From an uncultured Phycisphaeraceae bacterium (lineage in GTDB: Bacteria; Planctomycetota; Phycisphaerae; Phycisphaerales; UBA1924): a stretch of 46,978 nucleotides of DNA. The stretch spans positions 1 through 46,978 of the forward strand of contig CALCCF010000040.1 in NCBI GenBank assembly GCA_937899905.1, in the 5' to 3' direction. Positions 1 to 46,978 of the stretch are shown piece by piece. Every line of letters begins with the position of its first letter. Position 1 is the stretch's first letter. Under the pieces are notes generated by a model. It was not told the origin of the DNA, searched no databases, and worked only from the letters and a program-made list of their open reading frames with translations. Both the position numbers and the translations under genes were made by a program.

Positions 1-2
1 AT

Positions 3-920
3 GTCTGCACGGCCGGCGACCACGACGCGCTCTTCACGATCCAGTCGGCATCCACGCCCTTCACGTTCGGACACGCGCTGCACGTGCACGGCCGCGAACG
101 CGTGCTCAACCGGGTCGGCGTTGAGCCGACGGGCGACGCGTTTAACTCGATCATCAAGCTCGATGCGGCCAACCGGCCGCACAACCCGTGTGTCAACAGC
201 GGCGCGATCGCGGTGACGAGCCTCCTGCACGAAGCGGGCGCCACCGAGGGCGTCAAGAACCTGCTGGAGTGCTTCAACCGCTTTGCCGGCCGCTCGCTGA
301 GCGTCGATCTGCCCGTATTCACGAGCGAGCGAAACCACGGGCACCGCAACCGTGCGATCGCCTACCTCATGCTCCACTTCGGGATGATTGAGGGCCGCGT
401 CGACGCCATCCTCGACCTGTACTTCCAGCAGTGCGCCATCCAGGTGAACTGCGCCGACCTTGCGACCATGGCCGCCACGCTGGCCAATGGGGGTACGAAC
501 CCTGTCACGGGCGAGCAGGCCATGGACGGCGCGTACGTGCGTGACGTGCTCACCGTCATGCAGACCTGCGGTATGTACGACTACTCCGGGCGCTGGGCCT
601 ACACGGTCGGCTTGCCGGCCAAGAGCGGGATCTCCGGCGGCATCCTGGCGGTGCTTCCGGGCAAGATGGGCATCGCCTGCTACTCGCCGCTCGTCGACGC
701 CTACGGCCACAGCGTGCGCGGCGTGCGTGTGTTCGAGGACCTGTCCACCGAGTTCGGGCTGCACCTCTTCGACGCCGCCCGCGGGCCGATGTCCGCGGCT
801 CATGACGAAGCATTCAAGAAGCGCAATGACGAGCCAGCGCCTGCTGCTTTAAGCGAGACCCCAACGGCATACACGCCCGATCGAGGGCGTGCTCCGGAAC
901 ACTCGGATGCGAAAGACTGA
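3..920 (+). CDS. glsA: Glutaminase A, 3' part (start lies outside the window)
   Basis: Serine-dependent glutaminase, which converts glutamine to glutamate and ammonia in the cytoplasm. The reading frame is open from base 3, and the first visible residues (VCTAGDHDALFTIQS) already match the active-site region, so the true start is upstream. Family hallmarks are present: NPCVNSGAIAV, SERNHGHRN, and CGMYDYSGRWAY followed by GLPAKSGISGGI. The expected S-x-x-K nucleophile/base motif reads S-A-S-T here (residues 15-18 of the visible part): the serine is kept, but the catalytic lysine is threonine. The about 45-residue tail after the conserved domain is not recognised. The gene converges on the recombinase gene that follows on the other strand. 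Family assignment is firm; activity is doubtful. Confidence 0.93.
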   Translation, partial: VCTAGDHDALFTIQSASTPFTFGHALHVHGRERVLNRVGVEPTGDAFNSIIKLDAANRPHNPCVNSGAIAVTSLLHEAGATEGVKNLLECFNRFAGRSLSVDLPVFTSERNHGHRNRAIAYLMLHFGMIEGRVDAILDLYFQQCAIQVNCADLATMAATLANGGTNPVTGEQAMDGAYVRDVLTVMQTCGMYDYSGRWAYTVGLPAKSGISGGILAVLPGKMGIACYSPLVDAYGHSVRGVRVFEDLSTEFGLHLFDAARGPMSAAHDEAFKKRNDEPAPAALSETPTAYTPDRGRAPEHSDAKD

Positions 921-923
921 CGA

Positions 924-1925
924 TTAGCTGGCTTCGGCGCGGGGGTGGGCCTTGTCGTAGGCCTCACGAAGGCGCTGGCCGCTCAGGTGGGTGTACACCT
1001 GCGTGGTACTCAGCGACTGGTGGCCCAGCAACGCCTGGACGCTGCGCAGATCAGCGCCGTTGTCCAGCAGGTGCGTCGCAAAGGTGTGCCGCAGCGTGTG
1101 CGGGCTGATCGACGAATCGAGGCCAACCAGGCCCAGGTACTTGTCAAGCTTGCGGCGAACCGAGCGGCTGCTCAGGCGCTTGCCGTGCTTGTTGATGAAC
1201 AGCGGGGTCTTGTCGGCCTCGCCCTTGAGCACGCTGGCGAACCGCGGATCGGTGCGCAGCCGCTCGACGTAGCGGCCCATGGTGTCCATGGCGCGCTGGC
1301 CTAGCGGCACGAGGCGGTCCTTGTTGCCCTTGCCCTTCACACGCAGCACCTTCTGCTCGAAGTCGACGTCGGCAAAGGTCAGGCCCACGAGCTCGCTCAC
1401 GCGCAGCCCCGTGGAGTACAGCGTCTGCAGGATGGCGCGGTCGCGCGTGCCCAGTACGTCTTTCTCGTCGGGGGCGCTGAGGAGCTGCTCGACCTGCTCG
1501 ATGGTGATGGCCTTGGGCAGGCGCTTAGTCTGCCGCGGCGTGCGGATGGCGACCATCGGGTTGCCATTGGAGAACTTGTTGCGGGCGGCCCACTTGAAGA
1601 ACGACCGCAGCGTCGCGATCTTGCGCGCCAGCGTGGCGGCCGAGTACTGGTGGGCGTCCAGGTGCTCGAGGAAGCCACGGATCAGGTCCGTGTCGGCCTC
1701 GCAAATGGCGTCGGTGATCGTGGAGTCGCCGCCCTTCTGGCCGGCGGCGCGGCGGTCGTAGGCCGCCTGCTCTGCTGACTCGTCGGGCTGGCGTTGCAGG
1801 TGCTCGACCAGGAACTCAACGAACTGCTTCAGGTCGGCCCCATAGCACCGCGCGGTGTAGGGGCTGAACTGACGCTCGTCGGTCAGGTAGCGGCTGAACG
1901 CATCGGTGAGCGGCAATGCCGTCAT
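924..1925 (-). CDS. xerC: Tyrosine recombinase, XerC/XerD type
   Basis: Site-specific recombinase of 333 residues, probably one of the Xer pair that resolves chromosome dimers. The N-terminal SAM-like DNA-binding domain spans about residues 5-115 and the catalytic domain about 135-325. The catalytic set is complete: R175 (STGLRVSEL), a lysine in GKGNKDR (197-203), H276-x-x-R279 (HTLRH), H302 (LLGHQS) and nucleophile Y311 (QVYTHL). An insertion of about 25 hydrophilic residues (45-72) makes the N-domain longer than in enterobacterial XerC. The ATG start is set by GAAGGAG eight bases upstream. XerC and XerD cannot be told apart by eye, and no dif site was recognised in the window. The gene stands alone and converges on the glutaminase gene. 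Confidence 0.93.
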   Translation of the reverse strand: MTALPLTDAFSRYLTDERQFSPYTARCYGADLKQFVEFLVEHLQRQPDESAEQAAYDRRAAGQKGGDSTITDAICEADTDLIRGFLEHLDAHQYSAATLARKIATLRSFFKWAARNKFSNGNPMVAIRTPRQTKRLPKAITIEQVEQLLSAPDEKDVLGTRDRAILQTLYSTGLRVSELVGLTFADVDFEQKVLRVKGKGNKDRLVPLGQRAMDTMGRYVERLRTDPRFASVLKGEADKTPLFINKHGKRLSSRSVRRKLDKYLGLVGLDSSISPHTLRHTFATHLLDNGADLRSVQALLGHQSLSTTQVYTHLSGQRLREAYDKAHPRAEAS

Positions 1926-2081
1926 AACTGCACTCCTTCGCGAAGCCCACTACGGGCCCCCGTCGGCTTGTCGCGAGGTCCGACTCGCATGCCCGACGCA
2001 TGAGATATCGGCCACTTGCGAAGCCCAGTTTCCTTCCCGTTCGTGTTTCTGGACGAAAAAGTTGCTTGGAAAATTTTTGGG

Positions 2082-2879
2082 TTATCCACCGCCAGGGCTC
2101 CCCAGCGGGGCAGCAGCCGGGGCGCCGGCGGCACGATCTCGCGCCAGCCGCACCCATTCGCGCTGGAGCAGCTGCCCAACGGCCTCAAACGTCACGAATC
2201 GCTCATAATCGGGCATGCTCTTGAGATACCGCTCCCACCCCAGAGCCGACACGGCATCGCGGCGGCCTTCGGCGTATCGACGCACCCGCATGCGGACGTC
2301 GTGATCGCGGCCATCGAGCACCATGACCACCGAGCTGGCCGGGCCGCGACCCGCGGCGGCCTGAGTGCCGAAGTAGTCGTACTCGGTGGGCTGCTCACGC
2401 AGCTGCCTCGCGTCGATGTCGAAGTCCGCCCCACCGCCGGCCTGCTCCAGGGCCCCGGGCCGGGCGTAGAGGGCGATCGAGAGGCCCACGATCGGCGCGA
2501 AGGGGTCATACGCGGTGATGCTGCCGACCAGCAGCCCGTCGGCGCCGAGCGCCAGGGCGAGGCGATCCAGATCGGCCGGGGTCTCCGGCCGAGCCATCTC
2601 CATAGCTCGCATGGCGTCGAGCGTGCGATTCAGAGGCAGCGAGCGCAGGCCCCGCGTTTGGGTGATGGTGGCCGACAGCGTGTCGCTGATCGCGAACTCG
2701 TCGACGGCGGTCGTGCCGCTCTCGTTGAGCAGCGGGACCACGGCCCAGATGGGCTCGGCAGGCGTGCTGGCGTAGGGCGAGATCAGCTGCTGGGGCGGTG
2801 TGAGCGGGTCGGGCTTGGCACACCCGCTCAAGCACACCATCAGGAGGACACACAACACGCCAAGACCGGCAGTCCGCAT
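2082..2879 (-). CDS. Putative lipoprotein, unknown function
   Basis: A 265-residue secreted protein with a lipoprotein signal: MRTAGLG start, hydrophobic core, then lipobox LSGC, predicting attachment through the cysteine to a membrane. The body has an alternating alpha/beta look with AVVPLLNESGT and ALGADGLLVGSIT. This recalls the CsgG/GNA1162-like periplasmic lipoproteins that begin with a sentence such as 'vaVlpf.n.sg', but the match is too weak to name a family. The ATG at 2879 is preferred over an upstream in-frame TTG at 2897; the ribosome site is weak for both. It lies downstream of the TolB-like lipoprotein gene on the same strand, 74 bp away, with a hairpin between them, so co-transcription is uncertain. 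Confidence 0.75.
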   Translation of the reverse strand: MRTAGLGVLCVLLMVCLSGCAKPDPLTPPQQLISPYASTPAEPIWAVVPLLNESGTTAVDEFAISDTLSATITQTRGLRSLPLNRTLDAMRAMEMARPETPADLDRLALALGADGLLVGSITAYDPFAPIVGLSIALYARPGALEQAGGGADFDIDARQLREQPTEYDYFGTQAAAGRGPASSVVMVLDGRDHDVRMRVRRYAEGRRDAVSALGWERYLKSMPDYERFVTFEAVGQLLQREWVRLARDRAAGAPAAAPLGSPGGG

Positions 2880-2901
2880 CCACCATTGTTGCACCAAAGC
2901 A

Positions 2902-2926
2902 CAACGCCCGGAGTTACCGGGCGTTG
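2902..2926 (-). terminator. Hairpin after the TolB-like gene
   Basis: Ten-base-pair perfect stem (caacgcccgg / ccgggcgttg) with a five-base loop, located 28 bp past the stop of the TolB-like gene on the minus strand. The following minus-strand bases (tgcttt) form only a weak U run, so it may attenuate rather than fully stop transcription into the lipoprotein gene. Confidence 0.55.
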
Positions 2927-2953
2927 GAACGGGACGAGTTTCGGCTTGGGGGC

Positions 2954-4351
2954 TTACTGGCCGTCGGGGACGGTCGTGAAGGCCTGGCCACCGCTGCTGG
3001 ACGTCGAGGGGTCCTCGCCGGTGGCGGCCAGAATGGCGCTGTTGGCGCTCATCGACCAGACGTTGTCCACACCGCCGCGGTCGGAGATGTAGAAGATCTG
3101 GTTGTCCGGGCCCCAGGTGGGCAGCAGGTTGACGGCGTTGTCGTCGGTCAGCTCAACCAGGGCGGTGCCGTCCTGGGCGACCATCCAGAGCTGGGCCGAG
3201 GCCGGACGGGTTTCTTCCATCTGGGCCCACTGCGTGGGGTTGGGGACGGTGGCGAAGGTGATCCACTTGCCGTCCTTGCTCCACGAGGGGTTGATGCACG
3301 CGGCGTAGGGGCTTGACGCCACCTGCGTCTGGTTGCTGGCATAGAAGCCGCTGAAGTCCAGGCTCCAGACCGTGAACGCGCGATCGCCGCGCTTCTTGCT
3401 GACCTGATAGAGGATGCGCTCGCCCTTGCCGTCGCTGCTGTTGCCAGCCACCGGCGACCACTGCGGGAAGAGGCCATAGGTCAGGAACTTGCTGACGCCG
3501 GGGTTGCCGACCTCGGTGACCCAGATCTCCCACTTGCCGCTGACCTCGCCGAGGCGGCTGAAGGCCAGGTACTTGCCGTCGGGGCTCCAGCTGGGGTGCA
3601 GCTCGTGGCTGCTCTCGGTGGTGATCTGCACGGCCTTGCCACCCTTGGTGGGCATGACGAACAGGTCCCAGTTGCCCGAGCGGTTGCTCGAGAAGGCCAC
3701 GCGCTTGCCATCGGGGCTGAACTTGGGCATCACGTCGTTGCCCTCGCTCTTGGTCAGGCGGGTGATGACGCGGCTGTCGACCGGCTTGATGAAGATGTCG
3801 CTGGTCTGGCTGTGCTGCGTGCTGGCGAAGGTGATGAAGTCGCCGTCGGGCGAGACATCGGGATCGAAGTCGGCACCCTCGACGCTGAAGCTCATCTGGG
3901 CCAGGTTCGAGCCGCCGATGCGGTCGGGATCGAGCGCGACCAGGCCGGCCTTGTCGGTGAAGACCTCGCCGTAGAAGCCGTGGACGGCGTCGGTGGGCTG
4001 GAACTGCGGCGGGGTCTTGGGCGAGAGGCTCAGCTGCTGGCCGGGGTTTGGCGCGCCGCTGGTGCGGTGGAAGCCCTGGGGGTCATCGGCGGTCAGGCCG
4101 ATGGCGTAGGGGTCGATCGGCTGGGCCGTCGACGGCGCGCGCTGGCTGCCGTAGCCCGATGAGGCTACGGGCTGGCGGTACAGGCTCGGGCCGGTCTGGA
4201 TCTGGCGCTGCGAGACCTTCGCGGTGCCCTGCCCATCGCCGGAGGCGATCGTGCCGGTGCCGCTGCTGGTGGTGCAGGCGGTGGTGAGGCCGGCGACCGC
4301 GATCAACGCCGCGGCGGCCAGGACGGTCGTGCTCGTGCTGCTGTGCATCAT
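2954..4351 (-). CDS. TolB-like beta-propeller lipoprotein (PD40 repeats)
   Basis: A 465-residue protein with a lipoprotein signal (lipobox LTTAC) and a run of WD40-like/PD40 blades of the TolB type. Visible blades contain DVSPDGDFITFAST, FSPDGKRVAFSSNRSGNWD, WSPDGKYLAFSR, WSKDGKWITFA and TWGPDNQIFYISDRGG. Proteins of this fold sit at the periplasmic face and bind protein or peptidoglycan partners; TolB itself belongs to the Tol-Pal system. No other tol/pal gene is in the window and the domain order lacks the TolB amino-terminal domain, so I call it TolB-like only. The ATG at 4351 has GGAG ten bases upstream; a second ATG follows immediately at 4348. Residues 30-110 are low-complexity Ser/Gly/Thr/Pro linker. 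An 18-bp palindrome lies about 70 bp upstream of the start. Confidence 0.85.
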   Translation of the reverse strand: MMHSSTSTTVLAAAALIAVAGLTTACTTSSGTGTIASGDGQGTAKVSQRQIQTGPSLYRQPVASSGYGSQRAPSTAQPIDPYAIGLTADDPQGFHRTSGAPNPGQQLSLSPKTPPQFQPTDAVHGFYGEVFTDKAGLVALDPDRIGGSNLAQMSFSVEGADFDPDVSPDGDFITFASTQHSQTSDIFIKPVDSRVITRLTKSEGNDVMPKFSPDGKRVAFSSNRSGNWDLFVMPTKGGKAVQITTESSHELHPSWSPDGKYLAFSRLGEVSGKWEIWVTEVGNPGVSKFLTYGLFPQWSPVAGNSSDGKGERILYQVSKKRGDRAFTVWSLDFSGFYASNQTQVASSPYAACINPSWSKDGKWITFATVPNPTQWAQMEETRPASAQLWMVAQDGTALVELTDDNAVNLLPTWGPDNQIFYISDRGGVDNVWSMSANSAILAATGEDPSTSSSGGQAFTTVPDGQ

Positions 4352-4419
4352 CTGATCAGAACTCCATCCCTGGGACACGGACCCGTGGATTGCGATGCGG
4401 GCAAAGGCCCGCCGACACC

Positions 4420-4437
4420 CCCTGACGCGCGTCAGGG
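4420..4437. promoter_or_regulatory. 18-bp perfect palindrome upstream of the TolB-like gene
   Basis: The sequence ccctgacgcgcgtcaggg reads identically on both strands and sits 69 bp before the ATG of the TolB-like gene, in noncoding DNA. Position and symmetry suit an operator for a dimeric regulator. It could equally be a chance GC-rich palindrome; no second copy was noticed elsewhere in the window. Confidence 0.35.
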
Positions 4438-4598
4438 CCGGGTGTCTGCCTTCGAGCGGGTCGGGCCGAACGTCCGGTCACACCGCCCATGCCGGTTGTT
4501 TCGGCGCAACGCGAAACGGACTGAAGCCAATCGAGCCCCGGCGACCGCAATTGACAATCGCGCCTCTGGAGCTGGGAGTTATGGGCCTCAAGTGCAAA

Positions 4599-4626
4599 AT
4601 GGGCCCGCGTGCGGACGCGGGCCCAT
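4599..4626 (-). terminator. Rho-independent terminator after the 92-residue protein gene
   Basis: Perfect 12-bp stem (atgggcccgcgt / acgcgggcccat) with a four-base loop, 38 bp past the stop codon of the minus-strand gene ending at 4664. On the minus strand the stem runs straight into ttttgcact, giving the usual short T run. Confidence 0.8.
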
Positions 4627-4663
4627 CGGGTGCTGCGTGTGAGTACGTGCGATCCGCCGCGGG

Positions 4664-4942
4664 TCAGACCCGGGCGTGGGAGTCGGCGCTTCGCCCCACA
4701 ATCGCGGGGGTCTCGCCCTTGCGGACCCACGGCACGTCGCGACGCTGCTCGGTGTGGTTCAGGCGATCAAGGTAGTGCCGAAGTTGGGGCTCTTCGAATC
4801 TCTCGAGGAATGCCGGCGAAGCCGAGCGGTTGATGGTGATGATGCGATCGACGACCTGCTCCCGGGTCAATCGCGTTGCAGTTCCAGGCGAGCGGACCTC
4901 CGCCATCTCGCACGACGATGGCCTCATAGCCAGGTCGCGCAT
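4664..4942 (-). CDS. Small hypothetical protein (92 residues)
   Basis: Short protein with no recognised domain. The central part (TREQVVDRIITINRSA, then FLERFEEPQLRHYLDRL) looks like two amphipathic helices, and the tail (DVPWVRKGETPAI) is charged. Support for being a real gene: a clean ATG with GGAG nine bases upstream, codon use with G/C at third positions, and a strong intrinsic terminator 38 bp downstream. The helical, charged character would suit a small DNA- or protein-binding partner, but no function can be assigned. It is transcribed away from the following gene, with a 147-bp divergent spacer. Confidence 0.7.
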   Translation of the reverse strand: MRDLAMRPSSCEMAEVRSPGTATRLTREQVVDRIITINRSASPAFLERFEEPQLRHYLDRLNHTEQRRDVPWVRKGETPAIVGRSADSHARV

Positions 4943-5089
4943 GATTCGCTTCTCCAGAGATTCCCCTACGTGGCCTGCCGTGGCCGGGTATGGAACCCCT
5001 CGTTGGCCCGCAGTTTTCGGTCCTTTCCGCGCTGCCTATCCAGATTTTGGCGGGGCACTGGCGCGGGTTGTGCGCCCCTAAACTGCAGC

Positions 5090-5815
5090 ATGCTGCGCTT
5101 CGGCCCAAGGTCTGGTGGTGGCTGGCAGGTGACCTCACAAGGTGGTGAGCTCCGCTGGCCAGTGTGGACCGGCAACATTTTTTCGCACACGCCCATGCCC
5201 GGCACCGGGCACACGGTCGTCGCGTGGTCTGGCTGGTTCGACGAAGACGCCCAGCCCGAGTCGGGCGTGTTCCACCATGACCCGCGAACCTGGGCCGGCG
5301 AGGGCTGGGACCACCTCGAAGCGAGGCTCGACGAGGTGCTGCCCCAGTTCGAGGCCGCCGACGCCCGGCTGCTCCTGCGGCCACACGTCCGCCACGTGGT
5401 TTCCGACGCCCCATCGATCCGCAAGGTGCTCGAGCGTTTCGATAGCCCGGCGCTGGGCATCTTCTTCGAGCCCGCGGCCATGCTGACGGCGGCCATGGTG
5501 GACGACGCCTCGGACCACCTCACCCGGCTGATCGAGGCCGTGCTCCAGGGCCCGATCGGCCCGGACCGGGTGCAGGCCTTCTTTCTCACCGGAGCCGAGC
5601 GACCAGCTCGCGGCGAGGTGTACCCCGAGCACGACGACCTGCTGGTTCCCGCACCAATGACCCGGGGCGCCATCGGCTACCACGACCTGTTGGGGGTGCT
5701 CCGGGCAACGGGGCCGTATCCCTGGCCGATCGTGCTGTACGACGAGGACGTGGACGCGCAGCTCGATATGCTGCGCCAGGCCGGCGTCCTACCGTCCGAG
5801 CCCGCCCAGGCCTAG
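5090..5815 (+). CDS. Hypothetical protein, possibly TIM-barrel-like
   Basis: A 241-residue cytoplasmic protein with no signal peptide. The frame is open further upstream, but that part runs antisense to the 92-residue gene, so the ATG at 5090 is chosen; no good ribosome site is visible. The segment LLLRPHVRHVV followed by PALGIFFEPAAML, and the closing PWPIVLYDEDVD, resemble the strand-helix rhythm and metal-ligand positions of sugar-phosphate isomerase/AP-endonuclease-2-like barrels. That is a weak visual impression only. It ends 30 bp before nuoC on the same strand and could share its transcript. Protein status is likely from length and GC3 bias; function is unknown. Confidence 0.7.
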   Translation: MLRFGPRSGGGWQVTSQGGELRWPVWTGNIFSHTPMPGTGHTVVAWSGWFDEDAQPESGVFHHDPRTWAGEGWDHLEARLDEVLPQFEAADARLLLRPHVRHVVSDAPSIRKVLERFDSPALGIFFEPAAMLTAAMVDDASDHLTRLIEAVLQGPIGPDRVQAFFLTGAERPARGEVYPEHDDLLVPAPMTRGAIGYHDLLGVLRATGPYPWPIVLYDEDVDAQLDMLRQAGVLPSEPAQA

Positions 5816-5845
5816 CGCCAATACGAAGGATTGGAACCACACCCC

Positions 5846-6397
5846 ATGTCCAAAGCGCCCACGCTCGACCATCCGAACTTCAAGGCCGTCAAGGAGGCCT
5901 TCCCGGGCGCGAAGCTCGGCGGCACCGAGTTCCGCGGGCAGTCGAGCCTGCTCGTCGAGCCCAAGGACGCGCACGCGATCCTTGAATACTTCAAGAACAC
6001 CCTGGGCTATGACTTCCTGGCCGACCTTGGCGGCGTGGACTATCTGAACTACCCCGACGAGAAGCCGGGGCGATTCGCGGTGATCTACAACCTGACGAAC
6101 ACGAAGACCGAGGACCGCTTCTTCGTGAAGACCTACGTCGACCCGACGCTGCCCACCGACGGCATTGAAAAAGATCCCGGCTTGGTCGTCGACAGCGTGT
6201 GCGACATTTGGCCCGGCGCCGAGTGGCCCGAGCGCGAGGTGTTCGACATGTACGGCATCCGCTTCAACAACCACCCCGACCTGCGCCGCATCCTGACGTG
6301 GAAGGACTATCCGGGCCACCCGCTGCGCAAGGACTACCCCGTCCGCGGCCGCGGCGAGCGCGAGAGCTACAAGATCGTCGATCGCAGCGATGCGTGA
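5846..6397 (+). CDS. nuoC: NADH-quinone oxidoreductase subunit C
   Basis: The 30-kDa peripheral-arm subunit of respiratory complex I, which helps dock the hydrophilic arm on the membrane arm. The protein is 183 residues. The family signature is nearly intact: [19 protein letters not shown] followed by [20 protein letters not shown]. The upstream half ([17 protein letters not shown]-like; here [15 protein letters not shown]) is also typical. The ATG at 5846 is used; an in-frame TTG at 5831 directly follows GAAGGA and is less plausible. No other complex I subunit gene flanks it, which is unusual, since nuo genes normally form one operon. A short, seemingly decaying gene overlaps its last 8 bases. 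Confidence 0.93.
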
Positions 6398-6776
6398 GAG
6401 ACTCTCACGGGTTCACGTCATCATAAGTGAGCCGTGGGACTTCCAAACCGAAAACCCGGATCCGTACCGCAACGGGCTTCTCACAGTTGTCAACGAGAAG
6501 TACGCCATCGTTGATTTTGTCGAGCACTATCGAGTGGGCGACACGCGCCACGATGCGATGGTCTGCATTTCTCGCCAAACTGACGCCGGATTCCGCGGTG
6601 GCTTGCTCCGATTCTACTTGCAGACGCGTATTGCCAGACCACTCGATTGTGGTTACGGCCCGCTCTAACAAAAAGATCGTGAGGCCTTGATCGAGGATCT
6701 TCGAGAGCCTGAATGGCGACTCACGCCAGCGTATCGCGGTTCGCTTCACGCTGGGTGGCGACGAACGCCGGATTAG
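6390..6776 (+). pseudogene. Small hypothetical gene, apparently interrupted
   Basis: The frame starts with an ATG that overlaps the end of nuoC by 8 bp and reads 92 residues to a TAA at 6666. The first 70 residues look protein-like (VHVIISEPWDFQTENPD, YAIVDFVEHYRVGDTRHDA). The same frame continues after the stop with a plausible tail, REALIEDLREPEWRLTP then AYRGSLHAGW, ending at a TAG at 6774. Just before the stop the sequence quality drops and the +1 frame (PDHSIVVTARSNKK) looks better, suggesting a pair of small indels. The base composition is less GC-rich at third positions than in neighbours. This reads best as a gene losing function or recently acquired; the 92-residue product may still be made. 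Product family is not recognised. Confidence 0.5.
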
Positions 6777-7099
6777 AAGATCGCCCACGCCGCGACGACG
6801 ATCGCGAGCACGACTCCGACAACGATCGCCCATACCGGCGTGCCCATCCGCGGGCCGCAGCTGGGGCCGACGCTGGACAGGCAGTTCCCGCAGACGGTCG
6901 CGTCGTCGTAGAGCTCGGTGCCGCAGCGCCAGCAGCTCTGGGTGACGCCGCCGAAGCGGTCGAGATCATCGTCGCTGGGGCCCTCGTCGAAGGCGTCGGT
7001 GGCGGGCGAGCGATTGACGACATCGCCCCGCCGAGCGGCGGCCCGCTTGGCAATCATCGAATCGGGCATGTCGTCCAGGGGACCGCTCGGGCCGCTCAT
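6773..7099 (-). CDS. Zinc-ribbon protein with C-terminal membrane anchor
   Basis: A 108-residue protein. Residues 56-73 hold two CxxC knuckles (CWRCGTE and CGNC) spaced like a zinc ribbon, and the last about 20 residues (from TPVWAIVVG to the AWAIF end) form one membrane helix with almost no tail after it. The acidic middle (DEGPSDDDLDRF) is probably disordered. The start at 7099 is chosen because the upstream extension of the frame is low-complexity and antisense to the DoxX gene. Small ribbon-plus-anchor proteins of this design are common in planctomycetes, and their role is unknown. It is transcribed divergently from the DoxX-like gene. Confidence 0.75.
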   Translation of the reverse strand: MSGPSGPLDDMPDSMIAKRAAARRGDVVNRSPATDAFDEGPSDDDLDRFGGVTQSCWRCGTELYDDATVCGNCLSSVGPSCGPRMGTPVWAIVVGVVLAIVVAAWAIF

Positions 7100-7285
7100 A
7101 GCCAAATGGTAAGGCTTCCCCCTCTTCCCCCGCCAGAAACGACAGGCTGGAGGGGCTTCTCCCAACAACATCAGGCGGGCCAGACGGGCGCGGGGCGGTT
7201 GGTCATCTCCGGGCCCATGCGTCGATAGTCTGGATCTTGGGCGCGGTGCACGCGCCGCGCGATGCCATCGGCAAGGAGGACGACC

Positions 7286-8203
7286 ATGGCCGACCAGCCC
7301 ACACTGACCATGCGCCAGCGGACGGCCATTGGCGTGCCGCCGCTGCTGCTCCGCCTTGCCCTGGCCGTCACGTTCATCTGGGCGGGGTACGCGAAGATCT
7401 TCGGCACGTTCGAGGTGACCGAAGACAACCGCGCGGCCCTCGTCGCCGCGGGCGTGATCTCCGACGGATCGACCGACCCGGTGGTGCCGGCCGATCCCGA
7501 GGGCGACACCGAGCAGCCCGAGCCGCCGGCGGAGGACCCCGCCGAGGCAACCGAGGAAACAACCGTGGAGACCACGGCCGATCCAGGCGGTGAAGGAGAG
7601 ACGACCACCGAGCCGGAAGAGACCACGACCTCGCCTGTAGAGCCCGCCCAAGGTGAGCCCGACCCCGGCGAAGAGCCCGGGTTCGCCTCGCTCGCCGGCG
7701 ACGGGCGGGTGACCCTGGTCTCCCAGAGCACAGAGCCGCAACGCGTGCGCAACTACAACGGCTTGGCAATGTTGATGTATGGCGCCGGCAACCCGCAGCC
7801 GGTCGAAGCCGATGGCGAGACCACGACGCCGATGGCGCTCGTGCCCTCGACCTTCGCCTCCCCGCCGTGGCCGACGCGTCTGGCGTTGCTAGCGGCGGTC
7901 ACCGAGCTCGTCGCGGGCGTCGGGTTGCTCATCGGCCTGCTCACACGCGTGGGCGGTCTGAGCGTCGCGGGCGTCATGGCGGTCGCGATGTGGCTTACGC
8001 AGATCGGCCCCGCGCTGCAGAGCGGCAACACCTGGCTCGGCTTCCTGCCGCTGAACGATCCCTGGAACATCGCGACCTACTCGACGTTCCTGTGGCAGCT
8101 CGCACTCATGGCGGCCGGGCTGGCGCTCGTCTTCTCGGGCCCGGGCACGCTGTCGCTGGACCGCTTCCTCTTCGGACGAGGCGGCAGAGACGACGAGGAC
8201 TAA
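7286..8203 (+). CDS. DoxX-family membrane protein with acidic Pro/Glu/Thr insert
   Basis: Inner-membrane protein of 305 residues. The first helix (LLLRLALAVTFIWAGYAKIFG) and the later helices (TRLALLAAVTELVAGVGLLIG, VAGVMAVAMWLTQIGPAL, FLWQLALMAAGLALVFSG) follow the four-helix DoxX pattern, including the R-x-x-x-G-x-x-F/W-x-x-x-G-x-x-K motif. Between helix 1 and helix 2 an unusually long insert of about 130 residues is rich in Glu, Pro and Thr, and should be disordered on the periplasmic side. The start is fixed by AAGGAGGA five bases before the ATG. DoxX proteins are linked to redox balance in some bacteria, but no substrate can be named here. Confidence 0.82.
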   Translation: MADQPTLTMRQRTAIGVPPLLLRLALAVTFIWAGYAKIFGTFEVTEDNRAALVAAGVISDGSTDPVVPADPEGDTEQPEPPAEDPAEATEETTVETTADPGGEGETTTEPEETTTSPVEPAQGEPDPGEEPGFASLAGDGRVTLVSQSTEPQRVRNYNGLAMLMYGAGNPQPVEADGETTTPMALVPSTFASPPWPTRLALLAAVTELVAGVGLLIGLLTRVGGLSVAGVMAVAMWLTQIGPALQSGNTWLGFLPLNDPWNIATYSTFLWQLALMAAGLALVFSGPGTLSLDRFLFGRGGRDDED

Positions 8204-8306
8204 CCCGTACGGCTTCCGAATCTGGGGAACTCTTCACGATTCGAAAGCGAAGGTCTCCTGTGGCAGGCCCTATCCTGGGCCTCGCTGAACACCGGGAGGC
8301 CTCCCC

Positions 8307-8711
8307 ATGCCGGCAACCGATACCTCCGCCCTGCGTGAAGCCACGATCCTCATCGTCGATGATGATCGGGACATCCTCCTTGCGATGGAGACGGCCTTCA
8401 AGGCCGAGGGTGCCATCACGCACACGGCCGGCGACGGCAACACCGCCATCGAGCTCACGCTCGAAGCCAAGCCCGACCTGGTCGTGCTCGACATGATGCT
8501 GCCGGCCCGCTCGGGCTTCCTGGCGCTCGAGAAGATCAAGGGCAACGACGACAGCCCATTGGTGATCATGGTGACCGCCAACGACGGCAACCGGCATCAG
8601 GCGTACGCCCAATCGCTGGGGGTCGATGGGTACCTCATCAAGCCCGTGCCGCTCGGCCAACTCATGGAGACGGCCGCGGAGCTGCTCTCGAGTCGGGGCG
8701 AGGGGGCCTGA
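8307..8711 (+). CDS. Single-domain response regulator (CheY-like receiver)
   Basis: A 134-residue receiver domain without output domain. Key residues are all visible: acidic pair in ILIVDDDRD (D18-D20), phospho-acceptor D62 (VVLDMMLP), T90 (IMVTAND) and K112 (YLIKPVPL). It would be phosphorylated by a histidine kinase and act by protein contact. No histidine kinase gene is present in the window, so the partner is encoded elsewhere. The ATG is preceded by GGGAGG with good spacing. The next gene starts 5 bp after its stop, so the two are almost certainly co-transcribed, and the small downstream protein could be a target or companion. Confidence 0.93.
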   Translation: MPATDTSALREATILIVDDDRDILLAMETAFKAEGAITHTAGDGNTAIELTLEAKPDLVVLDMMLPARSGFLALEKIKGNDDSPLVIMVTANDGNRHQAYAQSLGVDGYLIKPVPLGQLMETAAELLSSRGEGA

Positions 8712-8716
8712 TCGCC

Positions 8717-9037
8717 ATGCCCAAGCGCCAGATCGTAATCGTGTCTTCCGAGCCCGCCGACGAGGGGCTCCCCCCGCTGGGCACCATGGACGAGGTGGCC
8801 GCCGCCCTGGCGGACTTCAACACGGCCACCGACGGCTCGCCCAGGAGCGCCAGCGCCGGAACCGTGGTGCTCCACGGCCCGGGTTTGGTCGTCGAGCTGC
8901 CGATGGGCCTCGATCGTGTCACCCAGGGCCTCGTGACCCTCGTCGATGAGGACGTCGCGTGGCCCGTGCTCATGAAGCTGGTGAAGAGCCTGCCCTGGAA
9001 GCTGCTGGACCTGGAAACGGGCCGAAGCTTCGGCTGA
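8717..9037 (+). CDS. Hypothetical protein in operon with the receiver gene
   Basis: A 106-residue soluble protein of unknown function, starting 5 bp after the receiver gene and using purines inside its 3' end (GAGGGGGCC) as ribosome site. Visible features are an N-terminal strand (KRQIVIVSSEPAD), a middle segment typical of a small beta sheet (GTVVLHGPGLVVELPMG), and a C-terminal helical part (WPVLMKLVKSLPWKLLDLETG). No catalytic or metal motif is seen. The tight linkage suggests involvement in the same signalling event, which is inference only. Confidence 0.75.
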   Translation: MPKRQIVIVSSEPADEGLPPLGTMDEVAAALADFNTATDGSPRSASAGTVVLHGPGLVVELPMGLDRVTQGLVTLVDEDVAWPVLMKLVKSLPWKLLDLETGRSFG

Positions 9038-9312
9038 TTCCTCAATTTCAGTGCGAGACCGGGTTTACGGGGCGAGAACCGCCTGCGACTTGGTCCGCTG
9101 TTGTGTGAGACTGGGTGGTCCCTGCGGCTTAGGCAAGCCACAAGAGGACATTTCCTGGTTCGTCAAGGAAAATTCTTAGAAAATCTTGCCTTTTGCGGCA
9201 CTTTTTGCCCAGAAGGGGACACGACCGCGTCACCTTTCGGGTATTCTGGAAGGCCGGCGGCAGCAAACGCCGGTTCGTAGAAGTTTGTGCACATTCTTTT
9301 AGGAGAGACAAG

Positions 9313-9921
9313 ATGACCAAGATCACCGCTGTTGTTGGCCTGCTGGCCGTGGCCGGTATCGCCTCGGCCCAGGTTTCCTCGGGCTCGTTCACCCCGGACG
9401 CCACCGACGATTACGAGAGCTACCCCGGCGGTCGCGCTCCGATCACCAGCCTGTTTAGCGGCACCGTTCCCGTCGTTGCTGGCGCTGTTGATCACCGCTC
9501 GATCGACGCCGGCGACTGGTTCGACTTCCGCACCCCGGGCGGCCCCCTGGCCCCCACCTCGGGCACGAAGTTCGGCACGCTGTTCGGCTTCGGTGACATC
9601 ACCCTCGACTTCACCGGTCTGGGTGGCATCTTCGGCTTCAGCGGCTTCGCCAGCGCCGCCGGCGTCGGCGACGACGTCCTGACGTTCTTCGACATGGGCG
9701 GCAGCCAGATCGGTCAGGAGACCATCGTCGGCGGCTTCGGCCCGGGCGACGGCTCCTTCGAGGGCTTCAGCTACGTCTCGACCGTCGCCATCGGTTCGGT
9801 CCGCCTCGAGGGTCGCGAGACCGGTTACGACGACCTCAGCTACACCACCATCCCGGCTCCGGCCTCCCTGGCCGCTCTGGCCGGCCTTGGCGTCTTCGCC
9901 AGCCGCCGCCGTCGCGCCTAA
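9313..9921 (+). CDS. PEP-CTERM sorted secreted protein
   Basis: A 202-residue exported protein. It has a classic signal peptide (MTKITAVVGLLAVAG, cleavage after IASA) and a C-terminal sorting signal: a Pro-Ala-rich IPAPAS motif, a hydrophobic helix (LAALAGLGVF), and the basic end ASRRRRA. Such tails direct proteins to exosortase, which detaches the tail and delivers the body to the envelope or matrix. The exosortase gene is not in this window. The body is Gly/Phe/Asp-rich with no cysteine and looks like a beta-sandwich. The ATG at 9313 follows AGGAGAGACAAG. The 275-bp spacer upstream holds no other gene and probably its promoter; an intrinsic terminator follows. Confidence 0.88.
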   Translation: MTKITAVVGLLAVAGIASAQVSSGSFTPDATDDYESYPGGRAPITSLFSGTVPVVAGAVDHRSIDAGDWFDFRTPGGPLAPTSGTKFGTLFGFGDITLDFTGLGGIFGFSGFASAAGVGDDVLTFFDMGGSQIGQETIVGGFGPGDGSFEGFSYVSTVAIGSVRLEGRETGYDDLSYTTIPAPASLAALAGLGVFASRRRRA

Positions 9922-9956
9922 TCGCGTCCGGTTCATCAAATCTGCTTTGACTTTCG

Positions 9957-9989
9957 GCACGCCCCCGCTCGCGCGGGGGCGTGCTTTTT
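9957..9989 (+). terminator. Rho-independent terminator after the PEP-CTERM gene
   Basis: Eleven-base-pair stem (gcacgcccccg / cgggggcgtgc) with a six-base loop, then five T residues. It lies 36 bp past the PEP-CTERM stop codon and insulates hldE, which starts at 10024. Confidence 0.9.
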
Positions 9990-10023
9990 GCTAGGCCTCG
10001 TGGTTCCTCCCTAAACTGCTCCC

Positions 10024-11505
10024 GTGAACAGCCTCCTCGAAGCGCTCGCGAACTGGAAGCCCTTTACCGCGCTGGTGGTCGGCGACTTCATGCTCGACCA
10101 GCAGCTCTACGGCGACGCCGATCGCCTGAGTGCCGATGCGCCGGTGCCGGTCCTTCGTGTCACGCGCCAGGAAGCCATGCCCGGCGGCGCGGGCAACCTC
10201 GCCGAAGATCTCATCGCGCTGGGCGGGCGCGTGCGTGTGTTCGGTGTCACCGGACGGGACGCCGAGGGCGCGCTGCTTCGCGAGAGCCTCGAGACCGCGG
10301 GCGTCGAGACTTCGGGGCTGATCGAAGACGAATCGCGTCCTACCACGGTCAAGCGGAACCTGATCGGCCTCGCCCAGCACCGACATCCGCAGAAGATGTT
10401 CCGTGTCGACTTCGAGTCTCGCGATGCGCTGTCGAAGCCGACGGCCGAGCGGCTGCTTGCCGCCCTGGACGCCTCGCTGGTTGATGCCGACGTGCTGTGC
10501 CTGGAGGACTACGACAAGGGCGTGTGCGATCCGGCGTTGTGCGAGGCCGTCGTGGCGCTCGCCCGCAAGCACGGCGTGCCGCTGCTCGTTGATCCGGCCT
10601 CACGCGACGACTTTACCCGGTATCGCGGTTGCACCTCGATCACGCCAAACCGAAGCGAGGCCGAACGCGCGACCGGGCGGCGGCATGCGATGACGTCTCC
10701 CGAGCAGCGAGAGACCCTCGCCCGTGAGCTGGCCGGCACGCTGGAGTGCGAGGCGGTGGTTCTCACGCTGGACAAGGACGGCGCGCTGCTGCTGGAGCAC
10801 GATGTCGATCCGGTCTCCATCCCCACCGTGGCACGCGACGTGTACGACGTGACGGGCGCGGGCGACATGATGCTCGCCGGGCTGGCCGCGGCGCGGGCCA
10901 ACGGATTGTCGTGGCCGGACGCGGTTCGCCTGGCCAACGCGGCCGCGGGGCTGGAGGTCCAGATCTTCGGCGTCAAGCCCATCCCGCTTGCCGATGTGCA
11001 TCGCGAATTGCTACGGCAGTCGGGCCGATTGACAGGCAAGCTGCGCACGGTTGACGAGCTGCGCACCGAGCTTGCCGCGGTCCGGCAGAACGGCGGCGAT
11101 GTCGTGTTCACCAACGGCTGCTTCGATGTCTTGCACGCCGGGCACGTGTCCCTGCTCGAACGATCGGCCAAGCTGGGCGACTTCCTCGTGGTCGGCTTGA
11201 ACAGCGACGACTCGGTGCGCCGCCTGAAGGGTGCCGATCGCCCGGTGCATACGGCGATCGATCGCGCACGCGTGCTTGGTGCGCTCGAGCCCGTTGATGC
11301 GGTGGTCGTGTTTGAGGAGGACACGCCGATACACCTCATCGAGGCGTTGGTACCCGAGGTCCTCGTGAAGGGTGCCGATTACGCGGGCAAGGAGGTGGTC
11401 GGCCAGGACGTGGTCGAGCGAGCCGGCGGCCGCGTCGAGCTCATCGATCTCGTACAAGGCCTGAGCACCACCAACGCGCTCTCGCGGCTCGAGGCCGGCT
11501 CGTGA
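10024..11505 (+). CDS. hldE: Bifunctional heptose 7-phosphate kinase / heptose 1-phosphate adenylyltransferase
   Basis: A 493-residue two-domain enzyme of the ADP-L-glycero-beta-D-manno-heptose pathway, which supplies heptose for lipopolysaccharide core or other surface glycans. The N-terminal PfkB/ribokinase domain (about 1-320) shows PGGAGNLAEDL and the kinase signature DVTGAGDMMLAGLA. The C-terminal nucleotidyltransferase domain (about 350-493) shows FTNGCFDVLHAGHVSLLE with the HxGH motif, and GLNSDDSVRRLKG. Both catalytic halves look intact, and length matches the E. coli type of fusion. The start is GTG at 10024; no strong ribosome site is visible. The stop overlaps the GTG of the ASCH gene by 4 bp, so they are coupled. 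Confidence 0.96.
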   Translation: MNSLLEALANWKPFTALVVGDFMLDQQLYGDADRLSADAPVPVLRVTRQEAMPGGAGNLAEDLIALGGRVRVFGVTGRDAEGALLRESLETAGVETSGLIEDESRPTTVKRNLIGLAQHRHPQKMFRVDFESRDALSKPTAERLLAALDASLVDADVLCLEDYDKGVCDPALCEAVVALARKHGVPLLVDPASRDDFTRYRGCTSITPNRSEAERATGRRHAMTSPEQRETLARELAGTLECEAVVLTLDKDGALLLEHDVDPVSIPTVARDVYDVTGAGDMMLAGLAAARANGLSWPDAVRLANAAAGLEVQIFGVKPIPLADVHRELLRQSGRLTGKLRTVDELRTELAAVRQNGGDVVFTNGCFDVLHAGHVSLLERSAKLGDFLVVGLNSDDSVRRLKGADRPVHTAIDRARVLGALEPVDAVVVFEEDTPIHLIEALVPEVLVKGADYAGKEVVGQDVVERAGGRVELIDLVQGLSTTNALSRLEAGS

Positions 11506-11912
11506 GCACGACCGCGACCCGCGAGCACGTGGCGATCGTGCACCCCTGGGTTGTGGACGCCTTGCTGACCGGCAAGAAGACCATCGAGAGCCGCTTTTCC
11601 CGCGATCGGCGCCCGCCGTTCGATCGCGTTGCCAGAGGTGATGTGGTGTATTTCAGGGTCACGGGCGGTGGATACGCCGCTCGCGCTGTGGTCGCCAAGG
11701 TCGAATGCCACGAGTCGCTGACACCCGAGAAGGTCTTGCAGATCGAGTCCGACCTGAGATCCAGCATCGGCGGCGAAGACGAGTACTGGCTAGCCGCACG
11801 ATCGGCGAGGTGCGCCACGCTGGTACACCTTGGCCAGTGCGTCGGCATCGAGGCCGGGCCGAAGCTGGATCGGCAGCCCGGTGACCGCCGAGCGTGGTTC
11901 GTGCTCGAGTAG
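11502..11912 (+). CDS. ASCH-domain protein
   Basis: A 136-residue protein of the ASCH/PUA-like fold. Typical features are the early basic signature GKKTIESRFSRDRR, the conserved GDVVYFRVTGG strand, and the closing AWFVLE. ASCH domains are proposed to bind RNA, and some are amidohydrolases on modified nucleosides; the actual substrate here is unknown. The GTG start overlaps the hldE stop (GTGA), so translation is coupled, although no functional link with heptose synthesis is known. An antiporter gene follows 84 bp downstream on the same strand. Confidence 0.82.
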   Translation: MSTTATREHVAIVHPWVVDALLTGKKTIESRFSRDRRPPFDRVARGDVVYFRVTGGGYAARAVVAKVECHESLTPEKVLQIESDLRSSIGGEDEYWLAARSARCATLVHLGQCVGIEAGPKLDRQPGDRRAWFVLE

Positions 11913-11996
11913 CTCGTGCTCGGGTAGTTCATGCCAGTTTCGTTCGTGCCGGTTCGTTCGTGCTGGGTTCGGCCGGCCGCCGTACACTCGCTCCCG

Positions 11997-13838
11997 ATGG
12001 AAGCGCATGGGGCGGTACAGAGCCTTGCCTTGGCCCTTGGCATCGGGGCACTGATCACGGTCGCGAGCGATCGCCTGCGGCAGCCGCCGATCCTGTTTCT
12101 GCTCATCGTTGGGTTCGTGCTGGGCGTCGAAGGCCTGGGGCTGGTCAACGGTGATTACCTGGGCACGAGCGGCTTGCTCGCCATCGTGTCGGTCTCGGTA
12201 GGCCTGCTCGTGTTCGAGGGTGGGCTCGGGCTCGACCGAGGGACCATTGCGCGCGCACCGGGTGCCGTGCGTGGCTTGCTCACAATCGGCGTGATCGTCA
12301 GTTGGGTCGCCACCGCGCTGCTCGGCAGATATCTGCTCGAGCTCCCATGGGACTTGTCGATCTTGCTCGGATCGATGCTGATCGTCACCGGACCCACGGT
12401 GATCCAGCCGATCCTGCGGCGCACGCCCATGAAGCCGGGTCTGCACTCGACGCTGATGGCCGAGGGCATCCTCATCGACCCCATCGGCGTCGTCGCGGCG
12501 GTGTCGACGCTCGAGATCGTGCGCCTGACCATTGAGCAACCGGGATCGGCTGGGCCGCTGGCCATCGGCGGGCAGTTCATCGTGCCCGCGATCACCGGCG
12601 TCGGGCTTGGCATCATGGCGGGGTACTTGGCCGCCCGAACTCTGCAAACCCTGAGTGCGAACAACCGCGCCGATACGCAGACGCTCGTGCTGGTCGGCCT
12701 ATCGGCGTGCATGATCTCGTTCGGGTTCTCCGAGGCGGTCGCCAGCGAAGCAGGACTGGTCGCGGCGACGATCTGCGGGCTCGTGCTGGCAAACATGGCG
12801 CGCGTTGGTGCCGAGCAGATGCGCCGCTTCAAGGAAACCACGGCCGTCATGCTCGTGGGCGCACTCTTCATCCTGCTCGCGTCGCGCGTTGACCTCGAAC
12901 GGCTCGCCGATGTCGAGATCCAGGACATCGTCTTCGTCGCGTGCATCGTGTTCGTCGTGCGTCCGCTGGCCGTCGCGGCGGGCACGATCCGTACCGGACT
13001 GAGCTTCCGCGAGCGCTTGTACGCCGCGTTGATCGCGCCGCGCGGCATCGTGGCGATTTCGCTGGGCGCCATCGTTGCCATCGAGTTAGCGCGAACGGCC
13101 GCGCTCGTCGTCGACACGAGGCCCACCCTCGCCGCCGACGCCGAACGCCTCGAGACACTGGTGATCCTGGTCATCGTCACGACCGTCACGCTCGCGGGCC
13201 TTACCGCCGGACCGCTCGCGACGCTGCTCCGAGTGCGTGCGGGCCGGCCCAACGGTGTCATCATCGTCGGCGGAAACCGGCTGGGGCGCGATCTGGCGGC
13301 GCACCTGCGAGCCCTCAACGTGCCCGCGAAGCTCGTAGATACGAACGCCGCGAATATCACCGCGGCGGCGAGTTCGGGCATCACCACGCACATGGGCAGC
13401 GCGACGGACACACGCTGGATGGATCAGGAGGTTGCCTCGACCGGGTATGGCAATGTGCTGAGCCTCTCGGACAACGATGAGGTGGATGGTGCGGTGTCGC
13501 GCTGGGCGTCGCAGCGTTTCGGCAGCCGGCACGTGCTGCGCTGGCGGCGCGAGAAGCCGCTCGCGCCCGCACGGGGGACGCCGGTTGTCGGCACGGCGAT
13601 GAAGTGGGGCCGGCCGCTGCGGCACCTGCTGTTCCAGATGGACACCGGACTCGCGCGGTGCGCCACGTGGGAGGAGGCCAAGCCGGGCGCGATCCCGATC
13701 CTGGCGGTCGATGGCGAGGGCCAGGTTCACATGGTCGACGATGGCGAGACGGCCAGCGCCTTCGACGGGAGCCCGCCGGAGGGCGTCCGATTCATCGGGG
13801 TTGAGATCGGCCCAGCACCCAAAGCCGCAGCCGAGTGA
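11997..13838 (+). CDS. Cation:proton antiporter with C-terminal TrkA-N (RCK) domain
   Basis: A 613-residue inner-membrane transporter of the CPA (NhaP/KefB-like) group. About twelve membrane helices lie in residues 1-400 (for example LLAIVSVSVGLLVFEGGLGL and LIVTGPTVIQPILRR, the latter matching the discontinuous-helix region with TGPT). A cytoplasmic NAD-binding TrkA-N domain follows from about residue 420 (GVIIVGGNRLGRDLAAHL). The family exchanges Na+ or K+ for protons and controls internal pH; the nucleotide-binding tail gates activity. The ion cannot be told from sequence alone. The ATG at 11997 is chosen because the upstream open stretch is not protein-like. It is probably the third gene of the hldE transcript. 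Confidence 0.9.
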   Translation: MEAHGAVQSLALALGIGALITVASDRLRQPPILFLLIVGFVLGVEGLGLVNGDYLGTSGLLAIVSVSVGLLVFEGGLGLDRGTIARAPGAVRGLLTIGVIVSWVATALLGRYLLELPWDLSILLGSMLIVTGPTVIQPILRRTPMKPGLHSTLMAEGILIDPIGVVAAVSTLEIVRLTIEQPGSAGPLAIGGQFIVPAITGVGLGIMAGYLAARTLQTLSANNRADTQTLVLVGLSACMISFGFSEAVASEAGLVAATICGLVLANMARVGAEQMRRFKETTAVMLVGALFILLASRVDLERLADVEIQDIVFVACIVFVVRPLAVAAGTIRTGLSFRERLYAALIAPRGIVAISLGAIVAIELARTAALVVDTRPTLAADAERLETLVILVIVTTVTLAGLTAGPLATLLRVRAGRPNGVIIVGGNRLGRDLAAHLRALNVPAKLVDTNAANITAAASSGITTHMGSATDTRWMDQEVASTGYGNVLSLSDNDEVDGAVSRWASQRFGSRHVLRWRREKPLAPARGTPVVGTAMKWGRPLRHLLFQMDTGLARCATWEEAKPGAIPILAVDGEGQVHMVDDGETASAFDGSPPEGVRFIGVEIGPAPKAAAE

Positions 13839-13864
13839 CCGGATCCGAGCACCGCAATGAAAAC

Positions 13865-13894
13865 GCGGGCGAGGCTTGACGACCCCGCCTGCGT
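13865..13894 (-). terminator. Terminator after the RRM protein gene
   Basis: On the minus strand an 11-bp stem with one G-T pair and one mismatch is followed by TTTTC (bases 13861-13864 are aaaa on the plus strand). It lies 30 bp past the RRM stop codon. Confidence 0.65.
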
Positions 13895-13924
13895 GCGTTC
13901 GATGAGCGTGTGTTTCGGTGCGGC

Positions 13925-14275
13925 TTACCAGCCGCCGCGACCGCCACCACCGCCGCCACCTCGGCGATCTCCGCCGTAGCCGCCACCGCCTCCACCACGG
14001 CCGCCGCCGAATCCACCACCGCCACCTCCGGCGTTGGCGCGCGGACGCGCCTCGTTGACCGTCAGCGGCCGGCCTTCCAGCGGCGTGCCGTGCAGGTTCT
14101 CGATGGCCTTGCGGCCGTCCTCTTCTTCCATCTCGATGAAGCCGAAGCCACGGCTCCGCCCCGTCTCACGATCCATCACCACGCTGGCCGAACTCACCTG
14201 GCCAAACTGGGTGAAGAGCTCGCCGAGCTCGTCGTCGTTGGTGCCATACGGCAGGTTTCCGACATAAATCCGCAT
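13925..14275 (-). CDS. Glycine-rich RNA-binding protein (RRM)
   Basis: A 116-residue RNA-binding protein. One RRM domain fills residues 1-80 with both RNP motifs: RNP2 IYVGNLPYG at the start and RNP1 SRGFGFIEM in the middle. The last about 35 residues are Gly/Arg repeats ending RGGW. This is the layout of cyanobacterial Rbp and plant cold-shock glycine-rich proteins, which bind single-stranded RNA and often respond to cold. The ATG at 14275 is preferred over the GTG immediately before it. The gene stands alone with its own terminator and is divergent from the tRNA-Gly gene. The glycine-rich tail is a coding low-complexity stretch and not a DNA repeat array. Confidence 0.95.
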   Translation of the reverse strand: MRIYVGNLPYGTNDDELGELFTQFGQVSSASVVMDRETGRSRGFGFIEMEEEDGRKAIENLHGTPLEGRPLTVNEARPRANAGGGGGGFGGGRGGGGGGYGGDRRGGGGGGGRGGW

Positions 14276-14485
14276 CACGGTCCTGATTCCTTCTCACAAG
14301 TCGTGCCCGGGGCTATCTATGCGAACCGGCCACCCCGCCCCGAGCCCGGCGGCGGCCGACGATTACGGGCTATCCCGTATTCTCACGTGATTGTACCATC
14401 TCATTCGACCCCGGACGAGGCGGCCCAGCCCGCACAAGCCTCGCTATGGCCCGGCCGCCACGTGGTTTGCGGAGGGCCGGTCGTG

Positions 14486-14514
14486 TTGACGGCCATCACC
14501 ATGGTCGATATCCT
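14486..14514 (+). promoter_or_regulatory. Sigma-70-type promoter of tRNA-Gly(GCC)
   Basis: TTGACG at 14486-14491 and TATCCT at 14509-14514 are separated by exactly 17 bp, ending 10 bp before the first base of the tRNA. This is the clearest housekeeping-type promoter in the window. Confidence 0.7.
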
Positions 14515-14524
14515 TGAGGCCGCT

Positions 14525-14596
14525 GCGGGTGTAGCTCAGCGGTAGAGCGTCACGTTGCCAACGTGAATGTCGACGGTTCGAATCCGTTCACCCGCT
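14525..14596 (+). tRNA. tRNA-Gly, anticodon GCC
   Basis: Complete cloverleaf of 72 nt: acceptor GCGGGTG/CACCCGC, D arm gtagctcagcggtagagc, anticodon stem TCACG/CGTGA with loop TTGCCAA (anticodon at 14557-14559), T arm GACGG-TTCGAAT-CCGTT, discriminator U. CCA is not encoded. It is followed by an intrinsic terminator. Confidence 0.97.
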
Positions 14597-14605
14597 TTCT
14601 TCCTG

Positions 14606-14640
14606 ACGAAAAAACCGCCCTTGAAGGGCGGTTTTTTCGT
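14606..14640. terminator. Bidirectional intrinsic terminator
   Basis: A long stem (aaaaaaccgccctt / aagggcggtttttt core) with A run before and T run after. It can terminate both the tRNA-Gly transcript on the plus strand and the first beta-helix gene, which ends at 14661 on the minus strand. Confidence 0.9.
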
Positions 14641-14660
14641 GGGTCGATTGGGCTGCTTGA

Positions 14661-15022
14661 TTACGGACAACCGGCGTCAAACTCGGCCTGGAACGCAAGG
14701 AAGTCGAACAGCGTCAGCCGGCCGTCGCCGTCGAAGTCGGCCTGAGGATCGCCCAGGCCGAAGAGACCCGAGAACGCGAGGAAGTCGAAGACCGTCAGCG
14801 CACCGTCGCCGTCGAGATCGGCCCTGCACACGTCGCAGTCTGCGGCCACCGGGTCGAACCTGACGATGCCCAGGCCCGGCTCGTCGGCCCCGTCGTAGAT
14901 CCTGGACGCGATGGCAACGGGCACGGTCGTGCCCCAGCACACGCCGGTGGCGTCGATGTCGGCGGGACCCGCGTGGTAGATGTCGTCGCCCAGCTCGGCG
15001 GTGTTGTTGGAGAACGTGTTCG
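14661..15022 (-). repeat. Near-identical 3' module, copy 1
   Basis: About 362 bp that match bases 16568-16929 at a constant offset of 1907 bp. By eye only about eight base differences are seen, several of them clustered at the far end. It encodes the last about 115 residues of the first beta-helix protein, including the dockerin-like pair. Confidence 0.85.
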
Positions 15023-16418
15023 TCGAGCCGTCCGAGCCCGCGAATCTGAATGTCGATGGATCATCGACGAGTTCGTTTGTGTACACCGCCCCACCGAGTC
15101 GGGCAATGTTGTCCCGGAACGAGTTTCGCTCGAACGAGACGTCGGCCGCGCTGCGCACATCGATCAAGCCGATGGCACCACCGGCGCCTCCCGTCACGTT
15201 TGCGCTGAATCGATTGTCGGCGAAGCGGACGTCCCCACCCTCGCTGAAGAAACGGACGGCTCCGGCATCGGTTACGGACGTGTTGCCAATAAAGTCGCAG
15301 TCTTCAACATCCACGCTCCCAAAGAAGAGGCTCATAGCACCACCTTGCACCGCCCGGTTCTCGCGGAAGATGTTGCGGCGAAGCAAGAGCGTCGCACCAG
15401 CTCCCGCGAATCCCAAGTACCCCGCGGCGGCCTGATCCGCGGTGTTCTCTGCAAACACGCTGTCTTCGATGACGGTGACCCGTCCAGTCATGGCCACGGC
15501 CCCGCCGCTCCGGCCGGCATGATTCTCCGAGAACTCGCAGCGACTGATTGTGAGACTACCTGCGGTGCCACCAGAGATCGCACCGCCTCTCGACGCAGCG
15601 ATGTTCCCCACGAAGACACTATCTGACACGACGATGTCGCCACTAGTTGTCAATTGCAGGCCGAAACCTTCGTCAAGTGTCGAGCCATCGACGCCATTGA
15701 ACAAGAACCAACATCGATCGATCCGTATCGTCTCCGTATCGTCCAGTGACAGTGCGACGATGTTCGCCCCTTGGTAGTTGTACCTGAAACTACACTCGAC
15801 AAGCTGATGGCCGGTACCGCCTTCAATGACTAGACCAAAGCCGGAAGACTCGAAGACCTCGAGACCGTCGGCTCGGAGGGACTTGGGCGTCGCTACGTCA
15901 CGCAATTCGACGCGCACCGCGGAACCCAGAGGCACCGCCGGTCCCGCAATCGTCGTCGAGTCCAGATACGCCACCGCGCCGCGCATCACAACAGGTTCAT
16001 TCGCACGATCGATCCGACACGACCGCAGGATCGAGCCGCTCACGAACTCACCGCCGGGGTCGAACTGTGGCTCGATGGTGGTCTCGCGAAACTCAATGCC
16101 ACCCCATGGCTCATCTCGAACCCGAGAGTCGAAGAAGATGGTCTGCCCCGATATGCCGAGCACCTGCAGCGTTCCAGAGTCACCGGTGTTCACTCCTCCC
16201 ACGATGAGTTTTGTCCCGGCCCGGCCTTGTACCGTGACCCCGGCTTCGATGGTTAACGTGGCTCCGCCGGCGACCTCGATGTCGTCGTCCAAGACATATG
16301 GGCTGCCGTCAACCGTCCAGACGGTGTCCGTGTCAATACGCCCGGAGACCGGGGTCTCGGCCCAGGCAACTCGCAACTGCACGAGCAGGATGAGGATGCA
16401 GACTGTGACGCGCGTCAT
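14661..16418 (-). CDS. Secreted beta-helix protein with GC-type dockerin-like C-terminus (paralog 1)
   Basis: A 585-residue exported protein. The signal peptide (ICILILLVQLRVAWA-like, cleaved after AWA) leads into a right-handed parallel beta-helix domain with many GGA-I-x-NS/DN type turns (GGAISGGTAGSLTISRCEF, GGAVRFFSEGG). The C-terminus carries two EF-hand-like dockerin repeats, ADLDGDGALTVFDFLAF and ADFDGDGRLTLFDFLAF, and ends AGCP, as in the GC-type dockerin proteins common in Phycisphaerae. The ATG at 16418 has CAGGGGG upstream. Such proteins are probably exposed on the cell surface and may act on polysaccharides, but no catalytic residues can be assigned. The paralog lies immediately upstream on the same strand. 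Confidence 0.88.
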   Translation of the reverse strand: MTRVTVCILILLVQLRVAWAETPVSGRIDTDTVWTVDGSPYVLDDDIEVAGGATLTIEAGVTVQGRAGTKLIVGGVNTGDSGTLQVLGISGQTIFFDSRVRDEPWGGIEFRETTIEPQFDPGGEFVSGSILRSCRIDRANEPVVMRGAVAYLDSTTIAGPAVPLGSAVRVELRDVATPKSLRADGLEVFESSGFGLVIEGGTGHQLVECSFRYNYQGANIVALSLDDTETIRIDRCWFLFNGVDGSTLDEGFGLQLTTSGDIVVSDSVFVGNIAASRGGAISGGTAGSLTISRCEFSENHAGRSGGAVAMTGRVTVIEDSVFAENTADQAAAGYLGFAGAGATLLLRRNIFRENRAVQGGAMSLFFGSVDVEDCDFIGNTSVTDAGAVRFFSEGGDVRFADNRFSANVTGGAGGAIGLIDVRSAADVSFERNSFRDNIARLGGAVYTNELVDDPSTFRFAGSDGSTNTFSNNTAELGDDIYHAGPADIDATGVCWGTTVPVAIASRIYDGADEPGLGIVRFDPVAADCDVCRADLDGDGALTVFDFLAFSGLFGLGDPQADFDGDGRLTLFDFLAFQAEFDAGCP

Positions 16419-16516
16419 TGAAACCCCCTGTCCAGCCGAGCCGTGTATTGCTGCTCGTGCTTCGAAGGCCCACGATCTGGCATTCACTCGCGAACCACGA
16501 CTCGGATTGCGCAAAG

Positions 16517-16542
16517 AAGCCCCGGTTTGTACCGGGGCTTGA
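16517..16542 (-). terminator. Terminator between the two beta-helix genes
   Basis: Ten-base-pair stem (aagccccggt / accggggctt) with a four-base loop, 26 bp after the stop of paralog 2. The minus-strand continuation is ctttgcg, a weak T run. It suggests the two paralogs are separate transcripts. Confidence 0.65.
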
Positions 16543-16567
16543 GCAAGAGGTTGCTTGAAAGTCTGTC

Positions 16568-16929
16568 TTACGGGCAGCCGGCGTCAAACTCGGCCTGGAA
16601 CGCCAGGAAGTCGAAGAGCGTCAGCCGGCCGTCGCCGTCGAAGTCGGCCTGAGGATCGCCCAGGCCGAAGAGACCCGAGAACGCGAGGAAGTCGAAGACC
16701 GTCAGCGCACCGTCGCCGTCGAGATCGGCCCTGCACACGTCGCAGTCTGCGGCCACCGGGTCGAACCTGACGATGCCCAGGCCCGGCTCGTCGGCCCCGT
16801 CGTAGATCCTGGACGCGATGGCAACGGGCACGGTCGTGCCCCAGCACACGCCGGTGGCGTCGATGTCGACGGGACCCGCGTGGTAGATGTCGTCGCCCAG
16901 CTCGGCGGTGTTGCTCGCGAACGTGTTCA
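16568..16929 (-). repeat. Near-identical 3' module, copy 2
   Basis: Partner of bases 14661-15022 in the same orientation, encoding the C-terminal about 115 residues of paralog 2. Upstream of this block the two genes are clearly diverged at DNA and protein level. Confidence 0.85.
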
Positions 16930-18322
16930 CGAGCCCGCCGCGCTCAGCGAAGCTGAAGACCGTGTCATCGCCGCTCGCGTCTGTCGTGTATACCGCGCCG
17001 CCGAGCCTGGCAATATTGCCCGCGAACGTGTTGCCCACGATGTCGACACCATCGCGTGCCTGGATGCCGTCGAAGCTGATCGCGCCGCCGGATCCGCCCG
17101 TCGAGTTGTCGAGGAATCGATTGGAATCGAGCGTGACCGGATTGGACGACAGGAACCGAATCGCGCCGCCATCGATCGTGGAAGCATTGGAAGTGAATTC
17201 GCTCTGCTCGATTCTGGGCGACAGGTCTCTCACAAACATAGCACCGCCATACGGCGACTCATTCCCCGTGAATCGACTGTTGTTCACGAAGAGTTCCTGG
17301 CGATCACTCCCAAGACTAAACACGGCCCCACCCGCACCTACCGCAACGTTCTCAACAAACACGCAGTCATCGATCGTCATCGAGTCCGACTCGATTTCGA
17401 TGGCACCTCCGATATGGCCGGCTTGGTTTCTATCGAACTCGCACCCTTGGAGAACAAGAGTCTCTGCGTACCCCCAGATGGCTCCTCCATTACTATCCGC
17501 TTGGTTGGCCAAAAACACGCACTCCAAGAGTTCCGCATCGCCAAATGTAACGAGTAGCAGCCCTCCTCCGTTCGAGGGCGTCGTGCCGCTCGTGCCATTC
17601 CCAACAAACTCGCAACGCTCAAGGCGGATTGTCATCCGATCATCGTCGCGGGACGGCGACAATATGTACGCGCCCTGTGTATTGCCGTTGAATGCGCTGT
17701 CTGCGATCTGGTGGCCGGTACCGCCATCGATGTATACGCCGAATCCGCGCGAGTCCCTGACTTCAAGCCCGTCGGCGCGGAAGGTCTTTAGAGTCTGCGC
17801 ATCACGCAGTTCGACGCGCACACCGGCTCCAAACGGCAAGGATGGACCAATGACCGTGGTCGACGCCAAGTAGGCGACCGCGCCCTGCATTACGATGGGC
17901 TCCTCGCACCGCTCTACCCGACAGAAGCTCAGGATGGAGCCGCTGACGTACTCGCCATCGGGCCCAAACTGTGGCTCGATGGTGGTCTCGCGAAACAGGA
18001 TTCCGCCCCAGGGTTCATCGCGCACACGCGCGTCGAATCGGATGCCCTGCCCGAGCCGGCCGAGCGCGACGAGCGCCCCTGTGTCACCAGCGTCCTCACC
18101 TCCGACAACCAGCCCCGCACCGGCCCGGCCCTGCACAAGGACGCCCGCTTCGATGGTGAGCGTTGCCCCGCCGACAACCTCAACATCGCCACTTATGACG
18201 TACGGGCTGCCGTCGACCGTCCATATCGAGTCCGTGTCGATCGGTCCGAACACGGCTGTTTCGGCCCAGGTTACGCTCCCGAACGCCATGAGCAGCAAGA
18301 ACACGAACGTGCCTCGAGACAT
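16568..18322 (-). CDS. Secreted beta-helix protein with GC-type dockerin-like C-terminus (paralog 2)
   Basis: A 584-residue paralog of the preceding protein, with the same layout: signal peptide (LLLMAFGSVTWA), N-terminal GPIDTDSIWTVDGSPYV block shared with paralog 1, a parallel beta-helix with recurrent GGA turns (GGAIWGYAETLVLQGCEF, GGAVFSLGSDRQ), and the identical dockerin-like pair ending AGCP. The ATG at 18322 is preceded by GGGAGG. Sequence identity to paralog 1 is moderate in the helix region but nearly complete over the last about 115 residues, pointing to recent DNA exchange rather than simple old duplication. The function is unknown; it is likely an exported surface protein. Confidence 0.88.
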   Translation of the reverse strand: MSRGTFVFLLLMAFGSVTWAETAVFGPIDTDSIWTVDGSPYVISGDVEVVGGATLTIEAGVLVQGRAGAGLVVGGEDAGDTGALVALGRLGQGIRFDARVRDEPWGGILFRETTIEPQFGPDGEYVSGSILSFCRVERCEEPIVMQGAVAYLASTTVIGPSLPFGAGVRVELRDAQTLKTFRADGLEVRDSRGFGVYIDGGTGHQIADSAFNGNTQGAYILSPSRDDDRMTIRLERCEFVGNGTSGTTPSNGGGLLLVTFGDAELLECVFLANQADSNGGAIWGYAETLVLQGCEFDRNQAGHIGGAIEIESDSMTIDDCVFVENVAVGAGGAVFSLGSDRQELFVNNSRFTGNESPYGGAMFVRDLSPRIEQSEFTSNASTIDGGAIRFLSSNPVTLDSNRFLDNSTGGSGGAISFDGIQARDGVDIVGNTFAGNIARLGGAVYTTDASGDDTVFSFAERGGLVNTFASNTAELGDDIYHAGPVDIDATGVCWGTTVPVAIASRIYDGADEPGLGIVRFDPVAADCDVCRADLDGDGALTVFDFLAFSGLFGLGDPQADFDGDGRLTLFDFLAFQAEFDAGCP

Positions 18323-18507
18323 GCGAGCCTCCCATCTAATTGGCAGGGCTGTACTCCCTTGGTTCTGCGATCAATGTACCAGAATTGGTGTTCCGATGCA
18401 AGAGCAGGATCTCAGCATTGGAACAACGGCGAGCGTGAGGGTTCCAATTCTCCGCGATGGGATCGACGGTGTTGCCCACAGATTTCGACCGTACAGGTAC
18501 CCGATCG

Positions 18508-18536
18508 AAAAACGCGAACCCTCTCGGGTTCGCGTT
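18508..18536 (-). terminator. Terminator after the second PEP-CTERM gene
   Basis: Eleven-base-pair stem (aacgcgaaccc / gggttcgcgtt) with a four-base loop. On the minus strand the stem ends in five T residues (plus-strand aaaaa at 18508-18512). Confidence 0.9.
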
Positions 18537-18566
18537 AGCTGCGGAATCGGTTGTTTCTCGGCCGCG

Positions 18567-19271
18567 TCAGCGAGCGCGGCGGCGGCTGACCGCCACCATG
18601 CCGAGGCCGGCCATCGCCAGGGCGGCGCCGCCGGGAAGCGGCACGGCGATGAACAGGAAGTCCTGGGTGCCGTTCACGCCGTTGCCGGCCGAGTCGGTCG
18701 TGAGCCAGCCGCGACCAACGAAGCCGCCGAAGCCCGGGAAGCGGTGCTGGTCGGCGAGGAACTTGAAGTCCTTGGCCTTCATGTCGGTCCGCTGGAACAG
18801 GTTGAAGGTCGTGCCCTCGGCCAGGTCGGTGTTGCCGGTCAGCGCGACGAGCGAGCCGAAGCCCACGTCGTCCTTGCTGGCGGTCCAGCCGTTGGCCTCG
18901 GTGCCGATGCCGAAGTCGAAGGTGAAGTTCAGCGAGTACAGGCCCTCGCCGAAGCCGAAGGTGTCGCCGTTGGCCTCACCGCCGTACACCTTGCCGAAGA
19001 TGTTGATCTGGTCGGCCACACCGTCATCGGTGAGGTCGAGGATTCGGATCGACATGCCGGCGCCACCCTCCTCGAAGGAGAAGGTGGTGGTTCCACCCAC
19101 GCCGCCCATGTCGGCCAGAAGGTTGTCCATCCGCAGGCCGTAGCCGGGAGGGGCCTTGGCGGCGTCGGGGTGGTCACCCAGGCGGGACTGGTACAGGACC
19201 ACGGGGTCCGCGAAGGCGGCCGTCGCGAGGGTTGCCCCCGCCAAGCCGCACAAGACTGCAACGTTGCGCAT
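18567..19271 (-). CDS. PEP-CTERM sorted secreted protein
   Basis: A 234-residue exported protein with signal peptide (MRNVAVLCGLAGATLATAAF, cleaved near AFA) and C-terminal sorting signal VPLPGGAALAMAGLGMVAV followed by SRRRAR. The body is rich in Gly, Phe and Asp (TFSFEEGGAGMSIRILDL, LNFTFDFGIGTEANG), and no enzyme motif is visible. The ATG at 19271 is set by GGAGAGAAGAGCG; the frame is open upstream but lacks a better start. It differs in body sequence from the PEP-CTERM protein at 9313, so only the export and sorting signals are shared. It ends at a strong intrinsic terminator. Confidence 0.88.
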   Translation of the reverse strand: MRNVAVLCGLAGATLATAAFADPVVLYQSRLGDHPDAAKAPPGYGLRMDNLLADMGGVGGTTTFSFEEGGAGMSIRILDLTDDGVADQINIFGKVYGGEANGDTFGFGEGLYSLNFTFDFGIGTEANGWTASKDDVGFGSLVALTGNTDLAEGTTFNLFQRTDMKAKDFKFLADQHRFPGFGGFVGRGWLTTDSAGNGVNGTQDFLFIAVPLPGGAALAMAGLGMVAVSRRRAR

Positions 19272-19617
19272 CGCTCTTCTCTCCATTCTCTCTCGCCAAT
19301 CGAGAACAACAAGCGGAGATCCCCTCACAGGATCCGCCGCAAGAAGTCAAAATACTGATCCATCACGACCGACGGACGTCGGCGTGCGATTCGAGGATAT
19401 CCCAAGTGGGGTTTCATTCCAGTGTTCGTGCGCACAAGTTTTGTGTTTCCTGCGACGCTCGGGCACCCCATCGGACCGCCCGCTTACCCACTCTTACTAG
19501 CTCGCCGAGAGTTCCAGGCCGGCCAGGTCCCAAAACGCGACGGGTGCAGCCGGGGAGCGTCCCGTGCCGACATCCTGGGGGACCGAACCAAACGCCCCCA
19601 AACTGGTACCATCGCCC
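19272..19617. other. Intergenic region between divergent genes
   Basis: 346 bp separating the PEP-CTERM gene (leftward) from the DUF58 gene (rightward). It must hold both promoters, but no clear -35/-10 pair or operator was recognised. Part of it could be coding if the DUF58 gene starts at the GTG at 19564. Confidence 0.5.
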
Positions 19618-20646
19618 GTGGCTGACGCCCCTTCCACCCCCCCGCAGGCACCCCCAGCCACGACGCCGGCTCGCTCCGAACGGATCGATCCGACGCTCTA
19701 CCTCCATCCCGCCACGCTGGCCCGCCTTGGCAGCCTGGAGCTGCGGGCCAAGATGATCGTCGAGGGGGTCATGAGCGGGGCCCACCGCTCGCCATACCAG
19801 GGCCAGTCCGTCGAGTTTGCCCAGCACCGCCCCTACGTCGCCGGCGACGACCTGCGCCACCTGGACTGGAAGGTCTACGGCCGCAGCGACAAGCTCTACC
19901 TAAAGCAGTACCAGCAAGAAACCAACCTCGACCTGGTGGTGCTCGTCGACGCATCGGGGTCGATGTCCTTCGGCAGCCGACCGTTCGCCGAGGCGGCCGC
20001 CAGCGGCGAGGCGATCGGGCCGAGCGGCCAGGGCAACTGGCGCAAGATCGACCACGCCACCGCGCTCGCGGCGGCGCTGAGCTACGTCACGCTCCGGCAG
20101 GGCGATCGCGCGGGCCTGTATACGTTTGCCGACGGCATCCTCGGCGGCGTCGAGCGATCGAGCAGCCAGGGCAGCTGGCGACGCATCGTGTCGGCCCTCG
20201 CGCAGGCGCCGGTGGATGGCGCCGCCGATTTTGCGCGCGTGTTCGATCAGGTGCTCGGCAAGCTCACGAACCGCTGCCTGATCGTCGTGCTGAGCGACTT
20301 CTTCGCCGACCCCAACGTTCTCGAGGCCGCATGGGCCCGCGCGAAGCACCGCGGCCACGACGCCATCGCGTTCCAGGTGCTCGACCAGTCTGAAATCGAC
20401 TTCGCCTTCAAGGACCCCGCGCCATTCGAGGGACTCGAGGGAGAGGGCAAGTTGCGCATCGATCCGCGCGCGCTCCGGCCCGCGTACGTCGAGGCCATGG
20501 CCGACCACACCCGCGCCGTCGACCGCGGGCTGCGCCGCGTCGGCTTCGACTTCCACCGCCTCAGCACGCACGACTGGCTGGGGCCGCCGCTGGCCGCGTA
20601 CGCCGCGAGGCGTGAGAGCCTGCTGAAGCGGAGCAAGATGGGATGA
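19618..20646 (+). CDS. DUF58-domain protein (VWA-like)
   Basis: A 342-residue cytoplasmic protein of the DUF58 family, part of the MoxR/BatA-type chaperone clusters. The family core is clear: GAHRSPYQGQSVEFAQHRPY, VAGDDLRHLDWKVYGRSDKL, then a VWA-type strand with MIDAS motif VLVDASGSM. An N-terminal Pro-rich leader of about 35 residues precedes it. The GTG at 19618 is preferred; another in-frame GTG at 19564 is possible and neither has a clear ribosome site. The next gene begins 7 bp after its stop. In most genomes a MoxR AAA+ ATPase gene lies just upstream, and it is missing here. Confidence 0.88.
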   Translation: MADAPSTPPQAPPATTPARSERIDPTLYLHPATLARLGSLELRAKMIVEGVMSGAHRSPYQGQSVEFAQHRPYVAGDDLRHLDWKVYGRSDKLYLKQYQQETNLDLVVLVDASGSMSFGSRPFAEAAASGEAIGPSGQGNWRKIDHATALAAALSYVTLRQGDRAGLYTFADGILGGVERSSSQGSWRRIVSALAQAPVDGAADFARVFDQVLGKLTNRCLIVVLSDFFADPNVLEAAWARAKHRGHDAIAFQVLDQSEIDFAFKDPAPFEGLEGEGKLRIDPRALRPAYVEAMADHTRAVDRGLRRVGFDFHRLSTHDWLGPPLAAYAARRESLLKRSKMG

Positions 20647-20653
20647 CGGTGCA

Positions 20654-23044
20654 ATGAGCTTCGTTAACCCACTCATCCTGGCAGCCGGCCTCGCGGCCAT
20701 CGCCATCCCCATCGCGATCCATCTGCTCATGCGCAGGCGGCGCAAGCCCACGCCGTGGGCGGCCATGCGTTTCCTTCAAGAGGCCATCCGTAAGCGGCGC
20801 CGGCGATTGCAACTCGAGCGGCTACTGCTGCTCGCCGTGCGTTGCCTGCTGGTCGCCGCGATCGCGTTGGCGCTCGGACGTCCCATCGTGCGCGGGCTCA
20901 CGGGCGATACGCCCTTCGGCTCGTCGGCGGTCACCCTCGCCATCGTCATCGACGACTCGATCGCCTCTGGTGCGCCCGATGGAGTTGGTGCGGTGGCCCT
21001 CGATCGGCACCGAGAGATGGCGCTCGACCTGCTCGAATCCTTGCGGCCCGAGCGCGGCGACCGCGCGATGCTCATCCCGTTGTCGGGCCCGCTCGCCAGC
21101 GATGCCGATCTCTCCGAAGCCAGCGCGCCGCAGCCAACGAGCGATCTTGGCGCGGTCGGACGGCTCGTCGAGATGATGACACCAACGGAGGCCGCAGCGG
21201 ATCTTTCCGGTGCGCTCGCGTTGGTCGCCGATCGCGTTCGCGCCGAGGGCGCGAGCGATGCGGTCGATGGTCGTTGGGCGGTCGCCGTGCTGGCCGATGC
21301 CGTGGAAGGCGTGGTGCCCGATCGCGGCGAGTCGAGTGATGTTCCGGCGGGATCGGGTGATGGCGGCGGTGTTGACGTTGCACGGCTGACCGTTCTCGCG
21401 AGCGACCCCGGCTTGTTCCAGCAGGGGGCGCTGAGCGACGTTGGGCTGGCGGCGATCACGCCGGTACGCCCGGTGCTGGTTGTCGGACAGGGCGAAGCCG
21501 TGGCGTTGAGCGCGCCGGCACGACTCACAATCGGGCGCTCGGGCGAGGGCCTGGACAGCGAGGCCCGCGTTGGCGTTCGCATGCGATTCGTTGACGACTC
21601 CGGGCCCGGACCGTGGGCCGAAGCCTCAACGCGTCTGCGCGCCGGTGAGCCCACCGGTTCGGTCGTGCTCGAGGCGCCGATCATCGGACGCCCGCGCGGC
21701 TTGGCGTACCTCGAGGCCGAACTCGCGCCGGGGACTGCCGATGCCGGGCCTGCCGGCAACGACTCGGCCGTCGCCGTCGTCGCGCTGCGCAGGCAGCTCA
21801 CCGCCGCGATCATCGATGCCGTCGATCCGCTCGGAACGCAGTCGGCCGGGCTCGACCCCGAGAATGCCAGCGGCTGGCTCCGCGCCGCCCTCGCGCCCGA
21901 GGCTATTGGTGATGCCGACCCGCTCGCCGATATCGCGGCCATCCGGCTCGATCCGTCCGTAGTCGACGCACCACGCCTGGCGCGTATCGATGTGGCGTTC
22001 GTGCTCGCGCCCGGAGAGCTACGCGTGAGCGGGTGGCGTGCGCTCGCCGAGTTCGCGCAGAACGGCGGCCTTGTCATCGTGTTCCCCGATGTGACTCGAT
22101 CCCTTGCGGCCTGGGCCGATGCGTTCACCCAGGCTTTCGCACTGCCATGGTCGATCGGACCGGAAGCCGTGGAAGAGACACGACCGCTCGCTATCACTCG
22201 CGGGCCGAGCGATGACCCGCTTGGGGTTCTGCAGTTGATCGAGGGTGAACTGGAGTCGCTGCTGCGACCCGTAACCGTGTCGCGTCGCCTACCGTTGGCG
22301 CGAGGTGACGGTGAGCCCGCATCGCTGCTGTCTCTGGCCGATGGCTCGCCCGCCGCTCTCGCCGCTCGGCCGGGAGGCGCCAGTAGTAGTGATGGCTTAG
22401 TCGTTGTGTTCGCGATGCCCTTGGCGGCGAGTTGGACCGACCTGCCCGCGCGGCCCGCCATTGTTCCGGTGGTCCAGGAGCTCGCACGCGCGGGCGTTGG
22501 GCGCGCGAGTGGCGCGCAGGGCGCGCGGGCCGGAGCAAGCCCAGACGCGCCGACCGGCAGCGTGCAGCTTCGCCCGGGATGGACGCTCGGCGCGGGCGGC
22601 TCGATCGCGCCGGTTCGTGTCGATCAAGAAGGCCGTGCCGCCCGGCCGCTGCGTCGCGCCGGCCCTTGGCTCGCGCTCGATGGCTCGGGCCGGGCGTCGG
22701 GGCTCGTCGCCGTCACGCCCGCGCACGAGGGCGCGGCCCGCGGCGGCGTCGAACGTGAGGGCTTCCGCGCGGCGATCGCTTCGGGCCTCGGTGGTCTTGG
22801 CGATGCCGCGGGCGACGTCGAAGCGGTGACGTGGCTCGACCGGCCCGACGGCGCACTGGCCGATGCCGTGCGGCCTACCGATGCGTTGGCCGCGAGCGAG
22901 CCGAGCCTTGCGCTCGGAGCGATACTGCTCGGCATTGCGCTCGCCTTGGCCGCGTTGGAAGCCGTGCTTGCTCGGCAATTCAGCCATGCCCAGGTCAGCG
23001 CTGCACAAGCCTCGGGCGTTGCCACAAGCCGGGAGGCGGCCTGA
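20654..23044 (+). CDS. BatA-like membrane protein
   Basis: A 796-residue membrane protein with the N-terminal BatA (aerotolerance regulator) domain: MSFVNPLILAAGLAAIAIP, then IHLLMRRRRKPTPWAAMRFL with its two-helix hairpin and basic loop. A degenerate VWA-like strand (LAIVIDDSIAS) follows. The central 500 residues are soluble and rich in Ala, Gly and Arg, and the last about 60 residues contain one more helix (ALGAILLGIALALAALEAV). The missing final serine of DxSxS suggests weak or no metal binding. It sits between the DUF58 and VWA genes, separated by 7 bp and 0 bp, and so belongs to one operon. The likely role is assembly or stress protection at the envelope, by analogy. Confidence 0.82.
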   Translation: MSFVNPLILAAGLAAIAIPIAIHLLMRRRRKPTPWAAMRFLQEAIRKRRRRLQLERLLLLAVRCLLVAAIALALGRPIVRGLTGDTPFGSSAVTLAIVIDDSIASGAPDGVGAVALDRHREMALDLLESLRPERGDRAMLIPLSGPLASDADLSEASAPQPTSDLGAVGRLVEMMTPTEAAADLSGALALVADRVRAEGASDAVDGRWAVAVLADAVEGVVPDRGESSDVPAGSGDGGGVDVARLTVLASDPGLFQQGALSDVGLAAITPVRPVLVVGQGEAVALSAPARLTIGRSGEGLDSEARVGVRMRFVDDSGPGPWAEASTRLRAGEPTGSVVLEAPIIGRPRGLAYLEAELAPGTADAGPAGNDSAVAVVALRRQLTAAIIDAVDPLGTQSAGLDPENASGWLRAALAPEAIGDADPLADIAAIRLDPSVVDAPRLARIDVAFVLAPGELRVSGWRALAEFAQNGGLVIVFPDVTRSLAAWADAFTQAFALPWSIGPEAVEETRPLAITRGPSDDPLGVLQLIEGELESLLRPVTVSRRLPLARGDGEPASLLSLADGSPAALAARPGGASSSDGLVVVFAMPLAASWTDLPARPAIVPVVQELARAGVGRASGAQGARAGASPDAPTGSVQLRPGWTLGAGGSIAPVRVDQEGRAARPLRRAGPWLALDGSGRASGLVAVTPAHEGAARGGVEREGFRAAIASGLGGLGDAAGDVEAVTWLDRPDGALADAVRPTDALAASEPSLALGAILLGIALALAALEAVLARQFSHAQVSAAQASGVATSREAA

Positions 23045-25453
23045 ATGGAGTTGCTGAGCAACCTGCTGACGACCGCTCCCGACGGCGTGCTCAGCCGGCT
23101 CTTCGCGTTGCGCGAGCTGGGCTTTGGCCAGGACGGCGTGACACTGGGTTTCGATCGCCCGCTGCCGGCATGGGGTTGGCTTTGCGTCTTCGTCGCGTGC
23201 GCGGCGCTCGGCTGGTGGGGATATCGAAGGCTCGAGGGCCCGCGAGCTGCGCGTGTCTCGCTCGCTGGGGTACGCGGGCTGACGCTCTTGTTGCTCGTCG
23301 TGCTCGTGTGTGGGCCGAGGCTCGAGCGCACGAACGAGCGGTTGGAACCGGATTGGGTCGTCGTGCTCGTCGATCGGTCGGTGTCGATGCGCGTGGCGGA
23401 TGCCCCGATTGCTTCGGACGGCGCTGGCCGTGCAACCCGTGACGATCAGGCCCGGGCCATCCTCGAACGCCACGCGCCCATGTTTACCGCACTCGCCGAG
23501 GACCGCGAGGTGGTCTGGCTCGGTTTCGACTCGGCCGCGTTTGATCTGCGTGCCGGTGGAGCGTCACAAGAAGGGGGGCCTCCGGAACTCCCGCTCGCAG
23601 AGGGTCGGCGCACGGCACTGGGCGCATCTCTGACTCGCGCACTCACGCGCGCCGCGGCGCACCCGCTGTCGGCCGTCGTGATCATCAGCGACGGCCGATC
23701 GTTCGACGAGCCTTCGACGGCCGCCATGCGTCGGCTGGTCGGGGAGCGTGTTCCCGTGCACGTTGTGCCACTGGGCTCTCCGCAAGCCGCCAGTGATGTC
23801 GCGATCGTGCGGGCCGTCGCGCCAGAGGCCGCGTTCGCGCGAGACCAGGTGCCCGTACGTGTGCGCCTCGATCGACGCGGCCCCGAAACGGGCTCTTCGG
23901 GCACGCTCGTCCTCGAAGATCGCGGTACCGGGCAGGTTCTCGACGAGACTCGGCTGGACGCGGGCGACCCGCGCTGGCAGGGTGACGAAGCGGACGCCAC
24001 GCTGGTCGCTCAGGAGCTCGAAGCGGGCGAGGCCGACTGGGTCGTGCGTTTCGTGCCCGACGCCGCCGACCTGCTGCCCGAGAACGACACCGCCAACCTA
24101 CGCGTGCGGGTTGTTGATCGGCCGCTGCGTGTCCTGCTGATCGACGGCACGCCACGCTGGGAGCGCCGATACCTCACCAGCATGCTGCTTCGCGAGCCAA
24201 GCGTGCGCTCCAGCTCGCTGCTGCTGGCCGCGCGGCGGAGCTTCATCGAAGAGGGCAACGTCACCATCGGCTTCCCACCGACGACCGACGAGGGCTGGGC
24301 CGAGTACGACGTGGTCATCATGGGCGATGTCCGCGCGGGACTCTTCAGCGCCGAGCAGCTCGACCAGCTGCGCGAGCACGTCGCCAGTCGCGGCGCGGGG
24401 CTGCTGTGGATCGGCGGCATGGGCCACACGCCCGCGAGCTGGCGCGGCACGCCGCTGGAAGACCTCCTTCCGTTCAGGCTCGACCAAGGCACGGGTGTCG
24501 CGAGCACGAGCAACCCGGTGGTCATCGATCGCACCGTCGCCGGCGAGCGCCTCGGCATGCTGCGGCTCGACGAGTCACTCGGCGAGTGGCCGGAGTACCT
24601 GAGCGATCCGCAGACCGGCTGGAATCGGCTGTGGTGGTCGCAGCGCATCGACGACGCGGCCCTGAAGCCGACCGCCGAGGTGCTCGCCGAGTTCGTCGCT
24701 GCCGAGGGCGCTAGCGCGCGTTCGCCAGCGGTGCTGACGATGCCGTACGGTGCGGGCCGCGTGGTGTACGTCGCGACCGACGAAATCTGGCGTTACCGCT
24801 ACGGGCGGGGCGAGCCGCTGTTCGAGCGGTTCTATCTTCCTCTGGTGCGCATGCAGGCGCGTGGTCGATTGGCGCGAACGGGCGCAGAAGCGGCGCTCTC
24901 GGTCTCGCCGAGACCGGTATTGGTCGAGCGTGCCGCGCGCGTGGAGGTCCGCCTGCTCGATCAGTCCCTCGTCGACCAGCGGCTGCCGGCGGTGCGCGTT
25001 TCGGTCCGTCGGCTCGGCGATGCGTCGCAGGTCGCGCCTGCCCAGGCCATCACGCTTGGCATCGAGGACACCGGCGCGAGGCGCGCGCTCTCGCAGGGCT
25101 ACGCCGCGTCGTGGCTCCCCACCGAACCGGGGACGTACGAGGTCGTCGTCGATGAGCCGCTGCTAGCCCCGCTCGGGTTGCGGCAAGAGGTCGAGGTCGT
25201 CGCCGACAGCGACGAGCTGCGAGACCCGATGGCCGACCACGCATTGCTGGCTTCGCTCGCCGATCGGACGGACGGACGAGTGCTGGACATCAATACGTTG
25301 GAAGACCTTCCGACGCTGCTGCCGCGTCGTGAGGTCGTGCTCGCCGGCCAGCCGCAGCTCGAGCCGCTGTGGGACCGGCCTGTCGTGCTCGTGATCCTAC
25401 TGGTGCTGCTCGCGGCCGAGTGGGTGGGCCGTCGGCTCATCCGGTTGATCTGA
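23045..25453 (+). CDS. VWA / glutamine-amidotransferase-like membrane protein
   Basis: An 802-residue membrane protein starting immediately after the BatA-like stop (TGAATG). It has two N-terminal helices (WLCVFVACAALGWWG and GLTLLLLVVLVCG), then a periplasmic VWA domain with intact MIDAS start VLVDRSVSM, a beta-sandwich segment, and a class-I-amidotransferase-like fold (VLLIDGTPRWERRYL to GAGLLWIGGMG) without the usual catalytic Cys. A last helix (VVLVILLVLLAAEWVG) ends the protein. Proteins of this shape are regular members of planctomycete DUF58/BatA clusters. Function is inferred only from the cluster. Confidence 0.82.
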   Translation: MELLSNLLTTAPDGVLSRLFALRELGFGQDGVTLGFDRPLPAWGWLCVFVACAALGWWGYRRLEGPRAARVSLAGVRGLTLLLLVVLVCGPRLERTNERLEPDWVVVLVDRSVSMRVADAPIASDGAGRATRDDQARAILERHAPMFTALAEDREVVWLGFDSAAFDLRAGGASQEGGPPELPLAEGRRTALGASLTRALTRAAAHPLSAVVIISDGRSFDEPSTAAMRRLVGERVPVHVVPLGSPQAASDVAIVRAVAPEAAFARDQVPVRVRLDRRGPETGSSGTLVLEDRGTGQVLDETRLDAGDPRWQGDEADATLVAQELEAGEADWVVRFVPDAADLLPENDTANLRVRVVDRPLRVLLIDGTPRWERRYLTSMLLREPSVRSSSLLLAARRSFIEEGNVTIGFPPTTDEGWAEYDVVIMGDVRAGLFSAEQLDQLREHVASRGAGLLWIGGMGHTPASWRGTPLEDLLPFRLDQGTGVASTSNPVVIDRTVAGERLGMLRLDESLGEWPEYLSDPQTGWNRLWWSQRIDDAALKPTAEVLAEFVAAEGASARSPAVLTMPYGAGRVVYVATDEIWRYRYGRGEPLFERFYLPLVRMQARGRLARTGAEAALSVSPRPVLVERAARVEVRLLDQSLVDQRLPAVRVSVRRLGDASQVAPAQAITLGIEDTGARRALSQGYAASWLPTEPGTYEVVVDEPLLAPLGLRQEVEVVADSDELRDPMADHALLASLADRTDGRVLDINTLEDLPTLLPRREVVLAGQPQLEPLWDRPVVLVILLVLLAAEWVGRRLIRLI

Positions 25454-25502
25454 CCCCGTCGGCTGGTTCTAGCATTTCGGCGATTCCCATGGAGGTGGAA
25501 CG

Positions 25503-26705
25503 ATGAACAACGTGCAACGTGCGCTGGTTGTGTGCCTCGGCTTTGCACTGATTGCGACGCCGAGCCTCGCGCAAACGGGCGGGCAGCCCAGCGCCGAGCG
25601 TTTGGAACAAGCCAAGGCCATGCGCGATCGCGCGGTGGCTTACCTCATTGGCCAGCAGGACGAGGCAACCGGCGGCTGGAGCGTGCGCGAGGGCGGGCCC
25701 AACCTGCCAGCGATCACCGCACTGGTGCTCCTGGGCATGACAGCCGACGATCGCATCGCCACAAGCAACCCCGATGCGGCCCGCGCTATGGATCGTGCGT
25801 ACGAGTACGTCCTCTCATGGCAGCAGGGCGACGGCGGCGTGTACGACCGTATCCTGCCGCAGTACAACACGGCTCTCTCGCTTGCAGCCTTCAAGCGGCT
25901 GGGCACCCCTGAAGCAGAGGACGCCGCACGGCGGGCGCTCGCGTTCCTTCGAACCTTGCAGTACAGCGAGGACAACCCGAACCCCGAGTTGCAGGTCCCT
26001 CGATCGCACCCGTTCTACGGCGGCATCGGCTATGGCGGCAGCGGACGGCCCGACAACAGCAACATGCACATGTTCATGTGGGCCTTACAGGAGGCGGGCG
26101 TACCCAGCGACGACCCGGCCGTGCAGCGGGCATTGGTGTTCCTGCAGCGCACGCAGATGGACGACCGCGTGAACGACATGCCGTACGCCGAGGGCTCGCG
26201 GCAGGGCGGGTTTATTTACGCGACGAGCCCAAGCGGCGATCAGCTCGGCGTCGGCGAGAGCAAGGCGGGGATGATCGAGGAAACCCTCAGCGACGGCACG
26301 ACCGCGAGTCGCCTTCGTGCGTATGGCTCGATCACGTACGCGGGGTTCAAGAGCTACGTGTACGCCGATCTGCCACGCGACGACGTGCGCGTGACCGCCG
26401 CCCGCAAGTGGATCGGCGAGAACTACACGCTCACAGAAAACCCGGGAATCGGCACCGACGGGTACTACTACTTCATCCTGACACTCTCTCGAGCGCTCGA
26501 CGCGTTTGGCGAGCCCTCGCTGGAGATCACCACCACCGACGGCTCGACATACCCGACCAACTGGGCCGACGACCTGATCGAGCAGCTCGCCACCATGCAG
26601 AACGACGACGGCTCGTTCCGCTCGGTCGATGATCGCTGGATGGAGGACAACCCGGTGCTGATCACGGCGTACTCGCTGGTGGCGCTGGGTGAGGTGATCG
26701 ATTGA
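25503..26705 (+). CDS. Secreted alpha/alpha-toroid protein (prenyltransferase/squalene-cyclase-like repeats)
   Basis: A 400-residue protein with signal peptide (LVVCLGFALIATPSLAQ) and repeated helical units of the terpenoid-cyclase/prenyltransferase toroid, for example AVAYLIGQQDEATGGWSV, YEYVLSWQQGDGGVYD and LIEQLATMQNDDGSFRS. The repeats have the typical Q-x-x-D-G-x-W/F turn. No DxDD or other cyclase catalytic motif was seen, so it is probably a binding protein rather than a terpene cyclase. The start is fixed by GGAGGTGG five bases before the ATG. It follows the VWA gene by 49 bp on the same strand and is likely expressed with that cluster. Confidence 0.85.
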   Translation: MNNVQRALVVCLGFALIATPSLAQTGGQPSAERLEQAKAMRDRAVAYLIGQQDEATGGWSVREGGPNLPAITALVLLGMTADDRIATSNPDAARAMDRAYEYVLSWQQGDGGVYDRILPQYNTALSLAAFKRLGTPEAEDAARRALAFLRTLQYSEDNPNPELQVPRSHPFYGGIGYGGSGRPDNSNMHMFMWALQEAGVPSDDPAVQRALVFLQRTQMDDRVNDMPYAEGSRQGGFIYATSPSGDQLGVGESKAGMIEETLSDGTTASRLRAYGSITYAGFKSYVYADLPRDDVRVTAARKWIGENYTLTENPGIGTDGYYYFILTLSRALDAFGEPSLEITTTDGSTYPTNWADDLIEQLATMQNDDGSFRSVDDRWMEDNPVLITAYSLVALGEVID

Positions 26706-26711
26706 TGGCGC

Positions 26712-28454
26712 CTAGGTCGTAGCGATGGCCGTGCGTTGCTCGTCGAGCACTCGATGCACATCCTGTATGCAGATCGACCCCTCACCCACGGCGCTCGCCA
26801 CGCGCTTTACACTGCCGGAACGCACGTCACCGGCTGCAAAGACTCCAGGCAAGCTCGTCTCAAGCGGATGCGGAGGTCGTTGCAAGGGCCACGGCGTTTC
26901 AGATCCACTGTCCCGATTGATCGCACCGCCCGTGCACACGAATCCTCGCTCATCGAGTTCGAGCGTGCCGCGCAACCAATCGGTGTTCGCGATCGCACCG
27001 ATCATGAGGAACACGTGACGGATCGGCTTGCTCGTTGACTCATCCCCACACCGCCAGCTGACCGACTCGAGCCAAGCATCGCCCGCTAGCGACTCCAACG
27101 ATGTCTCGGTGAGCAGGTTGATCCGATCCGAGGATCGGATTCGTTGCAGCAGATAGTCGCTCATGCTGCTCGCTGGGCTCTTCCCGCGGATGAGCATGTG
27201 CACGCGCTTGGCGTGGCCCGCTAGAAAGATCGCGGCTTGGCCGGCGGAGTTACCGCCACCGACGACCACGACATCTTCCCCACCGCACAGGTCCGCCTCG
27301 ACCGAAGTCGCGGCGAAGTGGATCCCGTTGTTCTCGAAGCGCTCCGAGCCTTCGAGTGACAGCCGGCGCCATCGTGCACCGCTGGCGATAACCACACTCC
27401 GCGTGCGGATCGGTGGCCCCTGATCGAGCTTGAGCTCGTAGCCTCCCCCATCGCTCTTGCACGGCTCGAGGGATGTGACGCGTCGAGGTAGCGTGAGCCG
27501 GACGCCAAACTTCTGGGCCTGCACCTGCGCGCGATTGGCGAGCTCTTGGCCGCTCAAACCAACAGGAAAGCCCAGGTAGTTCTCGATCCTGCTGCTGCTT
27601 CCGGCCTGGCCACCCGGCGCCTCGGATTCGATCACGATCGTCGACAGCCCCTCGCTGCCGGCGTAGGTTGCCGCGGCGAGACCGGCTGGCCCCGCACCGA
27701 TCACGGTCACGTCGTACACGTGAGAGTGTTTGGGAGCCTCGGTCAATCCCAAACACTCGGCGAGCTTCGCACGATCGGGACGTCGCAAGAGCGAACCATC
27801 GGGGCAAATCGCAACCGGTAGATCATCCATGTCGATCGGTGGATTGAGTCGCGACTCGACCAGGCCGTCCGCTATGACTTCATCAAATCGCAGCACGCGA
27901 ACCGGGTGGGCATTTCGTCGAAGGAACCGCTCCAGTTCGAGCATGCCCGAAGTCGTCTTGTCTCCGATGAGCGTCACGGCGCCCTGCGCGTGATCAACTA
28001 AGCCCAACCTTCGCAGGATAAAGGCACGGAGCACGATGTTCCCGATGTCGGGCTCGGCTGTCATGAGCCGAGCGAATCGATCGCGCGGCACGCGGATGAT
28101 GCTCGGCTTCTCGCCCTCGCCGTCGACTACGACACGGCCGCTCACCAAGATCTTGCGATCACTGAACAGATCGAGTTCGCCAGTAAAGCCACCTTCTTTG
28201 TGAATGTGCACGACCTCAGGCTCGGCAGCGTCGGGCGGGCCGTGGAAGATCTCGACACGGCCCTTGAGGATGACAAAGAAGTCGACGGATCGCTGCCCTT
28301 GCTCGAAGAGCAACTCGCCGTTCGCCAACTCTTGGATACTCCCGAAGCTCTCGATGCGTTCGAGATGCTCGTCGCTCAAGCGCGGGAAGGCGTGTCGGTC
28401 GTCTCGTGTGGCCGACTCGGGCGGAGACGAGGGAGTCCTGTGTGGAGTAGGCAT
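26712..28454 (-). CDS. Cyclic-nucleotide-binding domain fused to thioredoxin-reductase-like flavoprotein
   Basis: A 580-residue fusion. Residues 25-150 form a Crp/cNMP-type sensor (GELLFEQGQRSVDFFVILKG), 155-245 a thioredoxin-like linker domain, and 245-575 a thioredoxin-reductase fold with FAD motif VIGAGPAGLAAATYAG, a second dinucleotide motif VVVVGGGNSAGQAA (395-408) and the closing GVFAAGDVRSG. The redox CxxC of true thioredoxin reductase is replaced by A-A-T-S at 381-384, so it cannot pass electrons through that disulfide; this is usual for the fused family. Cytoplasmic oxidoreductase, partner unknown. The ATG at 28454 is chosen; the frame extends 37 codons further upstream without a better start. 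Confidence 0.88.
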   Translation of the reverse strand: MPTPHRTPSSPPESATRDDRHAFPRLSDEHLERIESFGSIQELANGELLFEQGQRSVDFFVILKGRVEIFHGPPDAAEPEVVHIHKEGGFTGELDLFSDRKILVSGRVVVDGEGEKPSIIRVPRDRFARLMTAEPDIGNIVLRAFILRRLGLVDHAQGAVTLIGDKTTSGMLELERFLRRNAHPVRVLRFDEVIADGLVESRLNPPIDMDDLPVAICPDGSLLRRPDRAKLAECLGLTEAPKHSHVYDVTVIGAGPAGLAAATYAGSEGLSTIVIESEAPGGQAGSSSRIENYLGFPVGLSGQELANRAQVQAQKFGVRLTLPRRVTSLEPCKSDGGGYELKLDQGPPIRTRSVVIASGARWRRLSLEGSERFENNGIHFAATSVEADLCGGEDVVVVGGGNSAGQAAIFLAGHAKRVHMLIRGKSPASSMSDYLLQRIRSSDRINLLTETSLESLAGDAWLESVSWRCGDESTSKPIRHVFLMIGAIANTDWLRGTLELDERGFVCTGGAINRDSGSETPWPLQRPPHPLETSLPGVFAAGDVRSGSVKRVASAVGEGSICIQDVHRVLDEQRTAIATT

Positions 28455-28564
28455 ATTGAATCGTATGTTTGGCTCGGTTTGAACCAGTGAAGCCGAACTC
28501 AATCCACCTTCTTGCCCCAACCCAGCCAGCTCCCACAATCCAGATAGAACGAAGCCAGAAATCA

Positions 28565-28592
28565 CCCGCCGCCCGCTCTCACGGGCGGCGGG
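28565..28592 (-). terminator. Strong hairpin after the SPFH gene
   Basis: Eleven-base-pair GC stem (cccgccgcccg / cgggcggcggg) with a six-base loop, 13 bp past the SPFH stop. The T run after it is short (gattt), so it is a probable rather than certain terminator. Confidence 0.65.
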
Positions 28593-28604
28593 GCTGGGTA
28601 AGAA

Positions 28605-29747
28605 TCACGCACCTGCCGACTCCGCTTCCGAGCGGAGCAGACGGGTCATCTGGTCGCCCAGGCTTCCCTGGCCCGAGCCGATGACGAACGTGGTCTTCGC
28701 GCCCTTCAGGATCTCCTGGAGGGCCTCGAGCTCACGCAGGCGCGAGAGCTGCGGGTTGTCGGCCAGCAGCTTGGCGGTGTTCGCCTGGCTGCGGACCGCC
28801 GCGGTCTCCTCGCGACGGCGGATGAGGTTGGCCTCGGCCTGCTTCTGGGCGACGATGACCTCGTTCAAGATCACCTTCATGTCGCCGGGAAGGATCACAT
28901 CCCGCAGGCCGACGCCCGAGACCGTGACACCGAACTCGGCCGCACGGGCCGAGAGGCGGTTTCGGATCTGCGAGCCCACCTCGTCCTTGGTCGAGAGCAA
29001 CTGCTCGAGCGTTCGGCCACCAACCGCGGTTCGCAGTTCGAGCTGCGCCTCTCGGTAGAGCGACTGCTCCCAGTCGCCCACCTCGGTCACCGCTCGCACC
29101 GCGTCGGTCACGCGATGGGTCACCACCAGGTTCATGCGTAGCGTCACCTTGTCGGCCGTCATGATCTCCTGGCCCTGGATGTCGGCCACCTGCTCGCGCA
29201 GGTCGACGCTCTTCCAGGTGATGCTCGCGCCGCCCTTCCAGTACACGAAGAGGCCGGGGCCGAGCTCGTCGACCAGCTCACCGTCGCGATAGAGCATGAC
29301 GCGCTCGTGGCTGTCCACGCGCAGGCCGCCAAGCAGGCTGGATCCCCCCGGATACGCGAGGATGGCCTCGATCTTCGGGTGGGTGAACCGGACCTCGTCG
29401 ACGCTGTACCGCTCGACCTCGACCGTCGCCGGCGCACTCCAGAAGGCGTGCAGCCCGCTGGAAAGGATTGCGCCCAGACGCCCGTCGATCCAGACGAGCG
29501 CACGCTCGTCGTCCTTGAGGTCGACGATCGTCAGGCGGGACGCCAGGCGTTGGTCGCTCACGAGTGCACGGAGTCGCTCGTGCGAGAAGCGCGGCCGGAG
29601 CGTGTCGACCACTTCGATGTGGTCGCGCCGGCTCCAAGGCCAAACGTTGGGCACCCGGTACACGCCGGGCTCGAGCACGCGATAGAGGTCGCCGTGGCGG
29701 AACCACAGGCCGAGCTCGAGCGTGCGGACGCGAATGGTCTTCAGCAT
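28605..29747 (-). CDS. SPFH/band-7 family protein (slipin/stomatin-like)
   Basis: A 380-residue membrane-associated scaffold protein. The band-7 core lies at about 120-330, with DLREQVADIQGQEIMTADKV and VSGVGLRDVILPGDMKVILN, which are highly typical of slipins. A coiled-coil stretch (VIVAQKQAEANLIRRREETA) follows. The first about 110 residues form a duplicated-looking preceding domain, making it longer than ordinary slipins (about 250-260 residues), and no obvious N-terminal membrane helix is visible. The ATG at 29747 has AGGAG eight bases upstream; upstream in-frame sequence is not protein-like. Family members organise membrane microdomains and often work with proteases. No NfeD-like partner gene is adjacent. 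Confidence 0.9.
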   Translation of the reverse strand: MLKTIRVRTLELGLWFRHGDLYRVLEPGVYRVPNVWPWSRRDHIEVVDTLRPRFSHERLRALVSDQRLASRLTIVDLKDDERALVWIDGRLGAILSSGLHAFWSAPATVEVERYSVDEVRFTHPKIEAILAYPGGSSLLGGLRVDSHERVMLYRDGELVDELGPGLFVYWKGGASITWKSVDLREQVADIQGQEIMTADKVTLRMNLVVTHRVTDAVRAVTEVGDWEQSLYREAQLELRTAVGGRTLEQLLSTKDEVGSQIRNRLSARAAEFGVTVSGVGLRDVILPGDMKVILNEVIVAQKQAEANLIRRREETAAVRSQANTAKLLADNPQLSRLRELEALQEILKGAKTTFVIGSGQGSLGDQMTRLLRSEAESAGA

Positions 29748-30100
29748 AGCTGCAGCTCCTTTCCGTGCTGCGGTGCGAGAACTCAGGAACAACTCCATCC
29801 CTGAAAGCCGCAGACGCACGACGGGGAATGGCAAGCCAAGAGAGTCCCGATCCACAAGCGAGCCCGCGTTGGCGGCGGGGTCGGGCTTGAGACATCCCAG
29901 GGAGCGTGCTGCGCCCGGAGGCAATCGCGATCGCGTCCAAACCTCAAGGGAGTGAATCGTGATCGCGTTTGACAATGGGCCGCCGCGCTGTGGGGCGTCG
30001 GTATCCGCTCGACCGCTGGCCGCCGAGGCGGTCTCTTGCGTCCGCGAGCGATGCAGTGCATCGCGCCGCGTCGGCAAGAGCGCCCGGGCGTGGTGGGTGG
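29748..30100. other. Intergenic region without a recognised gene
   Basis: 353 bp between the SPFH gene and the tRNA-like cluster. No open frame here looks protein-like on either strand. It contains the SPFH ribosome site and presumably its promoter, plus GC-rich inverted repeats. No clear promoter hexamers were found. Confidence 0.5.
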
Positions 30101-30105
30101 TCCCC

Positions 30106-30186
30106 TGGCTTCCGTGTAGCTCCAGATCTTCATCTGGCGGGTTCTGAACCCGGGGGGAGTCGAACCCCCATGGCGTTTAAGCCAAG
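30106..30186 (-). other. tRNA-like element with arms in abnormal order
   Basis: On the minus strand this contains a canonical T arm (GGGGG-TTCGACT-CCCCC at 30153-30169), then CGGGTTC-A-GAACCCG, then a hairpin CCAGA-TGAAGA-TCTGG whose loop looks like a Phe anticodon loop one base short. Outer bases GGCTT and AAGCC can close the set. It lacks a normal 5' acceptor and D arm before the T arm. It may be a degenerate tRNA, a rearranged one, or chance hairpins next to a tRNA remnant. Confidence 0.35.
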
Positions 30187-30190
30187 CCGT

Positions 30191-30263
30191 GGGGCGATGC
30201 CGGACTCGAACCGGCGACACCGGAGTTGTAGCTCCGTGCTCTAACCAATTGAGCTAATCGCAA
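30191..30263 (-). tRNA. Malformed tRNA-like gene (Arg- or Val-like), possibly nonfunctional
   Basis: The D arm (gctcaattggttagagc) and T arm (GCCGG-TTCGAGT-CCGGC) are canonical, with U8-A9 present. The anticodon stem CGGAG/CTCCG encloses only six bases (CTACAA); restoring one base would give CTACGAA, the common Arg(ACG) loop, but this is a guess. The acceptor pairs only over GCGAT/ATCGC; the first two bases (TT) do not match CC. Confidence 0.5.
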
Positions 30264-30347
30264 ACCGAACGCCACCGGCAGAACCCGTAGTCTCGAAACA
30301 CGCCGAACCGAGTCGGGAGCGCGTCGCCGGACGATGGCATACGGCAA

Positions 30348-30414
30348 AGGACGCAAAGGGAGTCGAACCCTCCCGCCGCGCATCACGTACGCGGGCCGCC
30401 CACCCGGGGCGTCC
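30348..30414 (-). tRNA. Shortened tRNA-like gene with GTG (His) anticodon, possibly nonfunctional
   Basis: The acceptor GGACGCC/TGCGTCC pairs at six of seven positions, and the T arm GAGGG-TTCGACT-CCCTT and anticodon stem CGCGT/GCGCG with seven-base loop ACGTGAT are good. Position 33 is C instead of the invariant U. The D arm is reduced to a short GC stem, the usual U8-A9 is replaced by CC, and the total is only 67 nt. Confidence 0.5.
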
Positions 30415-30497
30415 GTAGGACCGTCGTGCGTCTGCGGATGTCAGAGAGCCAAGAGGGCAATGCGCCCCCACTCACGAAACAAACGAATTCGAGTCAA

Positions 30498-30584
30498 TGG
30501 GCCGGGCAGGACTCGAACCTGCGGTGTTCACCACGTGGGTACCCGGTTTACAGCCGGGGTGCGTCGCCGCTTGCATACCGACCC
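30498..30584 (-). tRNA. tRNA-Tyr, anticodon GTA
   Basis: Full class II tRNA of 87 nt: acceptor GGGTCGG/CCGGCCC with one G-U pair, anticodon stem CCCGG/CCGGG with loop CTGTAAA (anticodon at 30549-30551), a long variable arm as expected for bacterial tRNA-Tyr, T arm GCAGG-TTCGAGT-CCTGC, discriminator A. No CCA encoded. Confidence 0.95.
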
Positions 30585-30604
30585 GCAACGAAACTCTGCT
30601 GCAA

Positions 30605-30678
30605 TGACCCCGGCAGGATTCGAACCTGCACTGCGCGGATTCTGAATCCGCTGCCTCTGCCAGTTGGGCTACGGGGCC
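30605..30678 (-). tRNA. Class I tRNA with CAG anticodon (Leu by anticodon; identity uncertain)
   Basis: Well-formed 74-nt cloverleaf: acceptor GGCCCCG/CGGGGTC, U8-A9, D arm gcccaactggcagaggc, anticodon stem GCGGA/TCCGC with loop TTCAGAA (anticodon at 30642-30644), T arm GCAGG-TTCGAAT-CCTGC, discriminator A. The variable loop has only five bases (GCAGT), whereas tRNA-Leu is normally class II with a long variable arm. It lies 20 bp upstream of tRNA-Tyr and is probably co-transcribed with it. Confidence 0.85.
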
Positions 30679-30684
30679 CCTTGT

Positions 30685-31139
30685 GATGTCCTCGCGTTGC
30701 GAGCGCACCGATCGCGCCCACGGTTGCGAGAACCGAACCACGCACGACAGCCGTGCCCCCATCCCGCGGGAACGCGATCATCATCAGATTACCACACCGG
30801 CCCCGGAAGGGAACTCGCCGCCGACGGCCCGACCTGATTTGGAAGGGGAGGCGTCGGCTCGCGGGTTCCGCTGCCGACGCCGGGCGTTTAGCCAGACGTT
30901 CTCGGCAGCATCCCATCTTCGACCAGCAGGCCGAACCGCAGGCTGGCAAGATACCACGCATCACGCGGCGACTTACGCATGCCGTTCAGGGTCAGGATGG
31001 AGTGCTGCAACGTCATAATGCCGGGAGTTTTCCACAGGAATCGCTTGTTGTCAAGCGCGAGCAACAAAAACTGACAACTTGATCCCGTGTCGCAAGAGCA
31101 GTCCGGATCACGTCATCTGCGCTACACTTGGGTGCATTC
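30685..31139. other. Intergenic region between tRNA clusters
   Basis: 455 bp with no convincing gene on either strand. It holds the putative start of the leftward tRNA cluster and the upstream region of tRNA-Gly(TCC). A 7-bp inverted repeat (gttgtca at 31047-31053, tgacaac at 31072-31078) lies about 65 bp before that tRNA. Confidence 0.5.
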
Positions 31140-31211
31140 GCGGGTGTAGCTCAATGGTAGAGCGTCAGCCTTCCAAGCTGAATGTCGACGGTTCGAGTCC
31201 GTTCACCCGCT
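31140..31211 (+). tRNA. tRNA-Gly, anticodon TCC
   Basis: Complete 72-nt cloverleaf nearly identical outside the anticodon arm to the tRNA-Gly at 14525: acceptor GCGGGTG/CACCCGC, anticodon stem TCAGC/GCTGA with loop CTTCCAA (anticodon at 31172-31174), T arm GACGG-TTCGAGT-CCGTT, discriminator U, no encoded CCA. Confidence 0.97.
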
Positions 31212-31258
31212 TTCGACGACCTGGCCATTTCGCCCCGGCCTCGCATACACAACATGGG

Positions 31259-32470
31259 TCACCACAGGTCGACCTTCCACACCAAGCCCCAGCGACTGGC
31301 CATTGTCGGACGCTGCACGCGCACCGTGACCGGGAAGCCGGGAACGAGTCGCTCATCTGTGTCGAGGAGCTCGATTCTTAGGCGTACCGGGCGATCGTCA
31401 GGGTCGGCCGAGTACTGCTGTGAGGCTTGAAGACCGAGCGATGAGTCATGCTGGCCGTACGGCTCGATGAACGCAACGCGTCCTTGGAGTGGTAACGCCG
31501 GATCGTCAACGACCACCTGGACAAGCGTGCCGAGCCCGAGATGTTCGAGGTCGCCGTACCGGACCGATGCCACCACCGACAGTTCGGTCGGATCCAGCAC
31601 GGAGACAATGGGATTGCCAACGCGCACGGAAGTGCCCGGACCGGCGTGCCAGTGCACGACTCGGCAATCGAAGGGCGCGCGGATGGTTGCGGCGTCGATG
31701 TCCGACTGGATCTGCTGAACCAGGTGCATCGATGCGCGGTGCTGGGCACGGAGCACGCCCAGCTCGGACCGCCGAGCCTCCAGGGCGGCCAGCTCCGCTT
31801 CCACGGCGTCGCGCGCAAACCGAGCCTGGGCCACCTCGGACTCGGCCTCTTCGAGCATCACGATTGCAAGCTCGTTGGCGTACACGGCCTTGTCCACTTC
31901 TCGCGCAGAGCCAGCGCTCCCGGCGAGCGCCTGCTTCTGGCGTTCAAGCTCTCGCGCGGTCCACCCCGCGTGGGTCTCGGCGCGCGACTTGCGATGGACC
32001 GAGGCCGTGTGCGTGGCTTCGACTTCCGCGAGCCTCACGTTGAGCAGGCGCTGCGCGTGTTGCAAACCAAGAGTCTCGGCCTCGATGCGCGCGCCGGCCG
32101 CTTCCGCCTTCGCGTGCGCACGCGCGAGCTTTGCCTCGTGCTCGCAGCTCTCCATGGTCGCGAGCACCGCTCCACGCTCGTAGCAACCGCCCAACTCGGC
32201 GAGGCGGGTACTAACGACGCCGTCGTATCGGACACCCAGCTCCACAGTCTGCCCATCCACGACCGCGTCATGAATGAGCAACGGGCCGTACGCCACGACG
32301 CCCCAGTTGAACAAGGCATAGCCGAGACCGGCCGCAACAACCCCCGCACACAGCACCCGCTTTAGCATCGTGCTGAGCCGTCTACCGATCCCCTGGAGAG
32401 AGCCCGGGTGGCCCAAACGGGTGAATTCGTCTGATTCCATTGGCTTTCCAGCGTGCAGAGTCGTTGCCAT
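31259..32470 (-). CDS. HlyD-family membrane fusion (periplasmic adaptor) protein
   Basis: A 403-residue adaptor protein. One N-terminal membrane helix (LCAGVVAAGLGYALFNWG) is followed by a half-lipoyl motif, a long alpha-helical hairpin (about 120-245, rich in Ala/Glu/Arg coiled-coil sequence), a second lipoyl half (ATIRAPFDCRVVHWHAGPGT) and a beta-barrel (VASVRYGDLEHLGLGTLVQV). HlyD proteins link an inner-membrane transporter to an outer-membrane channel. The ATG at 32470 shares a base with the stop of the pgsC-like gene (TGATG) and has AAGGA seven bases upstream, so the three genes form one operon. No ABC, RND or MFS pump gene is adjacent, so the likely partner is the PgsC-like protein. Confidence 0.88.
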   Translation of the reverse strand: MATTLHAGKPMESDEFTRLGHPGSLQGIGRRLSTMLKRVLCAGVVAAGLGYALFNWGVVAYGPLLIHDAVVDGQTVELGVRYDGVVSTRLAELGGCYERGAVLATMESCEHEAKLARAHAKAEAAGARIEAETLGLQHAQRLLNVRLAEVEATHTASVHRKSRAETHAGWTARELERQKQALAGSAGSAREVDKAVYANELAIVMLEEAESEVAQARFARDAVEAELAALEARRSELGVLRAQHRASMHLVQQIQSDIDAATIRAPFDCRVVHWHAGPGTSVRVGNPIVSVLDPTELSVVASVRYGDLEHLGLGTLVQVVVDDPALPLQGRVAFIEPYGQHDSSLGLQASQQYSADPDDRPVRLRIELLDTDERLVPGFPVTVRVQRPTMASRWGLVWKVDLW

Positions 32471-33621
32471 CACGATGTCCTTACACAAGGGTTTTGGGAA
32501 GGTGGGGTTGTCTGGTCGATGAGCGGCGATTCGCGCATCCAGCGTGCCGATGTCAGCAGGCTCAGCGACGCCGCCACGAGCACGGAGCCGCAGAGCGCGA
32601 CGAAGAACGCGTCATCCCCGGCACGGAGCGACCGTGCGAACAGGACGCCGGACAGCGTGAACGTTGTGGCCAGCACAAGCCCTAGAGCCATCCTGCGCCC
32701 GCCCACGCGTTCCGCATCGTTGGCCAGGAGCCCTGGGAGCGTCATGCTGACGAGCGCGAACGCGCCGTATCCCAGAGGATCGGGCGGCATGCCCACGATG
32801 GAACCGCGCACCAGCGTCCAGATCCACGAGAGCGTCGCGGCCACCAGCAGCATCGCGGCGAACTTCCTCCGGCCAAACACGATCGCCCTTGGCATGAGCC
32901 CCCGCACAACGATCGCGTGTGTGAGCCACGCGATCACACCAAGCGTGATCAACTCGAACGGAGACGTCGAGAGCATCGCGATGTAGGCGGCACCGACAAA
33001 TCCGCCCGCGCGTATGCCGTAGCGGTCCGACAACGCCACCGATGCCAGAACGCTCAGGAGCACCGCGAGGGGCAGCCACGACGTCTCGAAGGCAAACAGC
33101 TCCGCCGTCTCGCGATGCGCCGGTGTCAGCGCCACACCCGCAAGGGCATACGTCACGATGGCGAGTCCAACGGTCAGGCTCGACACGCTGAACGCGGTGT
33201 TGCGCGCACCTTGAGTCGCCACGTCGTGCGCGAGCAGCCCCGGCACGATGAAGCCGATGCCTACGAGCACGTCGCTCGCGACGGACGTCCCGGCCGTGCC
33301 CTGCCCACCAGGCCCGGTGTGCAACGCCATGCTCACAAGGATCGCGACTGGCATAAGCGCGAGGAAGCGAGTCTTCCCGGTCATCACTACGAACCGCGGC
33401 ATGGCGATGTAGACGACGCCGTAGGTCAGGGCCGCCGTCAGCAGCGTGACGCCGAGCGCCTGCGGGCTATCGAAGTGCAGCGCCAGGTACGCGGGCGTGA
33501 TGATGCTGCCACACGACAGGTGCCAGCGGTCGTAGAGCCACACCGACAGGCCGATGCCCAGGATGAATGCCAGCCGCGCGACGTCGGGCGGCAGCGGGAC
33601 CATGCCAGCATCAACCAGCAT
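32470..33621 (-). CDS. pgsC: PgsC/CapC-like membrane protein, internally duplicated
   Basis: A 383-residue polytopic membrane protein of the poly-gamma-glutamate PgsC/CapC family. Family PgsC is about 150 residues; here two copies are fused. Copy 1 (about 20-165) has LSCGSIITPAYLALHFDSP, GKTRFLALM and GFIVPGLLAHDVATQG. Copy 2 (about 200-340) has IRAGGFVGAAYIAML, GRRKFAAML and SMTLPGLLANDAERVG in the same order. PgsC works with the ligase PgsB in making or moving the polyglutamate chain. The ATG at 33621 overlaps the pgsB stop by 11 bp; a second ATG at 33603 is possible. The stop overlaps the hlyD start. Confidence 0.88.
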   Translation of the reverse strand: MLVDAGMVPLPPDVARLAFILGIGLSVWLYDRWHLSCGSIITPAYLALHFDSPQALGVTLLTAALTYGVVYIAMPRFVVMTGKTRFLALMPVAILVSMALHTGPGGQGTAGTSVASDVLVGIGFIVPGLLAHDVATQGARNTAFSVSSLTVGLAIVTYALAGVALTPAHRETAELFAFETSWLPLAVLLSVLASVALSDRYGIRAGGFVGAAYIAMLSTSPFELITLGVIAWLTHAIVVRGLMPRAIVFGRRKFAAMLLVAATLSWIWTLVRGSIVGMPPDPLGYGAFALVSMTLPGLLANDAERVGGRRMALGLVLATTFTLSGVLFARSLRAGDDAFFVALCGSVLVAASLSLLTSARWMRESPLIDQTTPPSQNPCVRTS

Positions 33622-34822
33622 GCCACTCCCCTTCGAAGACCTGCAGCAGCGCGGACGCCTGCGCCGAGTGGATGTTGGCCAATCCAAGCAAGAGCACGTG
33701 CTCGGTCGGCTGCTCGGCGACGAGCAAGGCAAGCAGCCGGCCGAGAGACAGCTCTCGCTGCTCCCCGGCGAGCACCAGCCGATCGCGCGAGATCCCGTGC
33801 TGCGACTGCAGGCGTTTGGCCAGTACGTGCTCGTACGCCCCGAGCAGGGCGATCCGATCGAGCCCAAGCTCCGTCGCCGCGATGTCCGCAAACTGCGTTG
33901 CCCGCTGCTCTCGATCGGCTCGGTTGTTGAGGATGCCAACGACGGTGGTGTCGACCGTACGATGCCTCGACAGCGCATCGACCGCGGCGACCACGCTCTC
34001 ACGATCGTTGACGGCGAAGAGGTTCGCCCACGTCACCCGCTTGCCGAGCATTTCGAAGGACCGCAGTCGAAGCACGCCCGGATCGGGGGCGGCGCTCTGC
34101 ATGCCACGGATCGCGGCCTCTCGGTCGATGCCCAGCAGCTCGGCGATGGCCAGGCCGATCGCGATGTTGTCCTTGAACGCGAAGTACGAGAACCCCTTCA
34201 CGTCGGCATCCGACACGGCCTGCGGGGTTGCAACCAGGATCTCCGTTCCGCGAGCTTCGGCCTCGCGACGCATGACGCCGAGGATCTCGGGATCCTCTTC
34301 GGCCGTCACGAGCGTGCCGTTCGTGGGGCAGGTGTTCATGAGCGATCGCGCGATTTCGGGCCTGGTTTCGCCCATCACATCCTGGTGGTCTTCTCGTACA
34401 TTGGTGATGACGCCGATGGTGGAACGCACGATGCGGTGCTCCGAGGTGTGTTGGTTGTTTGGCTTGAGGGCCATGCACTCGATCACGAGCGCCCCGGTGG
34501 TGGGCGAGGCGTGCGCACCAATGACCTCGATCTGCTCGAGGATGGTCGGTGCGCCCCGGCGGCGGATCGGATGCTCGCTCGCATCCGGAGCGATCACCGC
34601 GGCGGCGGTTCCCGTGCACTTGGCCACGGTCTCGATACCCGCCTCGCGGAGCATACCGGCGACGATTCGGGTTACCGTCGACTTCCCACGCGTGCCATTG
34701 ACGTGGATCCGCACCGGGATCGAGGCGATCAGCCGCTCGTGGCGAACCGCCTCGCGACGCCACAGGCGCCACACGATGACCACTACGGCAAGAGCCGGGA
34801 AGAGCAGTAGTTCCGAGTCCAC
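33611..34822 (-). CDS. pgsB: Poly-gamma-glutamate synthase subunit PgsB/CapB
   Basis: A 403-residue ATP-dependent amide ligase of the Mur/PgsB type, which activates a gamma-carboxylate and adds an amino acid, classically glutamate. One N-terminal membrane helix (LLLFPALAVVVIVWRL) is followed by the P-loop NGTRGKSTV at 42-50 and the characteristic GVITNVREDHQDVMG and ALKPNNQHTSEH stretches. Length matches B. subtilis PgsB (about 390 residues). The GTG start has GGAGG five bases upstream. It heads the pgsB-pgsC-hlyD operon. The usual PgsA/CapA gene is absent. The product could be polyglutamate or another amide-linked polymer. Confidence 0.92.
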   Translation of the reverse strand: MDSELLLFPALAVVVIVWRLWRREAVRHERLIASIPVRIHVNGTRGKSTVTRIVAGMLREAGIETVAKCTGTAAAVIAPDASEHPIRRRGAPTILEQIEVIGAHASPTTGALVIECMALKPNNQHTSEHRIVRSTIGVITNVREDHQDVMGETRPEIARSLMNTCPTNGTLVTAEEDPEILGVMRREAEARGTEILVATPQAVSDADVKGFSYFAFKDNIAIGLAIAELLGIDREAAIRGMQSAAPDPGVLRLRSFEMLGKRVTWANLFAVNDRESVVAAVDALSRHRTVDTTVVGILNNRADREQRATQFADIAATELGLDRIALLGAYEHVLAKRLQSQHGISRDRLVLAGEQRELSLGRLLALLVAEQPTEHVLLLGLANIHSAQASALLQVFEGEWHAG

Positions 34823-35038
34823 GGTCCCTCCGGCAACTCCCCCCCGACGCGCTTGTGGGCCTTGCCGACAACCCCATCGCGGAAACGAGCGCGCTCACCG
34901 GACACGCCGCGGTAGAATTTCTTGGTTCGAGTTTTCGGGCGTTGGGTCGCGATCTCTGCCGTACCGAAACCCTTGGGAACTCCCGTCCGAAACGTACGGT
35001 GTTGGGGTGAGACACAGCGCCAAGTGCGAGGCTTTGCG

Positions 35039-35593
35039 GTGAGCACAGAACCCCAGCCAACACGTGCAGCCGAGACCAACCTCACACCCGAGTTGCTCGA
35101 CCAGCTGATGCCCGTCGTGTACGACGAGCTCCGCGAACTCGCCGAGCGCACGCTCGGGGAGAAGGCCCGATCGCTTACGCTCCAGCCGACCGCGCTGGTG
35201 CACGAGGCGTTCCTGAAGCTCGGCGATGAGCGCAACGGGTGGTCGAGCCGGGCCAACTTCGTCATCGCCGCTTCGGTCGCGATGCGACGCGTGATGCTCG
35301 ACCACGTACGCGCGCGCAACGCCCAGAAGCGTGGCGGCGGCCGTCGTGCGGATGTCGATGTGGTGACGGTCGCCGTGGATGATCGTGCCGTCGACGTTCT
35401 TGTACTCGAGGAAGCCATGAAGCAGCTCGAGCAGCACGACCCAGATGCCGCCCAGGTCGCGCAGCTGCGCGTGTATGCCGGGCTGACGATGCAAGAGATC
35501 GCCGCCGCAACCGATGTCAGCGAGAAGACCGTCCAGCGCCGGTGGAGATTCGCGCGGGCATGGCTCATCGCAGCGATCGGGGACGGCCAGTGA
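35039..35593 (+). CDS. ECF-type RNA polymerase sigma factor (planctomycete-type)
   Basis: A 184-residue sigma factor of the ECF subfamily common in planctomycetes and acidobacteria. Region 2 is marked by YDELRELAERTLGEKA and LTLQPTALVHEAFLKLG, the linker by a Lys/Arg-rich RAQK-like stretch (ARNAQKRGGGRR), and region 4 by LRVYAGLTMQEIAAATDVS followed by the recognition helix KTVQRRWRFARAWL. It would direct polymerase to a special promoter set. The GTG at 35039 has GAGG seven bases upstream. Its stop overlaps the kinase GTG (GTGA), so kinase and sigma factor are made together and the kinase probably controls the sigma factor; no anti-sigma factor gene is seen. Confidence 0.93.
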   Translation: MSTEPQPTRAAETNLTPELLDQLMPVVYDELRELAERTLGEKARSLTLQPTALVHEAFLKLGDERNGWSSRANFVIAASVAMRRVMLDHVRARNAQKRGGGRRADVDVVTVAVDDRAVDVLVLEEAMKQLEQHDPDAAQVAQLRVYAGLTMQEIAAATDVSEKTVQRRWRFARAWLIAAIGDGQ

Positions 35594-37707
35594 CAACGCC
35601 CGGCCCGTCCATTCAGGAGCTGTTCGAGTTGCTCGTCGCCGCACCAGCAGACGAGCGCGAGGAGCGCATCAGCACGAGCACCCTCCCCGAAGACGACAAG
35701 CAGACCCTGCGCCGGATGCTCCGCGTTGACGACCGGCTCGGCGATGCCGCCGACCAACCAAGCCGTCGCCACCCCTGGCCCGGCGACGTTGTCGGCGAGT
35801 ACCGATTGATCGCGCCCATCGGCAGCGGCGGCATGGGCAACGTCTGGCGTGCACACTCGCTATCGGCACCCGAACTGATGGTCGCCGTCAAGTTTGCCAA
35901 CTGGACGAACAAGCAGCACGCAGAGTCCGCGCAGCGCCTCCGGCAAGAGGGCAGCATCCTTGCCGCCATCCGCCACCCGGGCGTGGTGTCCCTGGTCGGC
36001 CGGGGCGAGACCGACGCGGGCCGACCGTACATCGTCCTCGAAGAACTGCTCGGTCCGACGCTCGACGAGTTCCTGGAGCGCAGCCAGCACACCGCGTGGG
36101 ACATCGCGCACATCATGCTCCGGCTTTGCGAGGCGGCCTCTTCCGCGCACGTGGCGGGGGTCATCCACCGCGACATCAAGCCGTCGAACATCATCGTCGC
36201 CGCGGGGAGCACGCCGGTGCTCGTCGACTTCGGAGCCGCCGCCATCGTCCCCAGCGCGGCCATCGCCTCAGACCGGATCACGCAAGGCGCATCGCCGATG
36301 ACCCCGGCGTTCGCGAGCCCCGAGCAATCACGCGGCGAGTTAGCCACCCCCGCGACAGACGTCTACGCCCTTGGTCTCATCATGCGGCTCGCGTTGAAAG
36401 CCGTTCATGACCCGACTTCCGGCCCCGCTGCTGTCCTCCAGGCTGTCGCGGCGCGCGCATGCAGCGACGATCCCGCCGCTCGTTACCCGAACGCCAAAGT
36501 GCTCGCCGACGACCTTGCCGCCGGCTTGCGAAACCATGCACCGTCTCCAATCACGTCAGGCAAGAGCGGAAAGCGATCCGCACGCATTGCCGCAACCACA
36601 CTGGCCATCGGCCTTGCCATCGGCACGGTGACGGGGTCGATGGTCTTGCCTTCTGGGACCCTCTTTGGGTTCGGTGATCAACACCTCGAATTCGAGTCGA
36701 TCGGCGATGGCCTCGATGAACTCGCCGAGGCAAGCTCCGAGCAGGACCACGACACGCTGTTCCGCTTGATCGTGGACACGCCCTGGGTCGAGATCGAGAG
36801 CGGCCCCGAAGAACGCCTGGAAGTCGCTCGCCTCCAGCTTGAAGCCGGAGCAATCGACGCGGCGATGCGCGGGCTCGAAGCGATCGAAGCCGAGGAACTC
36901 GAACCCACGCTTCAGCTCGAGCGGGACTGGCTCGTCGCGCGGGCCGACGCCAGCCTCGGGTATCAACCCGAGCCGCAAGCCGTGCAGCGGATGCTCCGCG
37001 ACGCCATCGAATCGGAAGAGGAAGCAACCGAGCGAGCGATCGTGCTACACGGCGTTGCCTCGGGCGACGCAAGCGACCTCCAGCGATGGCTCGAGTGGGA
37101 TGAGCCAACTCTCGCAGAACCGTGGGAACCCGATACCGAGACGCTCGTGGCACTGCTCTCACTCACGAACCGACTCACGCTCGCAGAGATGATCGAACCG
37201 CTCTCGGATGAACTGCTCGATGAGATCGAAGAGCGAATCGGAACGGCGCTCGATGGTGAAGACATCCTCGAAACGCACGAGTCGCTGGTCCACCTGCGTG
37301 GTCTCGCCCATCTCCGCACGGCTCGGATGCTGACTGCCATCCGTGATGGCGGTCGCGAGATCGTGGTTAATGACTGGCTAGCCCTGCTCGACGCCTCCGC
37401 AGAACACCCGGCGGACCTCGTGCTGACACATTGCCTGACACTCCACCACATCGCGAACGGCGGAGCGGTCCCGCTGTTTCCGTTCGAAGGCGACGAGTTC
37501 AACGTGGCGGTGCGGAGCGCCATCTCCCGATCGCTCGAGCTCGTCACCGGCGACGGCCTTGACGATAGCGACGTCCTGGCCGACCTGCTCCGAGAAGAAG
37601 CGATCTTCACCGATCGCATCGGGATCTCCGACGAGCGCATCGTGGAGATCCGCCGGCTCGTCACCGGTCTCGAGGATGAAGGCATGTGGACTCCCCGGCT
37701 CCCGTGA
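35590..37707 (+). CDS. Serine/threonine protein kinase, membrane-anchored
   Basis: A 705-residue Hanks-type kinase. The kinase domain (about 70-325) shows the Gly-rich loop IGSGGMGNVW, invariant K101 (VAVKFANW), catalytic HRDIKPSNI (193-201), DFGAAA (213-218) and SPEQSRG in place of APE. One membrane helix (IAATTLAIGLAIGTVTGSMVL at about 330-350) precedes a 350-residue external part made mostly of acidic alpha helices with TPR-like rhythm (LQLEAGAIDAAMRGLEAIEA), probably a sensor. The N-terminal 65 residues are a short helical region typical of planctomycete kinases. GTG start at 35590 within the sigma gene stop gives translational coupling. Confidence 0.92.
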   Translation: MTTPGPSIQELFELLVAAPADEREERISTSTLPEDDKQTLRRMLRVDDRLGDAADQPSRRHPWPGDVVGEYRLIAPIGSGGMGNVWRAHSLSAPELMVAVKFANWTNKQHAESAQRLRQEGSILAAIRHPGVVSLVGRGETDAGRPYIVLEELLGPTLDEFLERSQHTAWDIAHIMLRLCEAASSAHVAGVIHRDIKPSNIIVAAGSTPVLVDFGAAAIVPSAAIASDRITQGASPMTPAFASPEQSRGELATPATDVYALGLIMRLALKAVHDPTSGPAAVLQAVAARACSDDPAARYPNAKVLADDLAAGLRNHAPSPITSGKSGKRSARIAATTLAIGLAIGTVTGSMVLPSGTLFGFGDQHLEFESIGDGLDELAEASSEQDHDTLFRLIVDTPWVEIESGPEERLEVARLQLEAGAIDAAMRGLEAIEAEELEPTLQLERDWLVARADASLGYQPEPQAVQRMLRDAIESEEEATERAIVLHGVASGDASDLQRWLEWDEPTLAEPWEPDTETLVALLSLTNRLTLAEMIEPLSDELLDEIEERIGTALDGEDILETHESLVHLRGLAHLRTARMLTAIRDGGREIVVNDWLALLDASAEHPADLVLTHCLTLHHIANGGAVPLFPFEGDEFNVAVRSAISRSLELVTGDGLDDSDVLADLLREEAIFTDRIGISDERIVEIRRLVTGLEDEGMWTPRLP

Positions 37708-37826
37708 TCCATCGCAGCCACTCGCATTACCCGAACGCTCAAAGGCACTGGCCCCCGACCGCGTAGCATGGCACGGCGGCCGTTCTGTCCGGCCGCATCG
37801 GCCAACGCACTCCGCGTAGGGACACC

Positions 37827-38807
37827 GTGGACCCATCGGCACTCACCCAGAACCTGCTCTCGCCGCCGATCCTGTTCTTCGGGCTTGGCCTGATCGCCGC
37901 GTTCATCCGCTCCGACCTGAGCATCCCGCAAGCCGTCGCCAAGGCACTGTCGATCTACCTGCTCGTCGCCATCGGGTTCCACGGCGGCTACGAGTTGCAG
38001 CGCAGCGGGCTCGACGCAGCGGTCATCGCGACCCTCGCCGTCGCAACACTCTCCAGCCTGCTGCTCCCCGTGCTCGGCTTCCTCATCCTGCGCACGAAGC
38101 TCAGCCCGGAGAACGCCGCCGGCATCGCCGCGTGCTACGGCTCGGTCAGCGCCGTGACGTTCATCACCGCCGTCGGCTTCCTCGAGCGCGCGGGCACCGA
38201 GTACGGCGGGCACCTCATCGCGGCGATGGCGCTGATGGAATCGCCGGCCATCGTCACCGGAATCGTGCTCGCCTCGCTCGCGCGTCGCTCGAAGCAGGAT
38301 GCGCCGAGCCAACGCCCGGGCTGGCGCACCATGGCGCACGAATCGCTCGCGAACAGCGCGATCGTCCTGCTTCTCGGCAGCCTGATCATCGGCTACCTCA
38401 CCGGCGACTCCGGTTGGGCCACGATGAAGCCGCTGGTGAAAGACCCGTTCCAGGCGGTGCTCTGCCTGTTCCTGCTCGATATGGGGCTGCTGGCAGCCCG
38501 GCGTCTGGGAGACCTGCGGCGCTCGGGCCTGTTCCTCGTCGCCTTCGCGCTCATCGCGCCGCCCCTGCAGGCGGGCCTCGGCATCGTCGCCGCCCGCGCG
38601 CTCGGGCTGGGCGAGGGCGACGCGTTGCTGCTTGCGGTCCTGTTCGGCAGCGCGAGCTACATCGCCGCACCGGCCGCGCTGCGACTCGCCTTGCCCAACG
38701 CCAACCCGAGCCTGTTCGTGCCCCTGAGCCTGGGCGTGACCTTCCCGTTCAACATCATCGTGGGCATCCCGCTGTACGCGATGGCGATCAACATGTGGTG
38801 GACCTGA
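37827..38807 (+). CDS. sbtA: SbtA-like sodium-dependent bicarbonate transporter
   Basis: A 326-residue inner-membrane protein with about ten helices of the SbtA (DUF897) family. Recognisable parts are SPPILFFGLGLIAAFIRSDL, GFHGGYELQRSG, AACYGSVSAVTFITA, PAIVTGIVLA and GSASYIAAPAALRLALPNAN. SbtA takes up bicarbonate with sodium in cyanobacteria; in heterotrophs the role is unproven but could feed carboxylases or pH balance. GTG start at 37827. The stop overlaps the ATG of the next gene by one base (TGATG), which encodes a PII-like protein, matching the known sbtA-sbtB pair. Confidence 0.88.
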   Translation: MDPSALTQNLLSPPILFFGLGLIAAFIRSDLSIPQAVAKALSIYLLVAIGFHGGYELQRSGLDAAVIATLAVATLSSLLLPVLGFLILRTKLSPENAAGIAACYGSVSAVTFITAVGFLERAGTEYGGHLIAAMALMESPAIVTGIVLASLARRSKQDAPSQRPGWRTMAHESLANSAIVLLLGSLIIGYLTGDSGWATMKPLVKDPFQAVLCLFLLDMGLLAARRLGDLRRSGLFLVAFALIAPPLQAGLGIVAARALGLGEGDALLLAVLFGSASYIAAPAALRLALPNANPSLFVPLSLGVTFPFNIIVGIPLYAMAINMWWT

Positions 38808-39124
38808 TGCAGCACGAATCAGAGTCGGGCATGCGCCCAGTGAAAAGACTCGAGATTGTCGTCGACTCGCTCCACCTCGATCGGCTGCTGAACCAGCTGC
38901 GCAAAGCCGGAGCGACCGGGTACACCGTACTGCACAACGCCTCGGGCTTCGGTGCCAGCGGTACGCAGCGTGGCGATGATGTCAGCGGAGTCTCGGTCAA
39001 TGCCTGCGTGCTGGTCGCTGTACCGCCCGATATCGCCGAAGCCGTCATCGAAGCGGCACGCGCCACGCTCCGCTCCTATGGCGGCGTATGTCTTGTCTCG
39101 GACGTCCAGTGGCTCGAATATTGA
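38807..39124 (+). CDS. sbtB: SbtB-like PII-family regulator
   Basis: A 105-residue PII-like protein. The ferredoxin-like core is visible (VKRLEIVVDSLHLDRLLNQL, LVAVPPDIAEAVIEAARATL), with a flexible T-loop region NASGFGASGTQRGDDVSG and the C-terminal GGVCLVSDVQWLE. SbtB trimers bind adenine nucleotides and block SbtA; the one-base overlap with the sbtA-like gene supports the same task. The cyanobacterial C-terminal CGPxGC redox loop is not present. ATG at 38807, with a second in-frame ATG at 38831 that may be the true start because the protein core begins there. Confidence 0.85.
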   Translation: MQHESESGMRPVKRLEIVVDSLHLDRLLNQLRKAGATGYTVLHNASGFGASGTQRGDDVSGVSVNACVLVAVPPDIAEAVIEAARATLRSYGGVCLVSDVQWLEY

Positions 39125-39139
39125 CGTACGGCCTGTTTG

Positions 39140-40270
39140 CTAGCCAAACAGGCCCATCTGCCCACTCGCGTCCGGCTTCACGAAGTGCGCGCTCGACAGC
39201 CCGCGGATGTCACGGTTGATCCCGTATCGTCGAGTGAACACGTCGAAATTCTGCCTGATCTGGCGGGCGATCGGGCCATCGCCACGCCCGCGATTCCGGC
39301 TCGCATCGTACAGCTTTCCACCGCGGCTCTGGCGGATGAGCGACTCGACCTTCCGCGCACGATCGGGATGCACGTTGCGCTGCAGCCAGTCGAGGAACAA
39401 GTCCTTCACCTGGTACGGCAACCTCAGCAGCACCCAGCTCACACGCCGTGCGCCCGCATCGGCGACGGCTTCCAGGATCTGCGGCACTTCCGAATCCGTC
39501 AGCCCCGGAATCACCGGCGCGATGTTCACCGACACCGGCACGCCCGCGGCGACCAACTCCCTGATCGTGCGCAGCCGCGCACGGGGGTCGGACGCCCTGG
39601 GCTCGAGCGCCCGGGCCAGCTCGGAGTCGAGCGTCACGATGGTGACGGTGACTCGCCCCGCATGGTGCGCACCCAGTCTCTGCCAGAGATCGATGTCACG
39701 TAGCACCATCGCGCTCTTGGTCATGGTGCTCACCGGCTGGTTGCACTCGGCCATGACCTCAAGGCACTGTCGTGCCACGCGCATCTCGTGCTCGATGGGT
39801 TGGTACACATCGGTGATCGCCGACATCACGATCGGCTCGCCCTTCCAGCGGCGCGACGCGAGTTCCTTCTTGAGTAACTTCGGCGCGTCGGGCTTGGCGA
39901 TGAGCTTGGTCTCGAAGTCCAATCCACAGCTGAAGCCCAAATACTCGTGATACGGCCGCGCGAAGCAGTAGATGCAGCCGTGCTCGCAGCCGCGATACGG
40001 GTTGAGCGTCCACTCGAATGGCACGTCGCTGGTGGGCGTCACCCGGTTGATGACGCTCTTCGTGCGATCCTCGTAGACGCGGCGTTCGACCCTAACCGGG
40101 CGGCCGCCTTCGCCCTCGGCCTCACGCTCGACCCACTGCCGATCGAGCTCCTCGCCCAGCACGTGCAGGCGGACATCCTCGAATCGATTGCCCGGGTTCA
40201 GCCCGGCGCCGCGGCGATGGGCAGGCCCAGTGGGCAGCGCGTCGCGATAGGCGGGCTCGGCATCTTGCAT
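39140..40270 (-). CDS. Radical SAM protein, PA0069/SplB-like
   Basis: A 376-residue radical SAM enzyme. The iron-sulfur motif is CEHGCIYCFAR (CxxxCxxC), preceded by the family's RRGAGLNPGNRFE and WTLNPYRGC and followed by ITDVYQPIEHEMRVARQCLE. Relatives include the PA0069 family, related to spore photoproduct lyase, whose reaction is not established. The enzyme needs S-adenosylmethionine and a 4Fe-4S cluster. The ATG at 40270 is used, and an in-frame TTG lies nine bases upstream. An AT-rich inverted repeat covers the place of the ribosome site. It ends 16 bp from the convergent sbtB-like gene. Confidence 0.9.
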   Translation of the reverse strand: MQDAEPAYRDALPTGPAHRRGAGLNPGNRFEDVRLHVLGEELDRQWVEREAEGEGGRPVRVERRVYEDRTKSVINRVTPTSDVPFEWTLNPYRGCEHGCIYCFARPYHEYLGFSCGLDFETKLIAKPDAPKLLKKELASRRWKGEPIVMSAITDVYQPIEHEMRVARQCLEVMAECNQPVSTMTKSAMVLRDIDLWQRLGAHHAGRVTVTIVTLDSELARALEPRASDPRARLRTIRELVAAGVPVSVNIAPVIPGLTDSEVPQILEAVADAGARRVSWVLLRLPYQVKDLFLDWLQRNVHPDRARKVESLIRQSRGGKLYDASRNRGRGDGPIARQIRQNFDVFTRRYGINRDIRGLSSAHFVKPDASGQMGLFG

Positions 40271-40277
40271 ACCAAAC

Positions 40278-40293
40278 AATATGCAAACATATT
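40278..40293. promoter_or_regulatory. AT-rich inverted repeat before the radical SAM gene
   Basis: Perfect six-base arms (aatatg / catatt) around caaa, lying 8-23 bases before the ATG of the minus-strand gene, in otherwise GC-rich DNA. The minus strand also reads TAATAT at 40296-40291, a good -10 box, without a matching -35. It may be an operator over a short-leader promoter. Confidence 0.4.
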
Positions 40294-40300
40294 AAGACGG

Positions 40301-40879
40301 TCAATCGCCCGAGAGCTCGTGCCAGAGTTCTACCAGCCGATCGGCGACCCGATCGGTCGTCAGGTGCTCAACCTCGACAATCCGATCAGCCAGCGCCCGG
40401 TACACCGCGTCCCGCTGGTCGTACAGGCCGGCGATCTCGTCGGCGGGGTGCTCGCCGGTGATCGAAGGCCGGTCGCCGACCTCCCGGCGCAACCGCTCGG
40501 CGAGCGCTGCGGGCGGCGCGTGCAGGTATACCGGGCCGAGCACGACGCCCGCCTCGATGCCCTGCGTCAGCACACGCCTCGCCTCGGGAAACGCGGCCGT
40601 CCCACCGCCGAGCGCGAGCACTCCATGACGCCGGACCGCGAGCGCGTGCTGCAGCGCGTCGGTCTCTCCCGCGCGAAAGCCGCGCTCCCCAACGGCTTCC
40701 CAGGCATCGCCCACGGTCTTGTACGAACTCCCACCCAGATCGGAAATGGTCAGATCATCGAGATCGGTGAAGCGCAGGCCGAGCCGCTCGGCAGCGAGTT
40801 CGCCGGCCGAGGTCTTCCCGCTCGCACGCAATCCCATCAGTACCAGATGCCTGCCGGCAAACTCCGGCGGCTTGGCCAC
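40301..40879 (-). CDS. aroK: Shikimate kinase
   Basis: A 192-residue cytoplasmic kinase that phosphorylates shikimate at O3 in aromatic amino acid synthesis. It shows the P-loop GLRASGKTS (residues 16-24), the substrate-binding DLDD segment, ERGFRAGE with the conserved Arg and Glu, the GGGTA motif, and the lid RPSI. Size is right for the family. GTG start, with AAGGAG nine bases upstream inside the end of the efp gene, so efp and aroK are co-transcribed. No other shikimate-pathway gene is in the window. Confidence 0.92.
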   Translation of the reverse strand: MAKPPEFAGRHLVLMGLRASGKTSAGELAAERLGLRFTDLDDLTISDLGGSSYKTVGDAWEAVGERGFRAGETDALQHALAVRRHGVLALGGGTAAFPEARRVLTQGIEAGVVLGPVYLHAPPAALAERLRREVGDRPSITGEHPADEIAGLYDQRDAVYRALADRIVEVEHLTTDRVADRLVELWHELSGD

Positions 40880-40885
40880 GGCGCC

Positions 40886-41446
40886 CTACTCCTTGGCGCG
40901 GGCCAGGTAGCGGCCGTCGTCAGTCGCCACGCGGATCTTCTCGCCCACCGTGATAAACGGCGGCACGCGTGTCTTCAGCCCGGTCTCGCACTCCGCTTCC
41001 TTGAGCTGGTTCGTCGCGGTGGCGCCCTTGATGGCCGGCGTCGTATCGGTCACTTCCAGCTCGACAGCCGCGGGCATCTCCAGGCTTAGCGGGTTCTCCT
41101 CGTAGACGAGCACCGTGCACACCGTGTTGGGCGCGAGGTACATGAGCGCATCGCCCAGGACCTCGGGCGCGAGGATGACCTGGTCGAACGTCTCGCTGTC
41201 CATGAAGGTCGCGCCGCTCTGGTCGCTAAAGAGGTACTCCATGTCGCGGCGATCGATCGGGGCGCTCTCGACGACGTCGCCGCCGGTGTAGCGCTTGTCG
41301 ATGTGCAGGCCGCTGGCCACGTCCTTCATCTTGACCTGGTAGTACGCCGGGCCCTTGCCGGGCTTGGTGTGGTCGACCTTGACGACGATGTAGACCTTGC
41401 CATCGACTTGGAGGGCGTTGCCCTGGCGGATCTCGTTGGCCTTCAT
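40886..41446 (-). CDS. efp: Translation elongation factor P
   Basis: A 186-residue factor that relieves ribosome stalling at proline runs. All three beta-barrel domains are recognisable: KOW-like N-domain (MKANEIRQGNALQVDGKVY) with the modifiable-lysine loop HTKPGKGPAYYQVK, the central OB domain (SETFDQVILAPEVLGD), and the C-terminal signature segment GLKTRVPPFITVGEKIRV. The lysine in the PGKG loop is present, so lysylation-type modification is possible, but no epmA/epmB gene is adjacent. The ATG at 41446 is chosen from the conserved N-terminus. It is first gene of the efp-aroK unit. Confidence 0.97.
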   Translation of the reverse strand: MKANEIRQGNALQVDGKVYIVVKVDHTKPGKGPAYYQVKMKDVASGLHIDKRYTGGDVVESAPIDRRDMEYLFSDQSGATFMDSETFDQVILAPEVLGDALMYLAPNTVCTVLVYEENPLSLEMPAAVELEVTDTTPAIKGATATNQLKEAECETGLKTRVPPFITVGEKIRVATDDGRYLARAKE

Positions 41447-41628
41447 GCTGCGATTCCCATCCTCGTGTTGATCCCACGCCCAGTCCCGGCCGTACGAACG
41501 TCGGTCGGCGGGCATGATGACTTCGGCTTGTGCCGCCCGTCCCGCGGGGCCGATGGTAGGCTGGGGCCCACAGGCACCACCCACGATCGACCCCCGAACC
41601 CCCGGGCTACAGGACACTTACTGGCTCC

Positions 41629-43245
41629 ATGAGCGACCCCCAGGACACCCCACCAGCCGGCCCCGGTGGCCCGCGAAAGCAGGCCGAGGCCATGGGGCGG
41701 CGTGTCGGCGGCGGGCTGAGCTGGCTCATGGTCGCCACGGTGGTCGTCAAGGCCTTCAGCCTGGTCAACATCGCAGTCCTGGGCATCCTGCTCGCAGAGG
41801 AGGACTTCGGCGTCTTCGCCACCGCCATCGGCGTCGCGGCGCTGGTCAACGTGCTCCGCGACGGCGGCGTGCGCCGGATCCTTATTCAGAAGGGCATGCA
41901 TCGCTACGACGGGCTTATCGGGCCGATCTACGCCTGGACGCTCATGCTCAATCTCATCGCCGCCGTCGTGCTCTGCGCACTCGGTCCGGTGATGGCGTGG
42001 ATCCACGGCGACGACCAGTACGTCATGGTCATGGTCACGATCGGGCTCGCGGCGGCCATCTACGGGCCCGGCATGATCTACCGCGCGACACTCTCCATGC
42101 AGTACCGCTACAAGGCCGTCGCGGCACTAAACGCGACGAGCGCGCTCGTGAACTACATCGCGATGATCACCCTCGCGATCGGCGGAGCAGGACCGCTGAC
42201 CTTTACCTGGGCCATGGTGGTCGTCGCCGCATACGACTGGGCTTTCGGCTACGCGCTGACGCGCCAGCCCCTGATCCGCTTCAGCCCGCGCACCCGGCTC
42301 TGGCCCGCGATCTGGGCACGCACACGCTGGCTCATACTCGGAGCGATGGCGCTCGCGCTGCTCCGCCAGGGCGACTTCCTCGTGCTCGGCTTCATCCTCG
42401 ATCCGGCGATGATCGGCATCTACGCGTTCGCCTACATGATCAGCTCGCAGGTACTCACGGTCCTGGCCGCGTCGCTGCAACAGGTGCTCATGCCGACCAT
42501 GAGCAGCTTCCAGCACGATCGCACACGGCACTCCCGAGCCGTGCTGCGCGTGTGCGGCTCGCTCACGCTCGTCGCCGCCGTGTTCTCAGGCGGGATCGCC
42601 GTCGTGTTCGATCCGCTCCAAGAGCTGATCTGGGGCGGCAAATGGCTCGCGGCCGTACCGGCGGTGCAGGCGCTCGCGTTGTGCTTCGCCCTTCGCCTGC
42701 TCGTCGCCGTGCAAGAGTCGGCGCTATCCAGCACCGGCCGATTCCAAACGCAGTTCCAGGCGCTGCTCATCCAGGGCATCGGCATGGTCATCGTCGCCGC
42801 CATCGGCGGCATGCTGTTCCCCAGGCAGCCCCACCTCATCGCGATGGGCGTCGGCTTGTGGTTCGTGGTCGGGATCACGGGCGTCACGGCATGGAGCCTC
42901 AAGAAGGCCGGCGTCCCGATAATCGACTTCCTCGTCACCGTGCTCCGACCGTGGGGCGCCCTGACCGTACTGGCCATGCTGGTGATCCTCGTCGACCTCT
43001 GGCTGCACAACCTGGGCATGCGCCATGCCCTCGAGTCCGCACGCGCCGGCGAACCGAGCACCCTCGACACCATGCTCCGGTTCGTTATTTCCGGGTTCGC
43101 GTTCACGCTCGCCGCGGCGGTGCTGGTGCGCTTCGCCATGCCGCAGACCCTGAGCGACATGCTCTCGATCACGCCACCGCGCATCGCCCGACTGGCCCGG
43201 CCGATCCTGCGTCTGCGGCCCGATCGCCAACCCGAGTCGGAGTAA
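41629..43245 (+). CDS. Polysaccharide flippase (Wzx/MATE-like, oligosaccharide flippase family)
   Basis: A 538-residue inner-membrane protein with about 12-14 helices of the O-antigen/polysaccharide flippase group. The early segment VVVKAFSLVNIAVLGILLAE, then EDFGVFATAIGVAALVNVLR, and RQGDFLVLGFILDPAMIGIY are typical. It would move lipid-linked oligosaccharides across the membrane. The N-terminal 30 residues are a soluble Pro/Gly-rich leader. The start is the ATG at 41629; the ribosome site is weak. A sulfotransferase gene follows 9 bp downstream on the same strand, suggesting a shared surface-glycan pathway. Confidence 0.9.
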   Translation: MSDPQDTPPAGPGGPRKQAEAMGRRVGGGLSWLMVATVVVKAFSLVNIAVLGILLAEEDFGVFATAIGVAALVNVLRDGGVRRILIQKGMHRYDGLIGPIYAWTLMLNLIAAVVLCALGPVMAWIHGDDQYVMVMVTIGLAAAIYGPGMIYRATLSMQYRYKAVAALNATSALVNYIAMITLAIGGAGPLTFTWAMVVVAAYDWAFGYALTRQPLIRFSPRTRLWPAIWARTRWLILGAMALALLRQGDFLVLGFILDPAMIGIYAFAYMISSQVLTVLAASLQQVLMPTMSSFQHDRTRHSRAVLRVCGSLTLVAAVFSGGIAVVFDPLQELIWGGKWLAAVPAVQALALCFALRLLVAVQESALSSTGRFQTQFQALLIQGIGMVIVAAIGGMLFPRQPHLIAMGVGLWFVVGITGVTAWSLKKAGVPIIDFLVTVLRPWGALTVLAMLVILVDLWLHNLGMRHALESARAGEPSTLDTMLRFVISGFAFTLAAAVLVRFAMPQTLSDMLSITPPRIARLARPILRLRPDRQPESE

Positions 43246-43254
43246 ACTCATCCC

Positions 43255-44232
43255 ATGGACGAGCCGCGGTACTTCTTCATCACCGGCACCGGCCGGTCGG
43301 GCACCACGCTGCTCCAGTCCATGCTGTCGCGCGGCCAGGGCGTCTTCATCCCCGAAGAAACGCACTTCATGAGCCTGCTCTGGCACCACCGCAAACGGCT
43401 CGGCCCGCTCCAGAGCGACGCGGGATGGTCGGCCGCCAAGGCCGCGATCGCCAAGCGCAGCGCCTTCGCGGACATCTCCTTCGAGCAGGAGCGCTTCGAT
43501 GCCCTGGCCGAAGCCGGGCCAAGGCACTACGCGACACTGCTGTCCGCGTGGCTCAAGTCCGCGGCCCACACGGCCCAAGAGAGCGGCCAGCCCGTGCCCA
43601 CGGTCCTTGGCGAGAAGAGCCCCAGCCACAGCAGCTACGTGCTCGAATTGCTCGCCATGATGCCCGGCTCGCGCGTCATCCACATCGTGCGAGACCCCAG
43701 AGACGTCGCCGTGAGCCAGCGCGAGGCCTGGAACGGGCCCCCAATGTCGGCAGCGGTCCGTTGGCGGCTCGACCAGGAGCGAAACGCCGACCTCGAAGCC
43801 CTCGTTTCGCCCGAGCGATACACGACGATCCGCTACGAAGACCTCGTGAGCGATCCCGAGCCGCACCTCCGCCGCGCGTGCGAGGTGCTGCCCATCGAGT
43901 TCCGCCCCGACATGCTCGAGCCACACAAGCGAAAGAACAAGGGATACGCCGACCACGAGACCCACAAGCAGCGCACGCTCGAGCCCATCACGGGCTCTCG
44001 GATCGGCCGTTACCGCGGCAAGCTCAGCACGACCGCCATCGCCGCCATCGAACGCGTCTGCGGCCCACAGATGCAGCGCCTGGGCTACGAGCTCGAATCC
44101 CTCGCGTGGCCACCATCCAGCCTTGCCGCGGCGGCGCTGTCCGTCCCCATGATCTGGCGGAAGACCATCAGGCGCGCGCCCGCGGCCGGCATCAGCCGCC
44201 GTGCCTCGGCCGGCGCGAGCGGCGAAGACTAA
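43255..44232 (+). CDS. Sulfotransferase family protein
   Basis: A 325-residue enzyme that should transfer sulfate from PAPS to an acceptor. The 5'-phosphosulfate loop is TGTGRSGTTLLQSMLSRG and the 3'-phosphate motif is HIVRDPRDVAVS; a catalytic-base candidate lies in PEETHFMSL. YEDLVSDPEPHLRRACE is also typical. The C-terminal 40 residues are Ala/Arg-rich, without membrane anchor. It is 9 bp downstream of the flippase gene, so the acceptor may be an exported glycan, which is inference. A weak hairpin and T-rich stretch follow at 44237-44275. Confidence 0.9.
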   Translation: MDEPRYFFITGTGRSGTTLLQSMLSRGQGVFIPEETHFMSLLWHHRKRLGPLQSDAGWSAAKAAIAKRSAFADISFEQERFDALAEAGPRHYATLLSAWLKSAAHTAQESGQPVPTVLGEKSPSHSSYVLELLAMMPGSRVIHIVRDPRDVAVSQREAWNGPPMSAAVRWRLDQERNADLEALVSPERYTTIRYEDLVSDPEPHLRRACEVLPIEFRPDMLEPHKRKNKGYADHETHKQRTLEPITGSRIGRYRGKLSTTAIAAIERVCGPQMQRLGYELESLAWPPSSLAAAALSVPMIWRKTIRRAPAAGISRRASAGASGED

Positions 44233-44414
44233 ACCACCCGGAATACTCGGGCACTCAATGTTCTTATTTTATTTGGGTTCTGGCCCGCCACGATCGATGA
44301 CGGTCGCGTCTCGCGTGCGGGCTACACTCAGGGCTCGCTTCGGGCCGATGGCCTGGGTTTCGCAGAGTCTCGGCCGGCAACACGCCCGCCACCGCAGGAG
44401 GATCCACCGCTCGT

Positions 44415-44642
44415 ATGGCTAAACAAGACGACAAATTCACGATGGAAGCCATCGTCGTCGAGGCGCTACCCAACGCCATGTTCAAGGTACGCCTGCCAAA
44501 CGAGCAGCAGACCGAGATCCTCGCCTACGTCTCCGGCAAGATGCGCAAGCACTACATCCGCATCACGCCCGGCGACACCGTGACCGTCGAGATGTCCCCC
44601 TACGACCTCACCAAGGGACGCATCACCTTCCGCGGCCGGTAA
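44415..44642 (+). CDS. infA: Translation initiation factor IF-1
   Basis: A 75-residue single OB-fold protein that binds the ribosomal A site during initiation. The sequence is classic: [36 protein letters not shown], and the basic ending RITFRGR. The ATG at 44415 has AGGAGG about 12 bases upstream. It stands alone here, not in the usual ribosomal-protein operon with map or secY, and is preceded by a 180-bp leader without a gene. Confidence 0.97.
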
Positions 44643-44710
44643 CAACCGGGCCAACCGTGCATCATCTCGCGTAGCGGCGCGGTATCGTTCTCCAGAATCC
44701 GGAGGACGAC

Positions 44711-45739
44711 ATGAACCTGCACGCCCGCTCCACGCTCGCACTGCTCTTCGCCATCCTCGTGCCGACGTGCGCGCTCTTTGCCCAGGCAAGCGATGACACG
44801 CCAGCGACGATCGAGCGCTTCACTGGCTACGCCCAGCCCTACGAACTCCACCACCCCGTGCTCCGACTCCCATACCCGCGATGGGTCCCGGAGTATCCCT
44901 CCCAACTCGAAGTCGAGGATCTCGCCAAGGAACTGGGGCGTGCCGAGGTTCTACGTGATTTCCTCCTGCAAGACGACCCGCTCTTCCCAGACGAGCCCCA
45001 GCGACCACGCATCTGGAACCTCCAGGGCCGCGAGTACGACTTGCGCTACAGCCACAATGACGAGCGCATGCGCGGCTTCATCGCCGAGCCCGCCGGCGGC
45101 GAGTCGCTCGGCACCGTGCTCATTGTGCATCAATGGACAGGCTTGGGCGACGAAGAGAAGGAACGCGCGCGCATGCTCGCCAAGCTCGGCTACGTCGCCT
45201 TCGCCATCGACATGTACGGCGACGGCGTCCGCGCCGAGAACAACGACGAGGCCGCCGAGCTCGCCGGCAAGTACTACGCCGATCGCCAGCTCATGCGCGG
45301 CCGCGTCGAGGCCGCCATCGACGCGCTCCGCGAGAACGATAAGAACACCGAGACCCTCGCCGCCATCGGCTACTGCTTCGGCGGCACCGTCGTGCTCGAG
45401 TGCGCCCGCCACGGCTTCGACCTCGACGCCGTCGTCAGCTTCCACGGCGGCCTGAGCTTCGAGAGCGCCCCACGCCGCGGTCAAGTCACCGCTTCAGTAC
45501 TGGTCTGTAACGGCTACGACGACCCGCTGGTCAGCATCGAGGACCGCAACGAGTTCAAGCGCGAGATGGCCAACGCCGACGCCGACTTCGTCTTCATCGA
45601 CTATGCCGGCGCCGTCCACAGCTTCACGAGCAAGGCCGCCGGCCCGATGGAGCCCGGCAAGGTCGCCGCGTACAACGAAACCGCCGACAAGCGCTCATGG
45701 GCGGCCATGCGGCGGTTCTTCGAAGACACCTTGCGGTAG
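44711..45739 (+). CDS. Secreted dienelactone-hydrolase family protein
   Basis: A 342-residue alpha/beta hydrolase with signal peptide (LALLFAILVPTCALFA). The DLH-type triad is visible: nucleophile Cys in IGYCFGGTV, Asp in GYDDPLVS and His in GAVHSFTS. The hydrolase fold covers about residues 120-340, and an unidentified N-terminal part of about 90 residues precedes it. Family members hydrolyse dienelactone and related cyclic esters; export of this one suggests a different, periplasmic ester substrate. The start is fixed by GGAGG five bases before the ATG. It converges on the BLUF gene, ending 26 bp away. Confidence 0.9.
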   Translation: MNLHARSTLALLFAILVPTCALFAQASDDTPATIERFTGYAQPYELHHPVLRLPYPRWVPEYPSQLEVEDLAKELGRAEVLRDFLLQDDPLFPDEPQRPRIWNLQGREYDLRYSHNDERMRGFIAEPAGGESLGTVLIVHQWTGLGDEEKERARMLAKLGYVAFAIDMYGDGVRAENNDEAAELAGKYYADRQLMRGRVEAAIDALRENDKNTETLAAIGYCFGGTVVLECARHGFDLDAVVSFHGGLSFESAPRRGQVTASVLVCNGYDDPLVSIEDRNEFKREMANADADFVFIDYAGAVHSFTSKAAGPMEPGKVAAYNETADKRSWAAMRRFFEDTLR

Positions 45740-45764
45740 CGATCGCGTCGACGTCAGGTCGGCA

Positions 45765-46226
45765 TCAGGCCGAGGCCCGCTGGATGGCCTCGTTCTCCTG
45801 GCTCAGCCGCTCGAACTCGTACATCAGAGTCTCCACCGGCTTCTCATTGCTCGTCACCGCTTCTGACTCCGCGCGGAATCTCTCGAGCAAGTCCTCGATC
45901 GACGACCGACTGGTTAAGCGATCCATGTTGAGCACGCCCATGCTCCATGACTCGGCTACGCGCTTCTCGGCTCGCTGGTAGTACAAGACGCTCGGTCGCA
46001 CGTGCCGCGAGTCCGTTGCGATCCTGCCATAGGTCTTCGCGAGCGCATCGCGCGAGCCCTCGAGCAGTTGGAGGAAGCATCCGTTGTTGTAGAGCAGGAC
46101 GCCGGTAACGTCATTGGTCCGGTTGTTCTTCACCGCCGCCGTCTGGATCGCGTGCAGTTCCTGATCGACCATCGGTCGACTGCTGACGCTGACATACACC
46201 AGTTGGAAGATTTGCGAGCTACCCAT
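45765..46226 (-). CDS. BLUF-domain blue-light sensor (complete signature)
   Basis: A 153-residue single-domain flavin photoreceptor. The residues needed for the BLUF photocycle are in place: Tyr11 (QLVYVS), Asn34/35 (AVKNNRTN), Gln53 (CFLQLLEG), and the conserved WSMG near residue 95. About 50 helical residues follow (EKPVETLMYEFERLSQENE), with no output domain, so it should signal by binding a partner. The ATG at 46226 is selected at the protein core; no strong ribosome site is seen. A related but altered BLUF gene lies upstream on the same strand. Confidence 0.92.
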   Translation of the reverse strand: MGSSQIFQLVYVSVSSRPMVDQELHAIQTAAVKNNRTNDVTGVLLYNNGCFLQLLEGSRDALAKTYGRIATDSRHVRPSVLYYQRAEKRVAESWSMGVLNMDRLTSRSSIEDLLERFRAESEAVTSNEKPVETLMYEFERLSQENEAIQRASA

Positions 46227-46367
46227 ACCGCGACCATCGACCAAGCAGCACGCGCTCTGCACACCGATCCAACCAAATACTCCACAATTTAGGGGATGAG
46301 GTTTCCCAGCGTCCGAGTAGTGTTATTGATAACTCCCGATCGCGCCAAAGGCCCGCGCACACCAAGA

Positions 46368-46382
46368 GCCCGCGTGGCGGGC
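46368..46382 (-). terminator. Hairpin after the upstream BLUF gene
   Basis: Six-base-pair GC stem (gcccgc / gcgggc) with a three-base loop, 31 bp past the stop at 46413, followed on the minus strand by tcttgg. The T run is poor, so termination is uncertain, but it suggests that the two BLUF genes may be separate units. Confidence 0.45.
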
Positions 46383-46412
46383 GAACTCGAAACCAGGTGG
46401 CGTGGGGCCGGA

Positions 46413-46862
46413 TTACGCGGCTTGCAGGCGGTCAACCGCCGACTCGAACGCCCGCATCATCCGGCCGGCGCGCTCGCTCGGCTGAACGTCTCTGCCCGCC
46501 TGATCAACCACGTCGACCATATCGAACAGATCGAAGTCATCCCCAGGCGACTCGTAGTTGATCACACCGACGCTCCAAGTCTCGAACGAGCGGCTGGCGA
46601 TCGGCTCGGATCGAACGATCGTGACCATCTCGTGGCGAACATCGACGCAGTTTCGGCTCACTGTGTTCTGGATGGCCCCGCGCTCGCCCTCGAGCACCTG
46701 CATGAAGTACCCACCGCCTATGAGCAGCATGCCGCCAACATCGGCCTTCTCGTTGTTCGTGCTCGCCACGTCCTGGATCTTCAGCAGGACTTCATCGGTA
46801 AGGGGAACCCGGCTTCGGCTTACGCAGATGACACGATGTAGCGGCTGGCTTTGCTCACTCAT
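46413..46862 (-). CDS. BLUF-like protein lacking the photoactive tyrosine
   Basis: A 149-residue paralog of the neighbouring BLUF protein. The fold signature is kept: Asn36/37 (ASTNNEKADVGG), Gln55 (YFMQVLEGE) and W in ETWSVGV. However, the position of the essential tyrosine is Cys13 (RVICVS in place of LVYVS). In the family this tyrosine donates the electron and proton that start the light reaction, so a normal photocycle is not expected. The C-terminal 40 residues are acidic then helical (GDDFDLFDMVDVVDQAG). The ATG at 46862 is chosen from domain length; no clear ribosome site. It could be a light-insensitive flavin sensor or a partner of the intact BLUF protein. Confidence 0.85.
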   Translation of the reverse strand: MSEQSQPLHRVICVSRSRVPLTDEVLLKIQDVASTNNEKADVGGMLLIGGGYFMQVLEGERGAIQNTVSRNCVDVRHEMVTIVRSEPIASRSFETWSVGVINYESPGDDFDLFDMVDVVDQAGRDVQPSERAGRMMRAFESAVDRLQAA

Positions 46863-46978
46863 GATACGAGGAGCATCGTCAACTCTGGGAACCCCCTGAA
46901 GTAAATGTGAAATCAATGATTCCCCGATCCAAACCTGGGATTCCACTGGGTGGTCTGCAGTCCGCCTGTCGATTAAAC

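Follow-up and report, generated by a model that had tools for sequence, protein, structure and literature searches.

Why would a gene for a HlyD-type adaptor, a protein that normally joins an inner-membrane pump to an outer-membrane channel, stand in an operon for poly-gamma-glutamate synthesis? We know of no solved machine for the passage of poly-gamma-glutamate across the outer membrane, and none was met in titles and abstract openings, where subscription journals are thinly covered. Here, we report an operon of pgsB, a doubled pgsC (pgsC2), and hlyD from an uncultured Phycisphaeraceae bacterium, carried on a 46,978-nucleotide stretch of DNA that was analyzed whole and is called the window below (contig CALCCF010000040.1). 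The genetic link of hlyD to pgsBC is well supported, and we consider it probable (roughly 0.6) that HlyD is a dedicated adaptor of the PgsBC synthase, passing the polymer to a TolC-type channel.

Operon structure

The three genes run head to tail on the minus strand, each overlapping the next, with the following features.

33611..34822, minus strand: pgsB, 403 aa, GTG start; poly-gamma-glutamate-synthase-type amide ligase with a Mur-ligase middle domain
32470..33621, minus strand: pgsC2, 383-aa doubled PgsC/CapC membrane protein; ATG inside pgsB, 11-base overlap
33196..33561, minus strand: first CapC repeat of pgsC2 (PF14102, 76.3 bits; cut-off, 27)
32701..33054, minus strand: second CapC repeat of pgsC2 (PF14102, 64.3 bits; cut-off, 27)
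31259..32470, minus strand: hlyD, 403-aa HlyD/EmrA-like periplasmic adaptor (membrane-fusion protein); ATG shares one base with the pgsC2 stop
31682..32155, minus strand: hlyD hairpin, codons 106-263; alpha-hairpin of helices 106-183 and 189-263 in the AlphaFold2 model
31907..31942, minus strand: hlyD tip, codons 177-188; partial RLS (TolC-binding) motif, with R177 and S188 spaced as published and A at the L position

Coordinates, overlaps, and family cut-offs bear out the first-pass annotation, which had read the locus as these three overlapping genes, and its outer limits (31259-34822) agree with the called genes. The open reading frame listing also holds a longer alternative start for hlyD (TTG at 32488).

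The pgsB product scored 352.8 bits against the TIGR04012 equivalog (cut-off, 222.7) and 37.1 bits against PF08245, and its stretches HVNGTRGKST and REDHQDVMG consist mostly of columns invariant over eight aligned PgsBs. A sequence search of solved structures with PgsB gave three weak matches, all folylpolyglutamate synthases. The pgsC2 product, whose gene adjoins pgsB, matched TIGR04011 in two stretches (121.5 bits; cut-off, 96.45), and the helix list of its AlphaFold2 model (pLDDT, 84.6; pTM, 0.86) reads as two repeats. For PgsC, no solved structures were found by sequence, no plasmid homologues at an E value of 0.001, and nothing at 0.001 or better in a fold search with the model. The hlyD product exceeded the cut-offs for PF13437 (50.5 bits) and PF16576 (32.9 bits). 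No other transporter gene and no tolC was found within the operon.

A recent island at the tRNA-Gly gene adjoining hlyD was considered and set aside: no island boundary was seen, since G+C content is the same in the operon genes (0.657-0.665) as in the window (0.662), and the self-matches of the tRNA-Gly region are, aside from random 11-12-base words, another tRNA-Gly gene at 14525. Nor was an empty site located in relatives by way of the divergent ECF sigma gene, the best match there being only 51% identical.

A second operon and the doubled-PgsC clade

The first-pass annotation had called for a survey of pgsB-pgsC-hlyD linkage without pgsA, and one further genome (G669) carries it, bringing the hlyD-bearing pgsBC operons found to two. 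Its operon (L062, contig JAUIDW010000088.1) has the same gene order, with a doubled pgsC that overlaps hlyD, and no tolC gene within the operon as read. PgsB is 57% identical between the two operons and HlyD 26-27%, and the two HlyDs are reciprocal best matches among the 29 PF13437 adaptors of both genomes (60.6 and 63.2 bits, versus 25.9 and 21.3 bits for the second-best adaptor in the partner genome). Because of this second operon and its reciprocal-best HlyD, a chance neighborhood was rejected as the most likely reading. No ortholog-like HlyD was found in 60 further genomes sampled from the window's family; 28 of them gave weak HlyD matches, the best of 36.3 bits over 147 residues (versus 881 for the window's own protein).

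In the PgsB tree, the window protein falls within a doubled-PgsC clade (29 rows; SH-aLRT, 99) that is set away from the single-PgsC PgsBs by a long, well-supported branch; the doubling is common to a whole clade and not a special mark of this operon. The remaining members are mainly Acidimicrobiia and Anaerolineae, which are the nearest PgsB kin besides L062 (up to 58% identity in the best segment). In the concatenated tree, the window and L062 form a pair (89/76) that lies apart from the remaining 25 doubled rows; the tree tool did not star this pairing. The 28 doubled-PgsC loci include L078, whose PgsC was found by map reading and aligns at only 19%, and L065, which is cut at 179 aa; in L053, pgsC stands before pgsB. 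Gene clusters contained shadow reading frames, and only recurrent true genes were taken from them.

Other doubled CapC proteins of Planctomycetota were ruled out as kin of the operon: they are long fusions (frames of 944-1233 aa, with one cut at 410 aa by a contig end), no PgsB stood near them in the 12 loci read, and the halves of six form their own groups, in a region of the tree that the tool flagged for converging long branches.

The Acidimicrobiia and Anaerolineae operons differ from the window operon in what surrounds the synthase. No hlyD was seen next to pgsBC in the remaining 27 doubled-PgsC loci, although in four of these a following hlyD would be invisible because the locus ends inside pgsC. 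CapA (PF09587) was present in 10 of the 11 other doubled-PgsC genomes tested, and no TolC-family (PF02321) match was found in the five tested for it. The small genome of L078 is without CapA, yet no hlyD stands beside its pgsBC.

The third subunit and candidate outer-membrane channels

The absence of PgsA/CapA, first noted for the operon, extends to the assembly: PF09587 had no match in the window genome (95.07% complete, 0.31% contaminated). It had none in G669 either, where the absence is weaker evidence because that genome comes without a completeness figure. The TIGR04332 protein gave zero matches in both genomes. The search for a TolC homologue that had been proposed yielded nine PF02321 matches in the window genome, eight of them over the cut-off, in four TolC-family genes (contigs C15, C69, C94, and C103); such genes are present in G669, too. 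PF05013 (FGase) had no match in the window genome and did not pick up the fourth gene of L062.

The window operon has the PgsB and PgsC families and the B-then-C order in common with the Bacillus PgsBCA/CapBCA systems (TIGR04012, TIGR04011, and PF09587); it differs in its doubled PgsC, in HlyD as third protein, and in a genome without a PgsA/CapA match. The PgsB-PgsC-TIGR04332 operons of Zixibacteria, Cloacimonadota, Myxococcota, Planctomycetota, and others also have three genes, the third directly downstream and its product with an N-terminal stretch that resembles a membrane helix by eye, but there PgsC is single and the third protein is of the TIGR04332 type.

PgsA/CapA had been taken as the usual third gene, which does not hold in the sampled loci: a TIGR04332-type gene stands directly downstream in 51 of the 57 distinct single-PgsC loci (59 loci with two contigs present twice, L045 = L087 and L047 = L084; seven of the 59 are seeds of the profile used). 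In five of the six loci without it, the sequence stops within ~850 bases of pgsB; the sixth, L099, offers 2676 bases of space. None of the 28 doubled-PgsC loci has TIGR04332. CapA lies within 6 kb of pgsBC in four of the 28 doubled-PgsC loci and in 5 of the 59 single-PgsC loci (4 of 57 distinct), being rare near the latter because the TIGR04332 gene stands there. CapsuleFinder, in the part of its description consulted, treats CapB and CapC as mandatory and CapA as accessory (PMC5542703). The core of the earlier proposal, that in a cell with an outer membrane HlyD is linked to PgsBC and stands in for PgsA/CapA, is independently supported by the second operon, its reciprocal-best HlyD, the CapA-less, TolC-family-bearing content of both genomes, and the lack of an ortholog-like HlyD in the 60 family genomes.

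Predicted structure of the adaptor

The AlphaFold2 model of HlyD (mean pLDDT, 63.7) is poor outside the hairpin, whose helices are predicted at 78 and 75 residues, with most blocks of ten residues over pLDDT 90; a putative N-terminal membrane helix (residues 25-61) has low to middling pLDDT. Foldseek placed EmrA (4tko; E value, 1.9e-9) first, with EmrA, EmrAB-TolC, and MacAB-TolC chains at the top of the list; TM-scores were low, none above 0.33 for either length, because the non-hairpin parts of the model are poor. The predicted hairpin is close in length to that of EmrA (helices 77-160 and 165-244), whose inner-membrane partner is described, in the excerpt consulted, as having no significant periplasmic part (PMC4158417). 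Against the TolC-binding tip motif RxxxLxxxxxxS/T, as defined in the section consulted of PMC3391258, the window has R177, A181, and S188 and L062 has R158, M162, and S169, so that the L position holds Ala in the window, leaving the motif incomplete, and a conservative Met in L062. HlyD domains, the N-terminal helix, the long hairpin, and TolC-family genes in the genome are features that the window system shares with EmrAB-TolC, MacAB-TolC, and HlyBD-TolC; it differs in that its putative inner-membrane partner is a polymer synthase/channel, PgsBC, and not an MFS, RND, or ABC transporter.

Alternative readings

HlyD may instead assist PgsBC in the periplasm alone, as a scaffold or co-polymerase (a role also possible for PgsA), leaving the polymer periplasmic or wall bound and using no outer-membrane channel. 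The operon without tolC and the incomplete tip motif fit this reading, as does the finding of HlyD-family matches in control genomes with one membrane, Bacillus subtilis among them. In the portions consulted of one study, PgsB of B. subtilis is reported to bind PgsC tightly, with PgsA in weak association, and in overexpressing cells PgsA was dispensable, its loss altering the D/L ratio with polymer still made, although an earlier study cited there found PgsA essential (PMC6029982). The EmrA-like length of the hairpin and the presence of hlyD in the two doubled-PgsC genomes with TolC-family genes, against 0 of 27 other loci (four cut at pgsC), make a pure scaffold unlikely.

The doubled-PgsC clade could instead use another acidic substrate, with HlyD exporting that product. 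Such a shift would suit the long, supported branch, the very diverged PgsC half-sequences, and the 34-41% identity of the window PgsB to seven other Planctomycetota PgsBs; it is improbable given that PgsB and PgsC both exceed the NCBI equivalog cut-offs for poly-gamma-glutamate proteins and that the ligase motifs are strongly conserved.

That HlyD serves an unrelated pump and is a mere passenger beside pgsBC is very unlikely: adaptors abound, with 10 PF13437 matches in the window genome, and can serve partners encoded elsewhere, but the hlyD start overlaps pgsC2, no second transporter gene lies in the operon, the linkage recurs in L062 with a reciprocal-best HlyD that has no ortholog-like counterpart in the 60 relatives, and the five classified among the nine other adaptors comprise two next to ACR_tran pumps, two with fused M50 peptidase domains, and one neighboring an OEP gene.

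Proposed mechanism and meaning

With HlyD as the dedicated adaptor of PgsBC, the operon would encode a membrane synthase-exporter for gamma-linked polyglutamate or a close relative. PgsB would join glutamates on the cytoplasmic side of the inner membrane, driven by ATP, and the doubled PgsC, a fused CapC pair, would carry the growing chain across this membrane. HlyD, anchored by its N-terminal helix, would be seated over PgsC, and its EmrA-like coiled-coil hairpin would span the periplasm to a TolC-family channel encoded elsewhere in the genome, letting the polymer exit without entering the periplasm. HlyD would thereby occupy the slot held by the TIGR04332 protein or PgsA/CapA in other PgsBC systems. 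The PgsC-HlyD contact, the TolC docking, the identity of the polymer, and its export are inferred here from gene content and predicted structure.

At slightly less than even odds, PgsBC2-HlyD may be a tripartite envelope machine of a new class, whose inner-membrane part is a polyamide synthase extruding what it makes (synthesis by PgsB, passage through a fused PgsC dimer), joined by a dedicated HlyD and a shared TolC-type channel, and so a TolC route for poly-gamma-glutamate export from a two-membrane bacterium in which HlyD replaces the PgsA/CapA or TIGR04332 subunit. If HlyD exports, TolC-type channels would gain a polymer synthase as partner, and PgsBC systems would have a swappable slot for their third subunit, filled by PgsA/CapA, the TIGR04332 protein, or HlyD and comparable across single- and double-membrane bacteria. 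The operon suggests a route by which bacteria with two membranes may push a poly-gamma-glutamate-type polymer out of the cell.

The operon lies on the minus strand of the window, contig C40 of a 3.63-Mb genome (113 contigs; G000).

33611-34822, minus: pgsB (TIGR04012, 352.8 bits; cut-off, 222.7)
32470-33621, minus: doubled pgsC (TIGR04011, 121.5 bits in two stretches; cut-off, 96.45)
31259-32470, minus: hlyD (PF13437 and PF16576 above cut-off)

The three overlapping genes of the first-pass annotation were confirmed, with family cut-offs passed and overlaps of 11 bases (pgsB/pgsC) and 1 base (pgsC/hlyD), which depend on the start codons chosen. Both CapC repeats of PgsC exceeded the PF14102 cut-off and were the sole PF14102 matches in G000. 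The end of a tRNA-Gly lies 47 bases past hlyD; ARAGORN called five tRNA genes just downstream of hlyD (30191-31211), one with an unclear anticodon. Divergent from pgsB are overlapping genes for an ECF sigma factor and then a Ser/Thr protein kinase (34922-37707, plus), possibly a regulator pair. An SbtA-type bicarbonate transporter gene (PF05982; 37827-39124, plus) is followed by a frame whose end resembles, by eye, a small PII-type partner.

A PgsB search of named genomes confirmed 504 loci, of which the 80 best were used. Among these, the first 28 (L053-L080) carry a doubled PgsC adjoining pgsB (27 by phmmer, L078 by reading; L065 cut at 179 amino acids by a contig end), with PgsB 43-59% identical to that of the window in the best segment, and every one with a class given is Acidimicrobiia or Anaerolineae. 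In a PgsB tree of 88 rows, 86 of them different, a branch with SH-aLRT 99 separates the 29 with a doubled PgsC, the window among them, from the rest. PgsC half-sequences separated into an N group and a C group (SH-aLRT, 79 and 99), which fits a single duplication within this clade. A BcsB-like (cellulose synthase subunit) gene precedes pgsB and the doubled pgsC in seven Acidimicrobiales or Chloroflexota loci.

L067:5579-7981; also L068, L070, L072, L074, L079, L080: BcsB-like gene (BLAST cluster; Pfam scan on the L067 protein alone)

Adaptor searches of the 28 doubled loci (among the best 80 of 504) found hlyD adjoining pgsC in one, L062 (JAUIDW010000088.1, 'bacterium 8_bin.1', genome G669); four of the other 27 (L054, L055, L065, and L076) end inside pgsC, with the following gene not visible. 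The proposed survey for pgsB-pgsC-hlyD linkage without pgsA returned one further case among these loci, G669 being without a PF09587 match. Adaptor-like frames lay within 6 kb in 2 of 57 distinct single-PgsC loci (59 rows, with two twice-present contigs counted once), neither adjoining pgsB (L111, 1394 bases away; L131, 4908 bases). The operon HlyDs of G000 and G669 were mutual best hits across the genomes (29 PF13437 adaptors compared), and the concatenated PgsB-PgsC tree paired the window with L062 (support, 89/76, below the tree tool's own star). No ortholog-like HlyD was found in 60 other same-family genomes (28 weak matches; best, 36.3 bits), nor PF14102 in 80 relatives of G669. A gene neighboring the L062 operon matched DUF6677, which we take to be a planctomycetal family. 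In L062, pgsC and hlyD overlap and a fourth gene follows (L062:11707-12537; 276 amino acids), with no Pfam or NCBIfam match to its product. This protein is 32% identical (E, 1.5e-37) to that of L033:5575-6339, which lies ~2.9 kb ahead of a gene for a fused double CapC; the two possibly form a CapC-linked hydrolase family.

The window was assigned to Planctomycetota because two loci bearing that phylum name (L084 and L087) have DNA in common with contigs of G289 and G146, genomes placed by the survey in the window's phylum. Two overlapping draws from the phylum, both counting the window's genome, had PF14102 in 15/294 and 18/392 genomes; a draw from the class had it in 4/397 (window included; the other three listed as same class only). 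This patchy presence suggests horizontal arrival; no island boundary was seen in the window. Planctomycetes are one of several groups in which PGA capsules have been reported to be especially abundant (PMC5542703), and 250 bacterial species are reported to carry PgsB and PgsC pairs (PMC4497714). Twelve Planctomycetota loci (L031-L039 and L042-L044), in which PgsB was not found, have open frames of 944-1233 amino acids (one cut at 410). These start with CapC domains, two in most cases, and continue into a long region; L038, the only protein put through a Pfam scan, showed no match there. CapC halves from six of these proteins formed their own groups in the tree.

The absence of PgsA/CapA claimed for the operon was borne out, as PF09587 had no match in G000. 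Among 13 genomes chosen from 29 (window plus 28 doubled loci), PF09587 was also without a match in G669 and in the small (1.0-Mb) Parcubacteria genome of L078, and was present in the other 10. A TIGR04332-type gene lies directly downstream of single PgsC on the same strand in 53/59 rows (51/57 distinct) and downstream of doubled PgsC in 0/28 loci; the profile's seven seed proteins score 280-331 bits on TIGR04332 itself (cut-off, 100). A TIGR04332 search of G000 and G669 gave no match. Because the loci sampled are the nearest relatives of the window PgsB, Bacillus-type systems are under-represented. In Cloacimonadota, locus L115 has a third gene scoring as TIGR04332, and an operon of this phylum has been reported as CapB-CapC-CapA(PgsF) (PMC13082233).

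The model of HlyD, built from two sequences, reached a mean pLDDT of 63.7; it shows a helix at 25-61 and, with confidence, a hairpin at 106-183/189-263, and is poor elsewhere. Its closest folds, at low TM-scores, were EmrA, EmrAB-TolC, and MacA chains. The EmrA hairpin is given as 127 angstroms long, and the periplasmic part of its MFS partner as not significant (PMC4158417). The doubled PgsC was modeled as nearly all helix, and in lacking a sizeable extra domain would resemble that partner. At the TolC-tip motif positions (RxxxLxxxxxxS; PMC3391258), HlyD reads R-A-S in the window, and its L062 counterpart reads R-M-S. The suggested search for a TolC homologue succeeded, with PF02321 matches in G669 and four TolC-family genes in G000, on C69 (adaptor adjoining), C103 (ABC/MacB pair adjoining), C15, and C94; no adaptor was seen beside the last two in gene maps read by eye. 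Five Acidimicrobiia/Anaerolineae genomes had no PF02321 match.

Chain synthesis and passage by PgsB-PgsC are established in Bacillus, and the same pair would make the polymer chain and pass it on here. PgsBC without PgsA still yielded polymer in one study (PMC6029982); an earlier study, cited there, found PgsA essential. The papers searched included none combining poly-gamma-glutamate, pgsB, pgsC, and HlyD. Gene content, linkage, and the presence/absence pattern are observed directly; polymer identity, contact, and export are what we infer, and the most likely role of HlyD is to take the place of the outer-face subunit and reach a TolC-type channel.
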